Assembly: GCA_036268875.1 (NCBI GenBank) | Contig: DATATI010000059.1 | Location: 1 to 35,618 of the forward strand | Reading direction: 5' to 3' | DNA from: Polyangia bacterium | Lineage (GTDB): Bacteria > Myxococcota_A > Polyangia > Fen-1088 | Length of the DNA: 35,618 nt | Position numbers and translations under genes: made by a program | The notes under the pieces: generated by a model | The model's database searches: none | What the model saw: the letters and a program-made list of their open reading frames with translations, nothing else | Told to the model about the DNA's origin: nothing | Shown here: in pieces, positions 1-35,618 of the stretch | Numbering within the stretch: position 1 is the first letter of the stretch | How the letters are laid out: the number at the start of each line of letters is the position of its first letter

Positions 1-263
1 AGATGTCCATCCTTGGCGTTGGTCGTCGGGTTGCCGCCGTTGGTGTTCGAGGCGCTGATCGTCCAGCTGGTGCGCAGCAGCGGTTCCCAGCCTTTGAGCG
101 AGACGTTGTCCGAGGAGCCGGGGATATGGCTGCCGACCCAGCTGGAGGCGGTGCTCCACGTTCCCGAGCCGTTGCCGGCCCACACGCTCTCGTCGGCGCG
201 AGCGCCGGTGGGGACGGCGACCGCCAGACCCAGCAGGACCGCGATGGACGTGACTCGACTCAT
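1..263 (-). CDS. Secreted protein, N-terminal fragment (cut by window edge)
   Basis: The first 87 residues of a minus-strand gene that runs off the left edge. It starts at ATG 263-261 and opens with a clear Sec signal peptide (MSRVTSIAVLLGLAVAVPTG, then ARA before the likely cleavage at residue 23). The mature part begins with Trp-Ala-Gly, Gly-Thr-Trp, a second Trp and a Pro-Gly-x-x-Asp-x-Val pattern. That arrangement is common at the start of beta-helical surface proteins with autotransporter-type strand repeats, but too little is visible to assign a family. It is divergent from the secreted protein at 377, with 113 bp between the start codons. Function unknown. Confidence 0.7.
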   Translation of the reverse strand, partial: MSRVTSIAVLLGLAVAVPTGARADESVWAGNGSGTWSTASSWVGSHIPGSSDNVSLKGWEPLLRTSWTISASNTNGGNPTTNAKDGH

Positions 264-376
264 GCGCCTCGGTGGAGACATCGGCGCTTGGTTCTCAGAA
301 CTGAAACGCTTTGGCGATTCCTCGCGCAAGAGTTTGCCTGGGGTAGCCGCGTCACGGATATTGTTGAAGCAAAATC

Positions 377-1771
377 ATGGTGGCAAGCGCGATCAGGCTG
401 TCTGGGCGCCGGCTTCGCCCGGTGGGTGGCGCAACGTGGCGGACGCTGGCGGCGCTGGCCGTCGGGCTGGCCGCCGCCGGCGCCGCGCCGCTCGCCCACG
501 CCAACGGTGCGTTCCCAGACGCCTTGCAGATCTTGCTGCCGACGCAAAAGCCGCAGCAGATCATCCTGGGCACCAACTTTGGGTTCGTGATCTCCGACGA
601 CGGCGGAAAGACCTGGGAGTGGTCCTGTGAACAGATGGCCAGCACAAACGGTTCGCTCTATCAGCTGGGTCCCCCACCGCTGGAGCGGATCTATGCCGTC
701 TCGCAGTTCGGCCTCATTTACAGTGACAACGCTTCCTGTACCTGGACCTCCGGCGCCGGGGCGCTGATCACCGTCCTGGCCAACGACGTGTTCCCCGAGC
801 AGGCCGGCACGCGCGTCTGGGCCGTCGCCCGCCCGATCGGCATGAGCGCCCACCCCGGCGTCTATCTCTCTACTGACAACGGCCAGACCTTCGCCGTGAC
901 GCCCGTCTACGAAGATCCATTCGCCGGCGAGTTGACTGGCGTCGAGGTGGCGGCCAGCGATCCCCAGACGGTCTATGTGGCGCTGTACGAGGTGCAAACC
1001 TGCGCCGGCGGCGATCCGCTGGACGCCGGCGCCGGCGACGCGGCCGAGGCCAGCTCGCTGTGCACGCTGCCGCGCCTGGTCCACTCCAGCGACGGCGGCG
1101 GGCACTGGGACGCGCCCATCGATCTGGTGCCGTCGCTGGGGCAAGGCATCGCGCGCATCATCGCCGTCGATCCGAAGGACCCGCAGCGGATCTTTTTGCG
1201 GTTCACGTCGTTCACCAGTCCGGTGGACGTGCTGGCCGTCTCGGACGACGCCGGGATGACGTTTCGCACGCCGGTCTCGGTGACCGGGACGCTGACGGCG
1301 TTCTTGCGGCGGACCGACGGCACCATCCTGGTCAGCGGCTTGACCGATGGTGGGCCGGTCGGTTTCCGCTCCAGCGACAGCGGGGCGACGTTCACGCCGT
1401 GGACCGGGATTCCCAACCTGCGCGCCCTGGCCGAGCGCGACGGACGCATCTACGGCGCCGCCGATTGGGTCAAGGATCATTACGCGCTGGGCGTGTCCAC
1501 CGACAACGGAGCGACGTTCGCGCCGGTGGTGACGTTCTCGCAGGTGTCGTCGGTGCGAGCGTGCGTGAAGACGATCTGCCAGGACCCCTGCGACTACCAG
1601 GCCGGCGTTGGCCTTTGGCCGCCCGAGACCTGCAACCCATCGACGGCGAAAAAGACCGGCTGCAGCTGCGCGGCCGGCGCGGGCGACCCCGGCCAGGGGC
1701 AAGGGCGGTGGCCGGTGATGGCCGTCGTTCTGGCCGCGGCCATGTTGCGCCGCCGCGGCCGCGGGCGTTGA
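377..1771 (+). CDS. Secreted BNR/Vps10-like beta-propeller protein with MYXO-CTERM-like tag (paralogue 1)
   Basis: A 464-residue exported protein. A long signal peptide ends near residue 42 (AHA before NGAFPD). Repeated Asp-box motifs follow, such as SDDGGKTW at residues 73-80, STDNG, SSDGGG and SSDSGATF. They are typical of sialidase/BNR or Vps10-like propellers, which bind ligands or act as scaffolds; no sialidase catalytic set was recognised. Several Cys pairs are present. The C-terminus has Gly-Cys-Ser-Cys (428-431), a short hydrophobic helix and an RRRGRGR tail, matching the layout of the MYXO-CTERM surface-sorting tag. The next gene is a tandem paralogue 41 bp downstream. No good Shine-Dalgarno sequence precedes the ATG. 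Function unknown; export is well supported. Confidence 0.85.
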   Translation: MVASAIRLSGRRLRPVGGATWRTLAALAVGLAAAGAAPLAHANGAFPDALQILLPTQKPQQIILGTNFGFVISDDGGKTWEWSCEQMASTNGSLYQLGPPPLERIYAVSQFGLIYSDNASCTWTSGAGALITVLANDVFPEQAGTRVWAVARPIGMSAHPGVYLSTDNGQTFAVTPVYEDPFAGELTGVEVAASDPQTVYVALYEVQTCAGGDPLDAGAGDAAEASSLCTLPRLVHSSDGGGHWDAPIDLVPSLGQGIARIIAVDPKDPQRIFLRFTSFTSPVDVLAVSDDAGMTFRTPVSVTGTLTAFLRRTDGTILVSGLTDGGPVGFRSSDSGATFTPWTGIPNLRALAERDGRIYGAADWVKDHYALGVSTDNGATFAPVVTFSQVSSVRACVKTICQDPCDYQAGVGLWPPETCNPSTAKKTGCSCAAGAGDPGQGQGRWPVMAVVLAAAMLRRRGRGR

Positions 1772-1798
1772 ATCCAGTTCAAGGCGTCGCCCGCCGGC

Positions 1799-1804
1799 TA
1801 TACT
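1799..1804 (+). promoter_or_regulatory. -10-like element TATACT upstream of the second BNR-type gene
   Basis: TATACT ends 8 nt before ATG 1813, so a transcript starting about 7 nt downstream would have almost no leader. The 12-mer TATACTGCGCGG (1799-1810) recurs exactly at 4167-4178 in front of RNase P RNA, where it is well placed to be a promoter. No good -35 box is visible. Confidence 0.45.
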
Positions 1805-1812
1805 GCGCGGTC

Positions 1813-3174
1813 ATGGCGGTAGCACCATCTCCGCGCTCCCGATCCGGATCAACGCCCCTATTTTCATGGTGCATCGGCGCCCTGGTGGCCGGCCTGTTCG
1901 TCATTGCGGCGCCCCGGGCGGCCCAGGCGAACGGCGCTTTTCCCGATTCGGTGGGCATCCTGCTTCCCCTCGATCGCCCGCTGGAGATCCACCTGGCCAC
2001 CAACTTCGGCGTCATCTCGTCGGAGGACGCCGGCAAGACCTGGTCGTGGAGCTGCGAGCAGCCGCTGTCCAGCCTGGCCAACCTTTATCAGATGGGCGCG
2101 CCGCCCCTGGATCGCATCTTCGCGCTGTCGTCGAACGGCCTCATCTTCAGCGACGACGGGACCTGCGGCTGGACGCAGTCCAGGCCGACCCCGGACACAG
2201 CGCTGTTGACCGATTTCTTTCCTGACCCGAGCGATCCGAACCACGTCCTGGCCATCATCTTGCCGAACACCGCCGACCTGGAAGCGGAGGGCATCTATGG
2301 CTCTACCGATGGCGGGGCCAACTTTGGTGACGCCTTGTTCAAGGCGCCCCTCGACGGCGGAATGACCGGGATCGAAATCGCCCGCAGCGATCCACACATC
2401 GCCTACGCGGCGATGTACGAGCGCCCGGGGGTTCACCCACGCATCGTCAAGTCCAGCGACGGCGGCACCACCTGGGGCACGCCCATCGATGTGGAGCCTA
2501 GCCTGGGCCAGAATTCGTTTCGCATCATCGCCATCGATCCGACGAATCCGCAGAAGCTGTACTTGCGGGTGCAGGAGGCGTTGCTGGAATCGCTGGCCAT
2601 CTCCGACGACGGCGGTATGACCTTCAAGAAGCCGGTGACCTTCCCCATCATGATGGGCGCGTTCGCCCGGCTGGCCAGCGGCACCATCTTGTCGGCCGGG
2701 TTCAAGTACGACGATAAGGGCGCGATGACGGCGATCGGTTATCGCTCGACCGACGGCGGGGCGACGTTCACGGCCTGGGACAACATTCCGTCGTTCCGCG
2801 CCCTGGCCGAGCGGGACGGCGTCCTTTATGGTTCGGCGGACAACTTCAAGGACGGGTTCGCCCTGGGCACCTCGACCGATGAAGGGCTGACCTGGAAGCC
2901 GCTGATGAACTTCAGTCAGGTCTCGTCGATCAAAAGCTGCGTCCAGATGGCCTGCGCAGCGTCGTGCGCCAGCCAGGTCAAACAGAAGCTGTGGTCGTCA
3001 GCGGTCTGCTCGCCGTCGAAGGGCGGCTGTTCGGTCAGCCGGCCCTGGGACAAAAGCCGCACCGGCGGGGTGGCCTTCGTCGCCACGGCGGTGTACCTGC
3101 TGGGCGTCCGCGCGCGTCGCCGACGCCGGCGTCGAAGCGGAGCGGCCCTCGACAGTTCACCGACGGCGGGGTAG
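1813..3174 (+). CDS. Secreted BNR/Vps10-like beta-propeller protein (paralogue 2)
   Basis: A 453-residue paralogue of the preceding gene. The two share the mature start NGAFPD, SWSCEQ/EWSCEQ, LRALAERDG versus FRALAERDG, FSQVSS and most Asp-box blocks (for example STDGGATF). A signal peptide ends near residue 39 (AQA before NGAFPD). The frame is open well upstream, but ATG 1813 is chosen because the signal peptide starts there. The C-terminus keeps a hydrophobic stretch and an Arg-rich run. In the sorting region, however, it reads Gly-Gly-Cys-Ser-Val-Ser, so the second Cys of the Gly-Cys-x-Cys motif is missing, and about 13 extra residues follow the Arg run. The tag may be degenerate. The tandem arrangement implies local duplication. 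Function unknown. Confidence 0.85.
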   Translation: MAVAPSPRSRSGSTPLFSWCIGALVAGLFVIAAPRAAQANGAFPDSVGILLPLDRPLEIHLATNFGVISSEDAGKTWSWSCEQPLSSLANLYQMGAPPLDRIFALSSNGLIFSDDGTCGWTQSRPTPDTALLTDFFPDPSDPNHVLAIILPNTADLEAEGIYGSTDGGANFGDALFKAPLDGGMTGIEIARSDPHIAYAAMYERPGVHPRIVKSSDGGTTWGTPIDVEPSLGQNSFRIIAIDPTNPQKLYLRVQEALLESLAISDDGGMTFKKPVTFPIMMGAFARLASGTILSAGFKYDDKGAMTAIGYRSTDGGATFTAWDNIPSFRALAERDGVLYGSADNFKDGFALGTSTDEGLTWKPLMNFSQVSSIKSCVQMACAASCASQVKQKLWSSAVCSPSKGGCSVSRPWDKSRTGGVAFVATAVYLLGVRARRRRRRRSGAALDSSPTAG

Positions 3175-3216
3175 ATTCTGCGTTCTTTGTTTAAAGCGTT
3201 TTTTTCGCGTCAGGCT

Positions 3217-3289
3217 GGGCCCATAGCTCAGCGGTCAGAGCTGGCGGCTCATAACCGCCTGGTCCCTGGTTCGAATCCAGGTGGGCCCA
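3217..3289 (+). tRNA. tRNA with CAU anticodon, probably tRNA-Ile2 (lysidine type)
   Basis: A complete 73-nt cloverleaf. The acceptor stem GGGCCCA pairs with TGGGCCC (3282-3288), with discriminator A3289. The D stem is GCTC/GAGC, the anticodon stem GGCGG/CCGCC with loop CTCATAA (CAT at 3250-3252), and the T arm CCTGG-TTCGAAT-CCAGG. CCA is not encoded. It is not an initiator, because position 1:72 is a G:C pair and the three-G:C run of the initiator anticodon stem is absent. A CAU anticodon can be elongator Met or Ile2, in which TilS converts C34 to lysidine. The C4:G69 and C5:G68 pairs and the CTCATAA loop resemble Ile2, so that is preferred but not proven. Confidence 0.93.
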
Positions 3290-3376
3290 CAGGATCCGCG
3301 CCCACCGGCGGGCCGGCGGATGTCGCCGCAGCTTCTGCCACGGTGAACGCACACGAAACACACGGAGGAAGCAGTC

Positions 3377-4129
3377 TTGCGCGATCAGCTTAGGCGACTT
3401 GAGGATCTTCAAAGACACGACGCTCGCATCCAGGAGTTAGAAAACGCCCTCAAGGCCATTCCCGCGAAGTTGTCTGCGACGCAGAACGATCTGGCCCGCG
3501 TCGAAGGAATGCTGACCACCGAAAGGCAGGCCCTGACCGAAACGGAGCGCTATCACAGCGAACAAAAGGGCCTGTTCACCGATGACGAGCAGCAGGTCGC
3601 CGGCGCCAAGCACAAGCTGTCGCAGGCGAAGAACTCCAAGGAATACATGGCCGCCCAGCGCGAAATCGAGCAGCGCCGCGAGAGCCTGACCGGCCGCGAG
3701 GCGGAGATCGGCAAGCTGGTCGAGGCCATCGACGCCAAGAAGAAGCTGCTGTCCGATCGGGCCGCCGATGTGCAGACCTTGCGCGATTCCATCGAGAAGG
3801 ACGTCGAGGCGGCGCGCGGCCGCATCGCCGAGCTGGAGGGCAAGATCGCCGAGCTGCGGAAGGAACGCGACGCCCTGGCCACCGGGGTCAAGCCCGAGGT
3901 GCTCAAGCGATACAGCACCATCCGCCTGCGCCGGGGTCTGGCCGTGGTCAGCGTCCGCAACGGCACTTGCCAGGGCTGCAACATGAACATCCCGCCCCAG
4001 CTGTACAACACGCTGCAAAAGGGCCTGAGCATCGAGACCTGTCCGTCCTGCCATCGCATCATCTACTGGGAAGAGCTGATGAAGATGGAAGAGGGCGGCA
4101 GCCCCGCGACGACGACCAGCTCCACCTAG
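3377..4129 (+). CDS. Coiled-coil protein with C4-type zinc ribbon (COG1579-like)
   Basis: A 250-residue cytoplasmic protein. Residues 1 to about 175 are a long heptad-rich coiled coil (Glu/Lys/Leu-rich). A C-terminal zinc ribbon follows, with CQGC (C198, C201) and CPSC (C222, C225) and the conserved NMNIPPQ and IYW segments of the zf-RING_7 / COG1579 family. Members are widespread, and a nucleic-acid or ribosome-associated role is often suggested without a settled function. The start is TTG 3377, supported by GGAGGAA at 3364-3370, six bases upstream; no ATG fits. It lies between a tRNA and RNase P RNA. Confidence 0.9.
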   Translation: MRDQLRRLEDLQRHDARIQELENALKAIPAKLSATQNDLARVEGMLTTERQALTETERYHSEQKGLFTDDEQQVAGAKHKLSQAKNSKEYMAAQREIEQRRESLTGREAEIGKLVEAIDAKKKLLSDRAADVQTLRDSIEKDVEAARGRIAELEGKIAELRKERDALATGVKPEVLKRYSTIRLRRGLAVVSVRNGTCQGCNMNIPPQLYNTLQKGLSIETCPSCHRIIYWEELMKMEEGGSPATTTSST

Positions 4130-4166
4130 GTCGCTGCGGCGGGCACGAAAGCGGCGCCGGCGCTGG

Positions 4167-4172
4167 TATACT
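4167..4172 (+). promoter_or_regulatory. -10 element TATACT of RNase P RNA
   Basis: TATACT lies 7 nt before position 4180, where the P1 helix of RNase P RNA begins. This is the spacing expected between a sigma-70 -10 box and +1. No convincing -35 hexamer is seen 16-18 nt upstream. Confidence 0.6.
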
Positions 4173-4179
4173 GCGCGGG

Positions 4180-4577
4180 CTTCTCGCCGAAGTCGGACAG
4201 GTGATCGCGGCGGCGTCGTGAGACGTCGTCGAGGAAAGTCCGGGCTCCGTAGGGCAGGGTGCTGGCTAACGGCCAGTCGGGGTGACCTGAAGGACAGTGC
4301 AACAGAGAACAGACCGCCGGTCCCGCAAGGGATACGGCAAGGGTGAAACGGCGCGGTAAGAGCGCACCGCCCCTCCGGTGACGGAGGGGGCACGGCAAAC
4401 CCCACCTGGAGCAAGACCGGTACGGGATCGCGAGGGCAACCTCGCCGGCGTGGCCCGCGTCGATTCGATCTCGAGTTGGTCGCACGAGCCGTCCGGCAAC
4501 GGCCGGCCCAGAGGAATGATCACCACCGGCGGCAACGCCGGGACAGAACCCGGCTTACGGCCGGCTCCGGCGAGAAG
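4180..4577 (+). ncRNA. rnpB: RNase P RNA, bacterial class A
   Basis: The catalytic RNA of RNase P, which removes tRNA 5' leaders. Universally conserved blocks occur in order: GAGGAAAGTCCGGGCTCC (4231-4248), ACAGAGAACAGACCGCC (4302-4318), GGTAAGAGCGCACCG near 4354, AGAGGAATGATCACC (4510-4524) and GACAGAACCCGGCTTAC (4542-4558). The ends are set by the P1 helix: CTTCTCGCCG (4180-4189) pairs perfectly with CGGCGAGAAG (4568-4577). Five T residues follow at 4578-4582. The length of about 398 nt is normal for class A. A -10 box sits just upstream. Confidence 0.97.
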
Positions 4578-4586
4578 TTTTTGCTT

Positions 4587-4640
4587 GGGGGATCAAATCC
4601 CCCAGATGCCCCCCAACGGATTGCTCGCCCAAGGGGGGGC
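4587..4640. terminator. Two G/C-run hairpins between rnpB and uvrA
   Basis: GGGGGAT-CAA-ATCCCCC (4587-4603) is a perfect 7-bp hairpin. It is followed by a second inverted repeat, GCCCCCC (4608-4614) with GGGGGGC (4634-4640). They lie between the 3' end of RNase P RNA and the convergent end of uvrA, so they may stop transcription from either side. No T-run follows the stems, so canonical intrinsic termination is uncertain. Confidence 0.35.
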
Positions 4641-4702
4641 CGGTGCGGCGGAGCGGCACCTCCTGGATGGAGACGGCATTTGATGAAGATCGGAGGTCGG
4701 TC

Positions 4703-7573
4703 TTACGCCGCGGTCGTGGCCCGGGCCCGGCGGATGCCCAGCAGCGGGGCCAGAAAATGTCCGGTGTACGAGCTCGGGACGCGCGCCACTTCTTCCGGCG
4801 TGCCGGCGGCGATCACCTGGCCGCCGCGCGAACCGCCCTCCGGGCCGAGGTCGATGACGTAATCGGCGGTCTTGATGACGTCCAGGTTGTGCTCGATGAC
4901 CAGCACGGTGTTGCCTGCTTCGGTGAGGCGGCTGAGCACTGCCAGCAAGCGCCGCACGTCTTCGAAGTGCAGGCCGGTGGTGGGCTCGTCCAGCAGGTAC
5001 AGCGTCTTGCCGGTGTCGCGCTTGGCCAGCTCGCGCGACAGCTTGATGCGCTGGGCTTCGCCGCCCGAAAGCGTGGTCGCTGACTGTCCCAATGAAATGT
5101 AACCCAGGCCCACGTCGTTGAGCGTGTGCAGGATGTTCTTCAGCGTGCGGTGGTGTTCGAACAGGCCCAGCGCTTCCGACACGCTGGCCTCCAGCACCTC
5201 GGCGATGCTGCGGCCTTTCCACTTCACGCGCAGGGTGGCTTCGTTGTAACGCTGGCCGCGACAGACCTCGCAGGTGACGTACACGTCGGGCAGAAAGTGC
5301 ATCTCCACCTTGCGCACGCCGTCGCCCTCGCACGCCTCGCAGCGCCCGCCTTTGACGTTGAAGGAAAAACGGCCCGGCTGATAACCGTAGGTCTTCGCCT
5401 CTTCGGTCATGGCGAAGACCTCGCGGATGGCGTCGAAGGCCTTGGTGTACGTGGCCGGGTTGGAACGCGGCGTGCGGCCGATCGGCTTCTGATCGATGTC
5501 GATGACCTTGTCGATGGCCTCGATGCCGGTCAAACCATTGTGGGCCCCGACGCGATCGAAGCTGCCCAGCAGCTTGCGCCGCAGCGCCGGCTGCAGGATG
5601 CCGTTGATCAGCGACGATTTGCCGGCGCCCGAAACGCCGGTCACCGCCACCAGCACGCCCAGCGGAAACTGCACGTCGATGTTCTTGAGGTTGTGCTCGC
5701 GGGCGCCTTTGACGGTGATGAAGCCCTGCGGCGTGCGGCGTTCGCTCGGGACCTCGATGCGCTCGGCGCCCGAGAGAAACCGCCCGGTCGGAGATTTCGG
5801 ATCGGCCTTCAGCGCCTCGGGCGGGCCTTCGGAGACCACGCGCCCGCCCTGGCGGCCGGCGCCCGGACCGAAGTCGACGACGTAGTCCGCCGATTCGATG
5901 GTCTCGGCGTCGTGCTCGACGACGATGACGCTGTTGCCGAGATCGCGCAGCCGCCGCAGCGTCGCGATGAGGCGCAGGTTGTCGCGCTGGTGCAACCCGA
6001 TCGACGGTTCGTCCAGCACGTACATCACGCCTGACAATTCAGACCCAAGCTGCGACGCCAGCCGGATGCGCTGCGCCTCGCCGCCCGACAGTGAGGCCGC
6101 CGCGCGATCCAGCGTCAGGTATTCCAGGCCCACGTCCAGCAGGAAGCCCAGGCGGGCGTTCACCTCTTTCAAGATCTCGGTGGCGATCTGGGCGCGCGCG
6201 CCGGTCAGCCCCAGGCTGCCGAAATAGCGGCTGGCCTCGGCGACGGTCATGCCGCACACCTCGACGATGCTCTTGCCGGCCAGCACGACGGCGCGCGATT
6301 CGGGGCGCAGGCGCTGGCCCTTGCAGGCGGCGCATTGCTGCTCGCGGAAATAGCGCTGGTACCACTGGCGCGTCACCTCCGACGTGGATTCAGTCATGCG
6401 CTTCTTGATCGTGTTGATCACGCCGGCAAAGCGCATCGCCCACGACCCGCCGCCGTGCTTGCCGTTCCAGGTCACCTTCATGCGCTTTTCGCCCGAGCCG
6501 TACAGCAGCACCTCGCGGTGCCGCGCGGTCAGCGACTTCCACGGCTTGTCGAGGGGAATGCCGAACTCGCGCGAGATGGCCGCCGCCACGTTCGCCGTCC
6601 AGCCGTGGTCGCGGCCGGTGCGATCGCCCCACGGCTCGATGGCTCCTTCGTTGATGGTCAGGTCGGCATCGGGGACGATCAGGTCAGCGTCCACTTCCAG
6701 GCTGGAACCAAGGCCGTTGCAGTCGACGCACATGCCGAGCGGGCTGTTGAACGAAAACGACTGCGGCGACAGTTCCGGCAGGCCGATGCCGCAGTCGGGG
6801 CAGGCCCGCGCCTCGCTGTAGGCGCGCTCGCGCGTCTCGCCCTCGACGGCGACGATGATCGAACCGGCGCCGGCCTTCACGGCGGCCTCCACCGAATCGG
6901 TCAGCCGCGCGCGATCGGACGGGTCGATGCTGACGCGGTCGATGACGATCTCGATGGTGTGCTTTTTCTTCTTGTCGAGCGCGGTGACGTCTTCCAGGCG
7001 CTGGATGAGGCCGTTGATGCGCACGCGGACAAAGCCGGCCTTGCGCGCCTCTTCGAACACCTCGCGGAACTCGCCCTTGCGGTTTTCCGCCTTGCGCGCC
7101 ATCAGGGTGGCCTTGGTCTTCGCCGGCAGGGTCAAAAGCTCGTTGACGATCTCCGCTGCCGAGCGCGCCGTGACCTCGCCGCCGCACAGGTGACAGCGCT
7201 GCTCGCCGGCCCGCGTGTAAAGAACCCGTAAATAGTCGTAGATCTCCGTCACCGTGCCCACCGTCGAGCGCGGGTTCGACGACGCCGACTTCTGTTCGAT
7301 GGCGATGGTCGGCGACAGGCCGCGCAGCGATTCGTACTTGGGCTTCTCCATCTGGCCCAGGAACTGGCGCGCGTACGATGACAGCGATTCGACGTAACGG
7401 CGCTGTCCCTCGGCGTACAGCGTGTCGAAGGCCAGCGACGATTTCCCCGATCCGGAAACGCCGGTGAACACCACCAGCTCGCGCTTGGGGATGCGCAGGT
7501 GATCGATGGAGAGGTTGTGCTCGCGGGCGCCGCGCACGACGATGAAATCCGGCTCGTCCGCCGGCTTGCGCAA
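4703..7573 (-). CDS. uvrA: Excinuclease ABC subunit A
   Basis: The damage-recognition ATPase of nucleotide excision repair, which works with UvrB and UvrC. As a 956-residue protein it matches the usual 940-960. The first Walker [10 protein letters not shown] (38-46), is followed by the [18 protein letters not shown] segment. Zinc-binding CPDC...CVDC, the first signature [16 protein letters not shown], the second Walker [10 protein letters not shown], the CEAC...CEVC zinc finger and the second signature [18 protein letters not shown] with [12 protein letters not shown] follow in order. The start is set at TTG 7573, which has GGAGG 11 nt upstream and aligns with usual UvrA N-termini. An in-frame ATG at 7729 would add 52 unrelated residues and overlap the divergent gene. 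Confidence 0.97.
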
Positions 7574-7620
7574 GGATCGGTTCGCCTCCAGGTCTTTTCC
7601 GCGCGGGCTCAAGGGCGAAC

Positions 7621-7626
7621 AGTCTA
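7621..7626 (-). promoter_or_regulatory. Possible -10 element TAGACT for uvrA
   Basis: On the minus strand TAGACT lies 47 nt before the TTG start of uvrA, leaving room for a normal leader with the GGAGG ribosome-binding site. No clear -35 box and no recognisable SOS operator were found. Confidence 0.3.
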
Positions 7627-7689
7627 GCGGAGCGCGGCGCCGGTTCCAGCCGCATTTCGCGGCGGCCGGTCGTCGGTCCGCCGCTCGGG

Positions 7690-7695
7690 TATCAT
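7690..7695 (+). promoter_or_regulatory. Possible -10 element TATCAT for the small membrane protein
   Basis: TATCAT precedes ATG 7717 by 21 nt. The AGGAAGG Shine-Dalgarno sequence at 7704-7710 sits between them, so this gene seems to use a conventional short leader. Confidence 0.4.
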
Positions 7696-7716
7696 GTGTG
7701 ACTAGGAAGGATGCCC

Positions 7717-7980
7717 ATGGCCGATCCATCCGATCGCGCGCCGCCGAAGTATTGGTTTCCCGCCAAGCGTTATGGCTGGGGGTGGGGGCCGCCGACGACC
7801 TGGCAAGGGTGGGTGGTCCTGGTCGTCGGGCTGGTGGTTATGGTGGTTGGCGCCGAGGAGCTGGCCCATCGTCCGGTCGCTCTGGTCGTCTTCATCGTCA
7901 TCACCACCGCCGCTTTGATTGCCATCTGCTACGCCAAGGGCGAGCCGCCGCGCTGGCGCTGGGGTGATCGCGGCCGCTGA
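7717..7980 (+). CDS. Small two-helix membrane protein, unknown function
   Basis: An 87-residue protein. An aromatic N-terminal cytoplasmic-type segment (KYWFPAKRYGWGWGPP, 11-26) is followed by two hydrophobic helices (about 31-46 and 52-72) and a charged tail, KGEPPRWRWG. The mirrored aromatic/Pro boxes on either side of the helices look conserved rather than random, and similar small membrane proteins occur in other proteobacteria; no function is known to me. AGGAAGG ends directly against ATG 7711, so the second ATG (7717, six-base spacing) is the better start. Divergent from uvrA. Confidence 0.75.
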   Translation: MADPSDRAPPKYWFPAKRYGWGWGPPTTWQGWVVLVVGLVVMVVGAEELAHRPVALVVFIVITTAALIAICYAKGEPPRWRWGDRGR

Positions 7981-8030
7981 ACTTCCCGATCCTGGCAGGG
8001 GTGGGATCGGTCTTTGCAAATCAAGCGGGC

Positions 8031-8660
8031 ATGGACAATCACTACCACTCGGAGACGGTTCGCAAAGAGACCCGGCACACGGTTTCGTTGGTGACGCCGC
8101 ACCTTTCACCGGGGATGTCGGTGCTGGATGTCGGGTGCGGTGAAGGGTACGTCACCGACATGCTGAGAGGGCGCGGCACGGGCGAGGTCTTCGGCGTCGA
8201 CATCGTCGATCTGCGGCGCGACAAAAGCGGCGTTTTTCGCCTCTACGACGGGCGCACGCTGCCGTTTCCCGACGATCGCTTCGACGTGGTGATGCTCAAT
8301 TTTGTGCTGCACCACGTGCCCGACGAATTGAAGATCGGGCTCATTCGTGAAGCGCTGCGCGTGGCCCGGGTCAAGCTGTTCGTCCTCGAGGACACACCGG
8401 CCACGGCCTTCGACCGGTTCGTCAGCCGCCGCCATGGCGACGCGTACCGGCGCAAGATCGCCAGCGATGCCCCGTTCGGTTTCCTCACCCGCGCCGAATG
8501 GCGCTGGCTGTTTCGCGGCATGGGCCTGGAGCTGGAATCGAGGCCGCTGTCCCGCTTCTGCCGCTCACTCTTCCAACCGTTCGCCCGCACCGCCTTCACC
8601 GTGCGCAAACCGGCTCGCCTCGCTCTGACAACCGCCGTCGAATTTTCACCAGCCTACTGA
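8031..8660 (+). CDS. Class I SAM-dependent methyltransferase (methyltransferase type 11-like)
   Basis: A 209-residue soluble enzyme. Motif I is VLDVGCGEG (31-39), followed by VFGVDIVD, DGRTLPFPDDRFDVVMLN (motif II/post I region) and LHHVPDE, as in small-molecule methyltransferases of the type 11 fold. The substrate cannot be told from sequence. ATG 8031 (MDNHYHSETV) is chosen; GTG 8001 would add 10 residues but no ribosome-binding site separates the two convincingly. It ends 13 bp before the end of the convergent PilZ gene. Confidence 0.85.
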   Translation: MDNHYHSETVRKETRHTVSLVTPHLSPGMSVLDVGCGEGYVTDMLRGRGTGEVFGVDIVDLRRDKSGVFRLYDGRTLPFPDDRFDVVMLNFVLHHVPDELKIGLIREALRVARVKLFVLEDTPATAFDRFVSRRHGDAYRRKIASDAPFGFLTRAEWRWLFRGMGLELESRPLSRFCRSLFQPFARTAFTVRKPARLALTTAVEFSPAY

Positions 8661-8673
8661 CGAACCCAGCGCG

Positions 8674-9111
8674 CTAGCTGTTGCCCTTGGGCTCTTCGTC
8701 GTCGCTGAGGTAGGCGAAGGTTCGGACCAGGTTCACGATTTCCTCGCGCTGCTGGACGCTGAGGTCGACGAACTGGACACCCATGCCCGGGTTGATGTTG
8801 TCATAGCTGCCGGGGCGAAACGGGTTCACCCACATCACGCGGCCTTCCAGGTTCAGCGGCTGGCCGCCGGGCGGGGTGAACTGCAGGTTCAAGCGGGTGC
8901 CGGGCGGCTCGGGAGCGTTGGTGCGGATGAAGATGCCCATCGCGCTGATGTCGGTGATGTACGCGAACAGAAAATTGTCCGCGCTCTTGTAGTCGACCTC
9001 GATGTCGACGGCGACGCGCGTGTGAATGCGTCGATCGGCGCCCGGCCGCCGTCTGTCGGCAGGCACGTTCACCTCGCGGCGCCGGCGGTCTTTTCCTCTG
9101 CGTGTCGTCAT
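8674..9111 (-). CDS. PilZ-domain c-di-GMP binding protein
   Basis: A 145-residue, single-domain PilZ protein. The basic N-terminus carries the binding motif Arg28-x-x-x-Arg32 (RRIHTR). The strand motif Asp54-x-Ser56-x-x-Gly59 (DISAMG) follows, so both halves of the c-di-GMP site are present. The later barrel (LNLEGRVMWVNP, GMGVQF) and C-terminal helix fit the PilZ form common in myxobacteria. It likely reports c-di-GMP to a motility, polysaccharide or regulatory target. It stands 83 bp upstream of the GT39-like gene on the same strand, but no partner is obvious. Confidence 0.9.
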   Translation of the reverse strand: MTTRRGKDRRRREVNVPADRRRPGADRRIHTRVAVDIEVDYKSADNFLFAYITDISAMGIFIRTNAPEPPGTRLNLQFTPPGGQPLNLEGRVMWVNPFRPGSYDNINPGMGVQFVDLSVQQREEIVNLVRTFAYLSDDEEPKGNS

Positions 9112-9194
9112 GCGCTCACGCGGCGCGATCGGGTTTAGCCCAGATCGGGTGCCGTCTCAAGAACATTGACGGCGCGCCTCGTCGGAAACAGCGA

Positions 9195-11528
9195 CTATTT
9201 GATCTCGATGGTGCCCAGGCGAACGCGATCGCCGCCGTCGTTCGGGCCCTTGGTGACCTTCAGGCGCTTGCCTTCACCGCCCGGCCAGAAGCCCATGAAA
9301 ATGGTGTATGTGCCCGCCGGGGTGGTCATCAGCGGCACGTCGACGTCGAAGTGGTCGCGTACGTATTCGCCCGGCAGCCAGTAATTGGTGGGGAAGGCGT
9401 GATTCAGCGGATCGTGATCGCCGAGAACGCGCGGCGCCGCCGGCCCGTCGAAGTGAACAAAGATCTTGTAACTGCCCGGCGGGTGGCCCTTCACCCGGAA
9501 GGTCAGCTCCAGCCCGATCTTTCCCGGCCGCCGCATCGACGGCGGGAAATCGGCGCCGATCAAATCGATGGCGTCCCCGAAGGTGGCGAACACCGGTACG
9601 CGCCAGCTCCAGGGGGGCTTCTCGTCGGGCTGCCAGGTGTTGGTGCCGGGCGGCGGCGGGTTGGGCGACATCCAGACGTTGGTGCGCAGCGGGTTCTGGT
9701 CGGCCTCGCCGGGCGAAAGGCGATTCGACAGCAGCAGGAAGCGCGTCGATTCCGCGTCGACCACCGCGTAGTCGATCTTCGCCGTCTTGAGCGCATTGTC
9801 CAGGGCCGCCAGATCATCCGCCGACACCAGGGCAAAAACGCGGTTGCGGTCGCGCAGGAAATCCACCAGGCGATCCTGCGACGGGATCTCCACCATCTTC
9901 TCGTGACCGTAGAACCCGGCGCCGTGGCCTTCGATGTGATACTTGCCGATCTTCTCGCCCGCCTTGGCGTACTTGGCGTAGGACTCGAGCACCGGCTTGA
10001 ACGAAAAGTGCGTCGAAAGGTGCGGCACCAACACGTCGGCCACGAAGAAAGAGAACACCAGCGCGAAGCCGATGGCCGCTTGCAAGCCCCAGCGCCCGGC
10101 GGCCAGGATCACCGGCTCGAGCTTGCGTTGCCAGTTGCGGCCGTTGGTCAGATCGCGCGGGGGCACCCGACCGACGGCGCGCCCGCGGGCCGCCAGGCCC
10201 GTGTACACGCCCATCGCCATCAGGAACCCCATGCCCAGGATCAGGTGTTCGATCGAGATGACCGCCGGCCACTTCACCTTGTCCAGAAGGTGCACCGACA
10301 CCAATTCTTCCGGCTCGATGAAGAAATCGCGCGCCACCACCATGGTCCCGGTGGCCATCAGCAGACCGGCCACCGGTTCCAGCCGGTTTCCCTCCAGGAC
10401 CTCGTCGAGGAAAACACCCACCGCCAGGCCCAGGGCCGGCAGCGCGACGTAGCGGCCGTCGCCCAGCACCAGCACCAGGTACGTCGACAGCGCGAACCCC
10501 AGGCCAGCGACGAAAAGAATGTACAGCTGACCGAACGCCAGCCGCGTGTTGGTCTGCACGCCCTCCGATTCGTCGAGCCGAATCAGCGGACGGGCCAGGG
10601 CGAACACCACCACCGCGCTCCAGGGAAACAGGCCGAAGCCGAGCTGGCGCACCAGATACTCAAAGTTGTGCGACGGCACGCCGCCCTGGGCGACGCCGCC
10701 CAGCAGCGGCGAAAATTTCCCCGCCACGATGTTGGTCATGGCCGCCACCATCAGCGCGATGCTGAGGACGCCGAGGACGATCAGCGGAATGGCCGCGCGG
10801 CTCTTGGGGCGCAACGTGCTTTCGCCCAGGCGGCTGCCGGCGGGAATGTCGGGGCCGGTGCCGGGGGCGGCCAGATCGCCGGTGCCGTCGTCGACCTTGG
10901 CATCAGAGGCGATCAAGCCATAGCCGACGATCAGCGCCGCCAGCAGCGACAGCCCCGGCAGCACCACACCCAGCAGCGCGCCGGTGGCCAGATACCCGAT
11001 GCCCATGCCGGCGCAGGCGATCAAAAGATCGGCGATCCGCCGTTTGCCCGACGCCGGCCAGGCGTATCGCGCGAGACCACCGATGGCCAACGCCAGGCCG
11101 GCCATCTCCGGCGCGTCTGAGGTGAGCTGCCGCGCCTCCAGCGTGAAGATGGTCATGGTGCCCAGCGCCAACACCGAAAGGACGGCGGCGCGTCGGCGGA
11201 ACATTCCGGCCGCCGCCCAGTACACCGCCAGCAGGCAGCCGAGCGCGCACAAGGTGTTGAAGATGCGTGCGCCGAACTCGCCGGCGCCGAAGATCTTGAT
11301 CCCCAGGGCGGCCAGGAAAAACATCAGACCCTTGCCGCCCGGATAGCGGCCGCCCACCGTCGCGTCGAACAGGTGGCCGCTGTCGGCGATCTCGCGCGCC
11401 TGGTCGGCGATCTTCAGCTCCCAGGGATCCCAAAAGCCGAATGACCCCAGCCGCGGCAGGCAGAGCGCGACCGCAAAAAGCACCACCCAGCCCCACGGGG
11501 GGACTTTCCGAAGTCGTTCTGTGAGCAC
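9195..11528 (-). CDS. GT39-like (PMT/ArnT-type) membrane glycosyltransferase
   Basis: A 777-residue polytopic membrane protein. After the first helix, an acidic loop reads FGFWDPWE (Asp34, Glu37), the place where GT39/GT83 enzymes carry the catalytic or metal-binding acid. About ten or more hydrophobic helices follow to roughly residue 490. A periplasmic C-terminal part of about 270 residues is rich in beta-type sequence and ends LGTIEIK. The family transfers sugar from polyprenyl phosphate to lipid or protein; donor and acceptor here are unknown. The start is GTG 11528, with only a weak ribosome-binding site. A 190-bp palindrome lies just upstream. Confidence 0.85.
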   Translation of the reverse strand: MLTERLRKVPPWGWVVLFAVALCLPRLGSFGFWDPWELKIADQAREIADSGHLFDATVGGRYPGGKGLMFFLAALGIKIFGAGEFGARIFNTLCALGCLLAVYWAAAGMFRRRAAVLSVLALGTMTIFTLEARQLTSDAPEMAGLALAIGGLARYAWPASGKRRIADLLIACAGMGIGYLATGALLGVVLPGLSLLAALIVGYGLIASDAKVDDGTGDLAAPGTGPDIPAGSRLGESTLRPKSRAAIPLIVLGVLSIALMVAAMTNIVAGKFSPLLGGVAQGGVPSHNFEYLVRQLGFGLFPWSAVVVFALARPLIRLDESEGVQTNTRLAFGQLYILFVAGLGFALSTYLVLVLGDGRYVALPALGLAVGVFLDEVLEGNRLEPVAGLLMATGTMVVARDFFIEPEELVSVHLLDKVKWPAVISIEHLILGMGFLMAMGVYTGLAARGRAVGRVPPRDLTNGRNWQRKLEPVILAAGRWGLQAAIGFALVFSFFVADVLVPHLSTHFSFKPVLESYAKYAKAGEKIGKYHIEGHGAGFYGHEKMVEIPSQDRLVDFLRDRNRVFALVSADDLAALDNALKTAKIDYAVVDAESTRFLLLSNRLSPGEADQNPLRTNVWMSPNPPPPGTNTWQPDEKPPWSWRVPVFATFGDAIDLIGADFPPSMRRPGKIGLELTFRVKGHPPGSYKIFVHFDGPAAPRVLGDHDPLNHAFPTNYWLPGEYVRDHFDVDVPLMTTPAGTYTIFMGFWPGGEGKRLKVTKGPNDGGDRVRLGTIEIK

Positions 11529-11584
11529 GGTAAGGTGCTTACTTAATCCGGCCGGGCGGCCAGACGCAATCCCAAGGTGCTCCC

Positions 11585-11774
11585 GTTACGCGCGGGGCGA
11601 AGGCCCGGCAACCCGATTGGGGGCGGCTTTCGCGCGTTTGCGCTCCTCTGACGAGGAGCGCTCTTTAACGGATCCCGAAAGGGCGAATGGATCCCAAAAA
11701 GGGCGCTCCGCCAGGAGCGCAAACGCGCGAAAGCGGCCCTCCAATCGGTTGTCCACCTTCGCCCCGCGCGTAAC
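11585..11774. repeat. 190-bp imperfect palindrome (large inverted repeat)
   Basis: The outer ends are perfect 19-bp inverted copies: GTTACGCGCGGGGCGAAGG (11585-11603) and its reverse complement (11756-11774). Inside, 11626-11647 is the exact reverse complement of 11713-11734 (22 bp). The arms are about 70-77 bp with a loop of about 40 bp. Each arm also ends in its own small hairpin (11640-11661 and 11703-11720). The loop holds a direct repeat, GGATCCC at 11670 and 11689, each followed by an A-containing tract and GGGCG. It fills most of the gap between the lipoprotein stop (11801) and the GT39-like start (11528). It could be a MITE-like element, a terminator or a structured RNA. Confidence 0.85.
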
Positions 11775-11800
11775 GTACTCGCCTACGAAGATGTGACCGA

Positions 11801-12709
11801 TCAATCAGTGGCGGCGTCGTCGCCAGCGTCGGTGGCGGCGCTGCCGCCGGTGCCGCCGGCGTCGGTTGTTGCGCCGCCGGTTCCGGATGCGCCGCCGGTG
11901 CCGGCCGCGCCGCCGGTGCCGCCCGCCGGGCCGTTGCCGCCGAACGCCGCGCAAGCCGCCGCGCCGCCACCGAACGACAGGCCCTGGTCGCACTTGTTGC
12001 CGATGTACGGATCGCAGTACGGCACCGCCATGGCGCAGTCATCGTCCGACGTGCAGGCCGCCCCGGCGGTGACCCGGGCCGCGCACGTGCCGGCCAGGCA
12101 GCGCAGTGACTCCAGGCAGGGGTTGGTGTCGTCGTCGCAAGCCTCGCCGGCCATGTGCTTGGCGACGCATCTATAGACAACGCCCATCATCGTGCAATAC
12201 GAACCGGCGTTGCAAACCTCGCCCGGGTTGCCACACAGATCGTTCAGGTTCTTGACCACCTTCTTCGCGCACAGGGTCTTGTCGCAGATCAAGGTGCCGG
12301 TGCAGTCGTATTTGACCGTGCAGGGGGCGGATTCCTGGACGTCGCCCTGGAAGACGTATTCGCAGGCGGTGTTCATCGCGTCGATCTGCGTGGGGGTGAT
12401 GGTGCCGCTGGTGCTGTATACGCCGTTCACCTGGTTGATGCAGGCGCTGATGTTGGCCGGACGAAACACGCGCGGCGCGACCTGGCGCTGGGTGACCAGG
12501 TCCGCGCAAACCGCCTTTCGCGCGATCAGGCAGGCGTTCATGTCCGAGATGGCGCACTTGTTCACCACCTGACATTCCTTGGCCGCGACCTGGGCGCAAA
12601 AGTCGGTCGGGGTGACGGCCGAACTGCCGCCCTGGCACCCGCCGATCGTCGCCGTCATCGTCGCCAAGGCCGTCACCAAGAGAACACCCGAGCAAAGCCA
12701 ATTACGCAT
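11801..12709 (-). CDS. Cys-rich lipoprotein with Gly/Thr/Ala-rich tail
   Basis: A 302-residue predicted lipoprotein. The signal peptide ends at a lipobox, IGGC, with Cys25 as lipid anchor. A Cys-rich body (about 20 Cys) contains repeats of the type CxxxxxC-DDDxxPCLxxLxC, seen in many secreted proteins of myxobacteria. The last 60 or so residues are a low-complexity Gly-Thr-Ala-Asp tail (GGTGG, GASGTGG, GGSAATDAGDD). The start at ATG 12709 is well supported by GGAGGAA about 7 nt upstream (12716-12722, minus strand). Role unknown; likely outer-membrane or surface exposed and disulphide bonded. Confidence 0.88.
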   Translation of the reverse strand: MRNWLCSGVLLVTALATMTATIGGCQGGSSAVTPTDFCAQVAAKECQVVNKCAISDMNACLIARKAVCADLVTQRQVAPRVFRPANISACINQVNGVYSTSGTITPTQIDAMNTACEYVFQGDVQESAPCTVKYDCTGTLICDKTLCAKKVVKNLNDLCGNPGEVCNAGSYCTMMGVVYRCVAKHMAGEACDDDTNPCLESLRCLAGTCAARVTAGAACTSDDDCAMAVPYCDPYIGNKCDQGLSFGGGAAACAAFGGNGPAGGTGGAAGTGGASGTGGATTDAGGTGGSAATDAGDDAATD

Positions 12710-12800
12710 CGTCTGATTCCTCCAGGGGAATATGTCAGGCAGTCTGGCTGGCGAAGGGCGGCGGGGTCAAGGACGGATTCCGCGGCGCGCGTCGGGCGGG

Positions 12801-14309
12801 TCACATCTTCAAGAGAGCGGCTTTTTGCACCTTGCCGAGGGCCGTCTTCGGAAGCGCGTCCAGGACCCGCAGCGCGCGCGGCAGCTTGTACGGCGCCAGG
12901 CGATCAGCGGCAAAGGCGCACAGCTCGTTGACGGTCAGGGTGGTGCCCGGGCGCAGCACCACGCAGGCGGTGACCCGATCGCCCCAGGTTTCGTCGGGGA
13001 CGCCGATGACCGCCACTTCGGCGATGACCGGGTGCTCGCGCAGGACCGATTCGATCTCCAGCGCGCTGAGCTTGTAGCCACCGCTTTTCAGGATGTCCGT
13101 CGACGTGCGGCCCAGCAAGCGAATGACGCCGGCGGCGTCGCGCACGCCGGTGTCACCGGTGCGAAAGCGGCCGTCCTGGTCGAAGGCGCGTCCGGTGGCG
13201 TCGGGATCGCCGTGATAGCCGGAGAACATCTGCGTCGACCGCACGCGCAGCTCGCCCGGTTCGTCGGGGCCCAGCAGGCGGCCGTCGTCACCGACGATGT
13301 CGACCGAGACACCGGGCAACTCGCGCCCGACGGCGCCGGCCAGGCGTGGACCATCCAGCGGATTCGACAAGGCCATCCCGATCTCGGTCATGCCGTACCG
13401 TTCAAGAAGGGTCTGCCCGGCCAGGGCGGCGAAATCGTGAAACAGCGACGCGGGCAAGGCGGCCGAGCCGCTGGTCATCAAGCGCAGGCGGCGCGCGCCC
13501 GCCGCCCACGCCGCTTGCGTGTCGGGCGCGGCGGCGCGGAAGGCGTCGAGCAGCTTGGCGTAGATGGTGGGCACCGCCATGAACACCGTGCTGTCGGCCA
13601 GCAGGGTCCAGACCCGCGGCGCCTCGAAGGCGGCGAAGCGCGCGCTGGCGCCGGCCCACAGCGCGCCCAGCAGCGCCACCACCACGCCGTGCGTGTGGTG
13701 CAGCGGCAAGACGTGCAGCAGGCGATCGTCGGCCCGCCACCCCCAGGCGCCTTCCAGCGACGCCAACGACGCCGCCAGCGCGGCGTGACTGAGGGTGACG
13801 CCTTTGGGCTTGCCGGTGGTGCCCGACGTGAACAGCATCAGCGCCGGATCGCCGTCAGCAGTCGGGGCGGCGGGGCCCTTGAGGTCAGCGACGGGGTTCG
13901 CCCGGTCCGTCGAGAGATGGTCGAGCACCGTCAGCGGCGCCGCGCTCAAGCCCGCCAGACGCGTCGCCAGCGCCGGCGCCGCCAGCACGCGCACCGGCGC
14001 GGCGGTGTCCAGCAGGTGGCCAAGCTCGGCCGGCGGGTGCGACGGCGACAGCGGCACGGCGGTTCCGCCGGCCAGGAACACGCCCAGCATCGTCTCGACG
14101 TAACGGCTGGAGGGCGGGAACAGAAACGCCACCCGGGCGCCGTTCAGCGACGGGCGATCGCCGCGCAGCTCTGCCGCGATGGTTTGCGCGCGCGCCCGCA
14201 GCTTGGCGTACGCAACGGTGCGCGGCGCTTCGCCGGCGGGCGCCTCCTCGACGATCGCCGGGGCGTCCGGCCATCCGCTCTCCCACAGGCGCTGGAGCAA
14301 GATCGACAT
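12801..14309 (-). CDS. matB: Malonyl/methylmalonyl-CoA synthetase-like acyl-CoA ligase
   Basis: A 502-residue ANL-superfamily adenylate-forming enzyme. The P-loop is TSGTTGKPKG (161-170) and the A5 region ERYGMTEIGMALSNP (303-317), a sequence typical of MatB/ACSF3 malonyl-CoA synthetases. RTGDTG is the A7 motif and Lys493 in KTALGK is the A10 adenylation lysine. It should convert malonate or methylmalonate plus CoA and ATP to the CoA ester, a supply route for fatty-acid or polyketide extender units. No malonyl-CoA decarboxylase (matA) is nearby. Substrate assignment rests on the A5 motif and is likely, not certain. It starts 6 nt after a TAAAAA element. Confidence 0.85.
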   Translation of the reverse strand: MSILLQRLWESGWPDAPAIVEEAPAGEAPRTVAYAKLRARAQTIAAELRGDRPSLNGARVAFLFPPSSRYVETMLGVFLAGGTAVPLSPSHPPAELGHLLDTAAPVRVLAAPALATRLAGLSAAPLTVLDHLSTDRANPVADLKGPAAPTADGDPALMLFTSGTTGKPKGVTLSHAALAASLASLEGAWGWRADDRLLHVLPLHHTHGVVVALLGALWAGASARFAAFEAPRVWTLLADSTVFMAVPTIYAKLLDAFRAAAPDTQAAWAAGARRLRLMTSGSAALPASLFHDFAALAGQTLLERYGMTEIGMALSNPLDGPRLAGAVGRELPGVSVDIVGDDGRLLGPDEPGELRVRSTQMFSGYHGDPDATGRAFDQDGRFRTGDTGVRDAAGVIRLLGRTSTDILKSGGYKLSALEIESVLREHPVIAEVAVIGVPDETWGDRVTACVVLRPGTTLTVNELCAFAADRLAPYKLPRALRVLDALPKTALGKVQKAALLKM

Positions 14310-14315
14310 GCCGCC

Positions 14316-14321
14316 TTTTTA
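14316..14321 (-). promoter_or_regulatory. -10-like TAAAAA just before the matB start
   Basis: On the minus strand GGTAAAAA is followed by six bases and ATG 14309. A transcript starting about 7 nt after the hexamer would begin at the start codon. The same bases (AAAGGCGG) could instead act as a weak ribosome-binding site. Confidence 0.4.
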
Positions 14322-14336
14322 CCCGAAAGCGCGCCT

Positions 14337-15332
14337 TCAGCCGCGGCGCCTGAATAAACAGCTTTCGCCGTGCTCCAGGATCGCCACGTGCCGGCTGTCA
14401 TCATCGACGGCGCCGCGACCGAGGCCGCGTGACCGGGCCAGTTGCCGCAGCCAAATGAGCGGCGCCTGCAGCGGTTCATAGCTCAGCGGGAACGAGCCAT
14501 GCGTGATGGGGATGAACACCCGCGACCCGAGATCTTCAAAGGCGTACAGGGCATCCAGCGGCGACATGTGCTCGTCGCGAAAGCTGGCCGGTTCGTAGCC
14601 GGCGATCGGCAGCAGCGCCACGTCGGGACGAAAGCGCCGCCCGATCTCGGCGAACCCGGAGAAGTAACCGGTGTCGCCGGCGAAGTACACGGTGGTGCCT
14701 TGGGAGCGCACGATGTACCCGGTGGCCCCGCGGCGAACGAAGTCGCCGAGGCCCCGCACGCCCGAGTGCCGCACCGGCACGGCGGTGATCTCCAGATCGC
14801 GGTGACGAAGGCTTTGCCCGGGGCCAAGCTCGACCACGTCGGCGAAGCGCAGCCGGCCAAGGAGGTCGGCGCAGCGGGGCGGCACCACCACCCGGGCCTC
14901 ACGCGACAAGCGGCGCAGGCTGCTCGGCCGCAGGTGATCGCGGTGGGCGTGCGAGATCAGCACCAGGTCGACGTCGTCGCGATCGCCTTCGTGCAAGCCG
15001 GCCGCCTGCGCCCGCCGCAGTCCCCACAGGCTGTTGTCCAGCAGCGGATCGGTCAAAAGGCGCGCCTGCGGCGTGGTGACCATCACCGTGGCGTGGCCGA
15101 CGAACGTCACCGCCACCGTCCCCGCCGGCGGGTGCGCCACCGCCGCCGCCGCCACCGGCACCGTGCCGTGCCGCAGACGCGAAAGGGCCGCCGCCAGAAA
15201 CCGCATGGTCAGCATCAGCCGGGGTGCGCCGCGCAGGCGCTGGCGGTGTTGCCGGTCCAGATCGCGCACGCGCTGCAGACCTTCCCGATCCGCGCGGTGA
15301 ACGTCCCTGCCTGGCGAGCGAGAAGGTACCAT
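14337..15332 (-). CDS. Metallo-beta-lactamase-fold hydrolase (UlaG / NAPE-PLD-like)
   Basis: A 331-residue enzyme from ATG 15332. The metal motif His128-x-His130-x-Asp132-His133 (SHAHRDH) follows a TFVGHATVMV strand and a TDPLLDNSLW segment. Downstream are VRHSG, the AGDTGYFSGF metal-binding aspartate region and a late His in ITHGSF. This order fits the Lactamase_B_2 group, which includes UlaG and NAPE-hydrolysing phospholipase D. The substrate is unknown; a phosphodiester or lactone is typical. The N-terminal 39 residues look natural for the family (basic, then MLTMRFL), but M40 at 15215 is an alternative start. It ends 27 bp beyond the start of the matB-like gene on the same strand. Confidence 0.82.
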   Translation of the reverse strand: MVPSRSPGRDVHRADREGLQRVRDLDRQHRQRLRGAPRLMLTMRFLAAALSRLRHGTVPVAAAAVAHPPAGTVAVTFVGHATVMVTTPQARLLTDPLLDNSLWGLRRAQAAGLHEGDRDDVDLVLISHAHRDHLRPSSLRRLSREARVVVPPRCADLLGRLRFADVVELGPGQSLRHRDLEITAVPVRHSGVRGLGDFVRRGATGYIVRSQGTTVYFAGDTGYFSGFAEIGRRFRPDVALLPIAGYEPASFRDEHMSPLDALYAFEDLGSRVFIPITHGSFPLSYEPLQAPLIWLRQLARSRGLGRGAVDDDSRHVAILEHGESCLFRRRG

Positions 15333-15443
15333 GTCGTGTCGTCGCCGCCTTCGTGCTAAGTCAGTGTTTCCCGTGAGATCAGGAGAAAGCAAGGAATTGT
15401 CGGTCGGCCCAAACAAGAAAAAAGTTCGCCCCACGTGCTGGCG

Positions 15444-16169
15444 ATGAGCGCCGACGGCGCCCCGCCGCACGTCACCATCGTCATTCCGGTCTACAACGAA
15501 GAAGGGATCCTGGCCGGGTCGGTGCTGGAGCTGGAAGAAAAGCTGCGCCCCTTCGGCTGGACGTACGAGCTTTTGCTTTGTGAAAACGGCTCGCGCGATC
15601 GCACGGTGGAGATCGGCAAGGAACTGGAGAGGGCTCACCCGCAGGTGCGCATGCTGTCCACCGGCTCGCCGAACTATGGCCTGGCCATGAAGACCGGCAT
15701 CCTGGAGGCGCGCGGCAAGTTCGTCATCTGCGACGAGATCGATCTGCTGGACACGCAGTTTTACGCGCGGGCGCTGGCCCTGCTGGAACGCAGCGACACC
15801 GAGATGGTGGTGGGATCGAAGGCCATGGTGGGGTCGAACGATCAGCGGCCGCTGTTCCGGCGGGCGGCGACGCGCGTGTACAACGGGATGTTGCGGGTGG
15901 TCTGCCATTACCGCGGCACCGACACGCACGGCTTGAAGGCGTTCCGGCGCGAGGCCCTGCTGGAGACCGCTCGCCGCTGCGTGCTGGACCGCGACGTCTT
16001 CGCCAGCGAGTTCGTCATCCGGGCCCACCGCGAGGGCAAGAAGGTCGTCGAGATCCCCTTCGCCGTGCGCGAGAAGCGGCCGCCGTCGATCAACCTGACC
16101 AAGCGCGTGCCGCACGTGCTCAAGAGCGTGGCCAGGCTGGCCATCTCCGTGCGCCAGAACCGGGAGTGA
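15444..16169 (+). CDS. Glycosyltransferase family 2 (polyprenyl-phosphate sugar synthase-like)
   Basis: A soluble GT-A fold enzyme of 241 residues from ATG 15444 (244 from GTG 15435). The N-terminus has [12 protein letters not shown], and the nucleotide-sugar region follows. The usual acidic motifs are modified: the first reads CENGSRDRT where many relatives have DDGSxDGT, and the DxD-like motif reads CDEIDLLD, with one extra residue between the acidic positions. The tail [20 protein letters not shown] resembles DPM1-like enzymes, which make polyprenyl-phosphate sugars for membrane glycosyltransferases. No transmembrane segment. Its stop overlaps the next gene's GTG start. Confidence 0.83.
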
Positions 16170-17587
16170 CCGGCGCGGAGGCCGGGCGGACACTGATGGT
16201 GACGCGAGCGTGGGCGGCGTTCGTGGTTCTGTCGACGACGAACGCGACCGCCGCGGCGCCGGCGTCCGCGGCGCCCATCATCGCCTATGACGTCACCGCC
16301 GGTCCGCAGGCGGCCGAGCTGCAGGTCGAAGCGGCGTTTCCGCCAGGAACCGCCGACGAGCTGACCCTGGATCGCGCGGCGCTCTCCTACGTGGCGGAGG
16401 TGACCGTCGCCGACGGGACGGCCTGGCGGCCGGCGCCGGCGCACGGTCGGTTCTGGACGGCCAGCGGTTGTCAGGCGCACGGCTGCCGGGTGCGCTATCG
16501 CTTTCGCCTGGGCGACGCCGCCCGCGCCATCGACGACGTCGACACGGCGGCCTTGCGCGCCGGCGTCACCGTGGCGCCGACCACGACCTGGCTGTTGCGC
16601 GGACGCGACACTGACGGCGCGCGATTTCGACTGACCGTGCACGCGCCCGACGGGTGGCGGTTCGCCTCGGGATTGCCGCGTCCGGCGGCCGGCGTCTACG
16701 ACGGGAGCTGGTCGTCCGATCCCACCGCGCCGTACGCGGCCTTCGGTGAATTTGTCGCGCAGTCGCTCACCGTCGGTGGCGGCGTGATCGACGTGGCGCT
16801 GGCCCGTGAGGTGGCGGCGCCGGCCGTCGTCGCCTGGCTGAAAGACGCTGCGCAGGCCATCGCCGCGTTCTACGGCCGTTATCCCGTGCCACGCTTGCAG
16901 GTGATCGTTCTGCCCGAGCGGGCGAACATGCAAGGCAAGGAGCTGGGTGGTGGCGGAGGCGCGTCGATCTTGCTGGCCCCCGACGACGATCCCGCCCACG
17001 GCGGCAACGACTGGGTGGCCACGCACGAGATGGTCCACGTGGCCACGCCCGATCTGTGGCGCCAGTATCTGTGGCTGACCGAAGGCCTGGCCACCTACGT
17101 CGAGCCGATCGCCCGCGCCCGCGCCGGCCAGCTGCGTGCCGAAACGATCTGGGCCGACATGCTGCGCGGGATGCCCAAGGGGCTTGCGCACGAGACCGAC
17201 CGCGGGATGAACGGCACGCACGATTGGGGTCGGCTGTACTGGGGCGGCGCCTTGTTCTGGTTGCTGGCCGACGTGGAGATCCGCCAGAACAGCGACAACC
17301 GTCAGTCGCTGGAGACCGCCCTGCGCGCCGTGCTGGCCGCTGGCGGCAACACCCACGTCGCCTGGCCCGTCGAGCAGTTGATGGACACCGGTGATCGCGC
17401 GCTGTCGCGTCCGGTGCTGCGGCCGCTGTATCAGAAGATGGGAATGCACGCGATGCCGGTCGACCTGCCGGCGCTGTGGCGCAAGCTGGGCGTCTCGTCG
17501 CGCGACGGCGGCGGGGTGACGTTCGACGATCGGGCGCCGCTGGCGCGGGTGCGCGCGGGCATCACGGCTGCCGCGGCCGGCCGCTGA
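16166..17587 (+). CDS. Secreted gluzincin metallopeptidase-like protein
   Basis: A 473-residue protein starting at GTG 16166 in a GTGA overlap with the GT2 stop; ATG 16196, ten residues on, is an alternative. A signal peptide ends around APASA. The zinc motif His287-Glu-x-x-His291 (HEMVH) is followed after 14 residues by Glu306 in [11 protein letters not shown], so the spacing is shorter than the 18 of M1 peptidases and nearer the peptidase MA-like group. The N-terminal half is beta-rich, and [10 protein letters not shown] precedes the catalytic part. It is probably a periplasmic or secreted peptidase; substrate unknown. The overlap suggests translational coupling to the glycosyltransferase. 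Confidence 0.8.
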
Positions 17588-17606
17588 AACGCGCGCCTTG
17601 CTCGTC

Positions 17607-19418
17607 TTACAAGCCCAGCCACCCGCGCCGGATGGCCAGCGCCGTCTTGACGGCTTTCGGATCGGGCTTCACCACCAGCTTGCGTTCGGGGTTTTCGCTC
17701 AGGGTCAGCGTCGCCTCCTGCAAAACGTCGCGGCGAAAGAAAGTGATCGCGCAGGCCTGGCCCGGGCGGTGGTCGGCGATGCGCTTGGCGAAGGTGGCGG
17801 CGTTCACCCGGTCACCGCCGACGGCGACGACCTCGTCGTTGAACGTCAGCCCGGCGCGATCGGCGGGCGAGCCGGGGGCCACGGTGCGGATCAGCGTGCG
17901 GTCGGGGTGCAAGGCGATGCCCGACCAGGCGCGCAGGCGCTGCTCCTTCAGGCGATCACGGCCGCCAGCGCCCGGATCGTCCGGCTCCCATTCGGCCCGT
18001 TCGCGGGCGATGAGTCCCGCCTTGCGCAGCAGTGGCAACACCGGAAGTTCGTCCAGGCCGTGGATGTAGCGTGCAAAGAAGTCGTCCATCGGCGCGCCGG
18101 CCACCGCCGCCGTCGCCGCGCGCACGTCGGCCTCGTCGATGGGCCGATCGCGGGCGCCGAAGCGATCCCACAGCCGGCGAAAGACGTCGGGCAGTCCACG
18201 CGCGCCGCCGCTGCGCACGCGCAGCTTCAGATCCAGCACCAGGCCCGCCCACAGGCCTTTCTCGTAATAGCTGACGGTGTCGTTGACGTGGTTCTCGGCC
18301 GGCTTGTAAAGCTTGATCCAGGCTTCGAACGACAGCTCGTCCAGGGGCGTGACGTTGCGGCCGGGGCGGTTGGCATATCTGGGGAAATCCTCGGCGATCC
18401 ACTTCCAGAACAGCGCTTCGGACAGAATGCCGGCCCGCTGGATGATCACGTTGGCCAGATAGTCGGTGAAGCCTTCGTGGAACCACAGCAGGCGGGTGTA
18501 ATTTTCGCCCGTGTAATCGAACGGGCCCAGCACGCGGTCGCGGATGCGCTTGACGTTCCAGACGTGAAAAAATTCGTGCGCCGCCAGATCGGCAAAGCGC
18601 TGGTAGCCGGTCTCGTCCTCGAACGAGAGTCCGGCGATATCCATGGTCACCGATGCTTTGTGTTCCAGGCCCCCGGTGTGGACCGGCAGACCGTGCACGA
18701 TGAAGAGGTAACGTTTGAAAGGATAGCCGCCGCCGAAAATGCGAACGGTGGTGGTGACCACCCGGCGCAGGATGTCGAGGAGGCGGCGCGGGTCGGCGTT
18801 GGTCCTGCCGTACAGCGCCAGCGCGAAGTTGGCGCCGCCGGCGCGAAAGCGCAGCAGCGCGTGCGTGCCGATCTCGAACGGCGAATCGACCAGCTCGTCG
18901 AAGTCGGTGGCGCGAAATTGGTTGGGGCGCGCGCCCAGCGGCGGCAGGGCGGTGTCGACGCGCCAGCGACGGCCGGCGGGCGGGGCGACCAGCAGGTGAC
19001 AGGGCCGGGCGATCTCACCGTCGACGAAGAAGAACACGCTGCTGCCGTTCCAGTAGGCGTGACTGTCGTCGACGAACGACGTGCGCACGCTGGCCTCGAA
19101 GGCGAACACCCGGTAAGTGACCCGAAAGGGGCGCCCGCCGCTGGTGATCTCCCAGCGCTGCTTGTCGAGACGCCGCGCCGGCAAGACGCGCCCGCGGGCG
19201 TCGACGACGCGCAGGTCGTAGACATGGCGGACGAAATCCCGCACCAGGTAACTGCCCGGTGCCCAGGCCGGGAACACGATGGTGGCGGCGGCGCGCGCCG
19301 GCAGCGCCGGGACGTCCATCCGCACCTGCAGCGCGTGGCTGTTCGGTTCGGGAACGGCGACGCGATAGACGATCGGGCTCGGTGAGCGATCAGCAGCAGA
19401 ATCAGCAGCAGCGGGCAT
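17607..19418 (-). CDS. M61-family (glycyl aminopeptidase-like) peptidase with PDZ domain
   Basis: A 603-residue metallopeptidase. An N-terminal beta domain (PAWAPGSYLVRDF, a family hallmark) leads to the catalytic core with HEFFH (His281-Glu282-His285), the adjacent VWNVKRIRD, and the third zinc ligand in WFHEGFTDYLA. A C-terminal PDZ domain follows (TVAPGSPADRAGLTFNDEVV). This is the M61 architecture, in which the PDZ domain is thought to bind substrate C-termini. No clear signal peptide is seen from ATG 19418. It is convergent with the secreted gluzincin, with only 19 bp between the stops. Confidence 0.93.
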   Translation of the reverse strand: MPAAADSAADRSPSPIVYRVAVPEPNSHALQVRMDVPALPARAAATIVFPAWAPGSYLVRDFVRHVYDLRVVDARGRVLPARRLDKQRWEITSGGRPFRVTYRVFAFEASVRTSFVDDSHAYWNGSSVFFFVDGEIARPCHLLVAPPAGRRWRVDTALPPLGARPNQFRATDFDELVDSPFEIGTHALLRFRAGGANFALALYGRTNADPRRLLDILRRVVTTTVRIFGGGYPFKRYLFIVHGLPVHTGGLEHKASVTMDIAGLSFEDETGYQRFADLAAHEFFHVWNVKRIRDRVLGPFDYTGENYTRLLWFHEGFTDYLANVIIQRAGILSEALFWKWIAEDFPRYANRPGRNVTPLDELSFEAWIKLYKPAENHVNDTVSYYEKGLWAGLVLDLKLRVRSGGARGLPDVFRRLWDRFGARDRPIDEADVRAATAAVAGAPMDDFFARYIHGLDELPVLPLLRKAGLIARERAEWEPDDPGAGGRDRLKEQRLRAWSGIALHPDRTLIRTVAPGSPADRAGLTFNDEVVAVGGDRVNAATFAKRIADHRPGQACAITFFRRDVLQEATLTLSENPERKLVVKPDPKAVKTALAIRRGWLGL

Positions 19419-19490
19419 GCCGCGCGACTATCTCAGATCGTCCGCCGGTCGTCGCCGGCGATTCCTGTACTCCAAGGCCTAGACGCGCGG

Positions 19491-21566
19491 TCAGCGTCGA
19501 AGCGCGTTCGGCGCGCCCGACGGGCGGCGGCCGCGGCGGGGTGACCCGCCCACCGCCGCCGGCGGAAGGCCCGCGCTGACCCGATAGCGTCCCGGGTGCG
19601 GCGCCACCATCGGCTGCTGCGCCGCCAGTTCGTCGTAGGCGGGGCGGGAGATTCGACGCTGGACCCGGGTCAGCTGGTGCCAGATGGTGGCGTCGCGCTC
19701 CTGCGCCGCCGCCGTTTCGTCGAGATCGAATCGCGCCGTGAAGGTGTGCGCCTCGGCCCCGATAACGCCGCCTTGCACTTGACCCGCCAGCCGCTGGATG
19801 ACGTCGGCGCCGAAGCGGTCGTAGTACAGCACGGTGTGCGCGGTCGACAGCGATCCGGCCCAGGGATAGCGCCGCAGCAGCCAGCCCGCCGACAACCGAT
19901 CCAGCGCCCGATCCAGACGGGCCTGTTCGCCAGGGCGTTTCGAAGGGGTGTTTTCTTCGTAGAACAGCGCCGTGCCCAGCTGGTCGCCGTCGACCTGCCA
20001 GGTTTCGCGCAGGCCGAAGCGCTGCGGGTCCTGCGCCACCAGCGCCCCGTGGGTGAGATCGAACTCGCCGACGATGAACGCCGCCACCTGGTCGCGGTGC
20101 TGATCCAGAAAGTGCAGGGTGTCCATCGCCTCGGCGGCGGTCTCGGTCGGAAAACCGGTGAAGCACATCGCTTCGGGGGCGATGCCGGCGGCAGCCAGGT
20201 GATTCATCACCTCGGCGACCACGCTGATGGGCGCGCCCTTGTCGATCATCTTCAAGACCCGCGGGTTGGCGGATTCGACGCCCAGCGCGCAGGCCACCGC
20301 GCCGCCCCGGCGCAAGACCGCCGCCCTTTCGGCGGTGAGGTATTTCTCCGGCTTGAGGTCGGTGGCCCAGCGCAGGCCCAGGCCCGACGCTTCCAGCGCC
20401 GCCGCCAGCTTGACCAGCGTCTTCGGCGCCACCGAATCTTGCGACAGATAGAAATAGTGCGTCCCAAAGCGGCGCGACAGCGCGCCCAGGTGCGCGACCA
20501 CCTCGTCGACGGCACGCTCGCGGTAGCTGGCGGTTCCCACCTCGGCCAGGCCGTAGTGACAGAACGTGCACTTGCCCCAGTAACAGCCGCGGGTGGGATC
20601 GTACGGCAGCACCACCCGCGGCGAAAAATAACGGTCCAGAGGCAAGCCGTCGAAATCGGGCGGCGGCAGCTGCCGCATATCCTCGCTGGAATGGCCGGGC
20701 AAATATTTGGCGCCCAGCAAAGGATCGCGGTGGACCAAATTGGGGATCGCCGCCAGCGCCGCGCGCCCGCCGCCAGCGTCCAGCGCGCGGCAGAGGGACA
20801 GCAGGGTGTGCTCGCCTTCGAAGACCACCGCGGTGTCGAACGGCCCCAGCGCGCGCCGCAGATCCACGCCGCGCAAGCGAATCAAAAGCTGCGTGATGGC
20901 CGGCCCACCGACGGTCAGGTGCACGCCCGGCAGCGCCGCCTTCAGCTTCAGGGCAAAGGCGTAGGCTGGTTGCAGCTGGCCGGGAAAGCAGATCGACAGC
21001 CCGACCGCCGCCACGCCTTCACCGCGCAGGCGCGGGATCAGCTGCTGGGTCACGTACGCGTCGTACGGATCGCGCTCGGGCGCGGCGTCACGGGCGATCT
21101 CCTCGGGCGTGGTGAGGGCGAACGGCGTGCGATAGGCGGTGAAGTCCATCGCCAGCGGGGCGTGCGCCGCCGAGACCACCCGCAACGCCGCATCGACGGT
21201 GTCGACGGCCCCGGCGTAGAGATCGGCGTCGAAGAAACGTTCGCCGTCGCGCAGGATGGCGGTGGCATCGTCGATGGTCGCGGGCACCGCCTGGGCATCG
21301 CCGCGCGCGCGCCACAAGGCGCTGTAGGCAAGCTGCGCGGTGTGGTCCAGGCGCGGGCGCGCATCAAGGTCGGTCAGTCGATCTTCGATGCGCTGGCGGA
21401 GGGTCGCCAGCGGCGCCGGGCGCAGCAAGAAGTCGTAGGCCTCGACGTTGGCGTCGACGGGCAGCACGTCGACGCCGTTGCCGCGCAGGAATCCAGTCAG
21501 CATCGGCACCGCCAGATAGGGCGCGGTCGGATCGCAGGTCGGCGGGTAAATCAGGGCGATTTTCAT
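19491..21566 (-). CDS. B12-binding-domain radical SAM protein, unusual Cys spacing
   Basis: A 691-residue protein. An N-terminal cobalamin-binding-like Rossmann region starts MKIALIYPPTCDPTAPYLAV, and further segments include VAAVGLSICFPGQLQPAYAF and LTVGGPAI. A radical SAM core follows. The cluster motif reads Cys328-YWGK-Cys333-TF-Cys336, which is CX4CX2C and not the usual CX3CX2C. The core continues with FYLSQDSV, WATDLKPEK and ALGVESANPRVLKMIDKG. The C-terminal tail is Pro/Gly/Arg-rich. The family includes methylases and natural-product modifying enzymes; the substrate is not evident, and no precursor peptide gene was found beside it. ATG 21566 is the start because the family consensus begins there. 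Confidence 0.88.
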   Translation of the reverse strand: MKIALIYPPTCDPTAPYLAVPMLTGFLRGNGVDVLPVDANVEAYDFLLRPAPLATLRQRIEDRLTDLDARPRLDHTAQLAYSALWRARGDAQAVPATIDDATAILRDGERFFDADLYAGAVDTVDAALRVVSAAHAPLAMDFTAYRTPFALTTPEEIARDAAPERDPYDAYVTQQLIPRLRGEGVAAVGLSICFPGQLQPAYAFALKLKAALPGVHLTVGGPAITQLLIRLRGVDLRRALGPFDTAVVFEGEHTLLSLCRALDAGGGRAALAAIPNLVHRDPLLGAKYLPGHSSEDMRQLPPPDFDGLPLDRYFSPRVVLPYDPTRGCYWGKCTFCHYGLAEVGTASYRERAVDEVVAHLGALSRRFGTHYFYLSQDSVAPKTLVKLAAALEASGLGLRWATDLKPEKYLTAERAAVLRRGGAVACALGVESANPRVLKMIDKGAPISVVAEVMNHLAAAGIAPEAMCFTGFPTETAAEAMDTLHFLDQHRDQVAAFIVGEFDLTHGALVAQDPQRFGLRETWQVDGDQLGTALFYEENTPSKRPGEQARLDRALDRLSAGWLLRRYPWAGSLSTAHTVLYYDRFGADVIQRLAGQVQGGVIGAEAHTFTARFDLDETAAAQERDATIWHQLTRVQRRISRPAYDELAAQQPMVAPHPGRYRVSAGLPPAAVGGSPRRGRRPSGAPNALRR

Positions 21567-21661
21567 CGAGCGGGCGGCTAGTCTTGGCGCGAATGTCCCC
21601 CCAGGCAAGGAATGAATCGAACCGGTGGGCCGACGCGTCTCTTCATGCGATGCTGCGAGCC

Positions 21662-22552
21662 ATGATTCATTCGTCGATGAATTCGTCTTTCTCGCGGTTC
21701 GGCAAGCAACGCGCGCTGGCGTTGGCGGTCTTTGTTGCGGTGGGCGGGCAAGCCGTGGCTGCGCGCGCCGGAGTGACGATCGTCTTTCAACACGGCGCCT
21801 CGGAGGCGTCGACGGCGGAGATCGAAGGCGATCACGCGCGTATCGACAGCCCGATGCGCCAGAAGTTCACCGCGGTGATCGTCGACGCCGCCGGCAAGAA
21901 GATGACCATGGTCGACGACAACGCCAAGAGCTACGTCGACATCACCGAAGAGGACATGAAGAAATTCCGGGGCCAGCTAGAAGCGATGCGCGGCCAGATG
22001 CAAGAGCGCCTGAAGAACCTGCCGCCCGAGCAGCGCCAGAAGATGGAGGCGCTGATGGCCAAAATGGGCAACGGTGCGGCCGGCGCCAAGCCGGAGAAGC
22101 ACGTCTTCAAGTTCGACTCGATGGGGCAGAAGAAAACCGTCAATGGAATGTCCTGTCAGATGTTCAAGGTCAGCCGCGACGGCAAGGCGTACGAGCAGGA
22201 TTGCATCTCGCCGTGGAGTGCCGGCTTGCTGAAGAAGAGCGACTTTGAATCGATGCGCAAGTTCGGCCAGGAGATGGCGCAGGGAATGGGAATGAAAGGC
22301 GGCGGCACCGGCCAGCTTTTCGAGGACATGGATCAGTACCCGGGCATTCCGATCTCGCGCGTGCACCTGGGCGACGACGGCACGTCCGGCGAAGAAGATC
22401 AGATCAAGAGCATCACCCGCGGCAGCATCGCCGCCGCCCGTTTTGCGGTGCCAACCGGGTACACGAAGAAGGACGTGTCGTCACTGATGGGGGCGGGCGC
22501 TGGCGCGGGGCACGGCGATGGCGTGCAGCACTCGGGGCCGATGCATCCTTAG
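21662..22552 (+). CDS. Secreted DUF4412-like protein
   Basis: About 296 residues from ATG 21662; M6 (21677) and an upstream ATG at 21593 are alternatives, and no ribosome-binding site decides between them. A signal peptide ends near ARAG. The mature protein opens VTIVFQHGASEAS and has a beta-rich DUF4412-like domain, with KMTMVDDNAKSYVDIT and a Cys pair (MSCQMFK, EQDCISPW). A Met/Lys/Glu-rich helical insert lies between (about residues 95-145). The C-terminus is Gly/His-rich. The family is found in bacterial envelopes and has no settled function. Divergent from the radical SAM gene. Confidence 0.8.
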   Translation: MIHSSMNSSFSRFGKQRALALAVFVAVGGQAVAARAGVTIVFQHGASEASTAEIEGDHARIDSPMRQKFTAVIVDAAGKKMTMVDDNAKSYVDITEEDMKKFRGQLEAMRGQMQERLKNLPPEQRQKMEALMAKMGNGAAGAKPEKHVFKFDSMGQKKTVNGMSCQMFKVSRDGKAYEQDCISPWSAGLLKKSDFESMRKFGQEMAQGMGMKGGGTGQLFEDMDQYPGIPISRVHLGDDGTSGEEDQIKSITRGSIAAARFAVPTGYTKKDVSSLMGAGAGAGHGDGVQHSGPMHP

Positions 22553-22883
22553 ACCGAAGACGACGGCTGAGGGGATCTTGAGGCGTGCGCCGGCTACGTG
22601 TGGGCGGGTCCTGTCGCTGCGTGGACGCCTTCCGAGCGGGTTGTCTCGTCGGGCTGCGTTCGAGAGCCTGGACCGAGCGACTGGTGAATTTGTAGCGCCG
22701 AGGGACGCGGCCCGACGAACCAACCCGCTCGGTCCCCTCCACTCCGCGCCACCCGCCCACGCTGTGCCGGCTGGCAACAAGAGCACCGAACGTGAGTATC
22801 GCTCCCGATCCTTCGCTCGCTCGTGGGTTAAGGCCAAACCCTACCCCCCGCGAAAGCGAAGCCGACGCCGGCGGACGAACGAA
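22553..22883. other. 331-bp intergenic region between convergent genes
   Basis: The region lies between the end of the DUF4412-like gene and the end of the minus-strand membrane protein gene. Its central part is a large imperfect palindrome (see the repeat at 22589-22771). The remaining flanks, 22772-22883 in particular, hold no gene or motif that I recognise. Open frames crossing it have no conserved-looking content. Confidence 0.6.
22589..22771. repeat. 183-bp imperfect palindrome (inverted repeat)
   Basis: Matching blocks occur in mirror order: GCCGGC (22589-22594 with 22766-22771), GTGGGCGGGT (22600-22609) with ACCCGCCCAC (22751-22760), CCGAGCGGGTTG (22632-22643) with CAACCCGCTCGG (22721-22732), and CGTCGGGC (22647-22654) with GCCCGACG (22710-22717). 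The arms are about 65-70 bp and the centre about 55 bp. Lying between convergent genes it could act as a two-way terminator, or be a decayed hairpin element. It resembles the 11585-11774 element in size and placement but not in sequence. Confidence 0.7.
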
Positions 22884-23456
22884 CTAGCCCGAAGCCGCCT
22901 GAGCCGTCATGCGCGTACGGATGATTTCGCGCAACCCTTCGCCGCGAGCGAAGGCCATGTGGTCGATGACGTCACGCGAGCCGTCGCGCTTGACCATCAT
23001 CAGGCCCACTCGGTGCTCGTAAGCAATTGGCACGGCGTCGGCCAGCTGGTCGAAGGTCCAGGTGCGCAGACCGAAGTCGTCACGGATGATGAGGCCGGTT
23101 GGCGTGACCACCATGGTGGCCTTCTTGGGCGGCGGACCGTCGGATTCCTCGACGGTGCGGGTGGCGGTAACGCCCAGCATGGCGGCGGCCAACAGCAGAA
23201 GGCCGGTGGGTATTCTGCCGGCGCCCACCAGATAGGCGGCGATGGCGAAAACGACGGCGACCGCGGCCAGGGCGGCGCGCAAGCGAAGGATCGGCGTCTC
23301 CGGGTCCTTGGGAAAGAAAGCCATCGTGCCTGGCGGAATCTTGCCGCGGTCGACACTGAGGAGGGCTTCCACTTCGCTCACAAAGGAAGCATCGTCATCG
23401 CCCGCCGTGGCTTTAGCGCAGGCCAGAAAAAATAGCGGGCCCGCGCTGGTTCTCAT
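22884..23456 (-). CDS. Two-helix membrane protein, unknown function
   Basis: A 190-residue protein from ATG 23456, or 165 from GTG 23381; neither has a clear ribosome-binding site. Two hydrophobic helices lie at about residues 59-78 and 81-98, separated by a short GRIPTG turn. A C-terminal cytoplasmic-type domain of about 90 residues begins KKATMVVTPTGLIIRDDFGLRTWTFDQL and has a PH-like strand pattern; it ends in a helix, RGEGLREIIRTRM. A PH-type membrane-anchored domain is a guess from this pattern. The open frame continues upstream to 23843, but that part looks like non-coding filler. Confidence 0.65.
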   Translation of the reverse strand: MRTSAGPLFFLACAKATAGDDDASFVSEVEALLSVDRGKIPPGTMAFFPKDPETPILRLRAALAAVAVVFAIAAYLVGAGRIPTGLLLLAAAMLGVTATRTVEESDGPPPKKATMVVTPTGLIIRDDFGLRTWTFDQLADAVPIAYEHRVGLMMVKRDGSRDVIDHMAFARGEGLREIIRTRMTAQAASG

Positions 23457-23478
23457 CCGCAGCCGGGCCCATGGTCGC

Positions 23479-23494
23479 CACACGCATGCGTGTG
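23479..23494. promoter_or_regulatory. 16-bp perfect palindrome next to TTGACA (operator candidate)
   Basis: CACACGCATGCGTGTG is a perfect palindrome. It is directly followed by TTGACA (23495-23500), in the 241-bp gap between the divergent membrane protein and HAD phosphatase genes. This is the layout of a repressor site over a -35 box. No good -10 element is found 16-18 nt further on, so the promoter itself is doubtful. Confidence 0.35.
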
Positions 23495-23685
23495 TTGACA
23501 GTAATAACTCTACTCTCTTGACGTCGCTTGTCTCGTAACGTTTTCGTCGAGAGTTTGTGGCGACGTCGTGAACCCGCCCACACGTAAACCAGCATTTCGT
23601 TCGACGAAACCGGTGACCATGCAGTTCCCAGGGTTTGCGCGCGCGCGTGGTGGACAACGGCCTCGACGCCGTCTGCGCGGTCCGG

Positions 23686-23691
23686 TAGAAA
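23686..23691 (+). promoter_or_regulatory. -10-like TAGAAA just before the HAD gene start
   Basis: GGTAGAAA is followed by six bases and GTG 23698. The spacing would place +1 at the start codon, and no Shine-Dalgarno sequence is present. Confidence 0.35.
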
Positions 23692-23697
23692 CCGGCC

Positions 23698-24366
23698 GTG
23701 AAACTTGGGGGCGCACCGGAGGCGATCTTGTTCGATCTGGACGGCACCCTGGTCGATTCAGAACGCGAGAACGTCGAATCGGTGGTGCTGGCGGTGCGGC
23801 GCCTGGGCGGCGAGATGACCGCCGCCGAGCGCGCCTTCGTCATCGGCCATTCGTGGAACGAGATTCACGCCATGGTGGCGGGCAACCACCGCCTGACCAT
23901 CTCGATGCCCGATCTGATCGCTTCAGCCGTCGACGAGAAACGCGGTTTGCTGGCGGCCACCGGTTACCGTGCGTTACCGGGAGCGGTGGCCACGGTGCGC
24001 CGCCTGGCCGCGCGCTCGCGGATGGCGGTGGTGTCGGGGGCCAGCCGCGTCGAGGTGCAAGACGCGCTGACCAGCCTGGGCGTCAGCGCGCTTTTTCAGA
24101 TCATCCTGGGCGCCGAGGACTACGCCCGTGGCAAGCCGGAGCCTGATTCATACGCGCTGGCCATGCGTCACCTGCAGGTAATGCCCGTCCGCTGCATCGC
24201 TATCGAAGATGCCACCCCTGGCATCCTGTCGGCGCGCGCCGCCGGCGCCCGGGTGATCGCTGTGCGCGCCGGCAACTTCGCCGGCTATGATCTGTCGCCC
24301 GCCGACGTCGTGGTCGACACGCTGGACGATGTCACCGACGCGCTTTGCGATCAGTTGATCGGCTGA
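23698..24366 (+). CDS. HAD-superfamily phosphatase (beta-phosphoglucomutase/GPH-like)
   Basis: A 222-residue cytoplasmic HAD hydrolase. Motif I is FDLDGTLVDSE (nucleophile Asp13, acid Asp15), motif II is VVSGASRVEV, motif III is Lys in GKPEPDSY, and motif IV is IEDATPG. A four-helix cap inserted after motif I (residues 20-80) puts it in the subfamily of phosphoglycolate phosphatases and beta-phosphoglucomutases. The exact substrate is unknown. The start at GTG 23698 has no ribosome-binding site but is preceded by a -10-like hexamer. HMG-CoA lyase follows 68 bp downstream; a functional link is not evident. Confidence 0.88.
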   Translation: MKLGGAPEAILFDLDGTLVDSERENVESVVLAVRRLGGEMTAAERAFVIGHSWNEIHAMVAGNHRLTISMPDLIASAVDEKRGLLAATGYRALPGAVATVRRLAARSRMAVVSGASRVEVQDALTSLGVSALFQIILGAEDYARGKPEPDSYALAMRHLQVMPVRCIAIEDATPGILSARAAGARVIAVRAGNFAGYDLSPADVVVDTLDDVTDALCDQLIG

Positions 24367-24422
24367 GACAGCGTCGGCGGGTCAGATCGGCCGCCGCCGG
24401 AGCGGGGTCGGCGCGAGGGTGG

Positions 24423-24428
24423 TAAAAT
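24423..24428 (+). promoter_or_regulatory. -10-like TAAAAT just before the HMG-CoA lyase start
   Basis: TAAAAT (24423-24428) is followed by six bases and TTG 24435. The TAA in this hexamer is also an in-frame stop, so the coding region cannot begin further upstream. GAGG at 24429-24432 is only two bases from TTG, too close for a normal ribosome-binding site. A leaderless transcript is likely. Confidence 0.5.
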
Positions 24429-24434
24429 GAGGCG

Positions 24435-25370
<936 letters not shown>

Positions 25371-25396
25371 CGGGTTACGTGTTACGGTGAAAGCGG

Positions 25397-26212
25397 ATGA
25401 CCACCAGCGATGCCACCGCGGCGGGCAGCCTGATTCTGGTCGAACGCAAGGGAACCACCGCCATCATCACCTTGAACCGCCCAGCGGCGATGAACGCGCT
25501 GTCGGTCGAGCTGGTGGCGGCGCTGGAGCAGACGGTGCGCGATCTGCGCGGGGCGGGCGCCGGCAGCGGCGTCATTCGCGCGCTGATCATCACGGGCGCC
25601 GGCGGCAAGGCGTTCTGCGCCGGCGCCGATTTGAAGGAACGGCGGGCCATGAGCCTGGCCGACACGCGCCGGTTCCTGAACATATTGGGCGCCGCCGTCG
25701 ACGCGGTGGCGGCGTTTCCGGTGCCGGTGATCGCGGCGGTGAACGGCGCGGCCTTCGGCGGCGGCTTCGAGCTGGCGCTGGCTTGCGACATCCGCCTCGG
25801 CGCTGACAACGCCGAGCTGGGCCTTCCCGAGGTGCGCCTCGGCATCATCCCCGGCGCCGGCGGGACGCAGCGTCTGGCGCGGGTGGCGGGCGTCGCCGTG
25901 GCGAAAGAATTGATCTTCACCGGGCGGCGCATCGACGCGGCGACGGCGCGCGGGTTGGGGATCGTCTCGTCGGTGCACCCGGCGGCGGATCTCTTGAGCG
26001 CGGCCGAAGCGGTGGCGGCCGAGGTGGCGGCGGGCGGTCCGCTGGCGGTGGCCCAGGCCAAACGCGCCATCGACGACGGGCTGTCGCTGTCGCTGGGCAA
26101 CGCCCTGGCGGTCGAGCGGGCGTGTTACGAGGCGGTGTTGACCAGCGAGGATCGCGAGGAGGGCCTGCGCGCCTTCGTCGAGAAACGCCGCCCGGTCTTT
26201 CAGGGCAAGTAG
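25397..26212 (+). CDS. Methylglutaconyl-CoA hydratase-like enoyl-CoA hydratase
   Basis: A 271-residue crotonase-fold protein. The oxyanion loop CAGADLKER, the first catalytic Glu in AFGGGFELALACD and the second in GLPEVRLGIIPGAGGTQRL are all present, so it should hydrate an enoyl-CoA. The CAGADLKERRAM and VAKELIFTGRRID segments are closest to AUH-type 3-methylglutaconyl-CoA hydratases, the step just before HMG-CoA lyase. Its place between the lyase and the carboxylase supports this. A generic enoyl-CoA hydratase remains possible. The C-terminus is complete (VFQGK). Confidence 0.88.
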   Translation: MTTSDATAAGSLILVERKGTTAIITLNRPAAMNALSVELVAALEQTVRDLRGAGAGSGVIRALIITGAGGKAFCAGADLKERRAMSLADTRRFLNILGAAVDAVAAFPVPVIAAVNGAAFGGGFELALACDIRLGADNAELGLPEVRLGIIPGAGGTQRLARVAGVAVAKELIFTGRRIDAATARGLGIVSSVHPAADLLSAAEAVAAEVAAGGPLAVAQAKRAIDDGLSLSLGNALAVERACYEAVLTSEDREEGLRAFVEKRRPVFQGK

Positions 26213-26252
26213 CCGAGACGACGAACGACGAACGACTGACGAAGGACGACGC

Positions 26253-27791
26253 ATGGGACGCAGTGACGACCTGAAGGCGCTGGGCGAGACGATCAAGAAG
26301 GGCGGCGCGCCCAAGTACCACCAGAGCAACGCCGCCGCCGGCAAGCTGTTCTGCCGCGAGCGCATCGCTCGATTGTGCGACGAGGGCGGCAAGGATTTTG
26401 TCGAGGACGGCCTTTTCGCCAACGCCACCGCCGGCGATCTGCCCGCCGACGGCGTGGTCACCGGCATCGGCCGCGTGCACGGGCGGCCGGTGGCGATCAT
26501 GGCCAACGATTCGACGGTGAAGGCCGGCTCGTGGGGCGCGCGCACCGTCGAGAAGATCGTGCGCATCCAAGAACAGGCCGGTCGCCTGCGCATCCCGCTT
26601 TTCTATCTGGTCGATTCGGCGGGCGCGCGCATCACCGATCAGATCGACATGTTCCCCGGGCGCCGCCACGCCGGCCGCATCTTCAATAACCAGGTGCGCC
26701 TGTCGGGAGCCATCCCGCAGATCTGTCTGCTGTTCGGCCCGTCGGCGGCGGGCGGGGCCTACATCCCGGCCTTCTGCGACGTGATCTTCATGGTCGAGAA
26801 GAACGCCTCGATGTACCTCGGTTCGCCGCGCATGGCGGAGATGGTGATCGGTGAAAAGGTCACCCTGGAAGAGATGGGCGGCGCGCGCATGCACTGCGAG
26901 GTCTCCGGCTGCGGCGATCTGCTGGCCAAGGACGAAGCGGCCTGCTTGCAAGCGGCCCGCGATTATCTGGCTTACCTGCCCCAGCGCGGTGCTGGCGACA
27001 GGCCGGAGATCATCGCCGCCCGTGCGCCCAAGCCCGGGGCCAAGCGCATCGACGATATCTTGCCGCCCAACCAGAACCAGGCCTTCGACATCGCCGCCGT
27101 GATCGAGGCGCTGGTCGACGAGGGCAGCTTCTTCGAGATCAAGAAACTCTTCGCCCGCGAGCTGGTGACCGGATTTGCCCGGCTGGGTGGGCGCGCGGTG
27201 GGCATCGTGGCGAGCCAGCCGAAATGGAAGGGCGGCGTGTTGTTCGTCGATTCGGCCGACAAGGCGGCGCGCTTTATCTGGTTGTGCGATGCCTTCGGCA
27301 TCCCGCTGCTTTTTCTCGCCGATGTGCCCGGCTTCATGATCGGCAAGGCGGTCGAACGGCAAGGGATCATCCGCCACGGCGCCAAGATGATCTCCGCCGT
27401 CGCCGACGCCACGGTGCCGAAGTTCTGCGTGGTTTTACGAAAAGCTTACGGGGCCGGTCTGTACGCCATGTGCGGTCCTGGCTTTGATCCCGACGCCACC
27501 ATCGCCCTGCCGCAGGCGATGATCGCCGTGATGGGCGCCGAGGCGGCCATCAACGCCGTCTACGCCAACAAGATCGCCGAGAAGCCGGAGGCCGAACGCG
27601 CGGCGTTCATCGAACAGCTGCGCCAGCAGTACCGCGAGGACATCGACATCGTGAAGCTGGCGGCCGACCTGCACATCGACGCCATCGTTCCTGGCGACGA
27701 CCTGCGCGTCGAGCTCTCGCGCCGGTTGGCCGCCACCGATCACAAGATCACGCCGACGTTCCCGCGCCGGCGCTCGGTTCTCCCGGTCTAG
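26253..27791 (+). CDS. Acyl-CoA carboxylase, carboxyltransferase (beta) subunit
   Basis: A 512-residue subunit of a biotin-dependent acyl-CoA carboxylase. Both halves of the crotonase-like carboxyltransferase are present: the N-half with MANDSTVKAGSWG, LVDSAGARI and the oxyanion region GPSAAGGAYIPAFCD, and the C-half with FLADVPGFMIG and RKAYGAGLYAMCGPGFDPD. Next to HMG-CoA lyase and a methylglutaconyl-CoA hydratase, methylcrotonyl-CoA is the likely substrate; propionyl- or geranyl-CoA types are similar. The biotin carboxylase/biotin-carrier subunit is not adjacent. The start has a good site, GAAGGA, before ATG 26253. It is 40 bp after the hydratase gene. Confidence 0.92.
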   Translation: MGRSDDLKALGETIKKGGAPKYHQSNAAAGKLFCRERIARLCDEGGKDFVEDGLFANATAGDLPADGVVTGIGRVHGRPVAIMANDSTVKAGSWGARTVEKIVRIQEQAGRLRIPLFYLVDSAGARITDQIDMFPGRRHAGRIFNNQVRLSGAIPQICLLFGPSAAGGAYIPAFCDVIFMVEKNASMYLGSPRMAEMVIGEKVTLEEMGGARMHCEVSGCGDLLAKDEAACLQAARDYLAYLPQRGAGDRPEIIAARAPKPGAKRIDDILPPNQNQAFDIAAVIEALVDEGSFFEIKKLFARELVTGFARLGGRAVGIVASQPKWKGGVLFVDSADKAARFIWLCDAFGIPLLFLADVPGFMIGKAVERQGIIRHGAKMISAVADATVPKFCVVLRKAYGAGLYAMCGPGFDPDATIALPQAMIAVMGAEAAINAVYANKIAEKPEAERAAFIEQLRQQYREDIDIVKLAADLHIDAIVPGDDLRVELSRRLAATDHKITPTFPRRRSVLPV

Positions 27792-27808
27792 ATCGCCGGG
27801 AGATCGGG

Positions 27809-27814
27809 TATCGT
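27809..27814 (+). promoter_or_regulatory. -10-like TATCGT just before the moeA start
   Basis: GGTATCGT is followed by six bases and ATG 27821, with no Shine-Dalgarno sequence. The gap to the preceding gene is 29 bp, so moeA may have its own leaderless transcript even though it lies in the same direction. Confidence 0.45.
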
Positions 27815-27820
27815 TCGGCG

Positions 27821-29074
27821 ATGCCGGGATCGCCGCCGTCGCTGAAGTTGTTGCCCGCCGAAGAAGCACGGCGGATCATGGCCGGGGTGGCGCCGGTCGA
27901 TGTCGAGCGGGTGCCTTTGCGCCGGGCGGGCGGGCGCGTGCTGGCGGAGGCGCTGAGCGCGCCCGAGGATCTGCCGCCGGCGGCGCGGTCGGTGATGGAT
28001 GGGTACGCGGTGCGGGCGGCGGAGGTGGCGGCGGCGACGGCGGAGGCGCCGGCGGTGCTGCGTCTGGCGGGTGTGGTCCCGATGGGCGGTGTCTTCGCCG
28101 GGCGGGTGGAAGCGGGGGAGCTGGTGGGGATTTCGACGGGCGGGTTTTTGCCGGCGGGCGCGGACGCGGTGGTGATGATCGAGCACACCGAGCCGCGCTC
28201 GGGCGAGGTGACGGTCGGCGATCGGGTGCGGATCTTTTCGGTCGTGGCCGCCGGGGCCAACCTGATCGCCGCCGGTGAAGATCTGCACGCCGGCGCCGCC
28301 GTGCTGACCCGCGGACGCCGGCTGCGGCCGCAGGATCTGGCGGCGCTGGCCACCTTCGGCGTGTCCGAGGTGCTGGTGCACCGCCGGCCGCGCATCGCGC
28401 TTCTGTCGACGGGCAACGAGCTGTGCGAGCCGACGGAGCGGCCCGGCCCCGGCCAGGTCCGCGACGTCAATCAGGCGGTGCTGGGCGCGCAGATCGAAAG
28501 CGCCGGCTGCGCGGTCAGCTACGGCGGCATCGTGCGCGACCGGGCCAGCGATCTGCGCACGGCGATTTCGTTGCTGCTGCCCGGCCACGACGGGTTGATC
28601 TTGTCGGGCGGATCGTCGGTGGGCGTGAAAGACGTGTCGGCCGAGGCGCTGGGCAATCTGGACGCGCCGGGCATTGTCTTTCATGGGATCGACATTCGCC
28701 CGGGCAAACCGACGCTGTTCGCCCTGGCGGGGCAGAAACCGATCCTGGGCATGCCGGGATTTCCTACCTCGTCGATGATCGTCTTCGACGCCTTCGTGCG
28801 GCCGATGCTCTGGCGTCTGGGCGGCGAGGGCGCGCGCGATCCGTGGCCGGCGCACTGCCCGGCGCGTCTTGGTCGGGCGTACACCTCGGCGCGCGGGCGC
28901 GAGGATTACCTGCGCGTGCGGCTGACGATCGAAGACGGCCAGCGCTGGGCCCACCCGCTGGCCGGTGGCTCGGCGGCCATCTCCAACGTGCTGCTGGCCG
29001 ACGGCCTGGTGCGGGTGGACGCCGACCTCGAGGGGCTGGCCCGCGGTGACTCCGTCGAGGTCTGGCTGTACTGA
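27821..29074 (+). CDS. moeA: Molybdopterin molybdotransferase
   Basis: A 417-residue MoeA protein, which inserts molybdate into adenylated molybdopterin in the last step of molybdenum-cofactor synthesis. The N-terminal part has the conserved SVMDGYAV and GISTGGFLPAGADAVVMIEH. The MoCF/MogA-like domain has LLSTGNEL, DVNQ, GGIVRD and LSGGSSVGVKD. HGIDIRPGKPT and the GMPGFPTSSMI loop follow, then a C-terminal domain ending WLY. The GFPTS form of the loop differs from the GNPVS of many proteobacterial MoeA proteins and is nearer other lineages. No other mo-cofactor gene or molybdoenzyme is in the window. Confidence 0.95.
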   Translation: MPGSPPSLKLLPAEEARRIMAGVAPVDVERVPLRRAGGRVLAEALSAPEDLPPAARSVMDGYAVRAAEVAAATAEAPAVLRLAGVVPMGGVFAGRVEAGELVGISTGGFLPAGADAVVMIEHTEPRSGEVTVGDRVRIFSVVAAGANLIAAGEDLHAGAAVLTRGRRLRPQDLAALATFGVSEVLVHRRPRIALLSTGNELCEPTERPGPGQVRDVNQAVLGAQIESAGCAVSYGGIVRDRASDLRTAISLLLPGHDGLILSGGSSVGVKDVSAEALGNLDAPGIVFHGIDIRPGKPTLFALAGQKPILGMPGFPTSSMIVFDAFVRPMLWRLGGEGARDPWPAHCPARLGRAYTSARGREDYLRVRLTIEDGQRWAHPLAGGSAAISNVLLADGLVRVDADLEGLARGDSVEVWLY

Positions 29075-29087
29075 ACGGCGGCGCCTC

Positions 29088-29573
29088 TCAGAACAACCAG
29101 AAGGCGCCGACCCGCCCTTCGACCACTGTCTGGGTGGCCGAGTTCTGGAAGCGCGGCAAGACGCCGCCCTCAGCGAAGATGTCGAGGCCGATCAGCGGCA
29201 AGCCGATCTTGAATCCCACCGCCCCGCCCACCGCGTAGTGCGCGGTGTGCAGCAGGTTCTCGACCGCGAAGATGGCCCGCGCGTAGATGGGAAAGATGGG
29301 GGGATAGATGCCCAGCATCGGTCGCAGCTGCAGATCGAATTTGCTGTTCTTGACGTCGCCAAGATCGCCGACGATGCCAAGCTGCGGGCGCAGCAGGCCC
29401 AGCACCTCGTAACCGGGCGCCAGCATGACGTTGGTCGGCTCCCAGCCGCGCGGTTCATTGACCCGACCGCCCTTGCCCACCGAGCCTTCGATGACCCAAC
29501 CGGCCTGGGCGCTGGTGGCGCCGGCGAGGGAGATCAGCACCAGGAGAAAAGCGATTCCAATGAGCTTACGCAT
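29088..29573 (-). CDS. Small secreted/outer-membrane protein, unknown
   Basis: A 161-residue protein with a clear signal peptide (cleavage after SAQA, before GWVIEG). The mature part is Gly-rich and alternates hydrophobic and polar residues (VIEGSVGKGGRV, FDLQLRPMLGIYP, YAVGGAVGFKIGLP, EGRVGAFWLF) and ends in an aromatic residue, as in outer-membrane beta-barrels. The size would suit a barrel of about eight strands. AAGGAG four bases before ATG 29573 sets the start. It is convergent with moeA, 13 bp away. Function unknown. Confidence 0.8.
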   Translation of the reverse strand: MRKLIGIAFLLVLISLAGATSAQAGWVIEGSVGKGGRVNEPRGWEPTNVMLAPGYEVLGLLRPQLGIVGDLGDVKNSKFDLQLRPMLGIYPPIFPIYARAIFAVENLLHTAHYAVGGAVGFKIGLPLIGLDIFAEGGVLPRFQNSATQTVVEGRVGAFWLF

Positions 29574-29648
29574 GACACTCCTTATTATTGCTTTAGCGAA
29601 CCAGGATAGGCCTCGGTTTGGCGAATCCGCAAGCGCAATGGCGGGCGA

Positions 29649-30260
29649 TCAGAAGGCGCCGGCGATGCGCGGCCCGACGGCCAGCGTGCCTTTCGCGGTC
29701 AAAGACGGGGCAAGAGTCACGTTCCATCCCACCGCACGGGGCGCCGTGCCGCCGCTCTTCGCCCACGGATTGCGCTCCAGGCTGCCGAATACGACCCCGG
29801 CGCCGGTGCCGGCCAGCGTGCCGATGGCGGCGCCGAATAAAATGTTCTCCGGGCGGTTCGTCTCCAGCGCCACCAGGCCGCCGATGAGAGCGCCGAAGAT
29901 GGTCCCGAACGTGCCGCCGTAGGCCATGTCCCGCGTGATGAGATAGCCCCGGCCGCTGGGCCGCGCGCCGTTGTCGATGAACCCCAGGGTCAATCCGAGC
30001 GCGCCGCCGGCCAGCGCCCCGATGGCCGCGCCGGCGACCACTGGTCGCCAGTCGCGGCGCTGCAGGCCATTTTCGCGGGCCACCAGGTAGCCGCCCGCGA
30101 GGCCAGCCGCGATCCCCATCCCGAATCCGCTGATGCCGGTCTCGAACGGCGAAGGCGGCGGGGCGCTCGGCGTTGAGACGTTGGCCTGCGCCCAGCCGGC
30201 CGATGGGGCGCCCAGCGCGGCCAGCAGCGTGACGGCAGCCATCAACGTGGTTTTGCTCAT
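29649..30260 (-). CDS. Exported glycine-zipper membrane protein, unknown
   Basis: A 203-residue protein with a signal peptide to about residue 26 (WAQA). Several Gly/Ala-rich hydrophobic segments follow (FGMGIAAGLAGGYLVA, VVAGAAIGALAGGALGLTLG, GGTFGTIFGALIGGLVAL, GAAIGTLAGTGAGVVFG), which look like glycine-zipper helices. A Pro-rich linker follows the signal peptide, and the C-terminus is beta-like (WNVTLAPSLTAKGTLAVGPRIAG). Not recognised as a known family; an envelope role is inferred. It is 75 bp upstream of the small beta-barrel-like gene on the same strand, so they may be co-transcribed. Confidence 0.75.
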   Translation of the reverse strand: MSKTTLMAAVTLLAALGAPSAGWAQANVSTPSAPPPSPFETGISGFGMGIAAGLAGGYLVARENGLQRRDWRPVVAGAAIGALAGGALGLTLGFIDNGARPSGRGYLITRDMAYGGTFGTIFGALIGGLVALETNRPENILFGAAIGTLAGTGAGVVFGSLERNPWAKSGGTAPRAVGWNVTLAPSLTAKGTLAVGPRIAGAF

Positions 30261-30384
30261 TGTGCAGCTCTAAGAGCGGCAGAGCGGTCTGTCAATTGCG
30301 GCGTCGGGCAGCGGGTCTGGGGTTTCCCGAAGGTGCGCGCATTTTTCCTGGATTCTGCGGCGGTTTTTCTTCAACGTACGCTGC

Positions 30385-32304
<1,920 letters not shown>

Positions 32305-32311
32305 GTTCGCC

Positions 32312-33619
32312 ATGACCGCCGTCGACATGAAGGGACGTTTGGGCGATCCGGCGGCCGTCGACGCCTCGCTGTCGAACCTGGCGCGCGGCGTGGTGGGCTC
32401 GGAGATCCTGCGCATCGCCGCCGAGATCCGCGCGCTGAAGGCCAAGGGCGCCTCCATCTGCAACCTGACCGTCGGTGATTTCGATCCGACGTATTTTCCC
32501 GTGCCAGAAATGCTGCTCGACGGCGTGCGCGCCGCCCTGGCCGCCGGCCACACCAACTACCCGCCCTCTGACGGCGTGCTGGCCCTCCGCGAGGCGGTGA
32601 CCCATTTTTACGGGCGCGGCCTGGGCCTGTCCTATCCCGTCGAGTCGGTGTTGATCACCGGCGGGGCGCGGCCGCTGCTTTACGGCGCCTATCGCACGGT
32701 GCTGGATCCCGGCGACGTGGTCGTCTATCCGGTGCCGTCGTGGAACAACAACCACTACGCCTATCTCTGCACCACCAAGCCGATCGAGCTGCCGGTTTCG
32801 GCGGAGACGAATTTTTTCCCCACCGCAAAGATGCTGCGGCCGCACCTTTCGGCCGCGCGTTTGCTGATGATCAACTCGCCGCTGAACCCGACCGGCACGG
32901 TGATCGATCCTGAAGAGCTGCGCGCCATCTGCGAGCTGGTGGTGGAAGAGAACCGCCGCCGCGCCAAGGCCGGCGCCGACGCCGGCAAGGCGTTGTGGCT
33001 GTGTTACGACCAGGTCTACTGGCAGCTGACCTTCGGGGCCGCGCGCCACGCCACGCCGCCCGAGGTCTGCATGGACGTGGCGCCGTACACCATCATGCTC
33101 GACGCGGCGTCGAAGAGCTTTGCCGCCACCGGCATGCGGGTGGGCTGGGCGGTGATGCCGCCGGCCGCCCGCCAGCGCATGGCCGATATCCTGGGCCACG
33201 TCGGGGCCTGGGCGCCGAAGGCCGAGCAGGTGGCGCTGGCCGCGCTCCTCGAAGACGAGGTCGCCGTGCGCACGTACCACGCCGGCATGCTGGAACGGGT
33301 CAAGCAGCGCCTGGACGCGCTGGCGGCCGGGTTTCAGAAAATGCGCGCCGACGGTTTTCCCGTCGAGGTGATCGATCCCCAAGGCGCGATCTATCTGTCG
33401 GTGCGCGTGGCGGTCCCCGGCCGCAGCAACGACGAGATTCGCCAGCACCTGCTTTCCCATGCCGGGTTCGCGGTGGTCCCGTTCCAGGCCTTCGGGCTGC
33501 GCGGCGACAGCGGTTGGTTCCGCATCTCCGTCGGTGCGGTCTCCGAACGCGACATCGAAGAAGCCTTGCCGCGCGTGCGGGCGGCGCTGGCGATATTGTC
33601 GAAACCGTCCGCGCGCTGA
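32312..33619 (+). CDS. Class I/II pyridoxal-phosphate aminotransferase
   Basis: A 435-residue fold type I aminotransferase. NSPLNPTG, YDQVYWQLTFG and the PLP lysine Lys268 in DAASKSFAATGMRVGW are the expected anchors, and WFRISVG carries the carboxylate-binding Arg. It resembles aspartate-aminotransferase-like enzymes; the amino donor and acceptor are not defined by sequence. It starts 7 bp after speA, so the two are very likely one operon. The partner could be an amino acid linked to arginine or ornithine metabolism, but that is inference. ATG 32327 is an alternative start. Confidence 0.9.
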   Translation: MTAVDMKGRLGDPAAVDASLSNLARGVVGSEILRIAAEIRALKAKGASICNLTVGDFDPTYFPVPEMLLDGVRAALAAGHTNYPPSDGVLALREAVTHFYGRGLGLSYPVESVLITGGARPLLYGAYRTVLDPGDVVVYPVPSWNNNHYAYLCTTKPIELPVSAETNFFPTAKMLRPHLSAARLLMINSPLNPTGTVIDPEELRAICELVVEENRRRAKAGADAGKALWLCYDQVYWQLTFGAARHATPPEVCMDVAPYTIMLDAASKSFAATGMRVGWAVMPPAARQRMADILGHVGAWAPKAEQVALAALLEDEVAVRTYHAGMLERVKQRLDALAAGFQKMRADGFPVEVIDPQGAIYLSVRVAVPGRSNDEIRQHLLSHAGFAVVPFQAFGLRGDSGWFRISVGAVSERDIEEALPRVRAALAILSKPSAR

Positions 33620-33692
33620 CCGGCGCCATGCGCTTTGGTCGCTGGCGTTTGATCCACCTGGGCGGCGCACTGCCGGAGTCGGACAGCGATTC

Positions 33693-35477
33693 ATGATCGC
33701 CGCGCTGGTGGCCATCGCCACGGCGCTGCGGGTGGCGTGGGTGCTGCTGGTGCCCACGCGTCCGGTGGGCGATTTCGCCCTGTACGTTGAATCATCGGCG
33801 CACCTTCTGGCCCACGGCGCGTTCGATTCAGCGTTCATCTACATGCCCGGCTATGTCATCGCCTTGGCCGGGGTCCAGGCGCTGGGTGGCGGCCTGCTGG
33901 CGATGAAGTTGCTGGGCGCGGTTGTTGGGGGCCTGGGCGCCTGGCCGGTGGCGGGACTGGGGGCGCGCTTGTTCGATCGCCGTGCTGGGTGGGCGGCGGG
34001 CGCTCTTTACGCCGTGTGGCCGGCGGGGATCGCGGTGGCCAGCGTGACCGGCACCGATCTGCCGACCGGCGTGCTGCTGGCGACGGCGGTTTATCAGCTG
34101 GTCCGCTGGCGCGCGGAGCGACCATGGACGGCGGCGATCTTGTTCGGGCTGGTGTCGGGGCTGGCGGCGACGGTGCGGGCCATCGCGGCGCCGCTGGCGG
34201 CGCTGTCGTTGTTTTTTTGGCTGGCGGCGCGGGTTCGTCCGTCGCAGGCGGTGGCCCGCGCGGCGGTCAGCTGCGCGCTGGCGGTGTGCGTGCTGTTGCC
34301 GTGGGGCATTCGCAATCAGCGACGGTACGGCGAGTTTTTTCTCACCGACAGCCACGGCGGCCACACCGCGCTGGTGGGATCCAATCCCGACACCGACGGG
34401 GTTTACTCGCGGTCGCTGAACCTGATGTTCTGGAAGGGCACCGGGTTCAAGCTGTTCGATCCGCCGCACCGGCAATCGGATCGGGCGGCGTACGATCTGG
34501 CGATCGCCTGGGCGCGATTCGAGCCGGCGTACGCGGCCGGGCTGGTGATGGCCAAGGCAGATCGTCTGCTGACCAGCGAGCAGCCGTTGCTGTACTGGCC
34601 GATCTACCGGCAAGGCGTGCTGTCCGGCGGCGCGCGCGCCTTCTTCGAATCGGCGCGCCGGCCGCTGGAAGGGATCGTCGACGGTTTCTGGTACGCGCTG
34701 CTGTCGCTGGTGGCGATCGGCGTGGTGGTGGCGGCAGCGCAGCGGCGCTGGCCGGCCCTGAGCGTGCTGCTGTTTCCGCTGGTCCTGACGGCCTTGTACG
34801 CCACCTTCTTTTCCGAGGCGCGCTATCACCTGGCCCTGGTGGTGTTTCTGTTTCCGTTTGCGGGCGCCGTCGTTTCGTCGGCGTCGGGCCGTCAGTCGGC
34901 CATCGTGGCGCGGCGGCGGTGGCGGCCGGCGCTGGCGGCGATTTTTTTGCTGGCGGCGATCTTCATCGGCTGGCCGGCGCTGGTGCGGGCCGGGACGGTC
35001 TTACGCGAGCGACATCGATGGGCGGTTTGCGTGTGTACCGTCGACGATCAGTCGCGTCTTTGTCAGTGGAAACCCGCGGCGCGGGCGCCGGGCGAGGGCC
35101 GCTCGCCGGTGCGCGGGGTGTGGAACGGCGTGGGGCTGATGGCGCCGGCCGGCGGCACGCGGGTGGCCGCCACCGCCACTTTCGTTGATTTGCCGTCCGG
35201 ACGATATCGATTCACGGGCGTCGTCGATCAGCTGTGCAACGATCTTTCTTCGGCACCGCAGGTGGTTTTGTCCAGCGACGGGCGTGCCATCGCCGCCGCG
35301 GTGCTGTCCGCGCCGGTGGACAGTACAGATGAGTCCAGGGCCCAACCGATCGAAGGCGTGATCGATCACCGCGGCGGGAATCTACACCTGGAATTCACCG
35401 TCGCTGCGACCGCGCGGACAACGGTTTGGTTAAGCGATCTGCGGGTGGTGGGCGTGGCCCGCGGCCAGCACGAATAG
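33693..35477 (+). CDS. GT39-like membrane glycosyltransferase with C-terminal soluble domain
   Basis: A 594-residue polytopic membrane protein. An early periplasmic loop reads RPVGDFALYVESSAHLLAHG, with the Asp at the place of the catalytic acid of GT39/ArnT-like enzymes. About ten helices follow, with DSHGGHTALVGSNPDTDG in a large loop. After the last helix (AAIFIGWPALVRAG) there are about 165 residues of probably beta-type soluble domain. The start at ATG 33693 is chosen over longer open frame because the first helix begins right there (MIAALVAIATALRVAWVLL). It follows the aminotransferase by 73 bp. Sugar donor and acceptor unknown. Confidence 0.8.
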   Translation: MIAALVAIATALRVAWVLLVPTRPVGDFALYVESSAHLLAHGAFDSAFIYMPGYVIALAGVQALGGGLLAMKLLGAVVGGLGAWPVAGLGARLFDRRAGWAAGALYAVWPAGIAVASVTGTDLPTGVLLATAVYQLVRWRAERPWTAAILFGLVSGLAATVRAIAAPLAALSLFFWLAARVRPSQAVARAAVSCALAVCVLLPWGIRNQRRYGEFFLTDSHGGHTALVGSNPDTDGVYSRSLNLMFWKGTGFKLFDPPHRQSDRAAYDLAIAWARFEPAYAAGLVMAKADRLLTSEQPLLYWPIYRQGVLSGGARAFFESARRPLEGIVDGFWYALLSLVAIGVVVAAAQRRWPALSVLLFPLVLTALYATFFSEARYHLALVVFLFPFAGAVVSSASGRQSAIVARRRWRPALAAIFLLAAIFIGWPALVRAGTVLRERHRWAVCVCTVDDQSRLCQWKPAARAPGEGRSPVRGVWNGVGLMAPAGGTRVAATATFVDLPSGRYRFTGVVDQLCNDLSSAPQVVLSSDGRAIAAAVLSAPVDSTDESRAQPIEGVIDHRGGNLHLEFTVAATARTTVWLSDLRVVGVARGQHE

Positions 35478-35483
35478 AAAACG

Positions 35484-35511
35484 TTGGCAGGCAAAGCCGA
35501 TTGTGCATAAT
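35484..35511 (+). promoter_or_regulatory. Sigma-70-type promoter for the last gene (TTGGCA-N16-CATAAT)
   Basis: TTGGCA (35484-35489) and CATAAT (35506-35511) differ from consensus by one base each, with a 16-bp spacer. The -10 box ends 8 bases before ATG 35520, so transcription would begin at or within a base or two of the start codon. This is the best promoter match in the window. Confidence 0.65.
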
Positions 35512-35519
35512 CCCCCACG

Positions 35520-35618
35520 ATGTCATCCCGAAGCGCCACCAGGGCCGTTTCGCTGGGCGCCGCTGTTCTCGCTCTTGCCGCTGGAATCGGATGCGGAAGC
35601 GCGACGGACGACCGACCC
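35520..35618 (+). CDS. Lipoprotein, N-terminal fragment (cut by window edge)
   Basis: 33 residues are visible. A basic start (MSSRSATRAV) leads into a hydrophobic stretch and the lipobox AGIGC, followed by GSATDDRP, so a type II lipoprotein signal peptide is well supported. The rest lies outside the window and no function can be assigned. A good promoter sits directly upstream. Confidence 0.75.
   Translation, partial: MSSRSATRAVSLGAAVLALAAGIGCGSATDDRP

Follow-up and report, generated by a model that had tools for sequence, protein, structure and literature searches.

A dispersed family of inverted, folded half-sites in a Polyangia bacterium, probably a non-autonomous mobile palindrome

How small palindromic repeats move without a RAYT (Y1 tyrosine transposase) is, to our knowledge, an open question. 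The EFAR repeats of Enterococcus faecalis, about 170 bp long, are made of independent stem-loops and insert into target stem-loops. REPs, with a size of 20-40 bp, are reported in PMC3733652 to lie at the 3' ends of genes and to supply stop codons from their own ends, and REPINs are described in PMC3116915 as doublets with compensatory stem changes. The YPAL (RU-2) element of Yersinia, of about 168 bp, is not A+T-rich, is known from empty and filled sites and generates target duplications of 3-26 bp (PMC2229807). MITEs such as ERIC, RUP and Correia/NEMIS are short, apparently non-coding, dispersed and folded (PMC10969869 and PMC2229807), and SPRITE repeats, by second-hand description in PMC10969869, are dispersed and carry terminator-like hairpins.

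The element analysed here, of about 230 bp, has in common with REPINs and REP/BIME repeats, as PMC3116915 and PMC3733652 present them, two inverted structured half-sites, compensated stems, a less conserved spacer, a location at 3' ends and in convergent gaps, and the possible supply of stop codons. It differs from them in having no RAYT in its genome and no consistent GTAG/CGTC tag, in its two-helix half-sites of about 110 nt, and in its roughly 25 copies. With YPAL, compared by description, it shares small size, a composition that is not A+T-rich and empty and filled sites; with MITEs, the short, apparently non-coding, dispersed and folded character; with SPRITE repeats, dispersal and terminator-like hairpins. 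In contrast to YPAL, no target duplication was recognised and, in contrast to MITEs, there is neither a recognised target duplication nor a parent insertion sequence, the ends are ragged and the element is G+C-rich. It shares independent stem-loops with EFAR but shows no sign of stem-loop targeting in nine copies. A literature search in one open library gave, among the matches listed, no comparable palindrome family in myxobacteria.

Structure of the element and its half-sites

The window is a stretch of 35,618 nt from a Polyangia bacterium (contig DATATI010000059.1 of assembly GCA_036268875.1; genome G000 below, 6.15 Mb in 95 contigs, 96.8% complete). A first-pass annotation had described a palindrome with nested hairpins at 11,585-11,774, and its account of the structure holds on checking the sequence. 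The 19-bp ends (11585-11603 and 11756-11774) are perfect inverted copies, the match actually covering 20 bp (11584-11603 with 11756-11775); the 22-bp inner block GCTTTCGCGCGTTTGCGCTCCT is perfectly inverted (from 11626, inverted from 11713); each arm carries a small hairpin (11640-11661 on the plus strand, 11720-11703 on the minus strand); the loop contains a direct repeat (GGATCCCGAAAGGGCG and GGATCCCAAAAAGGGCG, within 11670-11705); and the whole lies in a 272-bp intergenic gap (11529-11800) between two minus-strand genes. Folded as single-stranded DNA, 211 nt reach -94.7 kcal/mol, against a shuffle mean of -47.63 (sd 3.51; z -13.41) and with none of 200 shuffles as good, a stability far past chance. 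Comparison with other copies places the element at about 11567-11798, beyond the ends first given. The features are listed below; P1 and P2 are the two helices of a half-site, and R3 is the two-helix model used in the searches.

11567-11798, no strand: whole element, its left end truncated and its right end GTGACC, both ends judged against other copies
11571-11687, plus strand: left half-site, long-loop type (R3 match, E 1.5e-23; this half-site was among the sequences that built R3)
11677-11788, minus strand: right half-site, short-loop type, inverted (R3 match, E 6.2e-23; likewise among the sequences that built R3)
11590-11596, plus strand: left distal block GCGCGGG, containing the proposed 5' strand of P1
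11592-11596 with 11629-11633, plus strand: left proposed P1, 5' strand and partner, 2 of 5 pairs being G-U in the window copy
11763-11769, minus strand: right distal block, 5' strand of the proposed P1, with its partner at 11731-11727
11640-11661, plus strand: left hairpin P2, GCGCTCCTC-TGAC-GAGGAGCGC, then TCTTTAAC, a weak T-run
11703-11720, minus strand: right hairpin P2, GCGCTCC-TGGC-GGAGCGC, then CCTTTTTGGG; terminator-like
11670-11705, plus strand: loop with the GGATCCC direct repeat, seen in the sequence
11801-12709, minus strand: lipoprotein-like gene upstream of the element, an ORF with no Pfam match
9195-11528, minus strand: PMT_2 family glycosyltransferase gene downstream of the element (Pfam PF13231, E 8e-11)

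The GGATCCC centre is doubled in the window copy and single in the other copies displayed. By eye, the TGA stop of the lipoprotein-like gene (11803-11801) falls inside the outermost stretch common to other copies. At the Rfam gathering score the element is unmatched, and the window yields only a class A RNase P RNA and a tRNA gene (4189-4572 and 3217-3289, plus strand).

Between genera, conservation lies in an inverted pair of half-sites and not in the long palindrome. Across genera each half-site runs in the order GCGCG(G/A), about 40 unconserved nt, a proximal block ending in TTGCG, and hairpin P2. In an open look at 15 half-sites of relatives, the best distal block preceded TTGCG by 48-51 nt in 11 and by a longer distance in two (G001 C20 and G007 b), which have another block at the usual place; the two halves of G001 C180 gave no GCGCG(G/A) block. 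A script returned spacings of 40-43 nt in 13 relative half-sites and 40-44 nt in G000, figures that by themselves are no proof of spacing because it permitted 35-45 nt only; two of its matches (window 17532 and L067 911) were ignored as accidental.

Hairpin P2 covaries between genera. Among 14 relative half-sites, three of the seven pairs carry double changes (6 cells), the covariation score was reached by none of 500 shuffles, and one pair is C-A in 5 of the 14 rows. The G000 alignment, which holds 28 of 35 half-sites and excludes, among others, hairpins with deletions, has one double-change cell and a score reached by 33 of 500 shuffles; it is 96.4% paired, with one compensated, three one-sided and seven unpaired among 194 cells. 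With so few non-paired cells, decay of copies within G000 is no more than suggested.

Covariation of P1 is suggested as well. When both helices were scored together on 19 half-sites (13 from relatives, 6 from G000), 14 double-change cells were counted and none of 500 shuffles did as well, these counts not being probabilities according to the tool's own warning. RNAalifold, run on 19 half-sites with no structure supplied, predicted exactly ten pairs, five making up P1 and the other five the inner part of P2. Double changes occur in 6 of the 10, and covariation contributes little to the energy (-0.79 of -12.29 kcal/mol). Taken alone in the 13 relatives, the first variable pair of P1 is paired in 13 (shuffle P 0.015) and the second in 12 (shuffle P 1.0); in G000 both are mostly G-U. 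X-type halves do not lengthen P1, the next position being paired in 7 of 13. The core itself varies: in two elements of G007 one hairpin of more than 20 bp takes the place of the two small ones, with a basal stem that differs between the two copies on both strands, and a half-site of G008 has a stem that likewise exceeds 20 bp.

Selection on pairing of the whole arm was considered and rejected (permutation P 0.77, 0.13 and 0.31 for the far-outer, outer and middle parts in 8 copies); within the core, arms from one copy resemble each other slightly more than expected by chance (0.77 vs 0.75, permutation P 0.019). The suggestion of a structured RNA therefore survives for the hairpins within the halves, which covary between genera, but not for the outer and middle palindrome, where there is no sign of pairing selection.

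Dispersal, position and orthologous sites

The element is dispersed through G000. BLAST gave 58 matches, with full-length copies 75-83% identical to the window copy, and merging the strands by hand left about 25 copies and remnants in all, so that the locus is one of many rather than a single copy. The 25 places comprise 14 with two halves, 7 with one half, three with an outer arm only (C55, C39 and C1:165685) and one core remnant (C53); the first two groups provide the 35 half-sites, and some copies end at contig ends. Two-half copies with readable hairpins combine one long-loop and one short-loop half. Outer arms fall into rough types found on either side of the core, and the long palindrome in the window would arise because both halves of that copy are of the same type. 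Relative to the arm types, long- and short-loop core halves apparently face either way, which may mean that the core flip-flops; since several of the arm types were assigned only marginally, inversion of the core is no more than suggested.

Some observations concern individual places. A second dispersed hairpin, GGAAGGGGC..GCCCCTCCCGC-like, adjoins some copies and elsewhere stands alone (L065 2934-2968; L066 about 2940-2970; L092; L095; L100). A phosphomannose-isomerase-like gene apparently takes its final codons and its stop from a truncated copy (L078 1678-3006), and a gene that looks terC-like by eye (L076 2600-3100) seems broken and terminates at another truncated copy. At L084 1-200 an outer arm halts, by eye, at an apparent insertion sequence end near the contig end.

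Copies show a preference for gene 3' ends. Neighbours were taken from a codon-usage gene caller at 24 of the 25 places. Both were called for 20 copies, of which 11 lie in convergent, 9 in tandem and none in divergent gaps; the remaining four places examined have a single called neighbour whose 3' end faces the element, and the 25th (C53) is likewise convergent. The background, 20 hand-chosen stretches of 20 kb (400 kb), contains 44 convergent, 209 tandem and 45 divergent junctions, which gives the convergent excess and divergent deficit P values of 8.5e-4 and 8.1e-4 by intergenic bases and of 3.3e-5 and 0.038 by junction count. This background replaced an earlier junction test, biased in that its background was the copies' own neighbours. 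Within tandem spacers the copy is closer to the upstream stop in 8 of 9 (one-sided P 0.02). In relatives, 11 elements have both neighbours, two of them by short or weak gene calls: convergent gaps hold 6, tandem gaps 4 and a divergent gap 1, which is a half copy. Two more elements have one neighbour, and C148 was excluded. The flanking genes look unrelated between copies, and the position at gene ends would suit an element that is tolerated there or that helps mildly by ending transcripts.

Further copies were sought with successive models of the half-site. Of the 18 family genomes, R1 matched 4, R2 matched 5 and R3, at E <= 0.1, matched 9; under stricter filters, R1 picked out its 4 again, and no others, among 240 class genomes. 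R3 matches in G002, G005, G012 and G015 (E 0.009-0.071) and one in G008 (E 0.039) were taken as chance, their DNA unread, and G007 C148 (E 0.003) was dropped as lying within a gene; the equally weak C39, C55 and G007 C48 were retained, as each is backed by BLAST or by a stronger half that faces it. Divergent relatives of the element are thus found in four other family genomes (G001, G003, G007 and G008), which with G000 make three genera. R3 half-site matches number 37 in G000 and 9, 7, 5 and 2 in the four relatives, one of the 7 being intragenic and one of the 2 weak, with none or weak ones in the other 13 genomes. BLAST of the 211-bp element against 59 genomes gave matches at E <= 1 in 56, among which G000 and G001 alone had any below 1e-3; the remaining matches were short and taken as chance. 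An exact half-site pattern hit two stretches in a genome collection, both in one uncultured Myxococcales assembly. Plasmid and phage collections held no match to the element at E 1e-5, and viral contigs none to the half-site pattern; two viral matches to the outer block, mutually identical over the displayed stretch and with no inverted repeats nearby, were put down to chance. Judged by eye, CTCGGGGAGCGACGCCGAT-like units, each about 20 bp long, are repeated in tandem beside one copy in G003 (L107 about 1600-1720).

In order to compare orthologous sites, we measured spacers from the stop of the first gene to the residue aligned with the start of the called second gene. The mreB-mreC spacer is 290 bp in G000, with the element inside and about 85 bp of other sequence, and 30-107 bp in 12 relatives; in G014 no element is seen in the displayed spacer, though the match starts late, and in G008 the mreB match is split and the matches lie about 53 bp apart. 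The element is absent between mreB and mreC in all 14 readable relatives, which belong to other genera, this set leaving out G015 (contig end) and G010 and G013 (no match). The fliQ-fliR spacer is 336 bp in G000, consisting of the element plus other sequence, and -5 to +1 in G002, G006, G010, G013, G014, G016 and G017. Among 10 relatives with a close fliR the element is thus absent in 7, the three undecided being G008 (337 bp with Ns, no element visible), G003 (contig begins at fliR) and G005 (unreadable); distant paralogues were uncounted. One further copy lies between same-strand genes for a transporter permease and a binding protein (Pfam), and the same-strand neighbours of another form what we take to be a DUF4266-type operon. 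The element is absent at two orthologous sites in other genera, and the filled and empty sites point to insertion.

The suggestion of a MITE holds in part: copies are dispersed and empty sites exist in other genera, but no target duplication was recognised by eye in the displayed flanks, the element ends are ragged and no autonomous partner was found. The partner search, with one outer-arm pattern representing one arm type only, allowed up to 3 mismatches in 18 genomes and returned 14 sites, all known G000 copies. Insertion into target stem-loops was rejected: over the 9 copies evaluated out of 10 (one was skipped), the mean duplex energy is -22.7 when a copy's own flanks are paired and -21.4 when the flanks come from different copies.

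Origin and spread of the element

Taken together, we consider the element to be most probably a non-autonomous mobile palindrome of a new family, REPIN- or MITE-like and probably copied via a folded single strand. The unit that spreads would be two half-sites facing each other, each with a distal block pairing with a proximal block (P1), the hairpin P2, a short T-containing tract and the GGATCC centre. A transposase encoded elsewhere may recognise the folded half-sites, and copies would persist where they do little harm, after stop codons, where the inward hairpins and T-runs of G000 may end transcripts from either side. Helices that are compensated between genera, and copies next to unrelated genes, are what one would expect if the element needed the structure in order to spread. 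Besides the lack of a recognised target duplication, of fixed ends, of an autonomous partner to the one arm pattern and of a Y1 transposase in G000, it weighs against this explanation that strong terminators inside mreB-mreC and fliQ-fliR would be costly.

A host-useful cassette, a bidirectional transcription terminator spread or kept for insulating convergent genes, appears improbable to us. It would account for a hairpin followed by a T-run that faces inward on both strands, and for the 11 of 20 copies between convergent genes. In G000, at least 4 T occur in the 8 bases after the hairpin in 26 of 28 half-sites and at least 5 T in 14 of 28 (12 of 14 short-loop and 2 of 14 long-loop halves), and outward-facing tails never reach 4 T. 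However, 4 T are found in 9 and at least 5 T in just 2 of the 14 relative half-sites, a terminator scan of 11450-11900 gave 1 site against 0.7 expected, and the mreB-mreC and fliQ-fliR spacers each contain a copy. The G+C hairpin followed by a T-run is good in the short-loop half, and weak in the long-loop half and in relatives. Judged from sequence, it is plausible that the inward hairpins could end transcripts in G000, as the 'large transcription stop' of the first-pass annotation would have it, and the T-run does not appear to be the conserved feature.

Still less probable is a REPIN in the strict sense, moved by a RAYT. The inverted doublet of structured repeats with compensatory changes and a less conserved spacer (PMC3116915), the sites by gene 3' ends with stop-supplying ends (PMC3733652) and GTAG at some G000 element ends, by eye, all agree with it. 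Nevertheless, PF01797 has no match at E <= 0.001 in G000 (96.8% complete) and, among the four element-bearing relatives, is found in G003 only, as a partial match; the GTAG/CGTC tag was not seen by eye at the displayed ends in relatives, and half-sites of about 110 nt exceed the 20-40 bp given for REPs in PMC3733652. Since no RAYT was found in G000 the element is not classed as a REPIN, even if it may work like one. Finally, a structured RNA kept at fixed genes and not mobile would explain the covarying helices but is hardly credible given flanking genes that look unrelated from copy to copy, absence of the element at two orthologous sites in relatives and no Rfam match.

Returning to the non-autonomous mobile palindrome, we tentatively raise, as a rather unlikely extension, that it could stand for a new class of replicating palindromes, with paired two-helix half-sites, a transposase other than RAYT, compensated helices and free intervening sequence. 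In this family a recurring anatomy comes together with stems compensated from one genus to another and with conserved gene pairs at which both occupied and empty sites are seen, and an element has settled between genes of an operon such as mreB and mreC. Through the family, the question of which enzyme reads a folded half-site becomes testable.
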